Translations under genes and position numbers: made by a program
The notes under the pieces: generated by a model
Told to the model about the DNA's origin: nothing
The model's database searches: none
What the model saw: only the letters and a program-made list of their open reading frames with translations
In this document: positions 1-64,000 of the stretch, in pieces
Numbering within the stretch: position 1 is the first letter of the stretch
Layout of the letters: each line of letters starts with the position of its first letter
Assembly: GCF_031679605.1 (NCBI RefSeq)
Contig: NZ_CP117522.1
Coordinates: forward strand, 9,238,001-9,302,000
Length of the DNA: 64,000 nucleotides
Reading direction: 5' to 3'
Source: Streptomyces luomodiensis
GTDB taxonomy: Bacteria > Actinomycetota > Actinomycetes > Streptomycetales > Streptomycetaceae

Positions 1-3000
1 GGCCCTGTCCGGTGTCCCGCAGTACCCCGAACGCGGTGGCCGACCGCTCCGAGGGGTCGATACCGTACGGCGCCGGTCCCCGGTCGGGCAGGTTCCAGAC
101 CCGGACGGACTCGCCCCCGGCCGCGTACAGCCAGGCCGGCCCGCCGGGCACAGCCCGCACAGCCACCTGCTGCGCGGTCGCGGCCGTGGTGAACGGCCAG
201 GTCTCGGGCGCTTCCCGCCAGTTGCCCCAGTCCTGTCCGCGGCATTCCCAGACCCGTACGCACTGGGTACCGGAAGCGAACAGCCGGACCGTGCCCGCCC
301 CCGTGGCGTGCAGGTCCACGGCACCCACCAGCACATCGTCCTGACCGCCCAGATCGAGTACGGCCGTGGGCCGGACGAGGGGCGGGCCCTCCAGCCGTGG
401 CGGCAGATGCCAGAGGGACGTCGTCCGGCGCACCACGGTGGCGACCAACCAGCCGTCGCGGACCCGGGTGGCGGCGAGCGCGGTGAACTCGTCGTCGCTG
501 TCGCCTCTGTCGTCGCGGAGGCGCAACCGCGCGGCGCGCGGACCCGGCAGCCGGCCGGCGGGGCCGTGCAGGGTCGCCAGCACCTCACGGCCCCGGGCCC
601 GGCAGAGCAGGTGCCCGTCGGAGTCGGAACCAGAGGCCATACGCAGGAGCGGTCGCCCGCCCTCGGTTCCGTGGCCGCGAACGTCCGGGGCATCGCGAAC
701 GTCCGGGGCATCGCGAACGTCCGGGGCATCCGGCGCGGCCTCGTCAGCGGCGGGAGGATCCCACAGCCGTACCTGAATCCCGTCGGCGACCAGCAGCCGC
801 CCGCTGCCCGCGGGGTCGAATGCCAGCGAAGGCTGCTGTTCGTCCCCGGGCAGCGGGGTGTGCTCGGTACCGGACAGGCTCCACAGGCGGACGTCGCGTC
901 CTTCCCGCACCCCGGCCAGCACGCCGTGCGGACTGTGTCCCAAAGCCACGGCGCGCTGCCCGCTGGTGGGCGCGCTCAGCACCGGCCCGACGTCGTCCTT
1001 CTGGGCCGGGTCCAGGAAGTCCGGCAGCTGCCAGACGCGCAGCGCGCCGCCGCCCGCGGCGGCGATCCAGCCTCCCGTGCCGTCGGTGGAGGCCATCGCC
1101 GCCACCGCGCGGGCCGGGCGGCCGTCCCGACGCGCGCCCAGCTGGAGGACGCCGCTGCCGGGCCGGGAGGCGCGGGCCGTGACGTCCCACAGCGTCACGC
1201 CATCGGGGTCGCCGAGCACGGCGAGGACCTCGTGGTCCACCGTCAGCAGGACCGCGTCGTACACGTTTCCGGGTAGCCGGACGTGCCGGATGGTCTCGTG
1301 GTCCGGAGGCACGTCGGCCGGCCAGCGCCACAGCCACAGCCCGTCGCCGTCCACCGCGGCCACGTAGACCGTGGCTCCGCACCGTACGGCGCACACCGCC
1401 TCCGGTGCCCCGCCCCAGTAGAACCGTTCCGTGGGCCAGCGCGCACTGCCCTGCCACACATGGACGGCGTGTCCGTCATGCGCGGCGATCACCTTCCCGG
1501 CCACTGTTCCGGGAGGGGCACCGGGAATCGCTCCGCCCGGTGCCACCGCCAGTCCGCGCAGCGGTCCGGGCGCCACCCGGCCGGCCGGGCGGGGGAGGGC
1601 CCGGCCCCGGTACTCCCGGCCGTCCGCTCCCCAGGACCGGATCTCCCCGACCCCCGCCGCGTGCACCAGCCCGTCCGAGGAATCCTCCCAGGCCACGGCG
1701 AAGGCACCGCCCTCCGGGGCAGGCCAACCGCGCCCGAGCGGCAGGGGGCGCGCGCTCGTCCACAGGTCCTGCCAGAACAGCTCGGGTGGATGCGTCAGGG
1801 CCGGCAGCAGCTCCTGCGCCGCGGTGACCAGCGCGGTGGCGCGCAGCATCGCCCACCGCGCGAGGGGATCGGGGCGTGCGCGAAAGTGTCCGGCCACCCG
1901 CAGATAGAGCACCGACCGGGTGGTCACGTCGAGTTGTGAGGCGACCAGTGGCTCGAGGACGTCGGGGTCGGCGTAGACGACGAAGGCGTCGTCCTCGACC
2001 AGATCGGCGAGGCTGTCATCGCCGGCCAGCGCGGCATGAGTGGCCAGGTGGGTCAGCACATAGGGGTCCGCCCCGGCCCAGCCCGTGTCCGGCGCCGGGC
2101 GCAGCGCCCGGCACACCGCGCGGTGCAGGCGCCGGGGATCGGCGTCCCGCCCGACCAGCTGTCCGCCGAAGCTGGGGTGCGCCAGCCGGTAGACGTCCCG
2201 GCCGGCCTCCCGGCCACGGACCACCGGTGCGCCCCGGGCGGCATCCAGCACATGCTTCAGGTCCCGCTCGGTGTACTCCCGCCGGGAGGAGAGCCGTACC
2301 GCGTTGGCGATGGCGAGCCAGACGCCGGGCTGGGGCAGGCCGTGTCCCTCCGCCAGCGCGAGCGGGCGCAGCACATCGCGGATGCGGTCGGGATCCTCCG
2401 GGTCCAGCAGCTCCAGCTCCTCGGCGAACAGCCGCCCCAGACCCATCGTGCCGACCTCCCGGTCGGCGTCGAGTTCCCCAGGACCGTCCGGCAGGCCGCC
2501 GCGGCGGGCCACCCGGCGCGCCCACAGCGTGGCCACCAGGAAGATGCCGTTGCTCTCTCGGGCGATGTGCCGGGCCACGGCGGCCAGCCGCCGTCCGCCG
2601 TCCACCGTCCGTTCTCCGAAGCCCGCCCGTCGGAGCAGCTGCTCGACATGGCCGGCGATATCGCTCTCGGTCTCCGGTAACTCGTCCAGTACCACCGTGT
2701 GGGTGCTGTCCAGTGCGTCGCGCAGGGATTCGGCAGGTGGGCCGCCCGGCAGGTGGCGGCGCGCGTCGGCCCTGGTACCGACCACCACCTTGACCGCGGG
2801 GTCGACCGCCAGCCGGTTCAGCAGTTGGCGGGCGATGTCCAGGGGATGGCCGGCGGCGGCCTCGTCCAGGCCGTCGAAGAGCAGCGTCAGGCTGCCCTTG
2901 CGTTTCGCCACCTTGACGACTGCTTCCACGGAGGCGGCCGGTGATACGGAACCGAGGGGGCCGGGCAGCGCCAGACCGAGCGGTAGCAGTCGGTGGCACA

Positions 3001-4225
3001 GCTCCTGGCAGACCGCCGCGAGCGTCTTGCCGCGACAGTGGATCGCGGCATGGATGGAGTTGAGTCCGGGCTGGCTGCCCGGCCGCCGGTCGGCAGGCAG
3101 CGACGCGACGAACCCCGGGGTGGTCAGATGGGCCAGATAGGTCAGCAGCGCCGACTTGCCCGCTCCCCATGCGCCGGTCACGGTCAACAGGCCCGAGCTG
3201 CGGGTGCCCAGCCAGGTGACCACGGTGTCCAGGACGGTCTCGCGCGGGGCGAAGTCGCGTAGCTCCCAGTCGGCGGCCTCGCCCGCGAACACCGGCAGGG
3301 TCTCGTCCCGCAGCTCTTCGCCGATCCAGGTCTCGTCGTCCGGTGGACGGGAGGCCGGTTTGGCGGTCTCCGACCGGTAGGGATTGTGGAAGAAGTTGAG
3401 CCGCAGCGGCCGCAGCTCCCTGGCCAGCGGCTCCTGGCTGGCGTCCCACCGCGCACGGTCGTCCACCGCGCGCATCAAGGGCCCGAAGAAGAGATACGGC
3501 GTCTCCCGGTCGAAGAGCCGGTGGCCGTACAGCTCCAGGCCCGCCTCGTCGAAGAGGGCGGTCAGTTCGGTGACCCACCGCCCTTCGGCGGCCCGCTGAT
3601 CCTCCGAGGCGGTGGCCACGACGGCGAAACCGCCGGCCCCACCGCGCTTGCGGAGCAACGCGTCCAACTCGTTGACCGTCTGGGCCAGAGCCGCGCCGGC
3701 GAAGCAGGCGTCCAGGATCAACAGGATGTCCGCCGGGTCGTCGGCGAGCCAGGAGATCAGCTCGGCGGCGGTGACGGCGGTACGGGGATCGAACGTCCCG
3801 CCGTCCGGATAACTGTCCTGGCACGCCAGGTGATAGCGGTCGTCGTCGGCCTTCTCACCGTGACCGGTCCAGTAGAGGATCTTGCGGGTGGCGGGGTGGG
3901 CGCGCAGCCGGCGCACGGTGGCCTCGATCTCGGCCCGCGTGGTGCCGGCCGCCGGGCCGCCCGGCTCGCCCGCGGCGACGCCACCGCCGGTGTTGCGCAA
4001 CGGGGGTGCGGTGAAGCCGAGCCGGGCTGCCACGTCAAGGAAGGAGCCGGCGGTCACCCGCAGTTGGTGCCGGTCTTGACGCCCCTGGCCGCCGCCCGCG
4101 TAACGGTCCACCACTACGGCGGCGACCACGCCTTCCGACTCCACACCCACCCCCGGCGCCCGGACCGTCTCCATGGCGGCAAACACCACTATGTACGAAA
4201 TAGGTCGAGAACCATAGTTACCCAT
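1..4225 (-). CDS. Caspase-like protease / STAND ATPase / WD40 repeat protein (partial, runs off left edge)
   Basis: One frame is open from an ATG at 4225 to the window edge, so at least 1,408 residues are encoded and the C-terminus is missing. The N-terminal ~200 residues form a caspase-like peptidase with the dyad visible: His122 in YWTGHGE and Cys174 in LILDACFAG. A P-loop NTPase follows, with Walker A GAWGAGKS (Lys357) and Walker B LLFDGLDEA near 448-456, typical of STAND/NACHT switches. From about residue 790 the chain is a WD40-type propeller (recurrent VRLW, LWRW, VRVW). In this architecture the propeller senses a trigger, the NTPase oligomerises and the protease executes; that role is inferred from family. 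ATG 4225 (MGNYGSRPIS) is used; a later in-frame ATG at 4174 is possible. It diverges from the Nudix-like gene with only 92 bp between. Confidence 0.88.
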   Translation of the reverse strand, partial: MGNYGSRPISYIVVFAAMETVRAPGVGVESEGVVAAVVVDRYAGGGQGRQDRHQLRVTAGSFLDVAARLGFTAPPLRNTGGGVAAGEPGGPAAGTTRAEIEATVRRLRAHPATRKILYWTGHGEKADDDRYHLACQDSYPDGGTFDPRTAVTAAELISWLADDPADILLILDACFAGAALAQTVNELDALLRKRGGAGGFAVVATASEDQRAAEGRWVTELTALFDEAGLELYGHRLFDRETPYLFFGPLMRAVDDRARWDASQEPLARELRPLRLNFFHNPYRSETAKPASRPPDDETWIGEELRDETLPVFAGEAADWELRDFAPRETVLDTVVTWLGTRSSGLLTVTGAWGAGKSALLTYLAHLTTPGFVASLPADRRPGSQPGLNSIHAAIHCRGKTLAAVCQELCHRLLPLGLALPGPLGSVSPAASVEAVVKVAKRKGSLTLLFDGLDEAAAGHPLDIARQLLNRLAVDPAVKVVVGTRADARRHLPGGPPAESLRDALDSTHTVVLDELPETESDIAGHVEQLLRRAGFGERTVDGGRRLAAVARHIARESNGIFLVATLWARRVARRGGLPDGPGELDADREVGTMGLGRLFAEELELLDPEDPDRIRDVLRPLALAEGHGLPQPGVWLAIANAVRLSSRREYTERDLKHVLDAARGAPVVRGREAGRDVYRLAHPSFGGQLVGRDADPRRLHRAVCRALRPAPDTGWAGADPYVLTHLATHAALAGDDSLADLVEDDAFVVYADPDVLEPLVASQLDVTTRSVLYLRVAGHFRARPDPLARWAMLRATALVTAAQELLPALTHPPELFWQDLWTSARPLPLGRGWPAPEGGAFAVAWEDSSDGLVHAAGVGEIRSWGADGREYRGRALPRPAGRVAPGPLRGLAVAPGGAIPGAPPGTVAGKVIAAHDGHAVHVWQGSARWPTERFYWGGAPEAVCAVRCGATVYVAAVDGDGLWLWRWPADVPPDHETIRHVRLPGNVYDAVLLTVDHEVLAVLGDPDGVTLWDVTARASRPGSGVLQLGARRDGRPARAVAAMASTDGTGGWIAAAGGGALRVWQLPDFLDPAQKDDVGPVLSAPTSGQRAVALGHSPHGVLAGVREGRDVRLWSLSGTEHTPLPGDEQQPSLAFDPAGSGRLLVADGIQVRLWDPPAADEAAPDAPDVRDAPDVRDAPDVRGHGTEGGRPLLRMASGSDSDGHLLCRARGREVLATLHGPAGRLPGPRAARLRLRDDRGDSDDEFTALAATRVRDGWLVATVVRRTTSLWHLPPRLEGPPLVRPTAVLDLGGQDDVLVGAVDLHATGAGTVRLFASGTQCVRVWECRGQDWGNWREAPETWPFTTAATAQQVAVRAVPGGPAWLYAAGGESVRVWNLPDRGPAPYGIDPSERSATAFGVLRDTGQG
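677..730. repeat. Three tandem copies of an 18-bp unit inside the WD40 gene
   Basis: The unit GCGAACGTCCGGGGCATC occurs three times head to tail. On the minus strand it encodes repeated DAPDVR in the linker between two propeller blades. The unit is a multiple of three, so copy-number change keeps the frame. It is probably a slippage-prone linker rather than a functional site. Confidence 0.95.
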
Positions 4226-4317
4226 CCGGCCGCGGATGGGGGAGTATTCGGGAGGAACGAGCGTGACGCGAGGCTCGCCCCGGCGGCAGGACCGGCAGGG
4301 CGGACGAAGGAGAGCGG

Positions 4318-5337
4318 ATGGCGCAGCGGGACAAGTTCGTCGTGGGATCCCGGACCACCGACTGCCACGTCTTCGAGGGAGACGGCACCCGGGCCATCCT
4401 CGAGGAGAACGTGCACATCCTGTACGAGCGCGGACGCCGACGGGTCAAGCTGCCCGCGGTCGTGCAACGCTGGCGGGACGAGACCGCGGAGCGGGAAGCC
4501 CGCAAGGAAGCGGCAGGGCTGCCCCACCGCTGGAACAATCCCCGCTTCGCGGTGGAGAGCGTGGAGATCGCACGTACGCACGAGCGTGAGGAACCCGTCG
4601 TCCGGATGCAGCTGTGCGATGCCGACTACTTCGACTTCCTCGCCACGTCGCACAACCTCGACCGGCCACTTCGGGAAGGCTCGGCCGAGACACTGCGCAC
4701 CCAGTATCTGGAGAACACCGATCCGGTGACCGTGGAACCGTTCCTGTCCTGCAGTTTCGGGGTGAACATCGCCGTGGAGACGGAGCCGGACCGGAAGATG
4801 GTCTTCTCCCGCCGGAGCGCGCAGGTCTCCGGCCGGTATACCGATCACTGGAACTCCTCCGCGAACGAAGGGCTCGCCAGCATCCATGACGTGCCCGAGG
4901 ACGGCTCCCGCATCAGCCTGCACGCGGTGGCGCGCCGGGCGCTGCGCGAGGAGTTGGCGATCCAGGCGGACGACGCGGTGGAGCTGGAGTTGCTGGCCTT
5001 CGCCCTGGACCTGAGCAACCACCAGTGGGCGGCGTTCTTCCGGGCGGTGTTGAAGGATCTCACCGCGGACGACCTGCTGGCCCGGCGCGCCCGCGGGGTG
5101 GAGGACAAGTGGGAGCACGCGGGCCACGAGTTCGTGTCCGCCGACCCGGACAGCGTGCTGGACTTCATCCTCAGCAGGCCGGAGGAGGAGTGGACACCGT
5201 GTGCGCCGGCGCTCTTCTATCTGGCGCTGGTCCGTGGCGCCGTCATCGCCCGAGGCGGGAATCCTTCCGGCCGGCTGGACGTCGAGGCGGCCGAGCGGCG
5301 CGCCCTCGCCCGCCTCGCCACCGCACCAGGACGCTGA
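4318..5337 (+). CDS. Nudix-like hydrolase domain protein
   Basis: 339 residues. A strong ribosome site GAAGGAGAG lies 6 nt before ATG 4318. The middle of the protein (about 175-205) has NEGL followed by RRALREELAI, which resembles the C-terminal half of the Nudix box (REUxEEL). The match is incomplete (RA in place of RE and no final Gly), so catalysis is uncertain. The N-terminal ~150 residues are charged and match nothing I recognise. It is transcribed divergently from the caspase-STAND gene and converges on the SLATT gene. Nudix and SLATT proteins near STAND effectors suggest a nucleotide-signal or nucleotide-clearing part of a defence locus; this is inference. It could be an unrelated small-molecule hydrolase. 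Confidence 0.5.
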   Translation: MAQRDKFVVGSRTTDCHVFEGDGTRAILEENVHILYERGRRRVKLPAVVQRWRDETAEREARKEAAGLPHRWNNPRFAVESVEIARTHEREEPVVRMQLCDADYFDFLATSHNLDRPLREGSAETLRTQYLENTDPVTVEPFLSCSFGVNIAVETEPDRKMVFSRRSAQVSGRYTDHWNSSANEGLASIHDVPEDGSRISLHAVARRALREELAIQADDAVELELLAFALDLSNHQWAAFFRAVLKDLTADDLLARRARGVEDKWEHAGHEFVSADPDSVLDFILSRPEEEWTPCAPALFYLALVRGAVIARGGNPSGRLDVEAAERRALARLATAPGR

Positions 5338-5416
5338 TCCGCGCGGGCCGCCCCGGTGACGCCCGAACGGTCGTCTCCCGCAGCCGTGCTGCCATCTGTG
5401 AGATCCGTCAGATCCG

Positions 5417-5851
5417 TCAGAAGATGTTCTTCTCCCGGTGCTGACGGCGCAGCGCCGTGAACTCCTCACGGACTTCCTCGGCGGTCAGGCCATGCTTGCT
5501 CCGGACCATCAGATCGGCCAATGTGTCCCGGGATTCCATGAAGCCCTGCCACTTCTGCTGGGGTTTGAGCCAGGTGTCGAGCGCGGTGAGCACGGCCACG
5601 GCCAGGGCCAACGCCGGCACCCACGCGACCAGGAAGCTCCCTTTGCCGTCACTGAGATTCTGGTCGGCTGCCACGACGGCGCTGGCGACGATGAGCAGAA
5701 TGCGCGACAGGTAGTAGGTCACCCCGTAGTTGACCGTGGCCACCCGCCACCGCCGCATCTCCCGATGTATTTCGGCGGACAGCTCCTCCTGTAGCCCGTC
5801 CGCCCCGGTCTCCGGCCCACCCCCGCCGCCCCCGGCCGTCTGTGCGCTCAC
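5417..5851 (-). CDS. SLATT/DUF4231-type two-TM membrane protein
   Basis: 144 residues from GTG 5851, with GGGGGAGA upstream. After a Gly-rich lead comes an amphipathic helix (EIHREMRRWRVATVNY), two hydrophobic segments (about 43-65 and 73-95) and a C-terminal helical part with KPQQKW and RDTLADLMV. This is the layout of the SLATT family, two-TM proteins predicted to form pores as effectors in nucleotide-activated immunity. It converges on the Nudix-like gene with 79 bp between them. The link to the caspase-STAND gene is by neighbourhood only. Confidence 0.72.
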   Translation of the reverse strand: MSAQTAGGGGGGPETGADGLQEELSAEIHREMRRWRVATVNYGVTYYLSRILLIVASAVVAADQNLSDGKGSFLVAWVPALALAVAVLTALDTWLKPQQKWQGFMESRDTLADLMVRSKHGLTAEEVREEFTALRRQHREKNIF

Positions 5852-5995
5852 CTGTCTCCCCCATTCCGCCCATGGACATCGCGCGGCACACGCAGTCGCT
5901 GTCTTCGACTGCCCTCTACCCCTGGCCTATCCGGCGTACGCCCACAGATGAGGGCACATCGGCAGCCTCATGCCCGATCCACAGCGCGTGCGGCC

Positions 5996-6593
5996 ATGGC
6001 GATGCTACTGCTGCCCTTCGGCGACACCCTGGTGGACCGGATGATCGAATTTGCGGACCTGCCCTGGAGCCTGCGGGCCTTCGAGGACGCGTTCGCGCGC
6101 ACCGGCTGGTGTGACGGCGAAGCCCCCGGACCCCGCCGTGGCCTGCGATCACCCGACCGCCGCACGGGGGTGCTTCATAGAGCACCCCTTCGCGTATGTC
6201 ACCGATCCGGTGGACCGGGAGGAGTGGGACAACGGGTTCGGCACCTTCCACACTCGGCCCGATGTGGGCCCCGAAGCCGCGGCCGAGGACTTCGCGGCCC
6301 AGTACCGTCGGGTGTCCGGGATGCTCCGCACCCGGCTCGGCGCCCCGCTGCCCGAGGGCGCGTACCAGTCCCTGGGGACAGGTTCCAGGTGTGGGAGCGG
6401 GGCGACTCCTGGGTGGTGCTGCTCGTCGCCGAGGACCACATCACGTACGGCGCGTACGACCGGGCGGGCAGGCATCCCGGTCGGCCGGACCATCGTCGAC
6501 ACGCTCGCCCAGTTCCGGGCCGGCGCCCGCTCCCTGGCCCATCCGGAGTACCTCGTGCCCGCTCTCAGCGGCACCGGTATCGCCGACGGCTGA
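5996..6593 (+). pseudogene. Frame-broken gene of unknown family
   Basis: A single coherent protein appears only if the reading frame is switched three times. It starts MAMLLLPFGDTLVDRM at ATG 5996, moves to another frame near 6120-6160 (CFIEHPFAYVTDPVDREEW), back near 6380 (RFQVWERGDSWVVLLVAED), and again near 6470 (IPVGRTIVDTLAQFRAG) before stopping at 6593. Each piece has normal coding composition. I read this as a decayed gene of about 195 codons, though clustered base-calling errors could give the same picture. I do not recognise the family. Confidence 0.6.
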
Positions 6594-6693
6594 CCGGCCC
6601 ACGCCGCCGTACCGGCGTGGCCGGAGGAAGAAAAACGGCCAACTTCCAGGCCCCGCGTTCCGGGTGTTGTCGGCCTCACGGCCCGCTCCTAGA

Positions 6694-6709
6694 GTGGGAG
6701 CGCTCCCAC
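6694..6709. promoter_or_regulatory. CebR-type LacI-family operator (perfect palindrome)
   Basis: GTGGGAGCGCTCCCAC is a perfect 16-bp palindrome 161 bp upstream of the CE15 start. Its 14-bp core TGGGAGCGCTCCCA equals the CebR box, the cello-oligosaccharide-responsive operator known in Streptomyces. No lacI-family gene is in the window, so the regulator would act in trans. Confidence 0.85.
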
Positions 6710-6870
6710 GGCGTATGACGGGCCGCGATCGAGGTCTGGGGGCGGCTTCGAGGCATCGTGTGTCCGCGCACGTCCCACCATCTGGCGTGCACCGGCGTGT
6801 CCCTGACTCCAGGCCGTCCGGCCGGGGCCATCGCCCGCCGGGACCGCGCGCCTTCCCATGGAGGTCCTCC

Positions 6871-8136
6871 ATGCGCATTCATCGACATCGGCCCCGGGCA
6901 TGGGCAGTCGCGGTCTTCCTGGCCGTCGCGAGCCTGACAGCCACCGCCCTCGACACACCGGCAGGCGTCGCCGACGGCCTCAGGGCCGACGCGTACGTGC
7001 GGCCCGGTGTCGAGGACGACGGTGCCGACTGCGCGGTGCCCGACCCGGGCGCCGTGACCGCCAACTCCAAGCTTCCCGATCCCTTCACCAGGCTGGACGG
7101 TACGCGCATCTCCGCCACGTCCGACTGGCGGTGCCGACGGGCTGAGATCAAGAAACTGGGGGAGAGGTTCGTCTACGGCGAGAAGCACGGAAAGCCCGCC
7201 GGTGTCACGGGTACGGTCTCCCGCACCGGCATCACCGTGAACGTGACCGACCAGGGCAGAAGCTCCAGCTTCTCGGCGAAGGTCGAGCTGCCCAGTGGCT
7301 CCGGACCTTTCCCGGCCGTCGTCGTCCTGGGCGGCTTCGGGGCGGACACCGCCACCATCAAAGCCTCCGGTGTCGCCGTCATCACCTACGACCCCCTCGC
7401 CGTCGGCCGAGAGGGCACGCCACGGAACAACAAGCAAGGGGCCTTCTACAGCCTCTACGGCTCATCGAGCAGTACCGGGCTGCTCATGGCCTGGGCCTGG
7501 GGCGCGAGCCGGATCATCGACGTCGTCGAGCAGTCGGGCGGTGGCATTCTCCGGGCGGACGCGATCGGCGTCACGGGATGCTCACGGTACGGAAAGGGCG
7601 CCTTCGCGGCCGGCGCGTTCGATCAGCGCATCGCCCTGACCATGCCGATCGAGTCGGGCACCGCTGGTGTTCCCCTCTACCGCGGGGTTCCGGGAGAGGG
7701 CGGGGCACAGCCGCTGAGCAGCGCCTACTCCGAACAGCCGTGGTTCGGCGACGCGTTCGGCTCGTTCACCGGCAACCCGGCCAACCTGCCGGTGGACACC
7801 CACGAGATCGTGGCCATGGTCGCACCGCGGGGACTGTTCATCATGGAGAACCCCCACATCGACTGGCTGGGCGCCAGGTCCGGAAGCGTGGCGGCCCTGG
7901 GTGGCGCGGAGGTCTACAAGGCGCTCGGCGCGGAGCACAACATCACCTACTGGTCCGACATCCAGGACGGCACCCACTGCGCCGTCCGGTCCGAATGGAA
8001 GACCCCCTTGCAGCAGAACCTCAAGAAGTTCCTGCTGAAGACGGGCAACGACCCCGGCGTGTTCAGGATCTCGGGCAAGAAGGCCGGCGACTTGTCCGCA
8101 TGGCGGGACTGGCAGACCCCGGTCCTCACCGGCTGA
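6871..8136 (+). CDS. Secreted glucuronoyl esterase, CE15 family
   Basis: 421 residues from ATG 6871; GAGGT sits 8-12 nt upstream. Residues 1-27 are a Sec signal peptide (arginines, then AWAVAVFLAVASLTATA). The nucleophile Ser238 lies in GCSRYGKGA, the CE15 signature, and His369 in DGTHCAV fits the catalytic base. The family cleaves the ester between lignin alcohols and 4-O-methyl-glucuronic acid of xylan outside the cell. The CebR-type box upstream suggests induction with the cellulose/xylan regulon. Earlier in-frame codons exist upstream, but they would put the signal peptide inside the protein. Confidence 0.9.
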   Translation: MRIHRHRPRAWAVAVFLAVASLTATALDTPAGVADGLRADAYVRPGVEDDGADCAVPDPGAVTANSKLPDPFTRLDGTRISATSDWRCRRAEIKKLGERFVYGEKHGKPAGVTGTVSRTGITVNVTDQGRSSSFSAKVELPSGSGPFPAVVVLGGFGADTATIKASGVAVITYDPLAVGREGTPRNNKQGAFYSLYGSSSSTGLLMAWAWGASRIIDVVEQSGGGILRADAIGVTGCSRYGKGAFAAGAFDQRIALTMPIESGTAGVPLYRGVPGEGGAQPLSSAYSEQPWFGDAFGSFTGNPANLPVDTHEIVAMVAPRGLFIMENPHIDWLGARSGSVAALGGAEVYKALGAEHNITYWSDIQDGTHCAVRSEWKTPLQQNLKKFLLKTGNDPGVFRISGKKAGDLSAWRDWQTPVLTG

Positions 8137-8145
8137 CCCTGACCG

Positions 8146-8547
8146 GTGCCCTGCGCAGCCCCGACGACCGGGACCGGCGACCGGGACCGGCTGGTCGTCG
8201 ACAACCCCGCGTACGTGCCCGCCGAGTACCGGGCCGTCGCCCTCGCCGGGGTCGCCCAGCTGCGGGTCTGCCAGGCCCACGCCGGCGCCGACTGGGTGTA
8301 CCTGAGCCCGCCGGCCCTGCTCGAACCCGGTGCCCGCACCGGCCGCTACCGGCGCGGCACGAACACCCTGCTCACCGCCGCCGACGGCCGGTCGTGGATC
8401 AGCGCCGAGGACCTGGCCGTCGCCGTGGTCGACGAGCTCGAGACGCCCGGACCCGAGCGCCACATCACGGTCGTCCACCAGGACGCGCCCCCGTCGGTCG
8501 GCCGTGCACCGGAGCTTCGTGCCCGGAATGGGGAGGACGGCCGGTAG
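8146..8547 (+). pseudogene. C-terminal remnant of an NAD(P)-binding oxidoreductase
   Basis: About 130 codons match only the second half of small NAD(P)-binding epimerase/YwnB-like proteins (DWVYLSP, GRYRRGTNTLL, ISAEDLAVAVVDELE). The Rossmann half with its GxxGxxG motif is absent, and the open frame begins just after the esterase stop. I interpret it as a 5'-truncated remnant. No convincing ribosome site precedes it. Confidence 0.65.
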
Positions 8548-8727
8548 CGGCCGGTAGCGGCTGGTGCGGGACCGGGTGCGGTGGCGGCGTCGCCCCTCGG
8601 GCCGCCGCCGGAATCCGGCCGCCGGCCGCTTCTCGCCCCGGCCGGCGCCGCCGACCGCACTGGTGCGTCCTGACGCGCCGGGCGGCCCTTCGGCGCGCTC
8701 GGTCGAGCCGCCCGGTCGGGCACCCGC

Positions 8728-9150
8728 TCAGTCCGCCCGGTCGAGCACCTGCCGCAGGATTTCGGCCAGGCGGTCCAGCTCGTCCGGCTCGCAGCCGGCG
8801 AAGGGGCTCTGGTCGAGCGTCAGCCGTACGACGCGCTCGCGGACGTCCCGGCCCCGCTCGGTCAGCACGGCCACCCGGGCGCGCCGGTCGGCCGGGTCCG
8901 CGCCGCGCTCGACGAGCCCGCGGTCGACCAGCTGGTTGATGACGAAGCTGAGATTGGGCGCATTGCAGAACAGCCGGCCCGCCAGCACCTTCATGGACGG
9001 CGCGGGCTCGTCCGGGTCGATCGCCCACAGGGCCTGCGCCGTCGCGTGCGTGAGCCCCAGCTCCTCGAGTGGCCGGGCGAGGCGGTCGGCGGTGCGCATG
9101 AAGAGCTCGTGGTTGGCGCGCACCACCGATTCCAGCGACTGGTTCGTCAT
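8728..9150 (-). CDS. MarR-family transcriptional regulator
   Basis: 140 residues; winged-helix region about 30-95 with the MarR pattern LTHATAQALWAID, a recognition helix FCNAPNLSFVINQLVDRGLVER and the wing RADPADRRARVAVLTERG. It diverges from the SDR gene at 9290. The 139-bp gap holds two copies of a 15-bp palindrome, which it most likely binds to control itself and the dehydrogenase. The ligand is unknown. Confidence 0.92.
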   Translation of the reverse strand: MTNQSLESVVRANHELFMRTADRLARPLEELGLTHATAQALWAIDPDEPAPSMKVLAGRLFCNAPNLSFVINQLVDRGLVERGADPADRRARVAVLTERGRDVRERVVRLTLDQSPFAGCEPDELDRLAEILRQVLDRAD

Positions 9151-9170
9151 GGTCCGAGGCTAGCAGTGTG

Positions 9171-9223
9171 CTTCGAGCCTCGAAGCTGTTACCGTGCTCC
9201 ATGTACTTCGAGCCTCGAAGTAC
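9171..9223. promoter_or_regulatory. Twin MarR operators in divergent promoter
   Basis: CTTCGAGCCTCGAAG occurs at 9171-9185 and 9206-9220. The second copy extends to a 21-bp perfect palindrome with GTA/TAC flanks (9203-9223). Start-to-start spacing is 35 bp. The position between the marR-type gene and the SDR gene makes them the probable autoregulatory sites. Confidence 0.85.
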
Positions 9224-9289
9224 TTTCGACCGCCCAGTTGCCCCGGTGTGCCCCGACGGCGCCCGGCCGCAGAAGGAAGAGAGATCCGC

Positions 9290-10123
9290 ATGGACGGCTA
9301 CTCCGGCATCACCGCCCTCGTCACCGGGGCCTCGAAGGGGCTGGGCGAGGCGTACGCCCGCGAACTCGCCCGGCGCGGCGCCCGCCCCGTGCTCGTGGCC
9401 CGCTCCGGCGACGCACTGCGCCGGGTCGCGGACGCGATCCGGGAGGAGTACGGCGTCGAGGCCGCGGCCGAGGCGGTCGACCTCGCGGCCCCCGACGGGG
9501 TGTCCCGCCTGATCGCGGAGCTGGACCGGCGGGGTCGCACCATCGATCTGCTGGTCAACAACGCGGGTGCCGGCACCGTCGGCCCGTTCCTGGACTCGTC
9601 GCTGACGCGGCACGTCGACTCCGTCGGACTGAACGTCGTGGCTCTGATGAGCCTGTGCCACCAGCTCGGCGGCCGGATGGTCGCGCGGGGGAGTGGCGGC
9701 ATCATCAACGTGGCCTCCACGGCCGCGTTCCAGTCCATGCCGTACCAGGCGAGTTACGCGGCGACGAAGGCGTTCGTGCTGTCCTTCACCGAAGCGCTCG
9801 CCGAGGAATTCCGCGGGGCCGGGGTGCGGGTCATGGCGGCCCATCCCGGGGCCACCGCCACGGGGTTCTTCGACGGCACGTCCGCCACCATGAAGCCGGC
9901 GTTCACCGATGCGCCCGGACGCGTCGCGGCCAGGACCCTCGACGCCTTCGCCAAGGGTGCCGTCAACGCCTACCCGGGGCGTGCGAGCTTCCGCGCGACC
10001 ACCTGGGCCGCCCGGGTGCTGCCCCGCACCACGGCCACGCGCCTGACGGCGCGTCTGAACCGCGCCATGGGCTTCGACCGCGCCCACGATCTCGACGCCC
10101 CGGTGGCCCCTCCGCGGTCGTGA
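9290..10123 (+). CDS. Short-chain dehydrogenase/reductase
   Basis: 277 residues from ATG 9290 with GAAGGAAGAGAG upstream. The cofactor motif TGASKGLG is at 12-19, NNAG near 88, and the catalytic set is S in VASTAAF plus YAATK. The substrate is not deducible. The C-terminal tail resembles SDRs annotated as acting on acyl or steroid compounds, but that is weak. The divergent MarR regulator and twin operators point to control by a small organic effector. Confidence 0.92.
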   Translation: MDGYSGITALVTGASKGLGEAYARELARRGARPVLVARSGDALRRVADAIREEYGVEAAAEAVDLAAPDGVSRLIAELDRRGRTIDLLVNNAGAGTVGPFLDSSLTRHVDSVGLNVVALMSLCHQLGGRMVARGSGGIINVASTAAFQSMPYQASYAATKAFVLSFTEALAEEFRGAGVRVMAAHPGATATGFFDGTSATMKPAFTDAPGRVAARTLDAFAKGAVNAYPGRASFRATTWAARVLPRTTATRLTARLNRAMGFDRAHDLDAPVAPPRS

Positions 10124-10171
10124 CCGCTCCTCGGCCGCCGGAGTGTCGGGCCCCCGGACTGACGCGGCCCA

Positions 10172-10513
10172 TCACTTCAGCGGGTCGTGACCCCAGTTCA
10201 TGAGGGAGTAACGCCATCTGGTGTCGGTGACGTCCCCGCTGGGGCGCTGCTTGATGTGCCGGTGGACGTAGCCGACGACCTTGCGCATATGGGCGATGTC
10301 CTCCTCGCCCAGGTCGGCCTTCCTGGTGTGCAGAAGCTCGACGATGCGACGCCCGGAGGCATGGCCGACGCTCTCGCCGCCATCGCTCTGTCCCACGCTC
10401 TTGGACTCGTCGGTGTCAAGCCATCTCTCCAGCTCCCCCGCGGTCATATTGACTGCCTCGCTGAACGCCTTCTGGGTGTCGTCCCGGTCGTGGCCCCGTT
10501 CTTTTGCGGCCAT
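10172..10513 (-). CDS. DUF3140 family protein
   Basis: 113 residues from ATG 10513, which overlaps the stop of the upstream gene as TGATG, so translation is probably coupled. The sequence has the family's FSEAVNMTAGELERWL start, an acidic Ser-rich middle, GRRIVELL, DIAHMRKVVGYVHRH and the C-terminal WRYSLMNWGHDP. The role is unknown. In actinobacteria this family commonly sits beside DUF2945, as here. Confidence 0.85.
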   Translation of the reverse strand: MAAKERGHDRDDTQKAFSEAVNMTAGELERWLDTDESKSVGQSDGGESVGHASGRRIVELLHTRKADLGEEDIAHMRKVVGYVHRHIKQRPSGDVTDTRWRYSLMNWGHDPLK

Positions 10514-10740
10514 CACGAGCTCTTGCCCCGCTTCCGCAGGGCTCCCGGTTTGTGCACGGCCGAGCGACCGGATGTATCGCTTTCCACCTCGTACTGCGGT
10601 TCTTCCTCCGACGCGGCGACGGTCCGGCCGGCTGCCCGGGTACGGCCGGTGATCTTCTTCTTGACCTTTCCGGTCACGTCCTGGCCGTGGCTCTTCCATG
10701 AGACTTTGTCGCCTTTGTGTGGCTTGTCCTTCTTGGTCAT
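10513..10740 (-). CDS. DUF2945 (HVA1/Tudor-like) small protein
   Basis: 75 residues from ATG 10740, preceded by AAGGAGAG. The family features are KGDKVSWKSHGQ, VTGKVKKKITGRT and QYEVESD...AVHKPGALRK, a small basic beta-barrel fold likened to Tudor/SH3 domains. Its stop overlaps the DUF3140 start by one base. The function is unknown; the basic composition would suit nucleic-acid binding. Confidence 0.88.
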   Translation of the reverse strand: MTKKDKPHKGDKVSWKSHGQDVTGKVKKKITGRTRAAGRTVAASEEEPQYEVESDTSGRSAVHKPGALRKRGKSS

Positions 10741-10979
10741 GACGCTCTCCTTCCGTCCTGTTTCCAGACTCGTGCAGGCGGCCCGAGGGTGCATCCCCGG
10801 ATTGCCCGGCGATCTGGTGCGCACCGGATGGAAAGACCCTGGCGGTATGCGCGTTGTTGCCCGTAGAGTCGTGTCAGCTCTGGTTTGGCCCGTGGGTGGA
10901 TGTTTCACGAGGCTCCCTCGGGGGCCGAGGGCCGGTGGCCGGGGCACGGCACACACGCACTGATGTCGCGGGGGGCCTC

Positions 10980-12704
10980 ATGGCGGATACGAGGCGTGAG
11001 CACGGTACGGACGATGCGGCGGGCCGTCGAGCGCATGGGCACGCGCCGCCGCCCGGGAAGCCCGTCGCGCCGCCTCGGCCGGCCTCCGCGCCGCGGGGCG
11101 GTATCCGGACCGAGGCCACCCGGCTGCTGTGCGCGGGCGTCTACTTCGACAGCGAGTATCGCCGCCGTGTGGTCGAGGAGCTGGTCCAGCACGAGGAGCG
11201 CCCGATCGCCCCCTCGCTCGGCATCGACGCGTTACCCGTCCTCGTGCACGCGCTGCGCGCCCGTCGGAAGGAAGCGGAGACCGCGCTCGTCCTGCTGGCG
11301 ATCTGGACCGTGTTCATCGGGCTCGGCGTGGCCGGGGTCGGTTCGGAGACGATGCTTCCGGTCCCCTGGTGGCTGGCCTACATGCTGGTGTGCTTCCTCC
11401 TGGGAAGCGTACGCTCCGGGACCGGGCTCGGCGTGGCGGTCTTCACCCTCGACCGCTCCATGGTCAAACGGGCCACCCGTGGGCGGTTGCGGATGCTGCT
11501 GCCGCTCATGCCCCTGTTGATAGCTCTGATCTACTGGGTGAGTGCGCTGTTCGCACTCTTCAGCGGCGCCCACGCCTGGGTGAGCGTGGTGTTCCCGTTC
11601 CTGCTGGTGCTGCCCGTGTGGGCGTATCGCGCACATGTCTCGGCCGTCATGCGCGATGAGCTGGGCCCGGAGACGTTCTTCCGGGCGCCTCGCGAGACGG
11701 TGCCGCCCACCCCCGGCTACCGGCGCATCGCCGAGGCCATCGACCGCGAGCAGTATGCGGTGCTCACGATCTACGACCCGTTCCGGCCCTTCATCGGCGC
11801 CGGGCGGCCGTACCGGGAGCCCTGGTCGCTGGTGATGGAGCTGAAGGAGCGGACCTCACCCGCGAAGGACGACAAGGGCGCGGAGCCGACGGCCGGGCGG
11901 GGCGCGCGACTCACCGGCCGCGAGGTCATCGACCTCATCAAACCGCGGCTGGAGGAGCTGCGCACCGCGGCGGCGGCCACCAGCCGCGACCGGCTCTGCG
12001 CCCTGGAGATCGAGGAATTCGTCTATCTGCCGTCCGGACTGGCCCGCTGGGAGGTCGCCTACGATCCGGCCGCCACCCGGCGGCACCTCGACGAGGCCGT
12101 GGGAGAGGGCGGCGAGGCGCGCCGTCACTTCCTGCGCATCCGGGTCGGGGCATGGGACGAGCAGGTCGTGGTCTCGGTGCTGGTGCGCGTCCACACCCAG
12201 GGCGGGATGCTCGTCCTGGAGGTCGTACCGCACGTACTGACCCCGGTGCGGCCGGAGTTCAGGGCCGTGGACGTGATCGAGGCGCGGGGCGGGGACGACC
12301 TCCTGCGTGAGGCCGTGCGCGGTCTGCTCGCGACCCCGACCGCGAACTTCGCCGCCGGAACGTCGCTGATCCGTACCGGCGTCGCCGTCTTCCGCACCTG
12401 GCTGGCCAACCCCCGGCGCGCGCTGCCGGACGCGCCGGCCACGTCCGTACGGGAGTTGGGGAGCACGACCGACCTGTCGGTGTTCCAGGAGATGGACGTC
12501 AGACGGTATGTGAGGACGGTGCAGGACCGGATCGCGAGCGGCGTCCGGGAGTCGCTGCGGGTGAACGGCTACGAGACCGGTGACTTCGAGCAGCAGGTCG
12601 TGAACGTGAGCGGCGGTGGGGTCTTCATCGGCGCGATGAGCGGGGGTGCGGTCGCGACGGGGGAGGGAGCCTCGGCGGCGCACACGGAAGGCGGTAAGAA
12701 GTGA
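10980..12704 (+). CDS. Polytopic membrane protein with C-terminal Gly-rich motif
   Basis: 574 residues from ATG 10980. A Pro/Ala-rich disordered N-terminus (1-40) and a soluble segment precede four hydrophobic helices (about 100-125, 127-150, 180-200, 205-225). A large cytosolic part follows (YDPFRPFIGAG, WSLVMELKE, later FRTWLANPRRALPD). The C-terminus ends in GGVFIGAMSGGAVATGEGA, a motif that recurs twice in the next protein. The stop overlaps the next start (TGATG). Function is not known. Membrane location plus a shared motif suggests it recruits or co-assembles with its partner; this is inference. Confidence 0.8.
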   Translation: MADTRREHGTDDAAGRRAHGHAPPPGKPVAPPRPASAPRGGIRTEATRLLCAGVYFDSEYRRRVVEELVQHEERPIAPSLGIDALPVLVHALRARRKEAETALVLLAIWTVFIGLGVAGVGSETMLPVPWWLAYMLVCFLLGSVRSGTGLGVAVFTLDRSMVKRATRGRLRMLLPLMPLLIALIYWVSALFALFSGAHAWVSVVFPFLLVLPVWAYRAHVSAVMRDELGPETFFRAPRETVPPTPGYRRIAEAIDREQYAVLTIYDPFRPFIGAGRPYREPWSLVMELKERTSPAKDDKGAEPTAGRGARLTGREVIDLIKPRLEELRTAAAATSRDRLCALEIEEFVYLPSGLARWEVAYDPAATRRHLDEAVGEGGEARRHFLRIRVGAWDEQVVVSVLVRVHTQGGMLVLEVVPHVLTPVRPEFRAVDVIEARGGDDLLREAVRGLLATPTANFAAGTSLIRTGVAVFRTWLANPRRALPDAPATSVRELGSTTDLSVFQEMDVRRYVRTVQDRIASGVRESLRVNGYETGDFEQQVVNVSGGGVFIGAMSGGAVATGEGASAAHTEGGKK

Positions 12705-13291
12705 TGGCAGTACACCGGGAAACACCGGATGAGGAGCAGAGCGCGGAAGCCGGCCGCACCGACGCGCACACTCCCTCTGCGGAAAGCGCGGGAAGTGCAG
12801 GAAGTGCGGGAGGGATCTCGATCGGCCTGCTGGCCGGTGGTGTGGTGGCGAGCGGGGAAGGAGCGTCCGCGGAGGACCGCTCACTGCGGATCGGGGCGCC
12901 GGCCCCCCTCCCGGCCTCGTCCGAGGGTCTGTCCGCGCCCGCACCCGTCCCCGGCGGCATCGGCATCGGCGCGATGACCGGTGGCGCGGTGGCTTCGGGC
13001 AAGGGCGCGAAGGCCGTGTCCGCCGCCACACAGGTGATCGACGCATCGTCCGACCTCCAGGCCACCATCAGCACGCTGCGCGAGCAGCTGACCGTGCTCG
13101 CGCCCACGGCCGAGGTCGCGACGGTGGACGCCCAACTGGCCGCGGCGGAGGAGGAGATATCCGAAACCCGCCAGGTGAGCCGTGACCGGTTGCAGTGGCT
13201 GCGGGACCGGTTGTCGCTCGGTGCCACGGCCGCGGCGGGGCTCGCTTCGGCCGCCGCCGTGGTCCAGGCCATCGACCAACTGGCCGGCTAG
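12704..13291 (+). CDS. Hypothetical protein with two copies of the Gly-rich motif and a coiled-coil tail
   Basis: 195 residues from ATG 12704, translationally coupled to the upstream gene. The N-terminal half is low complexity but carries GGISIGLLAGGVVASGEGA (near 36-55) and GGIGIGAMTGGAVASGKGA (near 84-103), both matching the C-terminus of the membrane protein. The C-terminal half is helical (LQATISTLREQLTVL, EEEISETRQVSRDRLQWL) and ends in an Ala-rich hydrophobic helix. No family is recognised. The layout, two motif copies plus a helical bundle, would suit an adaptor or amyloid-like signalling partner. Confidence 0.75.
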   Translation: MAVHRETPDEEQSAEAGRTDAHTPSAESAGSAGSAGGISIGLLAGGVVASGEGASAEDRSLRIGAPAPLPASSEGLSAPAPVPGGIGIGAMTGGAVASGKGAKAVSAATQVIDASSDLQATISTLREQLTVLAPTAEVATVDAQLAAAEEEISETRQVSRDRLQWLRDRLSLGATAAAGLASAAAVVQAIDQLAG

Positions 13292-13306
13292 AGAGCGCGG
13301 GGCGCC

Positions 13307-13918
13307 ATGAGCAACTGGGACGCCAACGCGCAGCGTTGGGTGCAGAGCCCGTCGTCGTCCGGGGCCGGCCCCGGTCTGCCGCCGCCGGACGACGGTTCGC
13401 AACGCCTGCTGATCGTGGCGATCGTCACGCTGCTGCTGTGCGCGGCGGCGGGCACCGGCATCTGGATGTTGGCACACCACCAGGGCGGCGGCAGCCCCCG
13501 ACAGGAGGCGCCGCTGCTCACGCCGTCGGACATGGCGACGGACACCTGGACGGCGACGCCCGCGTTCCCGGAGACGGACGAGCCGTCCCCGACGGACTGG
13601 CCGTCCCCCGAGGCGACCCCTTCGGCCGACGACGGGCCGGACGCCACGGTGACGAGCTATTTCGACGCCATTAACGAGGGTGACTACACCACCGCCTGGA
13701 ACCTCGGTGGCAAGAACCTCGACAACAGCTATTCCGCGTTCGTCTCCGGCTTCTCCGAGACCCAGCGCGACGAGGTCACCATCGTGTCCGTCCAGGGCGA
13801 CACCGTGTCCGTGGACCTCGTCTCCTTCCAGACGGACGGCACCCAGCGCAGCTTCACCGGCACCTACACCGTGCGCGACGGTGTCATCACCGGAGCCGAT
13901 ATGCGGAGAACGAGCTGA
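13307..13918 (+). CDS. Single-TM protein with extracytoplasmic NTF2-like domain
   Basis: 203 residues from ATG 13307, 15 bp after the previous stop. A short cytoplasmic lead, one TM helix (about 33-55, LLIVAIVTLLLCAAAGTGIWML), a Thr/Pro/Ser-rich linker, then DATVTSYFDAINEGDYTTAWNLGG and a beta-rich end. This resembles the DUF4878/NTF2-like domain that Streptomyces often displays outside the membrane. It is probably the third gene of the membrane operon. Confidence 0.78.
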   Translation: MSNWDANAQRWVQSPSSSGAGPGLPPPDDGSQRLLIVAIVTLLLCAAAGTGIWMLAHHQGGGSPRQEAPLLTPSDMATDTWTATPAFPETDEPSPTDWPSPEATPSADDGPDATVTSYFDAINEGDYTTAWNLGGKNLDNSYSAFVSGFSETQRDEVTIVSVQGDTVSVDLVSFQTDGTQRSFTGTYTVRDGVITGADMRRTS

Positions 13919-13981
13919 GCCTCGGGGTGGCGTCCGTCGCGTGGCGGTCGCCCTGGCCGGCGACGCTCTTGGCGTGGAGGG

Positions 13982-14701
13982 ATGGTCGGTGCGATGACAG
14001 CGGATGAACGCAGGACACGGGTCCGGGAGGTACGCCGCCGGCTCGCGCAGGAAGGGCCGACGTGGACGCGGGGCTTCGCGGCGGACTTCCCGACGGTCAC
14101 CGTGCCCGAGCGCGATTGCGACCAACTGCGCGACGTGCTGATCTCCGAGGGCGCGCAGACGGTCGTCGAGGTCGGTCTCGCCTACGCCAGTTCCGCGCTC
14201 GCGATCGGTGAGGCGCTGGTCACGGTCGCCCCGCCGCGTCCCCGGCACATCATCATCGACCCGTTCCAAGAACGTGAGTGGTCGAACGCGGGCTGGGACC
14301 TGCTGCGCTCCGCGGGGCTGGACGCGATCGCCTCGCTCATGCTCGCTCCTTCGTCGATCGCGCTCCCGCAACTCCTCACCGAGGGTCTGGTCGCCGACGC
14401 GGCCTTCGTGGACGGCAGTCACCGGTTCCACGAAGTCTTCGTCGATTTCTACTATCTTCGCAAGATCGTCCGGCCCGGCGGGCTGATCGTCATCGATGAC
14501 GCCTGGGCGCCGTCGGTGCGCACCGCCCTGCGGTACTACGAGCGGAACCTGGGGTGGACGGTCATCCCCGACGCCTTCCCCGACGGAACCCTGATGAAGG
14601 CCGCCGCCGCCCCCCGGGCCGAGTCGGTGCCCCGGTGCCAGGCCATCCGCTTGCCTGATCCGTCGTTCGAGCCGCCCTTCGAAGAGTTCCACGCCTTCTG
14701 A
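13982..14701 (+). CDS. Class I SAM-dependent methyltransferase (Methyltransf_24-like)
   Basis: 239 residues from ATG 13982; an ATG at 13994 is equally possible and is better spaced from GGAGG (13976-13980). Motif I is VVEVGLAYASSALAIG (about 61-76), the acidic strand is IIIDPFQ, and FVDGSHRFHEVFVDFYYLRKIVRPGGLIVIDDAW is typical of the CmcI-like/Methyltransf_24 group. The substrate is unknown. It ends 9 bp from the stop of the convergent glutaredoxin gene. Confidence 0.85.
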   Translation: MVGAMTADERRTRVREVRRRLAQEGPTWTRGFAADFPTVTVPERDCDQLRDVLISEGAQTVVEVGLAYASSALAIGEALVTVAPPRPRHIIIDPFQEREWSNAGWDLLRSAGLDAIASLMLAPSSIALPQLLTEGLVADAAFVDGSHRFHEVFVDFYYLRKIVRPGGLIVIDDAWAPSVRTALRYYERNLGWTVIPDAFPDGTLMKAAAAPRAESVPRCQAIRLPDPSFEPPFEEFHAF

Positions 14702-14710
14702 GCTTGTCGG

Positions 14711-15151
14711 TCAACCTCCGTCCGCGTCGAGCTGTGCGCGCACCCATGCGGGATCGGGGTTGACATGCGGCCGGCCCGCCACGAGGACGGTCGGTACGGT
14801 CTCATTGCCGTCGTTGGCCGCCCGCACCGCTGCCGCTCCAGCCGGATCACGCCAGATGTCGACCCAATGCAGCCGGCCGGCCCTGCGGCCCAACCGGATA
14901 CGCAGCCGCAGACAGTACCGACAGCCCGACCGCCAGAAGACGACCGGCCGGCCATCGACCGCGCTGCGGCGTTGTGCCTCCAGCGCACCGATCGACCTCG
15001 GGAAGATCAGAGGCGAGTTCACGCCCGCGAGCAGCGCGAACACCAGCAGGAGCGTTACGGCCTCGCCGGGGCTCCCGCTGGAGAACAGGCCGGCCGCGAC
15101 GACTGAGCCGCAGAGTACGAGCAGTATGGGCAAGGTCCAAGCGCGCGTCAT
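14711..15151 (-). CDS. Membrane-anchored glutaredoxin-like protein
   Basis: 146 residues. Two hydrophobic helices (about 5-22 and 30-50) precede a glutaredoxin-like domain with VVFWRSGCRYC (CxxC near 77-80) and the cis-Pro strand TVPTVLVAG. It probably acts in mycothiol- or thioredoxin-linked thiol exchange at the membrane face. It is divergent from the NRPS genes across a 490-bp gap. Confidence 0.82.
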   Translation of the reverse strand: MTRAWTLPILLVLCGSVVAAGLFSSGSPGEAVTLLLVFALLAGVNSPLIFPRSIGALEAQRRSAVDGRPVVFWRSGCRYCLRLRIRLGRRAGRLHWVDIWRDPAGAAAVRAANDGNETVPTVLVAGRPHVNPDPAWVRAQLDADGG

Positions 15152-15641
15152 GATGACGCAGGCTATCGATGTCGAGGAGACCTGCGGGCGGGCGCCGCGG
15201 TTCAGGCAACGTTCCTATTCGGACATCGTCCGATAAGTGCGACGATCAACTCCGGTCAGCGTTGCAGGCCACCCACCGAAAGGATCGTCACGGAGCGAGC
15301 ACGATGGTAGGGATCTGGCCACCGGTGCGAAGACCTTATTGATTACGATCGCCTATCGGTGCAAAGTCTTTTAGGACCAAGCACGGATGCTGCGTCCACG
15401 GCATGACGCAGCTCCTCTACGACTGGCACCTAGGCGTCCGCAGCAAGCGATGACGCCGGCGCTTCACTGGGACACCGGACCTCGTCCCGCTGCGTACTGC
15501 GCACGTCGATGGCACCACCTGTCCGTACCCCCGGATCCGTTGAACAGCGCACGTACCACCTCGCGGCCATGGTGTACGGACGCCCGTGAGGTGGGCCGGC
15601 ACGTCGTGCACCCCTCCTCTGGATCGGTAGGAGACCCCGAG
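15152..15641. promoter_or_regulatory. 490-bp control region upstream of the NRPS cluster
   Basis: No convincing gene is present. TCGGAC-ATC-GTCCGA (15219-15233) is a short TetR-like palindrome close to the glutaredoxin start. A near-direct repeat CGGTGCGAAGACCTT (15323-15337) and CGGTGCAAAGTCTTT (15357-15371), 34 bp apart (about three helical turns), lies in the AT-richest stretch and could bind a pathway activator. No regulator gene is adjacent. Confidence 0.45.
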
Positions 15642-20825
<5,184 letters not shown>

Positions 20826-20826
20826 G

Positions 20827-23800
20827 ATGAGCGCTTTCTGGCAGCCCATCGTCCGGGCCGGCGAGCCGACGGCACCGCTGTCGGCCGGTCAGCGGTCCCT
20901 GTGGTTCCTCGACCGGTGGGCACCGGGCACGGCCACCTACAACCTGCCCTGGGTCCAGCGGCTGAGCGGGCGCCTCGACCCGGCTCTGGTGGAGCGCGCC
21001 CTGCGCGGTGTCGTCGAGCGGCACGAGGCGCTGCGCACGGTGTTCTCCGCGGCGCTCGGGGAGCCGAGGCAGGTGGTCCGCGCGGAGGCCGAGGTGCCGT
21101 TCACGGTACAAGACCTCACCGAGGAGCCGGATCCGGAATCCCGGTCGGCGCTGCTGCTGCACGATGTGGTGCGCCGGCCGTTCGACCTGGAGCGAGGGCC
21201 GCTCCTGCGCGGCTGCCTGCTCAAGACGGGGCAGGACCGGTGGATCCTGGCGGTGGTCTTCCACCACATCATCTGGGACGAGCTGTCCACGGCCGTCTTC
21301 GAGCGGGAGCTGGCCGAGCTGTACACCGCCGCCGAGCAAGGCCGGCCACCGGCCCTGGAGCCCCTTCCGGTGCAGTTCACCGACTACGCCCGCTGGCAGC
21401 GGGAGCGGATGACCGGGGCCGCCTACGAGCGCGAACTGAAGTACTGGGAAGAGCGGCTCGCCGACGCGCCGGAGTCGTTGGCCCTGCCCACCGACCGGCG
21501 CCGTCCGGCGGCCCAGACCTTCCGCGGTGCCACGGCCACCGTGCCGCTCCCCGGGGACCTGCTGGACCGGACGCGCGAGGTGGCACGGCACGAGGGCGCC
21601 ACCGGCTTCATGGTGCTGCTGGCCGCGTTCGCCGCCCTCGTGCACCGGCACACCGGCCAGAGCGACCTGGTGCTCGGCACCCCGGTGGCCGGCCGGGACC
21701 GGCTGGAACTCGAGGGTCTGCTCGGATACTTCGTCAACATGCTTCCGCTGCGGATCGACACCGGTGCGGAGCCCACCTTCAGAGACCTGCTGGAGCGGGT
21801 CCGCGACGGTGTACTGGAGGACTTCGACCACCAGGACGTGCCGTTCCAGGCCGTGGTGGACCGGGTGCTCGCCGGCCGACCGGCCGGCCACTCCCCGTTG
21901 GTCCACGTCGTCTTCGGCTACCACGACGGCCGGGGTGCGGACCGGCTGCGCCTCGGTGACGCGATCGGCCACCCGGTGCCCACCGACACCGGCACCGCCA
22001 AGTTCGACCTGATCTGGTCCGTCTGTGACGAGGACGCGGGGGCACGGCTCGAGATCGAGTACAACACCGACCTCTTCGACGAGTCGACCGCGGTGCGCAT
22101 GGCGCGGCGCTGGGTGAAGCTGCTGGACGCGGTGCTGGCCGACCCCGAGGCCGGCATCGCCCGCGTCGACCTGCTCACCGACGAGGACCGCGCGGTGGTC
22201 CAGCCGGTGGCCGCGCCCCGGGTGCCGGCCGGCGCCAGACTGCACGAGACCTTCGAACGGATCGTGGCCGAACACCCCGAGCACATCGCCGTCAGCCACG
22301 GCGAGGAGCGCCTCACCTACGCGGAGCTGAACGCCCGAGCGAACCGGCTGGCCCGGTTCCTGCGATCGCGTGGCATCGAGCGGGGAGACCGGGTCGGGCT
22401 GTCGCTGGAGCGCGGTTTGGCCCAGGTCGAAGCGGTGCTCGCGGTGCTCAAGGCGGGAGCCGCCTACGTACCCGTCAACCCCGCCGACCCGGTCGACCGG
22501 CAACAGCTGATCTTCGGTGACGCGCGGGTCCGGCTGGTGCTGCGCGACGAGGACGTGGCCGCCGCGGCGGCATCCCGGACGTGGCCGGAGGGGAACCTGT
22601 CCCTCGCGGGCTCGGCCGAGGACTCCGCGTATGTGATCTTCACCTCCGGTTCCACCGGGCGCCCCAAGGGGGTGGAGGTGGCACACCGCAACGTCACCGC
22701 CCTCTTCGAGGCGGCGGCCGGGAGATTCGGTTTCCGCGCGGACGACGTGTGGACCGCGTTCCACTCCTACGCCTTCGACTTCTCCGTATGGGAGATGTGG
22801 GGGGCCCTGCTGTACGGAGGACGGTTGGTCGTGGTGCCCCTGGAGATCGCGCGGGCACCCGGGCGGTTCGCCGAACTGCTGGTGCGCGAACGGGTCACCA
22901 TCGTCAGCCAGACCCCGTCCGCGCTGGCCCAGCTGACCTCCGCGCTGGCCGACATCCCCGTTCCGGCCGAGGACCTGCGGTGGGTGGTGCTGGGCGGCGA
23001 GGCGTTGCAGCCGCACCACGTCGCCACCTGGTTCGAACGGGCCAAGGCCCCGGCGGCCCGGCTGTGCAACATGTACGGGATCACCGAGACCACTGTGCAC
23101 GTGACCGCACATCACATCGAGTCCGCGGGCTCCTTCGAACACAGCGTCATCGGCCGCCCGCTGCCGCACCTGTCCGTCGCGGTGCTCGACCCGCACGGTG
23201 CGCCGGTGCCGATCGGTGTGGTGGGCGAAATGGTGGTCGGCGGGGCCGGTGTGGCCAAGGGCTACGTGGGCAATCCCCGGCTGACCGCCCACCGGTTCGC
23301 TCCCGGACCGGTGCCCGGGGACACCTCACCGTGGTATCGCACCGGCGACCTGGCCCGGTGGCGCGGGGACGGCACCCTGGAGTACCACGGCCGCGGCGAC
23401 GACCAGGTGAAGATCCGCGGCTTCCGGATCGAGCCGGGCGAGATCCGCCATGCGCTCCTGGCACACCCGCAGGTCCACGACTGCGCGGTGGTCGCGCACC
23501 AGGACCCGGACGCCCCGCCCCATCTGGTCGCCTACGTGGTGGGCGAGGCCGGCGCCGCCGAGGTCCGCGCCTTCCTCGGCGCGCGGCTCCCGGCCCACCT
23601 GGTGCCGTCCATCGTCATGTCGCTGGACGAACTGCCGCTGACCTCCAACGGCAAGGTGGACCGGCGTGCGCTGCCCCGGCCCCGGGCCGAGGCCGAGCGC
23701 GGCACCGGGCACACCCCACCGGAGACCGACGCGGAGCGGCTGGTGGCCGAGGCGTGGCAGGAGGTACTCGGCGTGGCGGACATCGGGAGGGAGGACAACT

Positions 23801-25350
23801 TCTTCTCCCTCGGCGGCGACTCCATCCGCAGTGTCCAGGTGGCCGGGACGCTCCACAAGCGGGGGTACGAACTGGACCTGGAGGCGTTCTTCACCACCCC
23901 ACAACTGGCCGAACTGGCGTCCCGGCTGCGACGCGCCGACGGGTGCGCCGACACCGGCGGCCGGACGCCGTTCGAGCTGGTCCCCGCCGCCGACCGCGAC
24001 TTCCTCCCGGCCGGCCTGGACGACGCCTATCCCATGACCTCCATGCAGCTGGCCATGGTCTACCACATGGAGGCCGACCCTGGGCGCCGCCCCTACCAGA
24101 ACGTCAACAGCTACCGGATGTCCGGCGACTTCGACGAGAAGGCCTTCGCCGCCGCGCTCGCCGAGGCCATGCACCGGCACCCGGTCCTGCGCACCAGTTT
24201 CGACCTGGTCTCCTTCAGCGAACCGATGCAACTGGTCCACCGGGACGCGCCGGTGCCGCTGACGGTGGAGGATCTGCGCGCGGTGGGCGAGTCCGAGCAG
24301 CTGACCCGCGTCACGGACCTGGCGCTGCGCGAGTGGGCCGTCCCCTTCGACCTCACCACCGCCCCGCTGCTGCGGGTCGTCGTGCAACGCCTCGCCGAGG
24401 ACGTCTACCAGCTCACCCTGGTCGAACACCACGCCATCCTGGATGGCTGGAGCTTCACCTCGCTCTTCGCCGAACTGCTGGAGCGGCACGCCGCACTGCG
24501 CGACGACCCGGCGTCCCCTCCGCCGCCGGCGCCCACCTCCCTCTTCCGGGACTACGTGGCCCTGGAGGCCGCCGCCAAAGCGTCCGCGGTGTCGCGGGAG
24601 TTCTGGGCACGGCGGATGTCCGGGGTCCGCCCGACCCGGTTGGGCAGCACCGCGAAGCGGGGTGAGGGACGCGGTGCCGACACGGGTGTGGTGGAGCGCG
24701 TGCTGCCGGACGCGCTGGCCGCCCGCGTCCCGGCGTTGGCCGCGGCCGGCGGGGTCGGCGCGAAGAGCGTCGCGCTGGCCGCCCATGTGGCGGCGATCTC
24801 CCGGCTGGCCCGCACCCACGAGGTGGTGACCGGGCTCACCGTCAACGGCAGGCTGGAGGACGGGGCCGGTACCGAGGCCCGCGGTGTCTTCCTGAACACC
24901 GTCCCGCTGCGCGTACCGCTCGACGGGCAGACCTGGACCTCCCTGGTGCGCGAGGTGCACCAGCAGGAGAGCGAGATCACACCGCACCGCAGGACGCCGT
25001 ACAGCGAGATCGCCAGACACCTGGCCGACCCCACCCTGGACTGCAGCTTCACCTTCAACCGGTTCCACGCCCTGGGCCGTCTCCCGGCCGCGCAGACCCG
25101 CATCGTGGACCCGCGGCTCGGTGTGGAGCCGACGGTGCGCCGAGAACCCAACCACTTCGCGCTGAACGTGGCGTTCGTTCAGGACCCGACGTCGGACCGG
25201 GCCATGCTGATCGTGGACAGCGCGGACAGCACCCTTACACCCGATCAGCTCCACCAGTACGTCGCCGACTTCCTGGCGGCGATCCAGCACATGGCCGACG
25301 TACCGGACGGCTCCGTCACCACGTGGCGGGGCGGAGAGGGACCCCGATGA
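20827..25350 (+). CDS. Nonribosomal peptide synthetase, C-A-T-C with terminal condensation domain
   Basis: 1,507 residues. Order: C (1-440; HHIIWDE at 146-152), A (about 470-955; FTSGSTGRPKG near 605), T (Ser999 in GGDSI), C-terminal C (about 1058 to end; DAYPMTSMQLAMVYHM, HHAILDGWS at 1201-1209). The pocket reads DFWSVGMVHK, a threonine-type code. There is no thioesterase, reductase or epimerase signature, so the last C domain must release the chain to an amine or hydroxyl acceptor, cyclise it, or pass it to an enzyme encoded elsewhere. The product backbone is therefore predicted as X-Ser-Thr. The stop overlaps the MbtH start by ATGA. Confidence 0.93.
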   Translation: MSAFWQPIVRAGEPTAPLSAGQRSLWFLDRWAPGTATYNLPWVQRLSGRLDPALVERALRGVVERHEALRTVFSAALGEPRQVVRAEAEVPFTVQDLTEEPDPESRSALLLHDVVRRPFDLERGPLLRGCLLKTGQDRWILAVVFHHIIWDELSTAVFERELAELYTAAEQGRPPALEPLPVQFTDYARWQRERMTGAAYERELKYWEERLADAPESLALPTDRRRPAAQTFRGATATVPLPGDLLDRTREVARHEGATGFMVLLAAFAALVHRHTGQSDLVLGTPVAGRDRLELEGLLGYFVNMLPLRIDTGAEPTFRDLLERVRDGVLEDFDHQDVPFQAVVDRVLAGRPAGHSPLVHVVFGYHDGRGADRLRLGDAIGHPVPTDTGTAKFDLIWSVCDEDAGARLEIEYNTDLFDESTAVRMARRWVKLLDAVLADPEAGIARVDLLTDEDRAVVQPVAAPRVPAGARLHETFERIVAEHPEHIAVSHGEERLTYAELNARANRLARFLRSRGIERGDRVGLSLERGLAQVEAVLAVLKAGAAYVPVNPADPVDRQQLIFGDARVRLVLRDEDVAAAAASRTWPEGNLSLAGSAEDSAYVIFTSGSTGRPKGVEVAHRNVTALFEAAAGRFGFRADDVWTAFHSYAFDFSVWEMWGALLYGGRLVVVPLEIARAPGRFAELLVRERVTIVSQTPSALAQLTSALADIPVPAEDLRWVVLGGEALQPHHVATWFERAKAPAARLCNMYGITETTVHVTAHHIESAGSFEHSVIGRPLPHLSVAVLDPHGAPVPIGVVGEMVVGGAGVAKGYVGNPRLTAHRFAPGPVPGDTSPWYRTGDLARWRGDGTLEYHGRGDDQVKIRGFRIEPGEIRHALLAHPQVHDCAVVAHQDPDAPPHLVAYVVGEAGAAEVRAFLGARLPAHLVPSIVMSLDELPLTSNGKVDRRALPRPRAEAERGTGHTPPETDAERLVAEAWQEVLGVADIGREDNFFSLGGDSIRSVQVAGTLHKRGYELDLEAFFTTPQLAELASRLRRADGCADTGGRTPFELVPAADRDFLPAGLDDAYPMTSMQLAMVYHMEADPGRRPYQNVNSYRMSGDFDEKAFAAALAEAMHRHPVLRTSFDLVSFSEPMQLVHRDAPVPLTVEDLRAVGESEQLTRVTDLALREWAVPFDLTTAPLLRVVVQRLAEDVYQLTLVEHHAILDGWSFTSLFAELLERHAALRDDPASPPPPAPTSLFRDYVALEAAAKASAVSREFWARRMSGVRPTRLGSTAKRGEGRGADTGVVERVLPDALAARVPALAAAGGVGAKSVALAAHVAAISRLARTHEVVTGLTVNGRLEDGAGTEARGVFLNTVPLRVPLDGQTWTSLVREVHQQESEITPHRRTPYSEIARHLADPTLDCSFTFNRFHALGRLPAAQTRIVDPRLGVEPTVRREPNHFALNVAFVQDPTSDRAMLIVDSADSTLTPDQLHQYVADFLAAIQHMADVPDGSVTTWRGGEGPR

Positions 25351-25541
25351 GTGAACCACGACCGCCGGAGACCTACACGGTGGTGGTCAACGACGCCGGC
25401 CAGTACTCGGTGTGGCCGGCCCACCGGGCAGTGCCCGGAGGCTGGCGGGAGACCGGCTTCCGGGGCGACCGGGACAGCTGCCTCGACCACGTCGAGAACG
25501 TGTGGGAGGGGCCGCGTCCCGCCACGCCGCGTCCCGCCTGA
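25347..25541 (+). CDS. MbtH-like NRPS adenylation chaperone
   Basis: 64 residues from ATG 25347, overlapping the NRPS stop by 4 nt. It carries the family pattern: VVVNDAGQYSVWP, then PGGW, TGF, and DSCLDHVENVW. These proteins bind and activate adenylation domains in the cytoplasm, so it should assist the two upstream synthetases. The final Ala/Pro/Arg tail is slightly divergent from the usual DMRP ending. Confidence 0.95.
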   Translation: MSEPRPPETYTVVVNDAGQYSVWPAHRAVPGGWRETGFRGDRDSCLDHVENVWEGPRPATPRPA

Positions 25542-25660
25542 TCCCCCGGCGTGGTGGCCCCGGGGAGGAGGTGAGGCACCTGGAGTTCCGTGCCCCGGAC
25601 ACCGGAGCACCGTCTGCCACCCCTCGCCAACCGATCGCCCGACAACCCAAGGAGTGCAAC

Positions 25661-26335
25661 ATGTCGCGTCAGAAGGGCACCGGCCCGGGTGCGTTCAGCC
25701 CCGAGGGAGACCCGGTCGAGCTGTACTCGATCCTGCGGGCCGGCCGGACGCCCCAGGTGGTGGACAGCGCACTGCCCCGCGAAGCCTCGGTACTGGAACT
25801 CGGCGCGGGCACCGGACGTGTCACCCACCCACTGATCGCTCTGGGACACCGGGTGGTCGCGGTCGACCACAGCGCCGAGATGCTGGCCAGGATCGAGGGA
25901 GCCGAAACCGTCCACGCCGAGATCCCGGACCTGCGACTCGGACGGACCTTCGACGCCGTGGTGCTCGGCTCCTGCCTGGTCAACTTAACCGACGCGGAAG
26001 TGCGCTACGAGATGATGGCCACGGCCAGGCGCCATGTGCGCCCCGGCGGCAGCGTACTGATCGAACGGGCACTGCCCGAGTGGTTCACCGGGGTCGGCGA
26101 ACCCAGGGTGTGGGACGACCTCACCGCCACCCTGCTCACCGTGGAGCGGCTCACCCCCGATCTGGTGCGCGCGTTGATGGAGTACCGCTGGCAGGGGCGC
26201 CGTTGGACGCACCTCCAGATCGTCCAGTTCCTCGACGACAGCACCATCGACACCTACCTGGAGGCGGTCGGGCTGCGTCGCAAGGAATGGCTCACCGAGG
26301 ACACCTCATGGCTCGCCGCCTGCCCCGTCAGCTGA
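25661..26335 (+). CDS. SAM-dependent methyltransferase of the NRPS cluster
   Basis: 224 residues from ATG 25661, with AAGGAG 6 nt upstream. Motif I is VLELGAGTGRVT (about 45-56), followed by VVAVDHSAEMLARI, FDAVVLGSCLVNL and a post-motif HVRPGGSVLIERALP. It is a stand-alone class I enzyme, probably methylating N, O or C of the peptide, since neither synthetase contains a methyltransferase domain. Its position inside the co-directional run supports cluster membership. Confidence 0.88.
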   Translation: MSRQKGTGPGAFSPEGDPVELYSILRAGRTPQVVDSALPREASVLELGAGTGRVTHPLIALGHRVVAVDHSAEMLARIEGAETVHAEIPDLRLGRTFDAVVLGSCLVNLTDAEVRYEMMATARRHVRPGGSVLIERALPEWFTGVGEPRVWDDLTATLLTVERLTPDLVRALMEYRWQGRRWTHLQIVQFLDDSTIDTYLEAVGLRRKEWLTEDTSWLAACPVS

Positions 26336-26361
26336 TCAGTCCAAGAGAGCGAGGCGCCTTC

Positions 26362-27144
26362 GTGCACGCTTCCCGCACGGCCCCCCGGACCGAGGGAGAC
26401 TGGTTCTGGCTACCGGTGCCCCGCCCGCACGCCGCCATCCGACTGCTCTGTTTCCCCCACGCGGGTGGCGACGCCACCGCCTTCACCTCGCTCGGCCGGC
26501 TGCTGCCCGAGGAGATCGAGCTGTGGGGGGTGCGGATGCCCGCGCGGGGCGGGCGCGCCCGCGACCCCTACCCGGAGAGTTTCGGCGCACTGGTCCACGC
26601 GGTCGGCGAGGCCGCGCTGCCCCACCTCGACCGGCCTTACGCCGTGCTCGGCCAGAGCATCGGCGGACTGGTCGGCTACGAGGTGGCCAGGAAGCTGAGC
26701 GCCCGGCTGGCCCCGACGGCCTGCGTCGTCATCGGATTCGCGCCCCCGCACACCTGGCGGGAGACACCAGGTTCCGGCGGCGACGCCGACGTGCGCGACC
26801 TGGTGGACTTCATGCTCCGCAACGACGCGCGGGCCGGCGCGGTGATCAACCATCCGGCCCTGCGGGAGATGGTGCGACGGGTGCTCCTGGCCGACATGGG
26901 TCTGGTCCGCAGCTACCGGGACCCGGGCACCGGACCGCTGGACTGTCCCCTCCAGGCCATCCTCGGGGCCGACGACGAGGCGGTCACCGCGGGGGAGATG
27001 GAGGAGTGGAAACGCTGCTCCACCGGTGGCCACCGGCTCGATGTGCTGCCGGCCGGGCACCTGGTGCTCCAGTCCGGCGAGACCGCCGCGCGGCAGGTGG
27101 CCGCCATCGTCCGGGACCTGCTGCTGCCGTCCCTGTACCAGTGA
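26362..27144 (+). CDS. Type II thioesterase
   Basis: 260 residues from GTG 26362 (GAGG about 7 nt upstream); an ATG at 26308 inside the methyltransferase gene would add 18 residues not typical of the family. Motifs: LLCFPHAGGDATAF, nucleophile Ser99 in GQSIGG, and the base in GHLVLQS. It is an alpha/beta hydrolase that clears stalled acyl groups from carrier domains. It could also release product here, because no thioesterase domain is present in cis. Confidence 0.92.
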   Translation: MHASRTAPRTEGDWFWLPVPRPHAAIRLLCFPHAGGDATAFTSLGRLLPEEIELWGVRMPARGGRARDPYPESFGALVHAVGEAALPHLDRPYAVLGQSIGGLVGYEVARKLSARLAPTACVVIGFAPPHTWRETPGSGGDADVRDLVDFMLRNDARAGAVINHPALREMVRRVLLADMGLVRSYRDPGTGPLDCPLQAILGADDEAVTAGEMEEWKRCSTGGHRLDVLPAGHLVLQSGETAARQVAAIVRDLLLPSLYQ

Positions 27145-27204
27145 GTCACTCGCCGATGACGGGCCGAGGAACCGCGACCGATGCCGGCAGACCTAAGGAC
27201 CAGC

Positions 27205-28431
27205 ATGAACACCGTGACCAGTACCACCGTCCTGCCCGACCTCACCGACCCCGCGTTCTGGGCGCGCGAGGACAGCCACCTGATCCTCCGTGAGCTGCGC
27301 CGACGGGCGCCGTTGTGGCGACTGGAGTCGGCCGCGGAGGGGCCGTTGTGGTGCGTGCTCTCCTACGCGTTGGCCGGCGAGGTCCTGGGCGACGCGGCCC
27401 GGTTCAGCTCCGAGCGCGGATCTCTGCTGGGCACCGGCAGGGACCGGGCGCCGGCCGGCGCGGGGAAGATGATGGCGCTCACCGACCCGCCGCGCCACCG
27501 GGAGCTGCGGAATCTGGTGCTGCCGTTCTTCACCAAGCGGAAGGCGGCCGAGCTCAGCGGACGCGTGGCCGACCTGACCCGGCAGGTGGTGCACGGCGCG
27601 CTGGAAGCGGCGGAGACCGACTTCGTCAGGGACATCAGCACGGCGGTTCCGCTGACCGTCATGTGCGATCTGCTCGGCGTCCCGGACGAGGACCGGGACC
27701 ATGTGGTGCGGATGTGCGACCGGGCGTTCCTCGGCGACACCCCCGCAGAGCGCGCCGAGGCACACCAGCAACTGCTGCCCTACCTGTTCGCCCTCGGACT
27801 GCGTCGCCGGGCCGACCCGCGGGACGACATCATCAGCTCGCTGGTCACCCACGAGGTGGACGGCCGTCGGCTGCCGCTGGACGAGGCTCTGCTCAACTGC
27901 GACAACATCCTGGTCGGCGGGGTGCAGACGGTACGTCACACCTCGACCATGGCGATGCTCGCGCTGACCCGGCACCCGGACGCCTGGCGGGCCATGCGCG
28001 AGGACGGATACGACCCCGAGCTCGGGGTCGAGGAGCTGCTGCGCTGGACCTCGGTGGGCCTGCACGTGCTGCGCACGGCCCGGACGGACACCGAACTCGC
28101 CGGACAGCGCATCCGGGCAGGGGACCGAGTGGTGGTCTGGACACCGGCCGCCAACAGGGACGAGGCGGAGTTCGAGGACCCCGGCCGACTGCGGCTGGAC
28201 CGCACCCCGAACCGGCATCTGGCCTTCGGCTGGGGACCGCACTACTGCATCGGTGCGCCACTGGCCCGGGTGGAGCTGGCCTCGCTCTTCGGCGCCCTGG
28301 CCGAGGTGGCCGAAGGGGTCGAGGTGCTGCGGCCACCGGTGCCCAACCGCTCCCTCATCAACTTCGGACTCGACTCCCTCGTGGTGCGCCTGCACGCGAG
28401 GGAAACGGCCGGCCGGCCGCGCCCGGTCTGA
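27205..28431 (+). CDS. Cytochrome P450 of the NRPS cluster
   Basis: 408 residues from ATG 27205; AAGGA lies 5 nt before it, which favours it over ATG 27181. Heme motif FGWGPHYCIG with Cys348, EELLR as the ExxR element, and helix I as LVGGVQTVRHTS, where GGVQT replaces the usual AGxET. It is a soluble bacterial P450, probably beta-hydroxylating a carrier-bound amino acid or tailoring the released peptide. It is the last gene of the cluster, followed by a strong terminator. Confidence 0.93.
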   Translation: MNTVTSTTVLPDLTDPAFWAREDSHLILRELRRRAPLWRLESAAEGPLWCVLSYALAGEVLGDAARFSSERGSLLGTGRDRAPAGAGKMMALTDPPRHRELRNLVLPFFTKRKAAELSGRVADLTRQVVHGALEAAETDFVRDISTAVPLTVMCDLLGVPDEDRDHVVRMCDRAFLGDTPAERAEAHQQLLPYLFALGLRRRADPRDDIISSLVTHEVDGRRLPLDEALLNCDNILVGGVQTVRHTSTMAMLALTRHPDAWRAMREDGYDPELGVEELLRWTSVGLHVLRTARTDTELAGQRIRAGDRVVVWTPAANRDEAEFEDPGRLRLDRTPNRHLAFGWGPHYCIGAPLARVELASLFGALAEVAEGVEVLRPPVPNRSLINFGLDSLVVRLHARETAGRPRPV

Positions 28432-28480
28432 CCACCGTGCCGAACGCGGCCGCGCCGCACAGGTCCGTGCCCCGACGCGG

Positions 28481-28518
28481 ACGGGGATCGAGGGACCGGG
28501 CGGGCCCTCGATCCCCGT
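28481..28518. terminator. Bidirectional terminator closing the NRPS cluster
   Basis: A 14-bp perfect stem, ACGGGGATCGAGGG pairing with CCCTCGATCCCCGT, around a 10-nt loop. It lies between the convergent P450 and flavoprotein genes and marks the cluster's right border. Confidence 0.88.
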
Positions 28519-28546
28519 GCCACCGAGCCGACGTGAGGGTTGGGCG

Positions 28547-29581
28547 TCACTCGGCCGGATCGGTCTCCCAGGGACGCGGGGGCTCGGCACGGGCCGGGAT
28601 GTCGGCGTAGGACCGGGCGCGGTCCACGGCGGCGCCGATGGCATCGGTGACGCGCGCGTAGCCGCCCGCGGCCAGCACCGCGCCGAGGTCGCGCACACAG
28701 CCGGACAGCACCTCCGGGCCGCGCAGCAGCACCGCGCTCGCCAGTTCCACCGCCCGCGCGCCGCTGAGCAGGAAACGCGCCACGTCCGCGCCGGACCGCG
28801 CCCCGTTCGTTCCGACCAGCGGCAGCTCGCGATCGGCGGCGAACGTCTTCGACACCCAGTACAGGCTCACCGGGAGCATGCCGGGCCCGCCCACGGCACC
28901 CCATGAACCGAGCACCGGCTCGCTCGTCACCGGGTCCGGCCAGAACCCGTTGAACCGCCCGATCATCGCGACGGCGTCCGCGCCCGCGCCCCGCGCGGCG
29001 GCCGCCAGGGCCAGGGGGCTGTCGGCCTGGGCGGGCAGCTTCACGATGAGGGGAGCGTCGAGCGCGGCACGCACGGTGCTGGTGTAGTGCCGCACCATCT
29101 CCGCGCCCGTGACCTGCCGGACGGCCGTCGCCTCCCGGCCGTGCGGTGCGCCGATGTTGAGCTCGACCGCCGAGACCACCTGCGCCATCTCGCGGGCGAT
29201 GCGCGCGGCCGGTTCCGGCTCGGCCACGGTGATGCTGCCGATGATGTGTGCGCCGAGGTCGCGGGCGCGCCGGCCGGTGCGCTCCAGCATCGCCAGCCAG
29301 CCGTCGAGCGAGGCGAGCCCCGACCGGCACAGCAGGGTCTCGTCACCGCCGCGCCGCCGCCAGTCGACCTGGTCACCGGCGCGGTCCAGCAGCGCGTAGT
29401 CCGCGATGAGCAACTGCCGTGCCGCCGCCGGGGATTCGTTGACCGATTTCGCGACCACGGCGCCGGCCCCGGCGTCGAGGCAGGCGAGGATTCCCCGCTC
29501 GGTCATGGTCGCCTCCGACGAGGCGGCCATGACCGGGTTCTTGAGCCGCAGCGGCCCGATCGTGGTGGACAGGTCGGTCAT
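28547..29581 (-). CDS. Dihydroorotate dehydrogenase-like flavoprotein
   Basis: 344 residues from ATG 29581. The FMN TIM-barrel pattern of the class 1/PreA-like family is visible: LKNPVMAASSEAT near the start, VELNIGAPHG, LIVKLPAQ, and the phosphate-binding GTNGARSGADVARFLLSGARAVELASAVL. No Fe-S cysteines are present. It is the last gene of a minus-strand operon of aldolase, cupin, transporter and DUF6282, overlapping the MFS stop by ATGA. That context favours reduction or oxidation of a cyclic carbon source over pyrimidine synthesis. Confidence 0.85.
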   Translation of the reverse strand: MTDLSTTIGPLRLKNPVMAASSEATMTERGILACLDAGAGAVVAKSVNESPAAARQLLIADYALLDRAGDQVDWRRRGGDETLLCRSGLASLDGWLAMLERTGRRARDLGAHIIGSITVAEPEPAARIAREMAQVVSAVELNIGAPHGREATAVRQVTGAEMVRHYTSTVRAALDAPLIVKLPAQADSPLALAAAARGAGADAVAMIGRFNGFWPDPVTSEPVLGSWGAVGGPGMLPVSLYWVSKTFAADRELPLVGTNGARSGADVARFLLSGARAVELASAVLLRGPEVLSGCVRDLGAVLAAGGYARVTDAIGAAVDRARSYADIPARAEPPRPWETDPAE

Positions 29582-30867
29582 GCGACGAGCTCCTTCTGGG
29601 GGGCCGGGTCGGCCAGGTGGTCCACGCGCCGGCCGATCATGAACACACACCCCGCGCTGAGCAGACCGGTCGCCGCGAGGAACAGGGCCACCGGGAGGTA
29701 CTGACCGCCCTGACCGGCGAGGGCGACCGCACCGAGGGGCGCGAGACCGCCGCCCAGGATGCCCGCGAGCTGGTAGCACAGGGAGATACCGGTGAACCGG
29801 ACGTCGGCGGGGAACAGCGCCGCGGCGAACGCGGGCAGCGGGCCGTACACCAGTGACCGCCCGAGGTTGAACAGGATCATGCCCAGCCAGAGCAGCACCA
29901 CGCTCCCGGTGCTCGCCAGCGAGAACAGCGGAACGGACAGCGCCGCCGTGGCCAGGGTGCCGACCAGGATCACCGGCTGTCTGCCCCGGCGGTCGGCCAG
30001 GACGGCGGCCGTCGGCAGGGACACGATCTGCACGACGGCCACCAGCATGGTCCCGATCAGCAGCTCGTTGGAGCTGAAGCCGAGGTGCTCGGTGCCGTAG
30101 CTGGTGAGGAACGTGGTGGACAGGTAGAACCCGGTGAGGGTGACGATGATGGCGCCCGTGCCCAGCACTACCGCGACCCAGTGATCACGCAGCACGGTGC
30201 CCAGCGGCAGCCGCCCCTTGTCCTGTTGCCGCGGGACCTGGACCTCTTCGACGCGTGCACGGACGAACTGCCCGATCGCGATCAGGACGGCGGACAACAG
30301 GAACGGGATCCGCCAGCCCCATGTCCGCACCGCGTCCGCGGACAGCGTCTCGACCAGCGCGAACACGCCCGCGGCCAGCAGGAGGCCCAGAGGAGAGCCG
30401 ACCTGTGCGAACGACCCGTAGAAGGTGCGGCGGCGGGCGGGTGCCCGTTCCACACCCAGCAGCACCGCGCCGCCCCATTCGCCGCCGACGGCGAGTCCCT
30501 GGAGAAAACGCAACGCCGTCAGCAGGATCGGCGCGGCGATGCCGATGGCCGCGTAGGTGGGGAGCAGGCCGATCGCGAACGTCGAGAAGCCCATGAGCAG
30601 CAGGGTGACGATCAGGACGTGCTTGCGCCCGACGCGGTCGCCGAGGTGGCCGAAGACGATGCCACCGAGCGGCCGCGCGAGGAACCCGATCGCGAACGTG
30701 GCGAACGCGGACAGCGTCCGCGCGGTCGGGCTCAGCGAGGGGAAGAACAGGTCACCCAGGGCCAGCGCGGCCGCCGTGCCGTAGATGTAGAAGTCGTACC
30801 ACTCGACCATCGTGCCCACCAGCGAGGCCACGGCCACCCGGCGCAACTGGCGGCGTTCGGTGTTCAC
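29578..30867 (-). CDS. MFS transporter, metabolite:H+ symporter type
   Basis: 429 residues from GTG 30867 with GGAGGAGAG directly upstream. Twelve TM helices; WYDFYIYGTAAALALG near the start, GHLGDRVGRKHVL between TM2 and TM3, and GGEWGGAVLL are hallmarks of the MHS subfamily that imports organic acids. It overlaps the aldolase stop (GTGA) and the flavoprotein start (ATGA), so it is tightly coupled in the operon. Confidence 0.92.
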   Translation of the reverse strand: MNTERRQLRRVAVASLVGTMVEWYDFYIYGTAAALALGDLFFPSLSPTARTLSAFATFAIGFLARPLGGIVFGHLGDRVGRKHVLIVTLLLMGFSTFAIGLLPTYAAIGIAAPILLTALRFLQGLAVGGEWGGAVLLGVERAPARRRTFYGSFAQVGSPLGLLLAAGVFALVETLSADAVRTWGWRIPFLLSAVLIAIGQFVRARVEEVQVPRQQDKGRLPLGTVLRDHWVAVVLGTGAIIVTLTGFYLSTTFLTSYGTEHLGFSSNELLIGTMLVAVVQIVSLPTAAVLADRRGRQPVILVGTLATAALSVPLFSLASTGSVVLLWLGMILFNLGRSLVYGPLPAFAAALFPADVRFTGISLCYQLAGILGGGLAPLGAVALAGQGGQYLPVALFLAATGLLSAGCVFMIGRRVDHLADPAPQKELVA

Positions 30868-31604
30868 CCTCTCTCCTCCCGGATCTCGCGCACGAGGGAC
30901 ACCGCCGCCGAGGCGAGCATCGACGTGTCGTTGGACACCACGACGAATCCGCACCCCTGGGCGATGGCCCGCACCGCGGGCCCGGCGGCGGCGAACGCCA
31001 GACCACACGGCTTCCCCGCCTCCGCGGCGTACCGCAACGTCCACGCGATCATCTCCCGCACCACGGGGTCATCGGGTGTGGTGCCCATCGACAGCGACAG
31101 GTCCGCCGCGCCGACGAAGACCGCGTCCACCGCGGGCAGCGCCAGGATGGCGGGTGCCGCCTCGATGGCCTGTTCGCTCTCCAGCTGCGGGACGCACAGG
31201 ACACGCTCACCGACGTACTCGGCGGTGGGCCGCAGGCCCCAGCGCCCGGCGCGGCTGGTCCCGCCGGCGCCACGGTCGCCGTCGGGCGGGAACCGCACCG
31301 CGCGGCCCACCGCCTCGGCCTGGGCGACCGTGTCCACCTTGGGTACGAGCACCCCGGCGGCGCCCGCGTCCAGCACCTTCTGGAGCGTCGACGGCGTGTG
31401 GTCCGGTACCCGCACGAGCGGCGTCATGCCCAGTGCGGACGCGCTGTTCACCAGCCGGTACGCCGTCTCCAGGGTGAGGGGCGCGTGTTCGAGATCCACC
31501 ACGACGAAGTCGAACCCGGCATGGGCCACGATCTCGACGGGCTCGGGGCCCGCCATCTTCAACCAGGTGCCGACCGGCACCCGCGATCCGGAGAAGAGGG
31601 TCAT
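30864..31604 (-). CDS. HpcH/HpaI family aldolase
   Basis: 246 residues from ATG 31604. Metal-dependent class II aldolase pattern: GTWLKMAGPEPVEIVAHAGFDFV, VVDLEHAPLT, VPQLESEQAIEA and VDAVFVGAADLSLSMG. The family splits 4-hydroxy-2-keto acids into pyruvate and an aldehyde, a usual last step of aromatic or sugar-acid degradation. Its 4-nt overlaps with both neighbours show it is part of the same transcript. Confidence 0.9.
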   Translation of the reverse strand: MTLFSGSRVPVGTWLKMAGPEPVEIVAHAGFDFVVVDLEHAPLTLETAYRLVNSASALGMTPLVRVPDHTPSTLQKVLDAGAAGVLVPKVDTVAQAEAVGRAVRFPPDGDRGAGGTSRAGRWGLRPTAEYVGERVLCVPQLESEQAIEAAPAILALPAVDAVFVGAADLSLSMGTTPDDPVVREMIAWTLRYAAEAGKPCGLAFAAAGPAVRAIAQGCGFVVVSNDTSMLASAAVSLVREIREERG

Positions 31605-32470
31605 GGCCGCGGGTACTCCTCGGCGTTGAGCACCCAGCCCGGCTGGGCGGAGAAGTCGGCGCGGGGCGGGGAGAAGATGTCGATCAGCTGGTTCCGGCCC
31701 GGACCCACCGCCGCCGAGGTGTGCACGGTCGGCGGCGGGATCACGGTCACCGACGGGCTGCCGACGCGCACGTGGTCGTCGTCGCGCCAGGTGCGCGAAT
31801 CCGTGGTCCACGGGGTGCGGATGTGATGCACGAACTCCCCGTCGACGGCCAGCGACACCTGCTCGAAGTCGTCGTGGTGGTGCGGCGAGAGCTCTGAGGG
31901 GTCCCGTGGCCCGTCACCGGCGGCGAGGAAGTTCACCATGAAGGCGCGCGTGCGGAAGATGCGGCCGAACCGCCCGGGTTCGGCGGGCACGTCGGCGAGT
32001 GGGTACACCCGCAGCCGGTCGCCGCCCACCGGAGCGGGCCAGGGGGTGAGCGGTGTGACGCGCGGGTGCGGATCGGCGTAGGAGGCGGCGTTGCGCGCGC
32101 GTTCCGCCCAGCCCGGCTCGTCGGTCCGGATCAGCCGTACCAGATCGCCGTCGCCGAGCGAGACGACGGTGCTGGGTCCGGGCGGAACCACGATCAAGCC
32201 CTGCCCGCGCAGCGTGACCTTCTCCGCCCCGGCGACCACTTCGGCGGCCGAGGAGTCGTGCACCAGGAGCACCACGTGTTCGTGGCGGAACTCCTCCCGG
32301 CCGAGCGACTCGCCGGGGGCGGGTGAGGTGTAGGCGAGCAGTACGTTCTGCGCCCGGGTGATCCAGGTGCCGCGGCCGAGGCCGGCGAAGTCGTGGTACT
32401 CGGGCGCGGCGATACCGGAGTCCGAGGCGGCCGGGGCGAGCCTGGCGCGGGGGTCGTCCTTGGTGTACAC
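31601..32470 (-). CDS. Cupin-fold protein
   Basis: 289 residues from GTG 32470, with GAGGGA upstream. Two cupin-like halves can be seen; the second carries SPHHHDDFEQVSLAVDGE, a His-rich metal site, and VTVIPPPTVHTSAAVG. This suggests a dioxygenase or isomerase acting on an intermediate of the pathway. It lies between the DUF6282 hydrolase and the aldolase. Confidence 0.72.
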   Translation of the reverse strand: MYTKDDPRARLAPAASDSGIAAPEYHDFAGLGRGTWITRAQNVLLAYTSPAPGESLGREEFRHEHVVLLVHDSSAAEVVAGAEKVTLRGQGLIVVPPGPSTVVSLGDGDLVRLIRTDEPGWAERARNAASYADPHPRVTPLTPWPAPVGGDRLRVYPLADVPAEPGRFGRIFRTRAFMVNFLAAGDGPRDPSELSPHHHDDFEQVSLAVDGEFVHHIRTPWTTDSRTWRDDDHVRVGSPSVTVIPPPTVHTSAAVGPGRNQLIDIFSPPRADFSAQPGWVLNAEEYPRP

Positions 32471-32483
32471 GGTGTCCCTCCTC

Positions 32484-32519
32484 AGTCGTCGGGTCGGTCG
32501 TCGGGTCAGTCGTCGAGCC
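32484..32519. repeat. Three imperfect 12-bp tandem repeats at an intergenic junction
   Basis: AGTCGTCGGGTC, GGTCGTCGGGTC and AGTCGTCGAGCC run head to tail between the DUF6282 and cupin genes; the last copy covers the DUF6282 stop. It looks like local slippage, with no obvious structure. Confidence 0.8.
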
Positions 32520-33402
32520 CGAGCAGATAAGCCGGGTTGTCGCAGGTCATCCGGCGCAGATCCGTCTCGGGCAGGCCCAGGTCGAGGAGGGCGCCGCACA
32601 CCCGCAGATACGCGTCCACCGGTTTGGGGTTGGCGGCCTGGCCGAGGTCGGAGGAGATCACGGTGTGCTCCGGGCCGATCCGCTCGATCCACTCGAGCAG
32701 CGACCGCGGATCCCAGTGCATATGTCCCTCGGGGTCGTACATGCCGACCTCGTGCTCGATGAACGCACCCAGCGCGACGAACTCCCGGCACTGCTCGGGC
32801 TCGGCGCCGATCACGAAATTGGGGTGGTTGACGATCAGCCGCCGGATGCCCTTGGCCTTGGCCGCTTCGAACAGCTGCCGGATGCTGTCGGGATACATGT
32901 GCCCGCCGGAGAGCAGCGCCCCGGTCTCGGCGACCACGTCCAGGATCTCGTCCACCTCGGGCCTGAGTTCGCCCGAGGAGTCCTGGATGTCGATGCGTTC
33001 GCAGGTCAGCGGAACGGTTTCGGTGGGGAAGCCGTCGCCTTCGCGGTGGCATTCGATGTGCCGGCCCGAGGACATGGTGGGGAACCACACCACCTTGCCG
33101 CCCATGCGCAGGGACATGCGCACCGCGTGCGGGTTGAGCCCCCCGACGAAGCTGTTGAGCGCGATTCCGCCGTAGACCTCGATGTTCAGGTCACGCAGCC
33201 GGGGTGCCATGGCGAGCACGTCCATGACGGTGTTGTGGTGGTGGGACTTGACCACCATGGCGCGCATGCCGAGCCGTTCCTGGGCGTCGATCGCCGCCTC
33301 GACATGGTCGAAGCGGCGGGGGAACGGACTGGGCCCGGAGTGGCAGTGCAGGTCGACGCTGCCTCGCAGAATCCTGGCCACCGGGTCGGATGTCGTGGTC
33401 AT
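32506..33402 (-). CDS. DUF6282 metal-dependent hydrolase (amidohydrolase-like)
   Basis: 298 residues from ATG 33402. Metal-ligand motifs of the amidohydrolase/PHP-like barrel: DLHCHSGPSPFPRRFD near the start, VVKSHHHNT, IVNHPNF and ISSDLGQ. It probably hydrolyses an amide, lactone or lactam intermediate. It is the first gene of the operon and is divergent from an MFS gene across a region with three IclR-like half-sites. Confidence 0.82.
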   Translation of the reverse strand: MTTTSDPVARILRGSVDLHCHSGPSPFPRRFDHVEAAIDAQERLGMRAMVVKSHHHNTVMDVLAMAPRLRDLNIEVYGGIALNSFVGGLNPHAVRMSLRMGGKVVWFPTMSSGRHIECHREGDGFPTETVPLTCERIDIQDSSGELRPEVDEILDVVAETGALLSGGHMYPDSIRQLFEAAKAKGIRRLIVNHPNFVIGAEPEQCREFVALGAFIEHEVGMYDPEGHMHWDPRSLLEWIERIGPEHTVISSDLGQAANPKPVDAYLRVCGALLDLGLPETDLRRMTCDNPAYLLGLDD

Positions 33403-33424
33403 GGGAACTCCCTTCGCCCTCATG

Positions 33425-33550
33425 GATGTTCGCATTACACACTGAGGCGGCACGATGCGAACGTCAAGAGACGTTTCTGCTGCACGGGGCTTGTCTCTGT
33501 AGGGACTCGTTGTTCACGATGTAGATCAGCACTCGCTCTATGCGAACATC
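33425..33550. promoter_or_regulatory. Three related half-sites between divergent catabolic genes
   Basis: GATGTTCGCAT (33425-33435) is an inverted copy of ATGCGAACGTC (33455-33465) and of ATGCGAACATC (33540-33550). Nothing coding lies in the 175-bp gap. They are likely operators for the IclR-family protein encoded just downstream, controlling both directions. Confidence 0.65.
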
Positions 33551-33577
33551 CCGAGTGATCTTTTCGAGGGAGCAGCG

Positions 33578-34948
33578 ATGACCGAATCCATCGTCGAACG
33601 CGGGGCTCCGGTGGCCGGATCCGGCGTTCACCCCAAGGCCAAGGCCGCGATCCGCAGCGGTGTGCTCGCCTACTTCGTCGACCAGTTCGACATCTACCTG
33701 CCGATCGTGGCGCTCGCCCCGGCCGGCGCCTACTTCCAGTCGACGGGGATCGACGCGGGCACCGCCGCGCTGCTCAACGCGTTCGTCTTCGCCGCGACGC
33801 TCATCGCCCGCCCCCTCGGTGCCGCGATCTTCGGGCATTTCGCCGACACCCGCGGGCGCCGCACGAGCACGCTTGTCGCGGTCGCCGGGTTCGGCGTCAC
33901 CACGGCGCTGATCGCGGCGCTGCCCGGGTACGAAACGATCGGCATGGCGTCGGCGGGGCTGCTCATCGCCCTGCGTTTCCTCGACGGCATCTTCCTCGGC
34001 GGGGAGTACACGACGGCGGTGCCGCTGGCCATGGAGTGGAGCCCCCGCCGGCACCGCGGCCTCGTGTCGGGCAGTATCACCTGCACCTCACCAGGCGCGT
34101 ACGCCGTGGTCGCGGCCATCACGTTGATCCTGCTGTCGGTGATGCCCTCGGCCGGGGTGCACTCGGCCTACGCGCAGTGGGGCTGGCGGATCCCGTTCGC
34201 CGTCGGCGCCCTCCTCGCGGTGGTGCTCTTCCGGGCCTACCGCCGGGAAGTGGAGGAGCCCGCGACCGAGCGCACCCGCACCGGCTCGCCACTGCCGCTG
34301 CTGTTCAAGGGCGAACACCGGTCCACCATGGTGCAGGTCTTCGTCCTGATGACCGGCACCTGGCTGGCCACCAACGCCGGGATCGCGGTCCTGCCCGGAC
34401 TGCTGACGTCACATGCCGGGCTGACCGGGCGGCAGGTGTCGGTGACGATGATGGTCGCCACCGCCGTCACCGCCGCGACCTATCCGCTGTTCGGGCTGCT
34501 TTCCCAACGGATCGGACGCCGGAGGTTCTTCATCGGGTACGGCCTGTCCGTCGTCGTGATCGGCGCACCGTCCTATGTCCTGGCCATGTCGGTCGGGAAC
34601 GCGCTCGGCGCCGTCCTGCTCGCGAGCACGCTGGTCGTGGTCTTCACCATCGGCACCTTCGGTCCGATCGCGGCGTACCTCACCGAGCGTTTTCCGGACA
34701 GTCTGCGGGCCAGCGGCTACGGGGTCGGATACAGCCTCGCGCTGATCATCCCCGCGTTCTACGCCCTCTACCTGGACGGGATTTCCCACCTCCTGCCCGG
34801 ACACCTGGCGCCGGTGGTGCTGGTCGTCGTGGCCGGTCTGCTCATCAGCGGCGGGGCGGCCGCCGGGCCGGAGACCAAGGACGTCGCCATGGGCCGCGAT
34901 ACGGTGGGTGGATCAGATGGCGATGAGGGAGTTCTCAGTGGCGCGTGA
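33578..34948 (+). CDS. MFS transporter
   Basis: 456 residues, GAGGGAG upstream. Twelve TM helices; YFVDQFDIYLPIVALAP in TM1, GHFADTRGRRTST in loop 2-3 and GGEYTTAVPLAMEW place it with organic-acid symporters. It is a second permease for the same locus, divergent from the catabolic operon, and its 3' end overlaps the IclR gene. Confidence 0.9.
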   Translation: MTESIVERGAPVAGSGVHPKAKAAIRSGVLAYFVDQFDIYLPIVALAPAGAYFQSTGIDAGTAALLNAFVFAATLIARPLGAAIFGHFADTRGRRTSTLVAVAGFGVTTALIAALPGYETIGMASAGLLIALRFLDGIFLGGEYTTAVPLAMEWSPRRHRGLVSGSITCTSPGAYAVVAAITLILLSVMPSAGVHSAYAQWGWRIPFAVGALLAVVLFRAYRREVEEPATERTRTGSPLPLLFKGEHRSTMVQVFVLMTGTWLATNAGIAVLPGLLTSHAGLTGRQVSVTMMVATAVTAATYPLFGLLSQRIGRRRFFIGYGLSVVVIGAPSYVLAMSVGNALGAVLLASTLVVVFTIGTFGPIAAYLTERFPDSLRASGYGVGYSLALIIPAFYALYLDGISHLLPGHLAPVVLVVVAGLLISGGAAAGPETKDVAMGRDTVGGSDGDEGVLSGA

Positions 34949-35705
34949 GGTCGACGGCGCGGTGTCCTCCGGTGACATCCAGGCGGTCAGCCGGGTCGGG
35001 CAGATCCTGGGCCTGTTCTCGGGGGAGAACCCGACCACGACCGTCGCGGAGGCGGCCGAGCGGCTCGGGCTGAACCGCAGCACGACCCATCGGTACTTCA
35101 CCTCGCTGGTCGCCGCGGGCCTCCTGGAGCGCACCCGCGAACCGTCGCGGTTCGAGCCCGGCGGAATGCTGCTGCAACTGGGCGCGGCCGCGCTGGGCCG
35201 GCGTCAGGTGCTCGACGTGGCGCCCCCGTTCCTGCGCCGGTTGTGCCAGTCCACGCACCTGACCACGGTGATCAGCCTGTGGGGGTCGTCCGGTCCGGTC
35301 GTGTCGCGAACGGAGGAGGACAGCACCCGGTCGGTGCTGGTGACCGTGCGGGTCGGAACGCAGCTCGGGCTGCGCTCGGCGCAGGCGAAGGTCTTCCTCG
35401 CCTTCCTCTCCGACCAGCTGCGCGCGGACCGCCTGCTCGCGACGCTGCCGTCCGACGAACGGGAGGAGCTGACCGCGCAGCTGGAGGAGGTGCGCCGGAC
35501 CGGCGTGGCCAGCGACCACCTCACCGACTCCGGCATCACCGCGATCGCCACGGGAGTCTTCGACGAGTACGGCATCTGCGCGACGATCGCCGTCGTGGGC
35601 ACGATCCGCACGCTGCCGGTGGACGGCGGTCCCTTCCGCGACGACCTGCTGTCCGCGGCCGCCTCGATCTCCGAGCGCATGGGTGGTGTGGTACCCGTGG
35701 CATGA
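34917..35705 (+). CDS. IclR-family transcriptional regulator
   Basis: 262 residues from ATG 34917; GTG 34908 and ATG 34923 are alternatives and none has a strong ribosome site. The N-terminal winged helix contains VSRVGQILGLFS and AAERLGLNRSTTHRYFTSLVAAGLLER. The C-terminal effector domain has TTVISLWGSSGPVV, SAQAKVFLAFL and DSGITAIATGVFDEYG. It overlaps the MFS gene by about 32 nt and presumably binds the half-sites at 33425-33550. Confidence 0.92.
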   Translation: MAMREFSVAREVDGAVSSGDIQAVSRVGQILGLFSGENPTTTVAEAAERLGLNRSTTHRYFTSLVAAGLLERTREPSRFEPGGMLLQLGAAALGRRQVLDVAPPFLRRLCQSTHLTTVISLWGSSGPVVSRTEEDSTRSVLVTVRVGTQLGLRSAQAKVFLAFLSDQLRADRLLATLPSDEREELTAQLEEVRRTGVASDHLTDSGITAIATGVFDEYGICATIAVVGTIRTLPVDGGPFRDDLLSAAASISERMGGVVPVA

Positions 35706-35777
35706 CGGTAGGAGCCCATCGGGACGCGGACGGCTCCCTGGACTTCCCGCCTCCGGAGAGCGAAAGGAACACGGGCC

Positions 35778-36269
35778 ATGACCGGCGACGATGTGCTGGA
35801 GATCCTGGACACGCTCCGAAAGGCCGGCGCGGACGTCTGGATCGGTGGCGGCTGGGGCATCGATGCCCTGCTGGGCAGGCAGACCCGCCCGCACCGCGAT
35901 CTGGATCTCATGCACCGCCAGGAACAGGAGCCGGCGGTCGTCGCGGCCCTCGCCGAGGCCGGCTTCACCGAATCGCTCAACTGGCGCCCCGTGCGATTCG
36001 TCGTCGCCGATACGGCGGGACGCGAGATCGACCTGCACCCCCTGGCCTTCACACCGGATGGACGCGCCACCCAGGCTTCGCCGGAACCAGGGCGCCCGTT
36101 CATCTATCCGGCAGCGTGCTTCGTCACCGGCGTAATTCAGCACCGCACCGTTCCCTGTCTCTCCGCCGAACAGCAGGTCTCCTTCCACCAGGGCTACGAG
36201 CCCACCGACCACGACCGCCACGACATGGCCCGGCTCCGCGAAGCGTTCGGGATCGCTACGCACTTCTGA
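35778..36269 (+). CDS. Nucleotidyltransferase-fold protein (LinA/ANT-like)
   Basis: 163 residues from ATG 35778. GGGWGIDALLGRQTRPHRDLDLM (split as GGGWGID and HRDLDL) is the signature of small nucleotidyltransferases that adenylylate lincosamides or aminoglycosides; REIDLHPLAF supplies the third acidic residue. Many family members are of unknown activity, so antibiotic modification is not shown. It stands alone. Confidence 0.8.
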   Translation: MTGDDVLEILDTLRKAGADVWIGGGWGIDALLGRQTRPHRDLDLMHRQEQEPAVVAALAEAGFTESLNWRPVRFVVADTAGREIDLHPLAFTPDGRATQASPEPGRPFIYPAACFVTGVIQHRTVPCLSAEQQVSFHQGYEPTDHDRHDMARLREAFGIATHF

Positions 36270-36403
36270 GCCGCTCCACTCGGCGGTAGCTGGTGAGCCG
36301 CGTGTTCCGGCTTCATGCGATGTGTCACGAGCGGGTACACGTCTTGTGGCGGAACGTCCACCGGGGGAACGGGCGGACGTGTGGTTCGCTTAGAGTGCCG
36401 GTC

Positions 36404-37249
36404 ATGTCTCAGCCAATGATCTTCGAGCGCACCGCTCAGCACCAGCAGTCCACCCGGATACCGTCCCGACGGAAGAAGCAGACCCTGATCGCGGCCATCG
36501 GCATCGGCCTGGCCGTCGTCCTGAGCGGGTGCAACGACGACACCGGCGATGCCACGGACAACGACACCAGCGCCGCGGGGTCGAAGTCGCCCTCGGCGGC
36601 GTCGTCCCCGTCCTCTGCGTCCTCCGCCCCGGCGAGCCCCTCGGGCGATCAGCCGTCGGTCGCGGGATGGCAGACGCAGACCGCGCAGAAGCACCACTTC
36701 CGCTACGACGTGCCCGCCAAGGCCGAGAAGTGGAAGGTCCTCGGCGAGGACACGGCCCTCTCCTACACGGACAAGGACGGCCAGCCGATCGTCGTCATGA
36801 CCGCGGCCGCCAACTACCGCGAGGGTGGCTGCGCGTCGAGCCCCAACCCGAAGGCATTCGGCGAGGCGGGCAAGGGACAGCTGGCCACCGTCGGTACCAC
36901 GGGCGGCGGCAAGGACGGCACCCTCCAGGAGAACGCGCGTAACTGGGCGGGCAACTGGGGCTTCGCCGCGTACGGCGGTGCGGACCACAAGCCCAAGATC
37001 GAGGTCAGCCAGGCCAAGCCGTGGAAGCAGGGCGGCATCGACGGCTACACCGCGACCGCCCAGGTGACCGTCACCAACCGCCCCAGCTCATGCGTCCCGC
37101 CGAAGGCCGTCGTGCACAGCATCGCGCAGAAGCTCCCCGACGGCACCATGCACGGCTGGGTGATCTACGCGGACCAAGGGGTGCCGAACGCGCTGACGGA
37201 CGCCGAGATCAAGAAGATCATGAGCACGGTCCGGTCCACCAGCAGCTGA
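36404..37249 (+). CDS. Lipoprotein of unknown function
   Basis: 281 residues from ATG 36404. A basic lead with RRKKQ, hydrophobic stretch TLIAAIGIGLAVV and lipobox LSGC give a lipidated Cys near 45. A Ser/Pro/Ala-rich tether follows, then a globular domain with HHFRYDVPAKAEKW and TNRPSSCVPPKAVVHS and three cysteines. It is probably anchored to the outer face of the membrane. The upstream lead is longer than usual for a signal peptide. A good terminator follows. Confidence 0.85.
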   Translation: MSQPMIFERTAQHQQSTRIPSRRKKQTLIAAIGIGLAVVLSGCNDDTGDATDNDTSAAGSKSPSAASSPSSASSAPASPSGDQPSVAGWQTQTAQKHHFRYDVPAKAEKWKVLGEDTALSYTDKDGQPIVVMTAAANYREGGCASSPNPKAFGEAGKGQLATVGTTGGGKDGTLQENARNWAGNWGFAAYGGADHKPKIEVSQAKPWKQGGIDGYTATAQVTVTNRPSSCVPPKAVVHSIAQKLPDGTMHGWVIYADQGVPNALTDAEIKKIMSTVRSTSS

Positions 37250-37266
37250 CACGCTGAAGCGAGGAA

Positions 37267-37313
37267 GGCGCAGGACCTGAACCCCGGCCACCGGCGGGTG
37301 CGGGTCCTGCGCC
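37267..37313. terminator. Terminator after the lipoprotein gene
   Basis: GGCGCAGGACC pairs perfectly with GGTCCTGCGCC (11 bp) around a 25-nt loop, starting 18 bp after the stop codon. Confidence 0.8.
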
Positions 37314-37454
37314 GGAGTTCCCATCCGCCGGATACGCACATGTGTTCGTGTGATCACCCGTTCGTGAGTTCCGTCGTCCTCTCACTCCCCGCGAGACGAT
37401 GCTGAAAGGGGGGCGCGCGACCGGCGACGCCCCCGATGGGTGAGGGGAGAAGGC

Positions 37455-37733
37455 GTGGCTGGGGATACCGGGCGCCGTGGGGGCCTGGACGGGCAGGCGG
37501 TGTTGCTGGTGGCGGGTCTTGCCGACGTGGCGGTGAGCACTCTGGGTTCGGCCGTGGGAACGGTGCGTGGGTTGTTGCGCCGTTCGGACACCGCGCAGCT
37601 GGCCGCGGACGCCGAGCGGGACCTGATGGCGCGCGGGCGCCTGGCTCTGGACCGGTATGCGGCTGTGCCGCCGGCCCACCTCGAGGTGCTGGCTCAGCAT
37701 GTCCTGGCCCGGCGGGCGGGCGATGGCGTCTGA
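37455..37733 (+). CDS. Small helical protein upstream of polyprenyl synthase
   Basis: 92 residues from GTG 37455, with GGGGAGAAGG just before it. Helical, with LLVAGLADVAVSTLGSAVGTVRGLLRRSD and a charged tail AERDLMARGRLALDRY. The 3' end overlaps the polyprenyl synthase start by 11 nt, so the two are probably co-translated. No family is recognised. It could be an accessory factor for the synthase. Confidence 0.6.
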   Translation: MAGDTGRRGGLDGQAVLLVAGLADVAVSTLGSAVGTVRGLLRRSDTAQLAADAERDLMARGRLALDRYAAVPPAHLEVLAQHVLARRAGDGV

Positions 37734-38778
37734 CCGGTGGGACGCGTCGACGTTCAAGGCCCGCGTCGATGAGGTGCTGTGGCGGTTCGTGGGGGCGGAA
37801 GCCGACCGGCTGGCAGCCATCGACGCGGCCCTCGATCCGGTCGCCGATCAGCTGCGAGCGGCGGTGGTGGCAGGCAAGCGGCTGCGGGCGGCGTTCTGCT
37901 ACTGGGGCTGGCGGGCGGCCGGGCAGCCGGACAGTGACGCCATGGTGCGGGCGGCGGCCTCGATGGAGCTGGTGCACGCCGCGGCGGTGGTCCATGACGA
38001 CCTGATCGACGACAGCCCGCTCCGGCGTGGCCGGCCCACCGTCCACATGGCATTGCGGTCCGCCGTGGCCGGTCGGCCCCGGGCCGCGCACACCGGACAG
38101 GCGCTGGCGATGCTCGTGGGCGACCTGCTGATGTCGCTCGCGGGACAGCTGTTCGCGACCAGCGGTCTGCCCGCCGCGTACCTCGGCCGGGCACGCCCGC
38201 TGTGGGGGACCCTGGCACGGGAGCTGATCGCCGGTGAGTGCCTGGAGATCCTGCACACCGCGGGCACCCCCGACGTGGCGGCTTCGCTGAAGGTGGTGCG
38301 CTACAAGACCGCCAAGTACACCGTCGAGCAGCCGCTGCTGATCGGCGGCGCCCTGGCCGGGGCCGGGGACCGGCTGTGCGCGGGCTACTCCGGCTACGGT
38401 GTGCCGCTGGGGGAGGCGTTCCAGCTGCGGGACGATCTCCTCGGACTGTTCGGCGACGAGCGGCTCACCGGCAAGTCCGCCGCGGATGACCTGCGCGGCC
38501 ACCGCCCCACCGCGCTGCTGGCGGAGACGTGGTGCCTGGCCGACGACACCGAGCGTGAGCGGCTGCGTGCCCTGCTCGGGCGTCCGGACCCGGACGGGGA
38601 GTGCCTCGACACGGTACGGGAGCTGATGCGCCGCCTGAAGGCGCCGGACCGCGTCGAGACCATGATCGGCGAACGGGTCGACGCGGCACTCGCCGCGCTG
38701 GACACGCTGCACCTGCCCGCGCCCTCGGCCGAAGCCCTGCACGCCCTGGCGCACTCGGCCACGGTTCGCCAGTACTGA
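37723..38778 (+). CDS. Polyprenyl (isoprenyl) diphosphate synthase
   Basis: 351 residues from ATG 37723. First Asp-rich motif HDDLIDDSPLRRGRPT (about 92-107), second RDDLLGLFGDE (about 235-245), plus GKRLRAAFCYW and KTAKYTVEQP. It condenses isopentenyl diphosphate onto an allylic diphosphate; chain length cannot be read reliably. The next gene encodes an MpaB/Lcp-like oxygenase, a family known to cut prenyl chains, suggesting a linked pathway. Confidence 0.93.
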   Translation: MASDRWDASTFKARVDEVLWRFVGAEADRLAAIDAALDPVADQLRAAVVAGKRLRAAFCYWGWRAAGQPDSDAMVRAAASMELVHAAAVVHDDLIDDSPLRRGRPTVHMALRSAVAGRPRAAHTGQALAMLVGDLLMSLAGQLFATSGLPAAYLGRARPLWGTLARELIAGECLEILHTAGTPDVAASLKVVRYKTAKYTVEQPLLIGGALAGAGDRLCAGYSGYGVPLGEAFQLRDDLLGLFGDERLTGKSAADDLRGHRPTALLAETWCLADDTERERLRALLGRPDPDGECLDTVRELMRRLKAPDRVETMIGERVDAALAALDTLHLPAPSAEALHALAHSATVRQY

Positions 38779-38812
38779 CCTGCTTTCCGGCCGGCACACA
38801 AGGAGCACTGCC

Positions 38813-39976
38813 ATGACCTACACCGAGACGTCGCTGGACGCTCTGCGCCAGGCCGGTGACGAACTGGCCGACGCCACCGTCGCCACACTCTTCGAACGCG
38901 GGGAAGTCGGCACGTTCAACACGCTGATGCGCTACGTCTCCACCGTCGGCGCCCCCCTGCCCGACGGGCTGCCGGAGGTGGCTCGCGCGTACCTTGAGGC
39001 GACCAGCGTCCCGCCCGCCTGGGTGGACTGGGGGGAGATGGAGAAAGCACGGCTGTTCTTCATCGACAACAACGTGCACATCTCCACCGCGCTGTCCTTC
39101 GCCTCCATGCCCGCCTGCTACCTGGTTCCCCGCGTGGCGAAGCTGTTGTCGGCCACCCACTCACTGAAGTACCCGTCCAAGCGGATGGCGGAGACCGGCC
39201 AGTTCACCGTCTACCTGATGCGGCCCGACGCCTTCGAGGCCGGCAGCCGGTTCATCCCCGCCGCCCAGAAGGTCCGCCTGCTGCACGCCTCCATCCGCCA
39301 CCACCTCAAGCGCGAGAACCGCTGGGACAGCGAGGCGCTCGGGACACCGATCTGCCAAGAGGACATGATCGGCGGGCAGATGTTCTTCTCCCTGCTCGTC
39401 CTCGACAGCCTGCACCGCCTCGGCATCCACCTGTCCACCGAGGGCGCGGAGGCCTACTACTACGCCTGGCGCGTGGTCGGCGCCATGCTCGGCGTCGACC
39501 AGGACGCGGTCCCCAAGACCCTCGAGGAAGCCCGCCAGTTCCTCGATGCGTACATGACTCGGTACATGGGCCCCTCCGACGAGGGCGCGCACCTGACCCG
39601 GCAGCTCATCGACCTCTACGAGGAGGTCGTCCCCGGCACCTTCTTCGACCCGATCGTCTCCGCGCTCATCCGCTACCTCATCGGCGACACCTGCGCCGAC
39701 TGGCTCCAGGTCCCCAGCGGCCCGTGGGACAGCGTCGTCAAGGCAGCCCCCCACCTCCTCGGGGTGCTGGAGACCATCGAGGACCGCTCTCCCCTCGGCG
39801 CCTGGGCGCTGGACCGCCTCGGCCACCTCACCACCGTCTTCGAACTGTCCTCCCTCACCCGTGGACGTGTCATGCACTACGCCATCCCCGAACACCTCAA
39901 GAAGGACTACGGCGTCGCCGGCACCGTGCCCCGCACCCGCCGCTGGACCCCACCCGCACCCACCGTCGCGCCCTGA
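38813..39976 (+). CDS. MpaB/latex-clearing-protein-like oxygenase (DUF2236)
   Basis: 387 residues from ATG 38813, ACAAGGAG upstream. The alpha-helical heme oxygenase pattern is visible: PPAWVDW, KARLFFIDNNVHISTALSFASMP, the RMAETGQF block, and VRLLHASIRHHLKR with the likely proximal His. There is no signal peptide, unlike secreted rubber oxygenases. Lcp cleaves polyisoprene and MpaB oxidatively cleaves a farnesyl chain. With the adjacent synthase, an intracellular prenyl-chain cleavage is plausible but inferred. Confidence 0.82.
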   Translation: MTYTETSLDALRQAGDELADATVATLFERGEVGTFNTLMRYVSTVGAPLPDGLPEVARAYLEATSVPPAWVDWGEMEKARLFFIDNNVHISTALSFASMPACYLVPRVAKLLSATHSLKYPSKRMAETGQFTVYLMRPDAFEAGSRFIPAAQKVRLLHASIRHHLKRENRWDSEALGTPICQEDMIGGQMFFSLLVLDSLHRLGIHLSTEGAEAYYYAWRVVGAMLGVDQDAVPKTLEEARQFLDAYMTRYMGPSDEGAHLTRQLIDLYEEVVPGTFFDPIVSALIRYLIGDTCADWLQVPSGPWDSVVKAAPHLLGVLETIEDRSPLGAWALDRLGHLTTVFELSSLTRGRVMHYAIPEHLKKDYGVAGTVPRTRRWTPPAPTVAP

Positions 39977-40034
39977 CCCCGTCCCTCCGTGAAGCGGTGG
40001 GGCGGTGGGGCGGCGGAGGGCGGTGTGCGAAGCA

Positions 40035-40071
40035 CCGGGGGTGTCCGCCGTCTGGTGGCGGGCACCCCCGG
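40035..40071. terminator. Terminator after the oxygenase gene
   Basis: CCGGGGGTGTCCGCC pairs with GGCGGGCACCCCCGG (15 bp, one G-U) around a 7-nt loop, about 60 bp after the stop. Confidence 0.82.
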
Positions 40072-40077
40072 GGGGCG

Positions 40078-41124
40078 TCATGCGGAGGCGCTCACCGTGG
40101 CCGCGAGGTGCTCGCCGACGGCGAAGCCGCGGGTGATGGCCGAGCCGAGGGTGGCGAATTCGGTGTCGACGCCGACGCGGGTGTCCGCGTTGAAGCGCCG
40201 CAGGGTCCGTATCAGACCGTCCGGGTCGATGCCGCAGGCGCGGGCCAGGTCGGCGGGGGTGCCGGCGGAGACCATCCACGTCTCGGGCGTACCCGGGGTG
40301 GAGCCGGCGATCGGGTACGTGTTCAGGTAGGACTGGTCGAAGACAAGCCACGCCGGGGCGTTGGCGCTGCGGCCGCTGCGCGGGTCGGTGTTGCCGAAGA
40401 CCCGGTTGAGGTCGTGGTAGTTGGTGGCTTCGTTGACGAACCGCCGGCCCTGGGAGTTGACCGTGACCGAGCCGGGCAGCGTCAGCTCCACGTTGCCCAT
40501 ACGGCCCGACGGCAGGCCGTCGTACCGCTGGGTGGGAGCGGTGATCACTGGCACGCCCCATACGGCGGTCATGTCGGCCCCCGCGGCCAGTCCCAGCAGC
40601 AGCCCGTCGCCCTCGTTGCTGGGTGCGCTGATCGGGGTGACCGGGAAAGGCAGGTAGGCGGCGCGTAGCCGCGGGTTCCACCCGAAGCCGCCGGAGGCGA
40701 GGACGACCCGGCCGGCCGCCACCCGCGCCGCGCCGTCGGATACCGACACCCGCCACCCCGGGTCACCGCGCTCCAGACCGGTGACCCGCGCCGGTGCGGC
40801 GAGCGTCACACCTCGCCTGAGGGCCGTGACCACCAGCCGCCCCACGAGGGCGCCGCCCATGGTGCGCACACCGGACCGCCCGCGCTCGGCGAGCAGTTCC
40901 GGGTCGACGGGGGCGCCTTTGAGGGCGTCCCGCTCGTTCATGCTGATCAGCGGGAAGTAGGTGGGCGGGCGCAGGGCCTTGGCGAGCCCCGGGTAGGGGG
41001 CCGGGGCGAACGGATCGTTGTCCAGGCCGCGTCCGGTGGCCGCGCCGTCCCATTCCGGGTGGTAGTCGGGGCGGGCGAGCGGGGGAGCGCATCGTCTCGA
41101 ACGCCGCACCGCGACGCCGCACAC
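40078..41124 (-). pseudogene. Remnant of an FAD-binding fumarate reductase / 3-ketosteroid dehydrogenase-like gene
   Basis: The middle of this flavoprotein family is clear (AAGRVVLASGGFGWN, APSNEGDGLLLGLAAGADM, RRFVNEATNYHDLN, ATLGSAITRGFAVGEH). The N-terminal dinucleotide-binding GxGxxG part is absent: homology begins around 41080, after a non-homologous run. The C-terminal GGL...GLYAAGN segment is missing too. The gene is truncated at both ends and most likely dead. It lies beside the AT-rich NACHT gene, at what may be an insertion or deletion boundary. Confidence 0.7.
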
Positions 41125-41353
41125 CCCTCCCGGCTCGTGCTGCCGTTCACGAGCCGCTGATCACGGACCACATCCCGGGGGAGCGGCCGGCAGCCACGTT
41201 CCCGGGTTCCTGACCGCCACTCACGTACTCCACGTGGTCGTACACGTGTCGGAATAGGCGCCGCGCCCATTTTCCGATGCTCTGGTCCGTCAACTGGAGC
41301 CGGAGGACCGCGCTGTGCCCTACGCTGGTCCTCTCTATACCTGGGGGGAATGG

Positions 41354-44029
41354 GTGGAACCTGGAGCAATTGGTGCTCGCTTGGCCTCGAGCGTCGTGTT
41401 CCCGCTGATCAGGAGATTGTTCGTATCGGAAAGCACTGGGGCGGGGCTGGTCGACAAACCCGTGCGTGTCTCAGGGCTGGTGTCGTTCAAAGGCGAGAAG
41501 CGCACGCTGTCCGACCGCGAGTTACAGAAGATCGCTGATGAGTTGGTGCGACGCGCTGGGCAGTCGACCGGGGTCGAGGAGCGGATGCCGTCCTATGAAC
41601 GACGCGCGGTGGCTCATGCGGTAGCCGACTCTTTACGCGCCATGGGCGATCTGGACATGGACGATGTGCAAGCGGTAAGCCTTGGCCATTTGGCGTTGTC
41701 TCAACGTCTTAGATCTCAGAGTCCGACGGCAACTCTTGGACTGTCGAGCGACGCGATCACGCTGCACGCGGCTGTCATGGACACCGCTTGCCTCCATGTA
41801 TTGCACTTCTTCACCCAGCGGTCCGCGTTCGTGCCGAGAACGTTGGTCGAACAGAGCCGTCGGCTCGATGACCTGCGAGCGAAGGTCGATGCCTTACTCT
41901 TCCGGACCCCATCGCCGGCGGACACCCCCTTCGAGGACCGCTATGCGGCGTACATCATGTCGAAGTACGGCAAGTTGACTATTTTCGGTCTCGATTTTCC
42001 TGGTGTGTCCAGTGTGTGGCCTCTGGATGCCGCCTATCTGAGCTTGGACGCGGCATCCAGGGCGGCAAGTGACGTGCCTTTGCTGCTTCCTGCCGATCAT
42101 GTATTGGAGGGGCGCAACCGAGTGCTCCTCAGGGGCGTGGCAGGGTCCGGCAAAACAACTCTTGTGCAGTGGCTTGCGGTCACCGCGACCCAAGAGGAGC
42201 CCGACGAGTCCCTGCTCTATTTGTGGGGACTCGTACCCTTCGTGCTTCCGCTGCGCGCCCTTACCCGAGACGGGGCATCATTCCCGACCCCGGACCAATT
42301 TCTCGCGGCAGTGGGCTGCCCCCTGGCGAACCTCCAGCCCACGGGGTGGTTTGATCGCGTTTTGACCTCGGGTCGCGGTTTGATCCTCATCGACGGTATG
42401 GATGAAGTTCCAGAAATTGAGCGGGAGAGCGCACGGCGATGGCTGCAAGATCTCCTCGCCGTCTATCCTGAAAACCGTTGGTTGATTACTTCGCGTCCGT
42501 CTGCGGTTCGGGACGAGTGGTTGGCCGACGAGGGGTTCATCGAACTGGACATGGCTCCGATGAGCCGGGACAGCGTGGCATCATTCATCAAGCGCTGGCA
42601 CAAGGCAGCCGGTATTGGTGATCAGTACGCCCCGGAACTGATTCGAGAGGTACAAGCCAAGCAGGCCCTTGGGCGCCTCGCGGCCAACCCTCTGATGTGT
42701 GCACTCATCTGTGCTCTGCACCAGGATCGACGCGGCTATCTGCCTGACGGTCGAAAGGAACTCTATGATGCGGCGCTTTCCATGCTTCTCTCGCGTCGTG
42801 ACCGTGAGCGCGGTATCTACAAACCCGGGATGATCCGAATCGGTGAGGCCCATCACATTCAGCTCATTCAGAAGCTTGCTTACTGGATGATCAGAAACGG
42901 TCGAGTGGAGATGGGCCGAGGCGATGCCGTGGATTTGCTGGCGCAGTCTCTTCCGGCCATCCCGCAGGTGGCTGAGCAGGGGACGCCGGAGGAAATCTAT
43001 CGGCACTTGCTGGTGCGGAGCGGCCTGTTGCGTGAGCCGAGCGTCGGATCGATGGATTTCATTCACCGCACCTTTCAGGACTACTTGGGGGCGAAGGCCG
43101 CTGTCGAGGGCCTTGACTTCGATTTCCTCATCTCCAACGCCCACCTCGATCAGTGGGAGGACGTGATCAGGATGGCCGTTGCCCATGCCCGGCCGGCCGA
43201 GCGTGTGCGCCTTCTCAATGGCCTGTTGGAGCGGGGCGATTCATCCGTGGACGGTCGCCATCGACTGCACTTGCTGGCCGCTGCCTGTCTGGAACATGCC
43301 ACGGAATTGGATCCATCCGTCAGAGACGCGGTACAAAAGCGTGCTGCGGCTTTGATTCCGCCCCGCTCGGCGGAGCAAGCGCGAGCATTGGCAGACGTGG
43401 GACCCGTTGCTCTGGAACTACTGCCTGGTCCGCAAAATCTGCACCATGAGAATAAAAATGAGAATGAAGACGCCGAAAACGACAAGGCGTCGAACGAAGA
43501 CTACTTCACGGTTCTGGCGGCCGCGCGCATTGCGACCGATGCGGCGATTCCAGTTCTGGCCCGCTACAGAAGCCACAAGGATCTGCGTGTGCGGGCTGAA
43601 CTGGTGCGGGTGTGGGGGAGATTCGATACCGTTCACTTCGGGGAAGAAGTGGTGGCATACCTCGATGATACGAATCTCTACTTTCCGGTTTCGAACCAGC
43701 GGGAATTGCGGGAACTGCAGAGGTACGGGGGCAGGTCTCGGATCAAGGTTGTCGGGAACATCTCTCAAGAGGACCTTGTAGATGCGGTTTCACGTCACAG
43801 GTTGACCCATTTATGGGTGGCTGTGGACGTCGGGTGGACATGGGAGTGGCTTTCCTTGTTCACGAATTTTCAGGTACTCACCCTGGAAACCTCTCTGGTG
43901 AGTGTCGACGTGACATCGTTGGCAGATGTGCGGTTGCGTGAGGTCCGTGTGCCGGCCGGAGTCGCTGTCCTCGGCTCCGAGAACCTGTCTCCGGCCACGA
44001 AGATCGTTCAGGAGGACCCCATCAGGTAG
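41354..44029 (+). CDS. NACHT-domain STAND NTPase (bNACHT-type defence protein)
   Basis: 891 residues from GTG 41354, which has GGGGGGA 5 nt upstream; GTG 41315 is less well placed. The N-terminal ~240 residues are helical (ARLASSVVFPLIRRLF), like NNH domains. The NACHT core has GVAGSGKTTL (about 261-270), LILIDGMDEVP (about 341-351) and LITSRPS. After a winged-helix part (MDFIHRTFQDYLGAKAAV) comes a charged linker and a leucine-rich sensor-like end. Relatives protect bacteria from phage. Base composition is plainly more AT-rich than both neighbours, a sign of transfer. No separate effector gene is adjacent. Confidence 0.88.
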   Translation: MEPGAIGARLASSVVFPLIRRLFVSESTGAGLVDKPVRVSGLVSFKGEKRTLSDRELQKIADELVRRAGQSTGVEERMPSYERRAVAHAVADSLRAMGDLDMDDVQAVSLGHLALSQRLRSQSPTATLGLSSDAITLHAAVMDTACLHVLHFFTQRSAFVPRTLVEQSRRLDDLRAKVDALLFRTPSPADTPFEDRYAAYIMSKYGKLTIFGLDFPGVSSVWPLDAAYLSLDAASRAASDVPLLLPADHVLEGRNRVLLRGVAGSGKTTLVQWLAVTATQEEPDESLLYLWGLVPFVLPLRALTRDGASFPTPDQFLAAVGCPLANLQPTGWFDRVLTSGRGLILIDGMDEVPEIERESARRWLQDLLAVYPENRWLITSRPSAVRDEWLADEGFIELDMAPMSRDSVASFIKRWHKAAGIGDQYAPELIREVQAKQALGRLAANPLMCALICALHQDRRGYLPDGRKELYDAALSMLLSRRDRERGIYKPGMIRIGEAHHIQLIQKLAYWMIRNGRVEMGRGDAVDLLAQSLPAIPQVAEQGTPEEIYRHLLVRSGLLREPSVGSMDFIHRTFQDYLGAKAAVEGLDFDFLISNAHLDQWEDVIRMAVAHARPAERVRLLNGLLERGDSSVDGRHRLHLLAAACLEHATELDPSVRDAVQKRAAALIPPRSAEQARALADVGPVALELLPGPQNLHHENKNENEDAENDKASNEDYFTVLAAARIATDAAIPVLARYRSHKDLRVRAELVRVWGRFDTVHFGEEVVAYLDDTNLYFPVSNQRELRELQRYGGRSRIKVVGNISQEDLVDAVSRHRLTHLWVAVDVGWTWEWLSLFTNFQVLTLETSLVSVDVTSLADVRLREVRVPAGVAVLGSENLSPATKIVQEDPIR

Positions 44030-44055
44030 GAGTCGCTCGCCGGTTGGTGGCGGTG

Positions 44056-44520
44056 TCAGGCGTAGTGGCGGTAGATGGCCTGCGCCACGCAGGCGGGCTT
44101 GTCGGAGCCCTCGATCTCCACGGTGAAGGCGAGCCGCATCTCCACGCCGTTGCCGCGGACCTCGTCGACGGACTCCACCACGCCGTGCAGGCGGATCGTG
44201 GCGCCGACCTTCACGGGGTGCGGGAAACGGACCTTGTCCAAGCCGTAGTTGATGCTCATGGAGGTGCCCTCGATGGCCAGCAGCTGGTTGAAGAGGGGGA
44301 TGATCAGTGACAGGGTCAGATAGCCGTGGGCGATCGTGCCGCCGAACGGGCCGGTGGCGGCGCGCTCGGGATCGGTGTGGATCCACTGGTGGTCGTCGGT
44401 GGCGTCGGCGAAGGTGTTCACCCGGTCCTGGGTGATCTGAAGCCAGTCGGTGCGGCCGAGGTCGGCTCCGGCCAGGGCCTTGATCTCATCGAGTCCGGTG
44501 GCGGTGCGGGCTGCGGTCAT
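44056..44520 (-). CDS. MaoC-family (R)-enoyl-CoA hydratase/dehydratase
   Basis: 154 residues. The hot-dog hydratase motif DHQWIHTDPERAATGPFGGTIAHGYLTLSL is present in pieces DDHQWIHTD and GGTIAHGYLTLSL with catalytic Asp and His. It hydrates enoyl-CoA. It is the last gene of the operon SDR-amidohydrolase-ligase-MaoC, 12 bp after the ligase gene. Confidence 0.93.
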   Translation of the reverse strand: MTAARTATGLDEIKALAGADLGRTDWLQITQDRVNTFADATDDHQWIHTDPERAATGPFGGTIAHGYLTLSLIIPLFNQLLAIEGTSMSINYGLDKVRFPHPVKVGATIRLHGVVESVDEVRGNGVEMRLAFTVEIEGSDKPACVAQAIYRHYA

Positions 44521-44532
44521 GGCGGGGCTCCT

Positions 44533-46017
44533 TCAGGAAGTGGTACCGAAGTGGTCGCGGATACGGGGCTTGAGCAGCTTCCCGGCGCCGCTGCGGGGCA
44601 GCGCGTCGGTGAAGACGAGCGACTTGGGGATCTTGTAGCGGGCCAGCCGCCCTTCCAGGGAGGCGAGGATGTCCTCGGCGCTCGCCCGGACACCGGGTGC
44701 GAGGACCACGACGGCGCGCGGGACCTCGCCCCACGTGTCGTCCCGGACACCGATGACGGCGCAGTCGCCGACGGCCGGGTGTTCGTACAGGAGGTTCTCG
44801 ATCTCGGCCGGGTAGATGTTCTCCCCACCGGAGATGATCATGTCTTTGGCGCGGTCGACGAGGGTCACGTACCCGTCCTCGTCGGTGCGGGCGATGTCCC
44901 CGGAGCGGAACCAGCCGTCCTGGAAGGCCGCGGCCGTCTCCTCGGGCAGATTCCAGTAACCGCTCATCACGTTCGGTCCCTCCACCAGCAGTTCGCCGTG
45001 CGGGGCGTCGTCGCCGGCCGGGTCGACGAGGCGGATGTCGCTGAAGAAGTGGGGGAGACCGGCGCTGCCGGGCTTGGCGAGGGCGTGCTCGGCGTCGAGC
45101 AGGCACACGCCGGGGGACGCCTCGGTCATGCCGTAGCCCTGGAGGAAGCCGAGCCCGCGCCGTTGGTAGGTGCGGATCAGTGCTTCGGGTACCGGGGCGC
45201 CGCCGCACAGCAGCATCCGCAGCGACGACAGGTCGGCCTCGGCGAACCGGGGCTCGGCGGCGATCTGCTGGAACATGGCCGGCACACCGAACATCACCGT
45301 GACCCGGAGCCGCTCGACCAGGTCCAGGGTGCGGGCGGGGGAGAACGACTCCTCCAGGACGAGCGTGCCGCCCTTGAGTACAGTGGGCAGACAGGTCATG
45401 TTCAGCGCGGCCGTGTGGAACAGCGGCGCGGACAGCAGGGTCACGTCACCGGCCGCGAACTCCCCGTCGACCAGGGTGTTCAGGCTGTTCCAGATGAGGT
45501 TGCCGTGGGTGAGCACGGCCCCCTTGGCACGCCCCGTCGTCCCGGAGGTGTACATGATCACGGCGGTGTCGGCGTGTGTCACGGGCACGTCGAGGGGCGC
45601 CGGTGTGCCCGCGGCGAGGTCCTCGTCCAGCGTGTCGCCCACGGGGACCAGGCGCGGGGTGCCGCAGGAGAGGGCGAACGGCGCGAAGGCCGGGGTGTGC
45701 ACCAGCACGCTCGCCCCGGAGTCCGTCAGGCAGTGCCGCAGTTCGGGTTCGGCGAGCCGGGTGTTGAGCGGCACGAAGATGGCTCCGAGCTGGCCGGCCG
45801 CGAAAAAGGTCTCCAGGAACGAGGGGTGGTTGGGGCCGAGGAAGGCGACGCGGTCGCCGGGACGCACGCCGAGGTGGCGCAGGTGGTGGGCCAGGCGCGT
45901 GCTGCGGTCGTGCAGTTGGGCGTAGGTGATCTGGACACCGCCGTGGACGACGGCGGCACGGTGCGGGGTTTTGCGGGCGCGTCGTGCGGTCCAGGACCCG
46001 ACGCCGTGGTTGCGCAT
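44533..46017 (-). CDS. Acyl-CoA synthetase (AMP-forming)
   Basis: 494 residues from ATG 46017. ANL-family motifs: MYTSGTTGRAKGAVLTH, QGYGMTEASPG, RSGDIARTDEDGYVTLVDRAKDMIISGGENIYPAEIE and the C-terminal catalytic lysine in PRSGAGKLLK. It activates a carboxylic acid to its CoA thioester, the entry step for the hydratase and dehydrogenase in this operon. Chain type is not deducible. Confidence 0.93.
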   Translation of the reverse strand: MRNHGVGSWTARRARKTPHRAAVVHGGVQITYAQLHDRSTRLAHHLRHLGVRPGDRVAFLGPNHPSFLETFFAAGQLGAIFVPLNTRLAEPELRHCLTDSGASVLVHTPAFAPFALSCGTPRLVPVGDTLDEDLAAGTPAPLDVPVTHADTAVIMYTSGTTGRAKGAVLTHGNLIWNSLNTLVDGEFAAGDVTLLSAPLFHTAALNMTCLPTVLKGGTLVLEESFSPARTLDLVERLRVTVMFGVPAMFQQIAAEPRFAEADLSSLRMLLCGGAPVPEALIRTYQRRGLGFLQGYGMTEASPGVCLLDAEHALAKPGSAGLPHFFSDIRLVDPAGDDAPHGELLVEGPNVMSGYWNLPEETAAAFQDGWFRSGDIARTDEDGYVTLVDRAKDMIISGGENIYPAEIENLLYEHPAVGDCAVIGVRDDTWGEVPRAVVVLAPGVRASAEDILASLEGRLARYKIPKSLVFTDALPRSGAGKLLKPRIRDHFGTTS

Positions 46018-46092
46018 ACGGATGCCCTGCCTTTCGGATGGGTGGCCGAGTCCGCCGGCCGGGGCCGGCCGGGCTCACAGAGGGGAAGAGGG

Positions 46093-46986
46093 TCAGCTCT
46101 TCGTGAGGCCGAGCAGGCGCAGCGCGTTGTCCTTCAGGATGCGGGGCCGTACCTCGGGCTTGATGTCGATCTTCTCGAAGTCGCTCAGCCAGCGGTCGGG
46201 GGTGATGACCGGGTAGTCCGAGCCGAAGAGCACCTTGTCCTTCAGCAGCGTGTTGGCGTAGCGGACGAGCTGCGGCGGGAAGTACTTCGGGGACCAGCCG
46301 GACAGGTCGATGTACACGTTCGGCTTGTGGGTCGCCACCGCCAGCGCCTCGTCCTGCCACGGGAACGACGGGTGGGCCAGGATGATCGGCAGGTCGGGGA
46401 AGTCGGCCGCCACGTCGTCGATCAGCAGCGGGTCGGAGTACTTCAGGCGGATGCCCCCGCCGCCCCGTACGCCCGCGCCGATACCGGTCTGCCCGGTGTG
46501 GAAGAGCGCCGGAACCTCCAGTTCCTGAATGGCCTCGTACAGCGGGTAGGCCATCGGGTCGTCGGGCGAGAACGCTTGGAGACTGGGGTGGAACTTGAAG
46601 CCCCGCACGCCGTGGTCCGCCACGAGCCGGCGCGCCTGGCGCACCGCCGCGCGTCCGCGCCACGGGTCGAGCGAGGCGAACGGGATGAGGACGTCGGCGT
46701 GGGCGGCGCAGTCCTCGGCGACCTCCTCGTTCGGAATCGGCGGGTGGCCCAGGGCGTGTTCGGCGTCGACGGTGAAGACGACGGCCGCCATGCCGCGCTG
46801 CCGGTAGTAGTCGGCCGTCTCGGCGATCGTGGGCTGTCGGTGGCCGTGCGCGGCGAAGTACTTCTCCGAGGCGGCCATCAGTTCCGGGCTGAGGGAGGGG
46901 TGCCCCGTGCGGGACACCTCCGCGTGGGTGTGCACGTCGATCGCGGTCAGCCGGGACGGGTCCATGGGAGCGGCGGGGGCGGCCAT
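46093..46986 (-). CDS. Amidohydrolase family 2 (ACMSD-like) metal enzyme
   Basis: 297 residues from ATG 46986, one base after the SDR stop. Metal motifs IDVHTHAE, FKFHPSLQAF, LAHPSFPWQDEA and LFGSDYP are those of the ACMSD/OMCHC hydrolase-decarboxylase superfamily. It probably decarboxylates or hydrolyses a ring-cleavage or CoA-pathway intermediate. Confidence 0.9.
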   Translation of the reverse strand: MAAPAAPMDPSRLTAIDVHTHAEVSRTGHPSLSPELMAASEKYFAAHGHRQPTIAETADYYRQRGMAAVVFTVDAEHALGHPPIPNEEVAEDCAAHADVLIPFASLDPWRGRAAVRQARRLVADHGVRGFKFHPSLQAFSPDDPMAYPLYEAIQELEVPALFHTGQTGIGAGVRGGGGIRLKYSDPLLIDDVAADFPDLPIILAHPSFPWQDEALAVATHKPNVYIDLSGWSPKYFPPQLVRYANTLLKDKVLFGSDYPVITPDRWLSDFEKIDIKPEVRPRILKDNALRLLGLTKS

Positions 46987-46987
46987 G

Positions 46988-47902
46988 TCAGTTGCCCGTC
47001 GGCGGCTGGGGCGCGGGGATGCCGAAGGTCTCGGGCCGCGCACCGACACCCTCGCTCCAGGCGGCGGCGATCTCGTCGGCGCTCCAGCCGCCGTCCCGGA
47101 AGTCGACCGCCTTCTCCTGCGGGTGCGACCACAGCGCCAGCCGGTCCCCGCCGAGGCCGATGGCCTGGCCGGTGACGGCGGCCGAGGCGTCGGAGGCGAG
47201 GAAGGTGACCAGGCCGGTGACGTCCTCGACGGTGCCCAGCCCCTCCTGCTTGCGTATCCAGTCCGGCAGGGGCGCTCCGGTGCGTTCGGCCTCCTCGATG
47301 GCGGGGCCGAAGGCCGGGATGGTCTTGGTCATCTCGGTGGCCGCCACGGGGATGACGGCGTTCACCGTGATCTTCGCGCGGGCCAGTTCGAGGGCCCAGG
47401 TACGGGCCATGGCCGCGATGCCGGCCTTGGCCGCCGCGTAGTTGGTCTGCCCGAAGTTGCCGCGCTGGCCGGCCGGCGAGCCGATCAGGATGATGCGGCC
47501 GCCCTCTCCCTGCTCCCGCATCCGCACCGCGGCCGCCCGCGCGCAGCTGAAGGTGCCGCGCAGGTGGACGCGGATCACGTCGTCGAAGTCGTCGTCGGTC
47601 ATCTTCCACAGGACCTTGTCCCGCAGGATGCCGGCGTTGGTCACCAGCACGTCGAGCCGGCCGAAGTGCTCCACCGCGGCGGAGACCAGCTCATCGGCCG
47701 CCGCGGTGGTGCCCACCGCGGCGGTCACCCCGACCGCCTTGCCGCCGGCCGCCGCCACGCTTTCCACGGCGGCGCCGACGGCCTGCTGGTCCACATCGTT
47801 GACCACGACATGCGCCCCGGCCGCGGCCAGCGCGCGGGCGTAGGCGAGTCCGAGACCGCGGCCGCTGCCGGTGACGACGGCCACCTTTCCCGTGAGATCC
47901 AT
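46988..47902 (-). CDS. SDR-family 3-hydroxyacyl-CoA dehydrogenase-like
   Basis: 304 residues from ATG 47902. TGSGRGLGLAYARAL (about 11-25), TNAGILRDK, S in IGSPAGQ and YAAAK form the cofactor and catalytic set. The RDKVLWKMTDDDFDDVIRVHLRG block is typical of multifunctional beta-oxidation-type SDRs. It is the first gene of the operon, directly downstream of the 19-bp inverted repeat. Confidence 0.92.
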   Translation of the reverse strand: MDLTGKVAVVTGSGRGLGLAYARALAAAGAHVVVNDVDQQAVGAAVESVAAAGGKAVGVTAAVGTTAAADELVSAAVEHFGRLDVLVTNAGILRDKVLWKMTDDDFDDVIRVHLRGTFSCARAAAVRMREQGEGGRIILIGSPAGQRGNFGQTNYAAAKAGIAAMARTWALELARAKITVNAVIPVAATEMTKTIPAFGPAIEEAERTGAPLPDWIRKQEGLGTVEDVTGLVTFLASDASAAVTGQAIGLGGDRLALWSHPQEKAVDFRDGGWSADEIAAAWSEGVGARPETFGIPAPQPPTGN

Positions 47903-47914
47903 GGGAGTCCATCC

Positions 47915-47979
47915 TCCATTGACAGGATTCCTGGCTAAGCAGGACCAGTCTTATGACCAACAGGAATCCTGTCAATGGA
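47915..47979. promoter_or_regulatory. Divergent promoter with 19-bp perfect inverted repeat
   Basis: TCCATTGACAGGATTCCTG (47915-47933) is exactly inverted at 47961-47979, with 27 bp between. Each arm contains TTGACA, pointing toward its own gene as a possible -35, and a quasi-palindromic CAGGATTCCTG. It sits between the catabolic operon and the MarR gene, so it is very likely the MarR operator/promoter pair. Confidence 0.85.
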
Positions 47980-48054
47980 GTAGGCTGGGCGCATCTTCCG
48001 CAGGGCGCCGCGGCCGTGGCACGCCCTCAGGGACGGCCACATGAGGAGGGCGCC

Positions 48055-48510
48055 GTGTCGGAAACCGCCATGCAGTCGGCCGGTCGAGGTGGGAAGGCTG
48101 CCCCTTCACTGCTGTACCTGGTCAAACGCACCGAGCTGGTCGTGCGGGCACGGCTGGAGGAGGTGCTCAAGCCCGCGGGTGTGACCGCCCTGCAGTACAC
48201 CGCGCTGACCGTGCTGGAGAGACATGACGGCCTGACCGCCGCTCAGCTCGCCCGCGACTCCTTCGTCACCGCCCAGTCCATGGCCGACATGGTGCGCACC
48301 CTCGAGGCCCGCGGCTATGTCGTCCGGCGCCCCAACCCGGCCAACCGGCGCGAGCTCCTCATCGCGCTGACCGACCTCGGGCACCAGCTCCTCGCCGACT
48401 ACGCAGAGCCCGTGCGTGACGTGGAGCGGCGCATGACCGACGGCCTCACCGCCGACCAGACCGCCCAGCTGCGCGCCGCGCTCGACCACGCCTGGCGACA
48501 GCTCTCCTGA
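48055..48510 (+). CDS. MarR-family transcriptional regulator
   Basis: 151 residues from GTG 48055, chosen for GAGGAGGG 5 nt upstream. Winged-helix features: LKPAGVTALQYTALTVLERHDGLTAAQLARDSFVTAQSMADMVRTLEARGYV and the wing NPANRRELLIALTD. It is divergent from the SDR-MaoC operon and likely represses it until a CoA thioester or aromatic acid is present. Confidence 0.93.
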   Translation: MSETAMQSAGRGGKAAPSLLYLVKRTELVVRARLEEVLKPAGVTALQYTALTVLERHDGLTAAQLARDSFVTAQSMADMVRTLEARGYVVRRPNPANRRELLIALTDLGHQLLADYAEPVRDVERRMTDGLTADQTAQLRAALDHAWRQLS

Positions 48511-48583
48511 GCGGAGCGCGGCCTGCTCACCGGCCGCTACCGCAAGGGCCACCGGCCGTTACCGCAAGGGACGGCCGTCCGGC

Positions 48584-49234
48584 TCAGGACTCCCAGGGGC
48601 AGGCGGCCAGCAGCTGCGCGTACCCGGGGACCGCGGATTCCGGTGACCGCTCCTGGAGGACCCCGCCGGGGAAGGTGAAGGGCGGCGCCTTGTGCGGCTT
48701 GGCGGTGGCCTGCGCCACGATGATGTCGGCCATGTCGCGGCCCAGGTCCAGCCTGGGGTAGTCGGCGTGGACGCTGAGGCCGTGGCCCTCGGGGAGCAGG
48801 TCCGCCTGGAGGCCGAAGATGTCCGCTCCGATCCCGGAATGGGCCAGGGCGATTTCGGGACGCTTGCGGTTGGCGATCCCCTGGGAGGTGTGCAGAGCGA
48901 TCGCGTCCCAGACGATCGCCGCCCTGTCCTCGTCCAGCCCGTTCTCGATCAGGAACCTGGCGGCGAGATCGGCGCCGTCGACCTCGAACCGCTGCTCGCC
49001 GTCGCCCTCGTCGGTGAGGCCGATGTCGTGGAGCGCGCAGCCGAGAAAGAGCAGCTCGTCGTCGTAGTCCGCACCCGGGTGCAGGCCCTGGTGGTCGCCG
49101 ATGGTCCGGGCGAACAGGTAACTGCGGAGGCTGTGGTTGACCAGACTGGTGGGGGCGATGCCGGTCAGATAGGTGTGAGCCGTCCGGGCGAGTGCGGTGT
49201 CCGGAAAAGCGCTGGAGTAGTCATCGCCGCTCAT
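48584..49234 (-). CDS. HD-domain protein, cyanamide-hydratase-like
   Basis: 216 residues from ATG 49234. NHSLRSYLFARTIG, the paired metal residues in CALHDIGLTDEG, and AIALHTSQG follow the HD-phosphohydrolase layout of the cyanamide hydratase branch. The true substrate is unknown. It is divergent from a GlxA-type regulator across 143 bp. Confidence 0.85.
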   Translation of the reverse strand: MSGDDYSSAFPDTALARTAHTYLTGIAPTSLVNHSLRSYLFARTIGDHQGLHPGADYDDELLFLGCALHDIGLTDEGDGEQRFEVDGADLAARFLIENGLDEDRAAIVWDAIALHTSQGIANRKRPEIALAHSGIGADIFGLQADLLPEGHGLSVHADYPRLDLGRDMADIIVAQATAKPHKAPPFTFPGGVLQERSPESAVPGYAQLLAACPWES

Positions 49235-49343
49235 GAAAGTGCTCCTTGCCAGAGGGTGGTTCGCCGGGGCGGTGCCGGGCCCGGCGACCGGCGCCGAAGG
49301 TGGGGGAATGTCAGTTTCCGGGCTCCGTTGTCGATCACTCAAG

Positions 49344-49378
49344 TGGCCAGATGGCCTGATGTTGCTAAGATCTGGCCA
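49344..49378. promoter_or_regulatory. Inverted repeat and leaderless promoter of the GlxA-type regulator
   Basis: TGGCCAGAT (49344-49352) is inverted as ATCTGGCCA (49370-49378), the second arm ending in the start codon. TAAGAT (49366-49371) is a good -10 exactly 6 nt before ATG 49378, and no ribosome site is present, so the mRNA is probably leaderless and autoregulated. Confidence 0.6.
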
Positions 49379-50388
49379 TGACGGTTGTCGCGGTGCTCGG
49401 ACTCGATGGAGCTCTCGGATTCGAGCTGATGACCCCGGGTCAGGTCTTCGGCACGGCCAATACCGTGGACGGCCCCGGCGCGGCGTCCCCTCCCCGCTAC
49501 GACGTGCGTCTCTGCGCACCGGGCCGCTTCCTCAGCACCGCGGCCGGCTGGGGCGCGGTGGAGATGCGCACTCCGTACGACCTGGACGCGGTGGCCGATG
49601 CGGAGATCGTCATCGTCCCGGGCACTGAACGGTTTCTCGATCCTCCGGACCCGGAGGTGGTCCAGGTGTTGCGCGACGCGGCGGCGCGCGGAAGCCGCAT
49701 CGCGTCGATATGCGTGGGGGCCTTCACCCTGGCCGCATCGGGCCTGCTCGACGGAGCGCGGGCGACGACCCACTGGCAGTGGGCCGATGAACTCGCGCGG
49801 CGACACCCCGCCGTGGAGGTCGATCCCACCGTGCTGTTCGTGGACAACGGCCGGACGCTCACCTCCGCCGGTGTGGCGTCCGGGCTGGACGTATGTCTGC
49901 ACCTCATACGGACGGAAGCCGGGGCGGAACTGGCCGCGCAAACCGCCCGGCGCGTCATCATGCCGGCGTGGCGAGACGGCGGCCAGGCGCAGTTCATCGA
50001 GCACGTCAGTCCCGGCGACACGAGTGACTCGCTCCAGCCGACCATCGACTGGATGGAGAAGAACCTGACGGCGCCGCTGGATCTCACGGCGATCGCACGG
50101 CATGCGGCGATGAGTGTGCGCAGCCTGAACCGGAAGTTCAGACACCAGATCGGCACCACTCCACAGCAGTTGCTGTTGCAGATGCGCATCGACCGCGCCC
50201 GGCGGCTGCTGGAGACCACGCATCTGCCGGCCGATCAGGTGGCGGAAGAATCCGGATTCGGCTCGCAGGCCTCACTCCGCTACCACTTCACACGACTCGT
50301 GGGGACATCCCCGCACGCCTACCGGCTGGCGTTCAACTCACACCGTCGCACGCCATCGCGCACGGCTCTTGGCGCGGATGGTGGGTGA
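49378..50388 (+). CDS. GlxA-type regulator: DJ-1/PfpI domain plus AraC HTH
   Basis: 336 residues. The N-terminal class I amidotransferase-like domain (1-200) has IVIVPGTERF and SICVGAFTLAASGLLDGARATTHW; the Cys of SICVG sits at the nucleophile elbow. The C-terminal AraC pair includes LTAIARHAAMSVRSLNRKFRHQIGTTPQQLLLQMRIDRARRLLE and DQVAEESGFGSQASLRYHFTRLVGTSPHAYR. It may control the divergent HD gene. Confidence 0.93.
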   Translation: MTVVAVLGLDGALGFELMTPGQVFGTANTVDGPGAASPPRYDVRLCAPGRFLSTAAGWGAVEMRTPYDLDAVADAEIVIVPGTERFLDPPDPEVVQVLRDAAARGSRIASICVGAFTLAASGLLDGARATTHWQWADELARRHPAVEVDPTVLFVDNGRTLTSAGVASGLDVCLHLIRTEAGAELAAQTARRVIMPAWRDGGQAQFIEHVSPGDTSDSLQPTIDWMEKNLTAPLDLTAIARHAAMSVRSLNRKFRHQIGTTPQQLLLQMRIDRARRLLETTHLPADQVAEESGFGSQASLRYHFTRLVGTSPHAYRLAFNSHRRTPSRTALGADGG

Positions 50389-50457
50389 GGCGGCTGGTCG
50401 ATACCGTGCGCTACACTTGATCTTGCTGCGGCGCCCGAACTCCGGGCCGCCGGACGC

Positions 50458-50527
50458 GCGTTGGTGGTCCAAGGAAAGACGCTCCGCTTCCTGCGGGGAG
50501 ATGCAGGTGCAAGGCCTGCCCAGCGCT
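50458..50527 (+). tRNA. Atypical tRNA-Gly (anticodon UCC)
   Basis: A full cloverleaf can be folded by eye. Acceptor GCGTTGG/CCAGCGC (7 bp, one G-U), T8, D-arm GTC/GAC with A14, G18-G19 and A21, anticodon stem CTCCG/CGGGG with loop CTTCCTG (anticodon TCC), variable loop AGAT, T-stem GCAGG/CCTGC with loop TGCAAGG, discriminator T73. All known bacterial glycine identity elements are there (G1-C72, C2-G71, G3-C70, C35, C36, U73). Odd points: G at position 55 where U is nearly universal, and a pyrimidine at 37. CCA is not encoded. A perfect terminator hairpin begins 6 nt later. It could be a specialised or decaying tRNA. Confidence 0.62.
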
Positions 50528-50533
50528 CGGGAG

Positions 50534-50565
50534 ACGAGCCCACCCCGCATGCGGGGTGGGCTCGT
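50534..50565. terminator. Terminator of the tRNA-like gene
   Basis: A perfect 32-bp palindrome: ACGAGCCCACCCCGCA followed by its exact complement, then TGGGTTTC. No gene other than the tRNA-like unit ends here, so a short independent transcript is implied. Confidence 0.85.
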
Positions 50566-50731
50566 TGGGTTTCAGGGGCGTCGTGGTGGCCCGACCCGGC
50601 CCCGGCCCGCCGGCCGTCGAGCTGCCCCGGCTCCCGCTGCCCAGGGCGTTCGCCGACCAGGCCCTCCGGGCTCGTGGCCGCACGCCGCCGGCTCGCGCGG
50701 CTGCTCACCGGCCCATGGGGGGACGGGCGCG

Positions 50732-51658
50732 TCAGGCGTCCGGGACCAGGAGGCTCTTCGCGGAGTCGCGGAAGTGGGCGATGAGCGGGTTGCGGTCGTC
50801 GGCACGGGTGACGACGACCACCTGACAGGGTTCGACTCCCTCGATGGGTACGGTGGCGAGGTCGTCCCGGAGCGCGCAGCGCCGGTCATAGGCCGGCACG
50901 AGGGCGATGGCCTGGCCGTCGGCGACCAGTTCCAGCTTGTCCTCGAAGGTGTCGACGAGCACCGGACCGTGGGGAGCCGGGGCACCGTCCGGGCGGGGAT
51001 CGAGCCGCCAGAACCCGTTCCACACCGCGGCCATGCCGGCAACGGCCACCAGGGGTTCGTCGGCGAAGTCGGCCGGGCTGACCGACTCCTTGCCCGCGAG
51101 GGGGTGGGAGGCGGGCACGAGCAGGACCCGGGGTTCGTCGTAGAGGACGGTCACGCGCAGGCCATCGGTCGGGATCGGCAGCGGCGTGCGGACGACAAGC
51201 GCGTCGACCCGGCGGTCGGGCAGGGCGCGGACCTGGTCCCAGTCCAGGTGACGGGTGCGGACGTGGGCGTCGGGATGGCGGTCGCGCAGGTCCCGCACCA
51301 CGGCGGTGATGACGAGGTCCTCGACGTATCCGATGGTGATCGTGCGCGCCGGCGCCGCGGCGCGCGCGGTGCGCACCGCCTGCTGGGCGGCGTGCAGGAG
51401 TGCCTGTGCCTGCGGCAGGAATGCCGCGCCGGCCGCGGTGAGGCCGCTGCCCTGCGTGGTGCGCTCCAGCAGGCGCACCCCGAGGACGTCCTCCAGCCGC
51501 TGGATCTGGCGGCTCAGGGACGGCTGGGCCAGATGCAGTGCCTCGGCTGCCCGGGTGACGTTCAGATGCTCGGCGACGACCACGAAGTACCGCACCAGCC
51601 GCAGGTCGAGGTCCGAAACGGCGGTGGGCGGTGAGGCGGGGGAGGACTCGTCGGGCAT
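50732..51658 (-). CDS. LysR-family transcriptional regulator
   Basis: 308 residues from ATG 51658, chosen because TATAAC lies exactly 6 nt upstream with no ribosome site, as in a leaderless mRNA; ATG 51682 would add 8 residues. N-terminal [49 protein letters not shown]. The C-terminal effector domain has [12 protein letters not shown]. The target is unknown; the nearest co-directional gene is the NmrA-like one at 51896. Confidence 0.92.
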
Positions 51659-51895
51659 ACCGCCGTTATACCGCTCCGGCATGACGGGTGCGAAACAGAA
51701 CCGTGGACGCCCAGCGCGGAGGGTCGTCGACGCGCCGGGGACCGCCGGCGCCTCACACGCTCACCGCACGTGCAGCGTGTGCGCGATGGCCACCGGGCGC
51801 GGCCGTGCCGAGGACGCCGACAACCGCACGAGGCCGAACCGGGCGCCGAACCACGCCGGGTGAACACGCCGATCAGCCGGTGACGCGCCGAGGGC

Positions 51896-52747
51896 CTACC
51901 GGAAGGCGTCGACGTGGTCGGTGACAAAGGCGCGCAGGCCGCGGGGGCTGGTTCCGGTGAGAGAGGCGACATCGTCGGACAGCCACGCGGCGTCTCCCTC
52001 CGCGATCAGGCCGAAGACCTGGGCGTTGGAGGCGGCGACCGGCTCGGGCAGCCCTGCCTGGACCATTGCCTCCCGGTGCTGCTCGGGCGTGATCCGGCGG
52101 TACTCGATCTCCTGGCCCAGGGCGTGGGTCAGCTCGGCGGCCACGTCGGCGTAGGTGATGAGCTCCGGCCCGGTCAGCAAGTAGGTGCGCCCCACGTGAC
52201 CGGCGGGAGCGGCTGCCACGGCCGCCGCGCTTGCGGACACGTCACGGGCATCGACCATCCCGAACCGGCCCTCGCCGGCCGACATGACGAACCCGTGCGT
52301 CTGCTTGATCATCGGGGCCACGGCGAACAGATTCTGCATGAGGAGATTCGGCCCGAGCAGCGTGTACCGGAGTCCACTCGCCCTCAGGTGAGCCTCGATG
52401 CGCGCATGGTCGCGGCGGCGGTCGACGGGGGAGTCGGGTGTGGCCTTGTGATTCGTGATCTTGACGACGTGTTGCACGCCCTGGCGTACGGCGCTGTCGA
52501 TGACGGCGATCTCCTGGCCGGGAACCGACGGGCTGATGAGCAGCAGGGTGCCGACACCGCGCATCGCCTGATCCAGCGTATGCGGGCGGTCGAAGTCACC
52601 AACGGCAACCTCTACGCCGCTCCAGGCGCCGTCCTTCGGTACGCGGGACGTGTCGCGCACCAACGCCCTGGTGGGGAGGTCGCGCCCGGCGAGCAGGCGA
52701 ACCGCTTCGGAACCGATCCTGCCGGTCGCTCCGGTAACCAAGATCAT
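51896..52747 (-). CDS. NmrA/QorB-like NAD(P)-binding oxidoreductase
   Basis: 283 residues from ATG 52747. VTGATGRIGSEAVRLL at the N-terminus is the atypical-SDR dinucleotide motif; the canonical YxxxK is absent, as in NmrA/QorB-type proteins (GPNLLMQNLFAVAP, TYLLTGPELITYADVAAEL). It probably reduces quinones or senses NADP. It is divergent from an HxlR regulator, the usual pairing for redox-induced quinone reductases. Confidence 0.9.
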   Translation of the reverse strand: MILVTGATGRIGSEAVRLLAGRDLPTRALVRDTSRVPKDGAWSGVEVAVGDFDRPHTLDQAMRGVGTLLLISPSVPGQEIAVIDSAVRQGVQHVVKITNHKATPDSPVDRRRDHARIEAHLRASGLRYTLLGPNLLMQNLFAVAPMIKQTHGFVMSAGEGRFGMVDARDVSASAAAVAAAPAGHVGRTYLLTGPELITYADVAAELTHALGQEIEYRRITPEQHREAMVQAGLPEPVAASNAQVFGLIAEGDAAWLSDDVASLTGTSPRGLRAFVTDHVDAFR

Positions 52748-52857
52748 GGCGTCTCCTTCAACAGGCGTAGAGAAAGTGAGGCCGCTGCGTCACCGCGAGC
52801 GGCCTCACAAGCCTGCCTGTGGCTGGTATCGATTGTGAAGGAGGAACCGTTTGGATA

Positions 52858-52869
52858 TATAGGTACCTC
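52858..52869 (+). promoter_or_regulatory. Leaderless promoter element with AGGTACCT palindrome
   Basis: TATAGG (52858-52863) lies 6 nt before ATG 52870, overlapping the 8-bp palindrome AGGTACCT (52861-52868). A wider inverted pair TGGTATC/GATACCA flanks it. Probably the HxlR operator/promoter. Confidence 0.45.
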
Positions 52870-53256
52870 ATGGATACCAACTCGGGGATCACCTATGCGA
52901 AAGACTGTCCGTCGCGCACGGTACTGAGCGTTCTGGCGAACAAGTGGTCGCTCTATGTACTCGGAGTGCTGAGCGGGAACGACCGGCCGCTCCGCTTCAC
53001 CGAACTGCGCCGGCACATCGAAGGCGTGACGCAGAAGTCCCTCACCCAGGCGCTGCGCAACCTCGAACGCGACGGCCTGGTCAGCCGCACCATCCACCCG
53101 ACCATCCCTCCGCGTGTCGAGTACCGCCTCACCGACCTCGGCCGCGAAGCGGGAACGCTCACCACCGCGATCGCCGACTGGTCCAAGACCAACGCGGCCC
53201 GCGTGCACGCGGCCCGCGCCGCCTACGACGCCCGCCTGGCCGACGACCGGGCCTGA
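52870..53256 (+). CDS. HxlR-family transcriptional regulator
   Basis: 128 residues from ATG 52870. HxlR winged helix: CPSRTVLSVLANKWSLYVLGVLSGNDRPLRFTELRRHIEGVTQKSLTQALRNLERDGLVSR. An N-terminal Cys in DCPS matches the redox-sensing cysteine of YodB/QorR relatives. It is divergent from the NmrA-like gene and probably represses it until electrophile or oxidative stress. Confidence 0.92.
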   Translation: MDTNSGITYAKDCPSRTVLSVLANKWSLYVLGVLSGNDRPLRFTELRRHIEGVTQKSLTQALRNLERDGLVSRTIHPTIPPRVEYRLTDLGREAGTLTTAIADWSKTNAARVHAARAAYDARLADDRA

Positions 53257-53399
53257 CCCGGAAGCTACGGGCCCTGCGAGTGCGACGCCTGGCCCGCGCG
53301 GCGGCTCGGGATGACCCTGCGTCCGTGGACCACGTGCCGACCGCTGGCCGTCGGATCGCCCATGCGATCTGACCAGTTGCTCATTATTCCCCCGCGTTA

Positions 53400-53429
53400 T
53401 TGACCCAGGTGACGCGTGCCGCATACCTT
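53400..53429 (+). promoter_or_regulatory. Sigma-70-type promoter for the MFS gene
   Basis: TTGACC (53400-53405) and TACCTT (53424-53429) with an 18-bp spacer, about 105 bp before the GTG start. The rest of the 277-bp gap after the HxlR gene shows nothing else. Confidence 0.5.
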
Positions 53430-53532
53430 GCCCGGCATCGTGGCCTGGCGTGCCGTGACCGCCGCGGGTCCCTGGGACGGGGCCCCGTCGTACGCGCTGG
53501 GGCACCGCTGTCGCCTCAAGGAGGAGAATGCC

Positions 53533-54978
53533 GTGGCAGTGAACGACGTGGGTGCCGCCGCTCGTTCCGAATCAGCGCTCATCGCCGCTCGGCTCGACCG
53601 GCTTCCGGTCGCCCGGTGGCATTGGAGACGGACGCTCCTGGTGGGGCTGGCCGCGTTCTTCGACCTCTACGAGGTCTTCATGAGCGGCGTCCTGGGAGGT
53701 GTCCTGGGCGAGGAGTGGCATCTGGGGAAGTACGTCAAGGCCACGCTGATCGCTGCCCCGTTCGTCGGGATGATCTTCGGCGCCATCTTCCTGGGCATCG
53801 CCTCGGACCGGTACGGCCGCCGGCGCATGTTCATGATCAACCTGGGTACCTACTCGGTGCTCTCGGTGCTCGCCGCCTTCTCGCCGAACATCGGCGTGCT
53901 CATCGCGATCCGGCTGCTGTGCGGCGTCTTCATGGGGGCCGAGCTGATCCTGATCGACACCTACCTGAGCGAATACATGCCGAAGCTCAGGCGCGGCCGG
54001 ATGATCGCGGTCGCCTACACCATCGGGTTCTTCGGCACCCCGGTCGTCGCACTACTCGGCGGTGTGCTGGTCGCCCGCTCGCACTTCCTGTGGGAGGGCT
54101 GGCGCTGGCTGCTGCTGTGCGGCGGTCTGGGAGCGATGGCCGTGTTCATCGTGCGCCGCGGGTTGCCGGAGTCCGCGCGGTGGCTCGCCGAGCGGGGCCG
54201 GGTCGAGGAGGCGGACCGGATCGTCACCGACATCGAGCGCGTCGTGGAGGCCGAGCGGGGGCCGCTGCCCGCCCCGGAGCCGCCGGCGCCGGTCACGGTG
54301 TGGCGGGTCTCGCTGGCCGACATGTTCCGGCCGCCGTACCGGCGCCGGACGGTGATGCTCTGGGTCTTCCAACTGCTCCAGACCGTGGGCCAGTACGGCT
54401 TCTCGTCGCTGGTGCCGATCGTGCTGCTGGACAAGGGCTACGACATCGTCGACTCACTCGGCTACACGGCCATGACCTTCATCGGCGCACCCGTCGGTGC
54501 GGCGATCGCCATTCCGCTGGTCGAGCGGTACGAGCGCAAGCACCTGATCATCGCGTCCGGGCTGATCACGGCCGGCGCCGGGCTGCTGTTCGGGACCGCG
54601 ACCTCACCGGTGCTCATCGTCGCGACGGGCCTGGTCATCACGATGTCGAACAACGTGTTGAGCGGGGCCTACCACATCTACCACACCGAACTGTTCCCGA
54701 CTCAGGTCCGCAGCTCCGCGATCGGCATGGCCTACGCGCTGTCCCGTCTGTCGGCGGCCGCGTTGCCGTTCGCGGGCGTGGCGCTGCTGGACGCCTTCGG
54801 CTCGATCGGTGTCTTCATCGGCTCGGCCACCCTGCTGGTGCTGATGTGCGTGAACGTCGGTGTCCTGGGGCCGCGGAGCAACGGCCGCAGCCTCGAAGCG
54901 ATCACCGGTGAGACGGCGGAGGCCGGCACCGGGGAGCCGGCGTCCTCGGCGGTCCGCGCCGACGTGACCAACGCCTGA
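53533..54978 (+). CDS. MFS transporter (sugar/aromatic-acid type)
   Basis: 481 residues from GTG 53533, with AAGGAGGAG 6 nt upstream. Twelve TM helices with FFDLYEVFMSGVLGGVLG in TM1, ASDRYGRRRMF in loop 2-3 and GLPESARWLAERGRVEEA before the central loop, as in sugar-porter/AAHS-like permeases. It converges on leuD-like with a strong terminator between. The substrate may be an acid handled by the LeuCD-like enzyme, but that is only neighbourhood. Confidence 0.88.
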   Translation: MAVNDVGAAARSESALIAARLDRLPVARWHWRRTLLVGLAAFFDLYEVFMSGVLGGVLGEEWHLGKYVKATLIAAPFVGMIFGAIFLGIASDRYGRRRMFMINLGTYSVLSVLAAFSPNIGVLIAIRLLCGVFMGAELILIDTYLSEYMPKLRRGRMIAVAYTIGFFGTPVVALLGGVLVARSHFLWEGWRWLLLCGGLGAMAVFIVRRGLPESARWLAERGRVEEADRIVTDIERVVEAERGPLPAPEPPAPVTVWRVSLADMFRPPYRRRTVMLWVFQLLQTVGQYGFSSLVPIVLLDKGYDIVDSLGYTAMTFIGAPVGAAIAIPLVERYERKHLIIASGLITAGAGLLFGTATSPVLIVATGLVITMSNNVLSGAYHIYHTELFPTQVRSSAIGMAYALSRLSAAALPFAGVALLDAFGSIGVFIGSATLLVLMCVNVGVLGPRSNGRSLEAITGETAEAGTGEPASSAVRADVTNA

Positions 54979-54995
54979 GCCGGCCTGACGGGCCT

Positions 54996-55042
54996 GACGG
55001 AGCGGGGCGGCCGCCGGTCACCGGCAGCCGCCCCGCTCCGTC
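54996..55042. terminator. Bidirectional terminator between MFS and leuD-like genes
   Basis: GACGGAGCGGGGCGGC pairs with GCCGCCCCGCTCCGTC (16 bp, perfect) around a 15-nt loop. Confidence 0.9.
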
Positions 55043-55093
55043 CGTGCCGCTCCGTCCGCCCCGCTTGGTCCGTGCCGCTTCGTCCGTCCCGTG

Positions 55094-55699
55094 CTACGAC
55101 AGCCGGGCGATCCGCCCGGTCGTCGGCAGGGCGGCACGCCGTCCGGCCTCGTACGCCTCGATGGCGTCCAGGTGGTCCAGCGTGTTGCCGATCTCGTCGA
55201 GCCCCGCCAGCAGACGCCTGCGGGTCTCGGCGGGCACGCTGAACCGCTGCCGGATGTCACCGGCCCGGACCTCACCGGCCTCCAGATCGACGGTGACGGG
55301 CGTGGTGGGCTCCCGGTCCAGGAGGTCCCACAGCCGGACGACGACGTCTTCGGGGACCACGACGGGCAGCAGCCCGTTCTGGTAGGCGTTACCGGTGAAG
55401 ATGTCGCCGAACCGCGGCGCGATGATCGCGCGGAACCCCCAGTCGGTCAGCGCGTAGACGGCGCCCTCACGCGAGGAGCCGGTGCCGAAGTCCCGGCCCG
55501 CGACGAGGACCGTCGCCGAGTCGAACGGCTCGCGGTTGAGGACGAACTCCGGGTCGTCCCGCCAGTCGGCGAACAGGTCCTGGCCGTAACCGGCCTTCGT
55601 CAGCCGGGTGAGGAAGCGGACCGGGATGATCTGGTCCGTGTCGACGTTGTCGATCCGCAGGGGCGCGGCCTGTCCGGTGTGGACGGTGAACGTGCGCAT
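55094..55699 (-). CDS. leuD: 3-isopropylmalate dehydratase small subunit-like protein
   Basis: 201 residues from ATG 55699, overlapping the large-subunit stop by one base (TGATG). Swivel-domain motifs NVDTDQIIP, RFLTRLTKAGYGQDLF, DFGTGSSREGAVYAL and GNAYQNGLLPV are present. The specificity loop resembles enterobacterial LeuD (FLxxxTxxGxG) more than the version I recall from Streptomyces housekeeping LeuD (YLKRVTRTGFE), so this may be a second copy acting on another 2- or 3-alkylmalate. Confidence 0.88.
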   Translation of the reverse strand: MRTFTVHTGQAAPLRIDNVDTDQIIPVRFLTRLTKAGYGQDLFADWRDDPEFVLNREPFDSATVLVAGRDFGTGSSREGAVYALTDWGFRAIIAPRFGDIFTGNAYQNGLLPVVVPEDVVVRLWDLLDREPTTPVTVDLEAGEVRAGDIRQRFSVPAETRRRLLAGLDEIGNTLDHLDAIEAYEAGRRAALPTTGRIARLS

Positions 55700-57117
55700 C
55701 AGCCGATGTCCTTCCGGGGCGCCAGGTCAGCGGGGGAGGCGAGGTGGCCGGCGACCGCGCTGGCGGCCGCCACCGCCGGTGCGACGATATGCGTCCGGGC
55801 GCCCTTGCCCTGCCGTCCCTCGAAGTTGCGGTTGCTGGTGGAGGCGGCCCGCTGTCCGGGGCGCAGCCGGTCCTCGTTGACCGCGGCGCACAGCGAGCAG
55901 CCCGCGGTGCGCAAGCGGACCCCGGCGGCGGTGAAGACCTCGTCGAGACCCTCCTCGACGGCCTGGGCGCGGACCGTGTCCGAGCCGGGCACGAGCACCA
56001 CCTCGACCCCGTCGGCGACCTTGCGGCCGCGCAGGACGTCGGCGGCCGCGCGGAGGTCCTCGATCCGGCCGTTGGTACAGGACCCGATGAACACCGTGTC
56101 GATCTCGACGTCCCGCAGGGAGGTACCGGGCTCCAGGGCCATGTAGCCGAGCGCGCGCTCGGCCGCCGCCCGCTCCTGCGGATCGGCGAAGGACGACGGA
56201 TGCGGTACGACGCCGTCGAGCGGTGCGGCCTGTCCGGGGTTGGTGCCCCAGGTGACGTACGGGGCGATCGTGGAGCCGTCGAGCACGACCTCCTTGTCGA
56301 ACACCGCGTCCTCGTCGGACCGCAGGGTGCGCCAGTACGCGAGCTCGGCCTCCCAGGCGTCTCCCGCCGGGGCGTGCGGACGGCCCTCGAGGTAGGCGAA
56401 GGTCTTCTCGTCCGGGGCCACCATGCCGGCGCGGGAGCCGGCTTCGACGGTCATGTTGCACACCGTCATCCGGCCCTCCATCGACAGGGCGTCGATGGCG
56501 GAGCCCTGGTACTCGACGATGTGCCCCTGCGCCCCCGCCGTCCCGATCCGGGCGATCAGCGCCAGGATCAGGTCCTTGGCGTACACGCCGTCGGCGAGGG
56601 TGCCGGTCACGGTCACCCGCATCGTCCTCGGCCGGGTCATGGGCAGCGTCTGGGTGGCGAGCACGTGCTCGACCTGGGAGGTGCCGATGCCGAAGGCGAG
56701 GGCCCCGAACGCCCCGAGCGTGGTGGTGTGCGAGTCGCAGCACACGACCGTCATCCCGGGGTGCACGAGCCCGAGCTCCGGCGCGATCACGTGCACGATG
56801 CCGCGTTGCCGGTCCCCGGCCCGGTAGACCTCGATGCCGAACTCGGCGCAGTTCTCGGCCAGCAGCGCGGCCTGCCTGCGCATCGCCGGGTCCTCGATCC
56901 GCTGGAACAGGTCCACCGTGGGCACCAGGTGGTCCTCGGTGCCCAGGGTGAGGTCCGGGCGGCGCACGGTACGGCCGGCGGCGCGCAGACCGTCGAACGC
57001 GATCGGCGTGTTGACCTCGTGCAGCAGGTGCAGATCGACGTAGAGCAGGTCGGGCTCCCCGGGGGCGGAGCGAACGAGGTGCGATCGCCACACCTTCTCG
57101 GCCAGCGTCTGTCCCAT
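55699..57117 (-). CDS. leuC: 3-isopropylmalate dehydratase large subunit-like protein
   Basis: 472 residues from ATG 57117 with AGGGAGAG upstream. Aconitase-family Fe-S protein: [45 protein letters not shown] and [13 protein letters not shown] carry the three [4Fe-4S] cysteines; [20 protein letters not shown] closes the domain. With the small subunit it interconverts isopropylmalates or analogues. It is divergent from an Lrp/AsnC gene across 163 bp that contains a 17-bp direct repeat. Confidence 0.92.
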
Positions 57118-57130
57118 GCGTCTCTCCCTT

Positions 57131-57166
57131 TGACTGGTCAGGTCCGGCGTGACTGGTCAGGTCCGG
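57131..57166. repeat. Direct repeat upstream of the leuC-like gene
   Basis: TGACTGGTCAGGTCCGG occurs at 57131-57147 and 57150-57166, 19 bp apart, immediately upstream of the leuC-like start. It could be a tandem regulator site or part of the 5' leader; a third partial GGTCAGACTGAC follows. Confidence 0.75.
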
Positions 57167-57280
57167 TCAGACTGACGTCCTTCTGTCCAGGAGTTCAAGT
57201 GACCGCGACAGTCCCTTACCATTGGCGCAGAATTCACCGCCGCACCATTGCCAGGTGTTCATACGGAAGGTCGAGATGAG

Positions 57281-57757
57281 ATGTCAGCGTTTCTGGAACC
57301 GTTAGACCTCGACGTCCTGCGCCTCATCGCGGAGGAGCCCCGCGCCGGAGTCCGTGAGTACGCGCGCAGGCTCGGCGTCGCCCGCGCGACCGTGCAGGCG
57401 CGGGTGGACAAGCTCCAGCGCCTCGGCATCCTCATCAGCTGGCGCCCGCAGTTCGATCCGGCGGCGATGGGCTACTCCGGACTGGCCTACGTCCGGCTGC
57501 ACATCGCCCAGGGCATGATCGAGCAGACGCTCAGCGGGCTGGCCGACATTCCGGAGGTCATCGAGGCGAACGCGGTCGCGGGCAACGCCGACCTGCTCTG
57601 CCGTGTGGTGGCGAAGGACAACGCCGGTCTGGAGGAGGTGCTCCAGCAGATCATCGCGATCGACGGGGTCCAGCGCACCTCGACCGAGGTCGTGCTCAGC
57701 CGCCGTCTCATGCCGCGGATCGTGCCCCTGATCGCCAAGCTGCACGGGGAACTCTGA
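57281..57757 (+). CDS. Lrp/AsnC-family regulator
   Basis: 158 residues from ATG 57281. HTH: DLDVLRLIAEEPRAGVREYARRLGVARATVQARVDKLQRLGIL. The C-terminal RAM domain begins SGLAYVRLHIAQG and has VIEANAVAGNADLLCRVVAKD. It is divergent from the leuC-like gene and convergent with a second Lrp-type gene. It probably senses an amino acid or keto acid. Confidence 0.92.
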   Translation: MSAFLEPLDLDVLRLIAEEPRAGVREYARRLGVARATVQARVDKLQRLGILISWRPQFDPAAMGYSGLAYVRLHIAQGMIEQTLSGLADIPEVIEANAVAGNADLLCRVVAKDNAGLEEVLQQIIAIDGVQRTSTEVVLSRRLMPRIVPLIAKLHGEL

Positions 57758-57792
57758 GCGGGAAGCCGCACGCGGAACTCTGAGCGGGAAGC
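57742..57792. repeat. 25-bp tandem duplication at the 3' end of the Lrp gene
   Basis: GCACGGGGAACTCTGAGC and the following seven bases recur 26 bp later with one mismatch, duplicating the last codons and stop. It is a recent local duplication with no effect on the protein. Confidence 0.85.
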
Positions 57793-57818
57793 GGGGGACC
57801 CAAGGGCTGACCGCCGTC

Positions 57819-58265
57819 TCAGTCCTCCCTCGACCACGACCCGAGCACCATCAGGGTCCTGGTGCCGATGACCTTGCCCGTGCCGCGCAGCCGGTCGATG
57901 ACCTCCTGGAGGTGGTTGATGTCGCGCACCCGCATGTGGACCAGGGCGTCGAGGTCTCCCGCGATGGTGAACACCGCCTGCACCTCGGGCGTACGGGTCG
58001 TGCTGCTGAGGATGTCCCTGACGCTGGTGGTACCGGCGTAGCGGAGCTCGGTGAAGGCCTCGATGCCCCAGCCGAGCTTGGCATGGTCGATCTTGACGGT
58101 GAAGCCGGTGATGACCCCCGCCTGGCGCATACGGTCGATCCGGCGTTTGACCGCGGCGACGGAGAGCCCGACCTCGGGGGCCATCTCGGAGAACGTACGG
58201 CGGCCGTCCGCCTGGAGCAGGCGGAGCAACTGGTGATCGATCTCGTCCAACTCGTACGGCGTCAT
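57819..58265 (-). CDS. Lrp/AsnC-family regulator
   Basis: 148 residues from ATG 58265. HTH: LDEIDHQLLRLLQADGRRTFSEMAPEVGLSVAAVKRRIDRMRQAGVI; RAM domain with EAFTELRYAG, VFTIAGDLDALVHMRV and GTRTLMVLGSW. It is divergent from the indolepyruvate:ferredoxin oxidoreductase gene, the classic place for its activator or repressor. Confidence 0.93.
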   Translation of the reverse strand: MTPYELDEIDHQLLRLLQADGRRTFSEMAPEVGLSVAAVKRRIDRMRQAGVITGFTVKIDHAKLGWGIEAFTELRYAGTTSVRDILSSTTRTPEVQAVFTIAGDLDALVHMRVRDINHLQEVIDRLRGTGKVIGTRTLMVLGSWSRED

Positions 58266-58456
58266 CGCAAGCCCTCCGCCTCGGCACAATGACGCAATCA
58301 AATCGAGCTCATCGCGCTGTGTCCATAGGTTCTTTGCGTCTTCGCGGTGATCTCGCGCGCGGTCCTTGCGTCGGTCGAGGTGTGGTTGCTGTGCTGTGGA
58401 CCACTTCCCACTCCCTGCTTCCCACTCCCCGCTCCCCGGCTCTGTGGAGGATTTCC

Positions 58457-61400
58457 GTGAGTGCCCTGCCCATCTCCCCGTCGCGCGACGACATGTACAC
58501 GGCCTCGGACGGACGCGCTCCGATGTCGGGAGTGCAGGCGCTGGTGCGCCTCACCCTGGAGCAGCGGCGGCTGGACCGGGCGCGCGGTCTGGACACCCGG
58601 GTCTTCGTCTCCGGTTACCAGGGCTCCCCGCTGGGCGGCGTCGATCTGGAGATGGGCCGCGCGGCCCGGTTCCTGGAGGAGGCCGGGGTGGTCTTCCAGG
58701 CCGGGCTGAACGAGGAACTGGCCGCCACCGCGGTCGGCGGCACCCAGCTGCTCGACCAGCTCCCGGGCCGTCGTCACGAGGGCGTCACCGGTTTCTGGTA
58801 CGGCAAGAACCCGGGCCTGGACCGGGCCGCCGACGCCATCCGGCACGCGACACTGGCCGGTACGGCGCCGCTCGGCGGGGCGGTCGCCTGGATCGGGGAC
58901 GACCCGGACTGCAAGTCCTCCACGGTGCCCAGCTCCTGCGAACCGATGTGCCAGAGCCTGTGCATGCCCCTGTTCGCGCCCGGTTCGGTACGCGAACTCA
59001 TCGACTACGGGCTGCACGCGGTCGCCCTCTCCCGGGCCGCCGGGCTCTGGACGGGACTGAAGATCGTCGCCGATGTCGCGGACTCGTCGGCGACCGTCGA
59101 CCTCACCGGTCTCGGCCACGGCATCCCCGAACCCGTACGACGCGCGGCCGGCTCCCCGCCCGTGCTGGTCGGCCCCGCCGCGCTGGACGCCGAACAGGAC
59201 CTGCTGACCCGCAGGCTGGACATCGCCCGTGGCTACGCGCGCGAGCACCGCCTGAACCGGATCGTCTCCTCCGCCCGGCAGGCGACGCTGGGCGTCATCG
59301 CGTCGGGGACGTCCTTCGCGGTGGTACGCCGGGCGCTGAACGATCTCGGCATCGACGAGGCGGAGACGGAACGGCTCGGCATCCGGCTCATCGCGCTGGG
59401 CATGCCCTTCCCCCTCGACGGTGACCACCTGGCGGAGCTGACGCGGGGCCTGGACCGGCTGCTGGTGGTGGAGGACAAGACCGCGTTCCTGGAGGGCCAC
59501 CTGAAGCAGGCCCTCTACCGGCGGCCCGACGCCCCGGCCGTCGTCGGCCGCCTGGATGAGACGGGCCGCCCGCTGCTGCCGGTCCGTGGCACCCTGAAGG
59601 CCGACGACGTGTCCCGGGCGCTGGCCGGTCTGATCGGCGCGGAGCGACTCCCGCGGCAGGCGGCGGCCATCGTGCGGCGGCCACGACCGTCGGGACTGCG
59701 GATGCTGCCGCTCGTCGCCGCCCGCACACCGTTCTTCTGCTCCGGCTGCCCGCACAACATCTCCACCCGCACAACGCAGGACACCCTGGTCGGCGTGGGA
59801 ATCGGCTGCCACGCCATGGTCGCGCTGGACGGCGGCGGGAACCGCGGCCACCAGATCGGCGTGACGCAGATGGGCGGCGAGGGCGCGCAGTGGTTCGGCC
59901 TCGCGCCGTTCACCGACGACGGACACTTCGTGCAGAACCTCGGCGACGGGACGTTCCACCACTCCGGCTCGCTCGCCGTCCGCGCCGCCGTCGCCGCCGG
60001 GGTGACCATGACGTACAAGCTCCTCTACAACGAGGCCGTCGCCATGACCGGAGGGCAGAGCGTCGAGGGCGGCCTCGACGTCGCCGCGCTCACCCGGCTG
60101 CTGGCGCTGGAGGGCGTGCGGCGCATCGTGGTGACCACGCCCGAGCCACGGTCCTACCGCCGCGTCCGCCTCGACCCGCGTGCCTCGGTGCGCCACCGGG
60201 ACGACCTCGCGGACGTCGAGCGCGAACTGGCGGCGGTCGAGGGCGTCACCGTGCTGATCCACGACGACCGGTGCGCGGCCGAGGAACGCCGGCTGCGCAA
60301 GCGCGGTGTGCTGCCGACGCCCGCCGAGAAGGTGGTCGTCAACGAGCGCGTCTGTGAGGGCTGCGGGGACTGCGCCGAGCAGTCCACCTGTCTGTCGGTG
60401 CAGCCCGTCGACACCGAATTCGGCCGCAAGACACGCATCCACCAGCCCTCCTGCAACTCCGACTTCAGCTGCCTCAAGGGCGACTGCCCCTCCTTCCTCC
60501 TGGTCGAACCGGGCCCCTCGGCCGGACGCACCCCACGACGCATCCCCGAGCCGCCGGTGGAACTGCCCGACCCCGAGCGCCGCTTCACCGGCCGGGAAAT
60601 CGTGCTGCGCATGCCCGGGATCGGCGGCACGGGTGTGGTCACCGCCGCGCAGATCCTCCAGATGGCCGCGCACCTCGACGGGATGTACGCCGCGGGCCTG
60701 GACCAGACCGGACTCGCCCAGAAGGGCGGCCCCGTGGTCAGCGATGTGCGGATCGGCAAGGACCCGGTGACCGGCGCGGTGCGCGCCTCGGGCGCCACCG
60801 TCGACGTGCTCATCGGCTTCGACCTGCTCGGCGCGGCGGCCGACGGCAACCTCGCCACCTGCGCGCCCGAGCGAACGGTGGCCGTCGTCAACACGGCCGT
60901 CGTGCCCACCGCCGCCATGATTACCAAGGGAGCCCCCGTGCCCGGCGGCCCCGAGGACGCACTCGCCAGGATCGCCGCCGCGACCCGCTCCGACGCCCTG
61001 CTCCCGCTCGACGCCCAAGGCATGGCGGAGCGGCTTTTCGGCGACCACATGCCGGCCAACCTGCTGCTGCTCGGCGCGGCCTACCAGCACGGCTGCCTGC
61101 CCGTCAGCGCCGAGGCGGTGGAGCGCGCGGTGGAACTGGGCGGGGCCTCGGTGGCGAAGAACCTGGCCGCGTTCCGCTGGGGCCGCGCCGCCGTGGCCGA
61201 CCCGGAGGCGGCGCGGCGCGTCACCGCCCCGCAGGAGGCGGCCCGGCCGAGCACCACCCTGGAGGAGGCGATCGACCTCCGCGTGGCCGACCTGACGGCA
61301 TATCAGGACAGCGCGTACGCCGAGCGCTACCACCAGGCGGTGCGGGCCGTCACCCGCCTCGCCACCGAGCGTGCGGGGGAGGAGCACGGCCGCCGCGTCG

Positions 61401-61882
61401 CGTTCGCCTTCGCCAAGGCGCTGCACCAGCTGATGGCGTACAAGGACGAGTACGAGGTGGCTCGCCTGCATCTGGACCCCGCCGAACAGGCCCGTATCCG
61501 CGACGAGTTCGGCCCGGACGCCACCGTCTCCGTCCTGCTGCACCCGCCGGTACTGCGCGCCCTGGGCATGAACCGCAAACTGCGTCTGCGCCGCACCAGC
61601 GGTCCCGCCTTCCGCGCCCTGCGGGCCACCCGACGGCTGCGCGGCACCCCACTGGACCCCTTCGGCCACACGGCCGTGCGCCGCATGGAACGCGCCCTGA
61701 TCACGGAGTACGAGGAGCTGATGCGGCAGGCCCTCGACCGGCTCACCCCGGACAGCGCGGACGCGGTCGTCCGGATCGCCGAACTGCCGGAGACCATCCG
61801 CGGCTACGAGCACATCAAGGTGGCACGGGTCCGGGAATACCGCGAACGGGCCCGCTCGGCGCTGGCCGCACTGCCGGACTGA
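58457..61882 (+). CDS. Indolepyruvate:ferredoxin oxidoreductase, fused alpha/gamma type
   Basis: 1,141 residues from GTG 58457, with GGAGG 6 nt upstream. The N-terminal pyrimidine-binding part has SGYQGSPLGGVDLEM. The thiamine-diphosphate part (about 440-530) has GIGCHAM, GGEGAQWFG and NLGDGTFHHSG. Cysteines for [4Fe-4S] lie in ERVCEGCGDCAEQSTC (about 630-645) and SCNSDFSCLKGDC (about 665-678). The gamma domain starts GIGGTGVVTAAQIL (about 722). It oxidatively decarboxylates aryl- or branched-chain 2-keto acids to acyl-CoA, passing electrons to ferredoxin, so it probably works in amino-acid catabolism under the divergent Lrp regulator. Confidence 0.92.
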   Translation: MSALPISPSRDDMYTASDGRAPMSGVQALVRLTLEQRRLDRARGLDTRVFVSGYQGSPLGGVDLEMGRAARFLEEAGVVFQAGLNEELAATAVGGTQLLDQLPGRRHEGVTGFWYGKNPGLDRAADAIRHATLAGTAPLGGAVAWIGDDPDCKSSTVPSSCEPMCQSLCMPLFAPGSVRELIDYGLHAVALSRAAGLWTGLKIVADVADSSATVDLTGLGHGIPEPVRRAAGSPPVLVGPAALDAEQDLLTRRLDIARGYAREHRLNRIVSSARQATLGVIASGTSFAVVRRALNDLGIDEAETERLGIRLIALGMPFPLDGDHLAELTRGLDRLLVVEDKTAFLEGHLKQALYRRPDAPAVVGRLDETGRPLLPVRGTLKADDVSRALAGLIGAERLPRQAAAIVRRPRPSGLRMLPLVAARTPFFCSGCPHNISTRTTQDTLVGVGIGCHAMVALDGGGNRGHQIGVTQMGGEGAQWFGLAPFTDDGHFVQNLGDGTFHHSGSLAVRAAVAAGVTMTYKLLYNEAVAMTGGQSVEGGLDVAALTRLLALEGVRRIVVTTPEPRSYRRVRLDPRASVRHRDDLADVERELAAVEGVTVLIHDDRCAAEERRLRKRGVLPTPAEKVVVNERVCEGCGDCAEQSTCLSVQPVDTEFGRKTRIHQPSCNSDFSCLKGDCPSFLLVEPGPSAGRTPRRIPEPPVELPDPERRFTGREIVLRMPGIGGTGVVTAAQILQMAAHLDGMYAAGLDQTGLAQKGGPVVSDVRIGKDPVTGAVRASGATVDVLIGFDLLGAAADGNLATCAPERTVAVVNTAVVPTAAMITKGAPVPGGPEDALARIAAATRSDALLPLDAQGMAERLFGDHMPANLLLLGAAYQHGCLPVSAEAVERAVELGGASVAKNLAAFRWGRAAVADPEAARRVTAPQEAARPSTTLEEAIDLRVADLTAYQDSAYAERYHQAVRAVTRLATERAGEEHGRRVAFAFAKALHQLMAYKDEYEVARLHLDPAEQARIRDEFGPDATVSVLLHPPVLRALGMNRKLRLRRTSGPAFRALRATRRLRGTPLDPFGHTAVRRMERALITEYEELMRQALDRLTPDSADAVVRIAELPETIRGYEHIKVARVREYRERARSALAALPD

Positions 61883-62103
61883 GCCCGGCGGCGCAGCGCG
61901 GCCTGGCAGCTCACCTCCGTCTCACGCGATCCCCTATCGGCGGGTGCGGCCCGCCGTGGTCAGCACGGCAGTGAGATCGCCTCGGAGGCCGCCGGGCCGC
62001 ACCGCGACAGTCCGGGCAGCGCGTTTTACGGTGGAAGAGGGGACATCAAGGGTGGAACCTCCGCCATGGCAATTCCGGACCCCAGGGGCAGCGAGGCCGT
62101 GTG

Positions 62104-62895
62104 ATGAGCGAAGCGGAGCACGACGGCCACGGGTTCGTCGACGAGGAGGAGCAGGACGACCAGGGAGTCGCCCATGGCCGGGCACACCGCCGGGGCGAGT
62201 GGCGTCGGGACGAGCAGGGCGAGGAAGCACAGGAAGGTGAGCTGCTTCCCGCGGGTGAGGAGACCGATCGGAGCCCCGATGTCCTTCTCGACGTCCCCCA
62301 CCTCGAGGTTGATGAGATCGGCCTCGAGGTGGAGGATCTGCGTGCTCGTGTCTCGTTGCAGGCGGAAGTCCTGGACCTGCTCAAGCTCAACGTCGGCGCC
62401 GATGTCCACCTGGGGCGCGTCAAGCTGGAGATCAAGGGCGTGGAGGCGCAGGCGCTGCTGAAGGTGCGGCTGGACAACGTCGCGCGGGTCGTCGGCCGGG
62501 TACTGCGCACGATCGACAACAACCCGCAGATCCTGGAGCAGATCACCCAAGGGGCCGGAGCCGCGGTGCGGGACGTCGGTGGCGGAGCCGGGAGCGCGGT
62601 CGACGAGCTGGGACGCGGCACAGCCGAAGCGGCCGAGGACGTCGGCAGGAGCGCGGGCGGCGCCGTCCGGGAGGCGGGCAGGACCGCGGGCGAGTCCGCG
62701 CGGGCCCTGGGCAAGGGGGCGGGAGAAGCAGCCGGTAAGGCGGTGCGCGGCGCGGAGAAGAGCGCGCGGAGACCGAGCGGGTCCGCGGAATCGGCTGCCG
62801 AGGACACGGCCGACGCCGCCGAGCCGACCGCGCGGCGGCCGAAACACGAGGCGGAGCGCGGACAGACCCGGAAGCGCACGTCCGAGCCGCCCTGA
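62104..62895 (+). CDS. Hypothetical protein with acidic lead and LEA-like Ala/Gly tail
   Basis: 263 residues from ATG 62104 (GTG 62101 also possible). A charged low-complexity start, then a conserved-looking block PDVLLDVPHLEVDEIGLEVEDL, VSLQAEVLDLLKLNVGADVHLG and RTIDNNPQILEQIT (about 58-145). The C-terminal ~115 residues have recurrent GxxAGxAVRxxGRxAG-type 11-mers like LEA proteins. I do not recognise a family name. Confidence 0.75.
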   Translation: MSEAEHDGHGFVDEEEQDDQGVAHGRAHRRGEWRRDEQGEEAQEGELLPAGEETDRSPDVLLDVPHLEVDEIGLEVEDLRARVSLQAEVLDLLKLNVGADVHLGRVKLEIKGVEAQALLKVRLDNVARVVGRVLRTIDNNPQILEQITQGAGAAVRDVGGGAGSAVDELGRGTAEAAEDVGRSAGGAVREAGRTAGESARALGKGAGEAAGKAVRGAEKSARRPSGSAESAAEDTADAAEPTARRPKHEAERGQTRKRTSEPP

Positions 62896-62931
62896 AACGA
62901 TGCGCCCGACGGACGCGGACCGGGGCGCGCC

Positions 62932-63351
62932 GTGGGCCAGGAGGAAGCAGCGGGACAGAACGCGGGCGACGCCGCGGAGGCGGCGGGGCATGGTCAGGAC
63001 GAGCGGACGGCGGACATCTCCTTCGCCTCCTCCCTGCGGGCATCCGATCTTCGTTTTCTGCATGAGCCGCAGGCACGGGTGACCTTCCACGGCACCCCCG
63101 GCCGCCGGTCGACATCACGCAGCGTGCGAAGAAACCTGCCCGAGCGTGTGCGGGCGCGGGTCGCCTACCAGGACGTCGACATCGCCTACACGCTCGCCAC
63201 GAAATTCACCGGCGGCCCCCACGACTCGACCGAACGCCGCACGCTCGGCGATCCCGCCCCGGACAGCGGTGACGCGGCCCGCGACGCGGACGGGCCGGCG
63301 GACCGCGAACGTACCGACAGCGCCCGGGAGCAGCACACGAACGGGACCTGA
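62932..63351 (+). CDS. Hypothetical protein
   Basis: 139 residues from GTG 62932, 36 bp after the previous gene. The centre contains ISFASSLRASDLRFLHEPQARVTFHG and NLPERVRARVAYQDVDIAYTLATKFTGG, with disordered ends. The order-disorder layout resembles its upstream neighbour, with which it is probably co-transcribed. No function can be assigned. Confidence 0.6.
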   Translation: MGQEEAAGQNAGDAAEAAGHGQDERTADISFASSLRASDLRFLHEPQARVTFHGTPGRRSTSRSVRRNLPERVRARVAYQDVDIAYTLATKFTGGPHDSTERRTLGDPAPDSGDAARDADGPADRERTDSAREQHTNGT

Positions 63352-63604
63352 GGGGCGCGTGGCGGTCTTGCCGACGTGCGCGCCGCCGTGCTGGTGGGCG
63401 TGGGTGGCGACACCGAACCAGTGGGCGTATCCGCAGCGGTGACGTGCCGGGGCGCGGCGTGGACACCGAATGCATCAGTGTCCATGGTGTGTGCCCCGTG
63501 AGCCGCGTGGCCGTCTTCGGCAGGGCAGATCGCGCCCCAGCGGGCTGGGCGTGGCGACGACCTACGCCCAGGTTCTCATCGCCACCGACGAGCCACCCCG
63601 CGGC

Positions 63605-64000
63605 TCACTCATCGGTGGCCTCCCCGTGTGTGTCGTGGACCGTGCGCAGAATCGCCTGGGCGCGTTCGTAGACGGGCCGGTCGAGCATCTCGCCGTTGAG
63701 CGCGGTCGCGCCGCCGTCGTGTGCGGCCGCTGTCAGGACCTGGCGGGCCCAGGCCACTTCCCGCTCGTCGGGTGTGAACGCGCGGAGGATGGGGGGGATC
63801 TGGCGGGGGTGGACGCACAGCTTCGCGGTGTAGCCGAGGCTTTTGGCGTGCACCGCGTCCGCGTGGACCTGGTCCGGATCGTCGAATTGCGGGGTGACGC
63901 CGTCGATCGGGCCGGCGGTCCTGGCCGCCGCGGCGGCCAGGACCAGGTGCTGGCGGGCGTGGCTGAGGGCGGCGGGGTCGGTGGGGGAGACGCCGAGGTC
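63605..64000 (-). CDS. HpcH/HpaI-type CoA-ester lyase (partial, runs off right edge)
   Basis: The C-terminal ~131 residues are visible, reading in from the right edge to the stop at 63605. PIDGVTPQFDDPDQVHADAVHAKSLGYTAKLCVHPRQIPPI is the signature end of citrate-lyase-beta/malyl-CoA-lyase-like proteins, followed by the C-terminal lid (NGEMLDRPVYERAQAIL). It probably cleaves a 3-hydroxyacyl-CoA such as malyl- or citramalyl-CoA. Confidence 0.87.
   Translation of the reverse strand, partial: DLGVSPTDPAALSHARQHLVLAAAAARTAGPIDGVTPQFDDPDQVHADAVHAKSLGYTAKLCVHPRQIPPILRAFTPDEREVAWARQVLTAAAHDGGATALNGEMLDRPVYERAQAILRTVHDTHGEATDE

What the first reader, a model, noticed from the sequence alone, without database searches (positions are those of the whole stretch)
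50458..50565. Atypical tRNA-Gly(UCC) with its own terminator: a candidate for non-ribosomal use
Seen: full cloverleaf with every glycine identity element, followed at once by a perfect 32-bp terminator palindrome. The T-loop is TGCAAGG (G55 instead of U55) and position 37 is a pyrimidine, both very unusual for a translational tRNA. Known: staphylococci keep deviant tRNA-Gly copies for cell-wall peptide synthesis, and some antibiotic pathways use aminoacyl-tRNA. Inference: this may be a secondary tRNA-Gly feeding such a route, or a decaying copy.
Basis: partly seen in the sequence, partly recalled or inferred. Interest (0 to 1): 0.75.

Follow-up and report, generated by a model that had tools for sequence, protein, structure and literature searches.

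The report
Deviant glycine tRNA family in Streptomyces
This small gene is a real, strongly conserved but odd glycine transfer RNA, one copy of a scattered Streptomyces family that probably hands glycine to something other than the ribosome, as staphylococci do for their cell wall.

Summary
Window 50458-50528 is a complete tRNA-Gly(UCC) with G55 (T-loop TGCAAGG) and U37, followed by a perfect 32-nt palindrome. It is not a decaying copy. It belongs to a dispersed family found in 162 of 295 Streptomyces genomes, in several copies in some, and also on plasmids. Mean column identity of the 71-nt body is 97.8% over 192 type-I copies, against 40-56% in the flanks. A -10 like box precedes 213 of 218 copies, and stems covary. 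Two sister types have 6-nt or 4-nt "anticodon" loops that should not decode, yet keep the acceptor-stem glycine determinants, U73 and a CC in the loop. Tandem tRNA-Gly genes beside a staphylococcal provirus share the same oddities: CUUCCCG loop, G55, A51-U63. The genome also has a U55 tRNA-Gly(UCC). Best reading: an accessory glycyl-tRNA donor outside decoding, resembling the staphylococcal cell-wall tRNAs. Charging, expression and acceptor are untested. No partner gene was found: neighbours are diverse, and FemAB number and LanB-like genes do not track the family.

The parts
50412..50417 (+). -10 like box TACACT, 46 nt before the tRNA body
   Evidence: sequence; TAnnnT lies between -60 and -31 in 213 of 218 copies against 4 of 436 control windows; the sigma-70 scan, which also asks for a -35 box, found none
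50441..50454 (+). leader hairpin TCCGG-GCCG-CCGGA in the 5' leader
   Evidence: predicted fold; leader partly alike in the three own copies
50458..50528 (+). tRNA-Gly(UCC)-like body, type I, through C74; no CCA encoded (UCGG)
50487..50493 (+). anticodon loop CTTCCTG (anticodon TCC at 50489-50491; U37, G38)
   Evidence: pyrimidine 37 in 191 of 192 type I copies
50508..50514 (+). T-loop TGCAAGG with G55
   Evidence: read as TGCAAGG by the script in 93 of 95 copies from searches that did not fix this loop
50534..50565 (+). perfect 32-nt palindrome, putative intrinsic terminator without T-run
   Evidence: 3' 55 nt fold at median -35.0 kcal/mol in 218 copies against -20.6 in upstream control

Best explanation
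The element is an independent RNA gene (own promoter, leader, tRNA body, hairpin terminator). It makes a glycine-type tRNA that has been released from decoding. Inferred steps: RNase P and CCA addition mature it; glycyl-tRNA synthetase charges it through G1-C72, C2-G71, G3-C70, U73 and the CC of the loop; the altered elbow (G55), the A51-U63 pair and the Y37/G38 anticodon loop make it a poor EF-Tu and ribosome substrate; the glycine is handed to an aminoacyl transferase, most likely of the Fem type (peptidoglycan, LL-Dpm-Gly bridge; the bridge type is recalled). Shown here: a conserved, structured, multi-copy family with conserved glycine determinants and with sister types whose loops should not decode. 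Not shown: every biochemical step.
For: The body is conserved while flanks drift (0.978 against 0.40-0.56), with 897 of 900 stem cells paired in 45 distinct bodies and compensatory changes, e.g. 29-37 G-C/A-U and 49-59 G-C/A-U in alignment positions. Of 95 copies from searches that did not fix the T-loop, 77 are type I, 9 type II (6-nt loop CUCCAA) and 9 type III (4-nt loop NNCC on a 6-bp stem). Over all types GCG at 1-3 is kept in 218 of 218, CGCU(73) in 217 and a CC in the loop stretch in 217 of 218. These are the bacterial glycine determinants listed in PMC9976931 (passages read). Four tandem tRNA-Gly(UCC) genes on staphylococcal provirus contig L429 have the loop CTTCCCG, T-loop TGCAAAT (2) or TGTAAAT (2), A49-U65, A51-U63 and no GG in the D-loop. 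PMC4052509 (passages) gives A49-U65, A51-U63 and loss of GG18-19 as marks of the S. aureus non-proteinogenic tRNA-Gly. The family has A51-U63 in 44 of 45 distinct bodies, whereas the genome's U55 tRNA-Gly have G51-C63 (read). A U55, A37 tRNA-Gly(UCC) is present beside it. FemAB-family proteins occur in 295 of 295 Streptomyces genomes.
Against: The D-loop keeps GG in all 192 type I copies, unlike the staphylococcal tRNAs, and pair 49-65 is G-C, not A-U. The family was not found in 133 of 295 genomes although all have FemAB, so it cannot be required for the bridge. FemAB number does not track it (permutation p 0.98 within size quartiles). No neighbour gene is shared beyond syntenic groups. The 7-nt UCC loop of type I could still decode. 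By overall identity type I is hardly nearer to the core tRNA-Gly (0.64) than to tRNA-Arg(CCT) (0.63), and type II is nearer to tRNA-Trp (0.63) than to a tRNA-Gly (0.56) among the own tRNAs. No expression data were found.
Confidence: 0.58

Rival explanations
1. A tRNA-like regulatory RNA: the cloverleaf is a stable scaffold whose loop pairs with mRNA or which binds a protein, like tRNA-Other of Bacillus cereus.
For: Free-standing genes with own -10 box and 3' hairpin; a pseudo-tRNA with effects on gene expression and antibiotic resistance is known (PMC3399842, abstract and passages).
Against: The loop sequence changes between types (CUUCCUG, CUCCAA, AACC/AGCC/UGCC/AUCC) while the glycine determinants of the acceptor stem stay. 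That points to charging rather than to base pairing by the loop.
Confidence: 0.17
2. An extra decoding tRNA-Gly(UCC) that adds to translation of GGA/GGG codons.
For: Type I has a 7-nt loop with U33 and a UCC anticodon; ARAGORN accepts it.
Against: Y37 and G38, G55, types II and III without a usable anticodon loop, a U55 tRNA-Gly(UCC) already present, not found in 133 of 295 genomes.
Confidence: 0.12
3. A decaying tRNA copy or a remnant of an integration site.
For: Low tRNA score; damaged copies exist: L048 is truncated at its 5' half and L310 has a shortened D arm; one of 93 copies lies inside a called low-scoring ORF (L218).
Against: Body conservation with covariation, -10 box and 3' hairpin kept in diverged flanks; no integrase family among the 25 commonest Pfam families of 132 flanking proteins; no match in 50,697 phage records.
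Confidence: 0.04
4. A short dispersed repeat (tRNA-derived mobile cassette) kept mainly because it spreads, or a decoy for tRNA-attacking toxins.
For: Several copies per genome at unrelated places, plasmids (71 of 72,556 records, 137 places), pairs 1.1-1.3 kb apart, presence and copy number grow with genome size.
Against: Only the 71-nt body is strongly conserved, not the whole unit; syntenic copies are shared between species, e.g. downstream of the tsaD gene in 10 of 90 loci.
Confidence: 0.09

Closest known systems
Staphylococcal non-proteinogenic tRNA-Gly for the pentaglycine bridge (reviewed in PMC4052509, passages read; Giannouli 2009 not read)
   Same: Glycine determinants; UCC anticodon in a CUUCC(C/U)G loop; G55 T-loop UGCAA..; A51-U63; extra to the normal tRNA-Gly.
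   Different: Streptomyces family keeps G18G19 and G49-C65, lies as dispersed genes, also on plasmids, was not found in 133 of 295 genomes, and has sister types with 6- and 4-nt loops.
Core deviant tRNA-Gly(UCC) of Streptomyces (T-arm CGCAGTGTGCRATYCCTG), seen here
   Same: UCC, TGTGC in the T-arm, an A-U pair at the third T-stem position in the register I read, nearest own tRNA to type I (0.64 identity; tRNA-Arg(CCT) 0.63).
   Different: Found in 100 of 101 genomes; tRNA-Gly(GCC) close by in 13 of 14 loci read; A37; D-loop without GG.
tRNA-Other of Bacillus cereus (PMC3399842, abstract and passages read)
   Same: A tRNA-like RNA outside translation whose deletion is not deleterious in rich media.
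   Different: Trp anticodon, poorly charged with lysine in vitro, beside an island.

Membership tests
tRNA (RF00005) | Cloverleaf over the family's gathering score | tested here: met
   38.7 bits against 29 for the window copy; of seven type II and III loci, one (L230, type II) matches the tRNA family at 35.7 bits and the other six do not up to E 0.05
Decoding tRNA-Gly | 7-nt anticodon loop with U33 and purine 37, U55 | tested here: not met
   Loop length and U33 are met by type I, but Y37 in 191 of 192 and G55 in all 192 type I copies; types II and III have no 7-nt loop. That these features define decoding tRNAs is partly recalled; U55 from PMC7912444 (passages)
Glycine-accepting tRNA (bacterial) | G1-C72, C2-G71, G3-C70, U73, C35, C36 (set from PMC9976931) | tested here: met
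   kept in the window copy; GCG 218, CGCU 217, CC 217 of 218 copies; placing CC at 35-36 in types II and III is inference
Staphylococcal-type non-proteinogenic tRNA-Gly | A51-U63 in place of G51-C63 | tested here: met
   44 of 45 distinct bodies; rule from PMC4052509
Staphylococcal-type non-proteinogenic tRNA-Gly | A49-U65 in place of G49-U65 | tested here: not met
   G49-C65
Staphylococcal-type non-proteinogenic tRNA-Gly | GG 18-19 replaced by UU or CU | tested here: not met
   GG in the D-loop of 192 of 192 type I copies
Staphylococcal-type non-proteinogenic tRNA-Gly | G55 T-loop and C37/G38 loop as in the tRNA-Gly array of L429 | tested here: met
   (U37 in 173, C37 in 18, G37 in 1 of 192; G38 and G55 in all 192)
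Staphylococcal-type non-proteinogenic tRNA-Gly | Charged with glycine, avoids EF-Tu, used by a Fem transferase | not testable with these tools
   needs biochemistry

The most novel reading that the evidence does not exclude
Streptomyces carry a dispersed, plasmid-spread family of glycyl-RNAs derived from a tRNA that has given up decoding: two of three types have lost a usable anticodon loop but keep the acceptor-stem glycine determinants. They would be a dedicated aminoacyl-RNA supply for a non-ribosomal glycine transferase, reached independently of staphylococci with the same elbow and loop changes.
Probability: 0.42. Interest if true: 0.85.

Novelty: new variant of a known kind. Interest (0 to 1): 0.66.

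Why it matters
How cells split charged tRNA between the ribosome and other users is known in detail for few cases. A conserved family in antibiotic producers whose members differ in decoding ability, but not in the acceptor-stem charging determinants, gives natural variants to test that question, and may mark an overlooked glycine-donor route in cell-wall or natural-product synthesis. None of the type II and III loci given to ARAGORN was called as tRNA-Gly, so such copies are easy to miss in annotation.

Tried and rejected
Pseudogene or integration-site remnant: rejected. Link to a biosynthetic cluster: 93 copies in 90 loci share no neighbour except in syntenic groups and broad families. Pfam on 132 flanking proteins shows at most 6 members of one family, MFS_1; these are 130 of the 150 genes printed by the script (157 listed in all; short ones and repeats left out by hand) plus the two window genes. 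AAA_33 ATPases are among the neighbours in 4 of 132; one plasmid neighbour of that kind had a single homologue in the fetched set, and I did not follow the others. FemAB partner: no association; with 1, 2, 3 and 4 or more estimated FemAB proteins, 64 of 113, 66 of 131, 25 of 43 and 7 of 8 genomes are family-positive (table transcribed by hand; protein number estimated as half the matches). LanB-like (PF04738): 70 of 108 positive and 70 of 91 negative genomes have one, Fisher p 0.086, in the direction against a link. Empty-site comparison downstream of tsaD: 3 of 24 compared loci carry the element, but the rest were too diverged to read an insertion point. Known Rfam family other than tRNA: none convincing. 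Papers: ten searches; none of the listed rows describes this family in its title or abstract start. The lists were capped and the library is open-licence PMC only. Loop as anti-Shine-Dalgarno: the loop is not kept across types. Outside the genus: 14 non-genus genomes matched the model weakly; of 11 loci read, 10 are ordinary U55 tRNA-Gly or tRNA-Arg and one (L273) was read at the wrong offset and shows nothing. The pattern scan lists one Actinacidiphila record and the plasmid search two Streptantibioticus records.

Full report
What is there. The window lies at 9.24-9.30 Mb of a 10.04-Mb single-contig genome. Between an AraC/DJ-1 type regulator gene (49378-50388, +) and a convergent LysR gene (50732-51682, -) sits a free-standing tRNA-like gene at 50458-50528 (+). 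It has a -10 like box 46 nt upstream, a leader hairpin, and a perfect 32-nt palindrome 5 nt after C74.

It is one of a family. A DNA search of 61 genomes found matches in 17, all in the genus, with three copies in the own genome plus a sister type at 77%. A covariance model over 295 genomes of the genus matched 176 at E 1e-4; in 14 of these only weak hits (1e-6 to 1e-8) occur, and those read are a different, core tRNA. That leaves 162 of 295. The largest number of matches in one genome is 9 (G245), of which 8 are listed as strong; the ninth could be the core tRNA. Positive genomes are larger (mean 9.04 against 8.02 Mb). Plasmids: 71 of 72,556 records with 137 places, 69 Streptomyces and 2 Streptantibioticus; many are near-identical S. 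clavuligerus records. Phages: none of 50,697 records. In 296 genomes of the class the strong hits are all in the genus (16 genomes); 14 non-genus genomes give weak hits, of which 10 of 11 read are ordinary U55 tRNA-Gly or tRNA-Arg.

It is under selection. Over 218 distinct copies with flanks, 192 are type I in one register with 45 distinct bodies. Mean column identity is 0.978 in the body and 0.40-0.56 in the flanks. 897 of 900 stem cells in the distinct bodies pair, with compensatory changes. TAnnnT occurs between -60 and -31 in 213 of 218 copies against 4 of 436 control windows, and the 3' 55 nt fold at median -35.0 against -20.6 kcal/mol upstream. Caveats: copies were found by similarity, related genomes are not independent, and 123 of the 218 come from a scan that fixed the T-arm or from named hits. 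In the other 95 the T-loop reads TGCAAGG in 93 by the script; of the two exceptions L232 has the same loop on a changed stem and L223 has TGCAATC, so G55 is in both. Encoded CCA is present in 70 of 192 type I copies; the window copy has none.

Decoding seems dispensable, the acceptor-stem glycine determinants do not. Type I has a CUUCC(U/C)G loop (U37 in 173, C37 in 18, G37 in 1 of 192). Type II has a 6-nt loop CUCCAA and type III a 4-nt loop AACC, AGCC, UGCC or AUCC. Types II and III should not be able to present a codon-reading loop. G1C2G3, CGC-U73 and a CC in the loop stretch stay in 217-218 of 218 copies. The glycine determinant list is from PMC9976931 (passages). The own genome has three type I copies and one type II.

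Parallel with staphylococci. I recalled a staphylococcal tRNA-Gly fragment and tested it. It matches two viral-collection contigs. L429 holds four tandem tRNA-Gly(UCC) genes in a tRNA array, and 6 kb of its phage part match 161 phage records, 157 of them Staphylococcus. These genes have the loop CTTCCCG, T-loop TGCAAAT (2) or TGTAAAT (2), A49-U65, A51-U63 and no GG in the D-loop. PMC4052509 (passages) states that three of five S. aureus tRNA-Gly isoacceptors have elements consistent with weak EF-Tu binding, namely A49-U65, A51-U63, and UU or CU for GG at 18-19. So the four genes fit that description; that they are those isoacceptors is my inference. The Streptomyces family shares G55, the loop and A51-U63, but not A49-U65 or the GG loss. 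So I call it a tRNA that probably works like the staphylococcal ones, not a member of that set.

A second deviant tRNA. The weak model hits led to a core tRNA-Gly(UCC) with a T-arm CGCAGTGTGCRATYCCTG, a D-loop without GG and A37. The T-arm pattern is present in 100 of 101 Streptomyces genomes, control 0, and in the own genome in the tRNA at 5302753-5302824 (-). It is the nearest own tRNA to type I (0.64), but tRNA-Arg(CCT) is at 0.63, so descent from it is only a possibility. It is the better candidate for the general FemX donor; the dispersed family would be an accessory. The remaining own tRNA-Gly(UCC), at 3486694, has U55 and A37.

What I could not find. No shared neighbour, no FemAB or LanB-like association, no expression data, no paper. 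From the element's view 35 of 92 copies lie between convergent genes, 47 in tandem settings and 10 between divergent genes, which fits insertion where promoters are not hurt. The acceptor of the glycine therefore remains open; Fem-type peptidoglycan transfer is the first candidate because the enzyme family is in 295 of 295 genomes and because of the staphylococcal parallel.

Noticed in passing
L127 / own genome C1:5302753-5302824 (-), outside the window: A core deviant tRNA-Gly(UCC) with TGTGC in its T-arm and no GG in the D-loop, near tRNA-Gly(GCC); the T-arm pattern is in 100 of 101 Streptomyces genomes, and four of these show three matches about 118 bp apart.
   Followed up: partly
window 41315-44029 (+): 904-aa protein with an NNH1 N-terminal domain and a NACHT domain, a NACHT ATPase of the kind found in bacterial immunity (the immunity link is recalled).
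   Followed up: no
L031, L034, L038, L042, L181, L194, L197, L199, L207, L213: In 10 of 90 loci the RNA gene sits in the same place, behind the tsaD gene (Pfam on L031) and a short 85-aa gene, so single copies can be stable for long times.
   Followed up: partly
L398 (S. clavuligerus ATCC 27064 plasmid pCLA1, 1.8 Mb): The listed S. clavuligerus plasmid records hold 4 places each, one record 8; a tractable laboratory host for tests.
   Followed up: no
L429 12302-12643 (-): Staphylococcal provirus contig whose end holds a 19-tRNA array with four tandem deviant tRNA-Gly(UCC) genes; two have T-loop TGTAAAT.
   Followed up: partly
window 50458-50528: The gathering-threshold Rfam scan of the whole window missed this tRNA although its score exceeds the cut-off.
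   Followed up: yes
L047, L221, L222, L225, L227, L232: Type III copies with a 4-nt NNCC loop on a 6-bp stem in place of the anticodon arm; some genomes hold several type III copies (G199, G289).
   Followed up: partly
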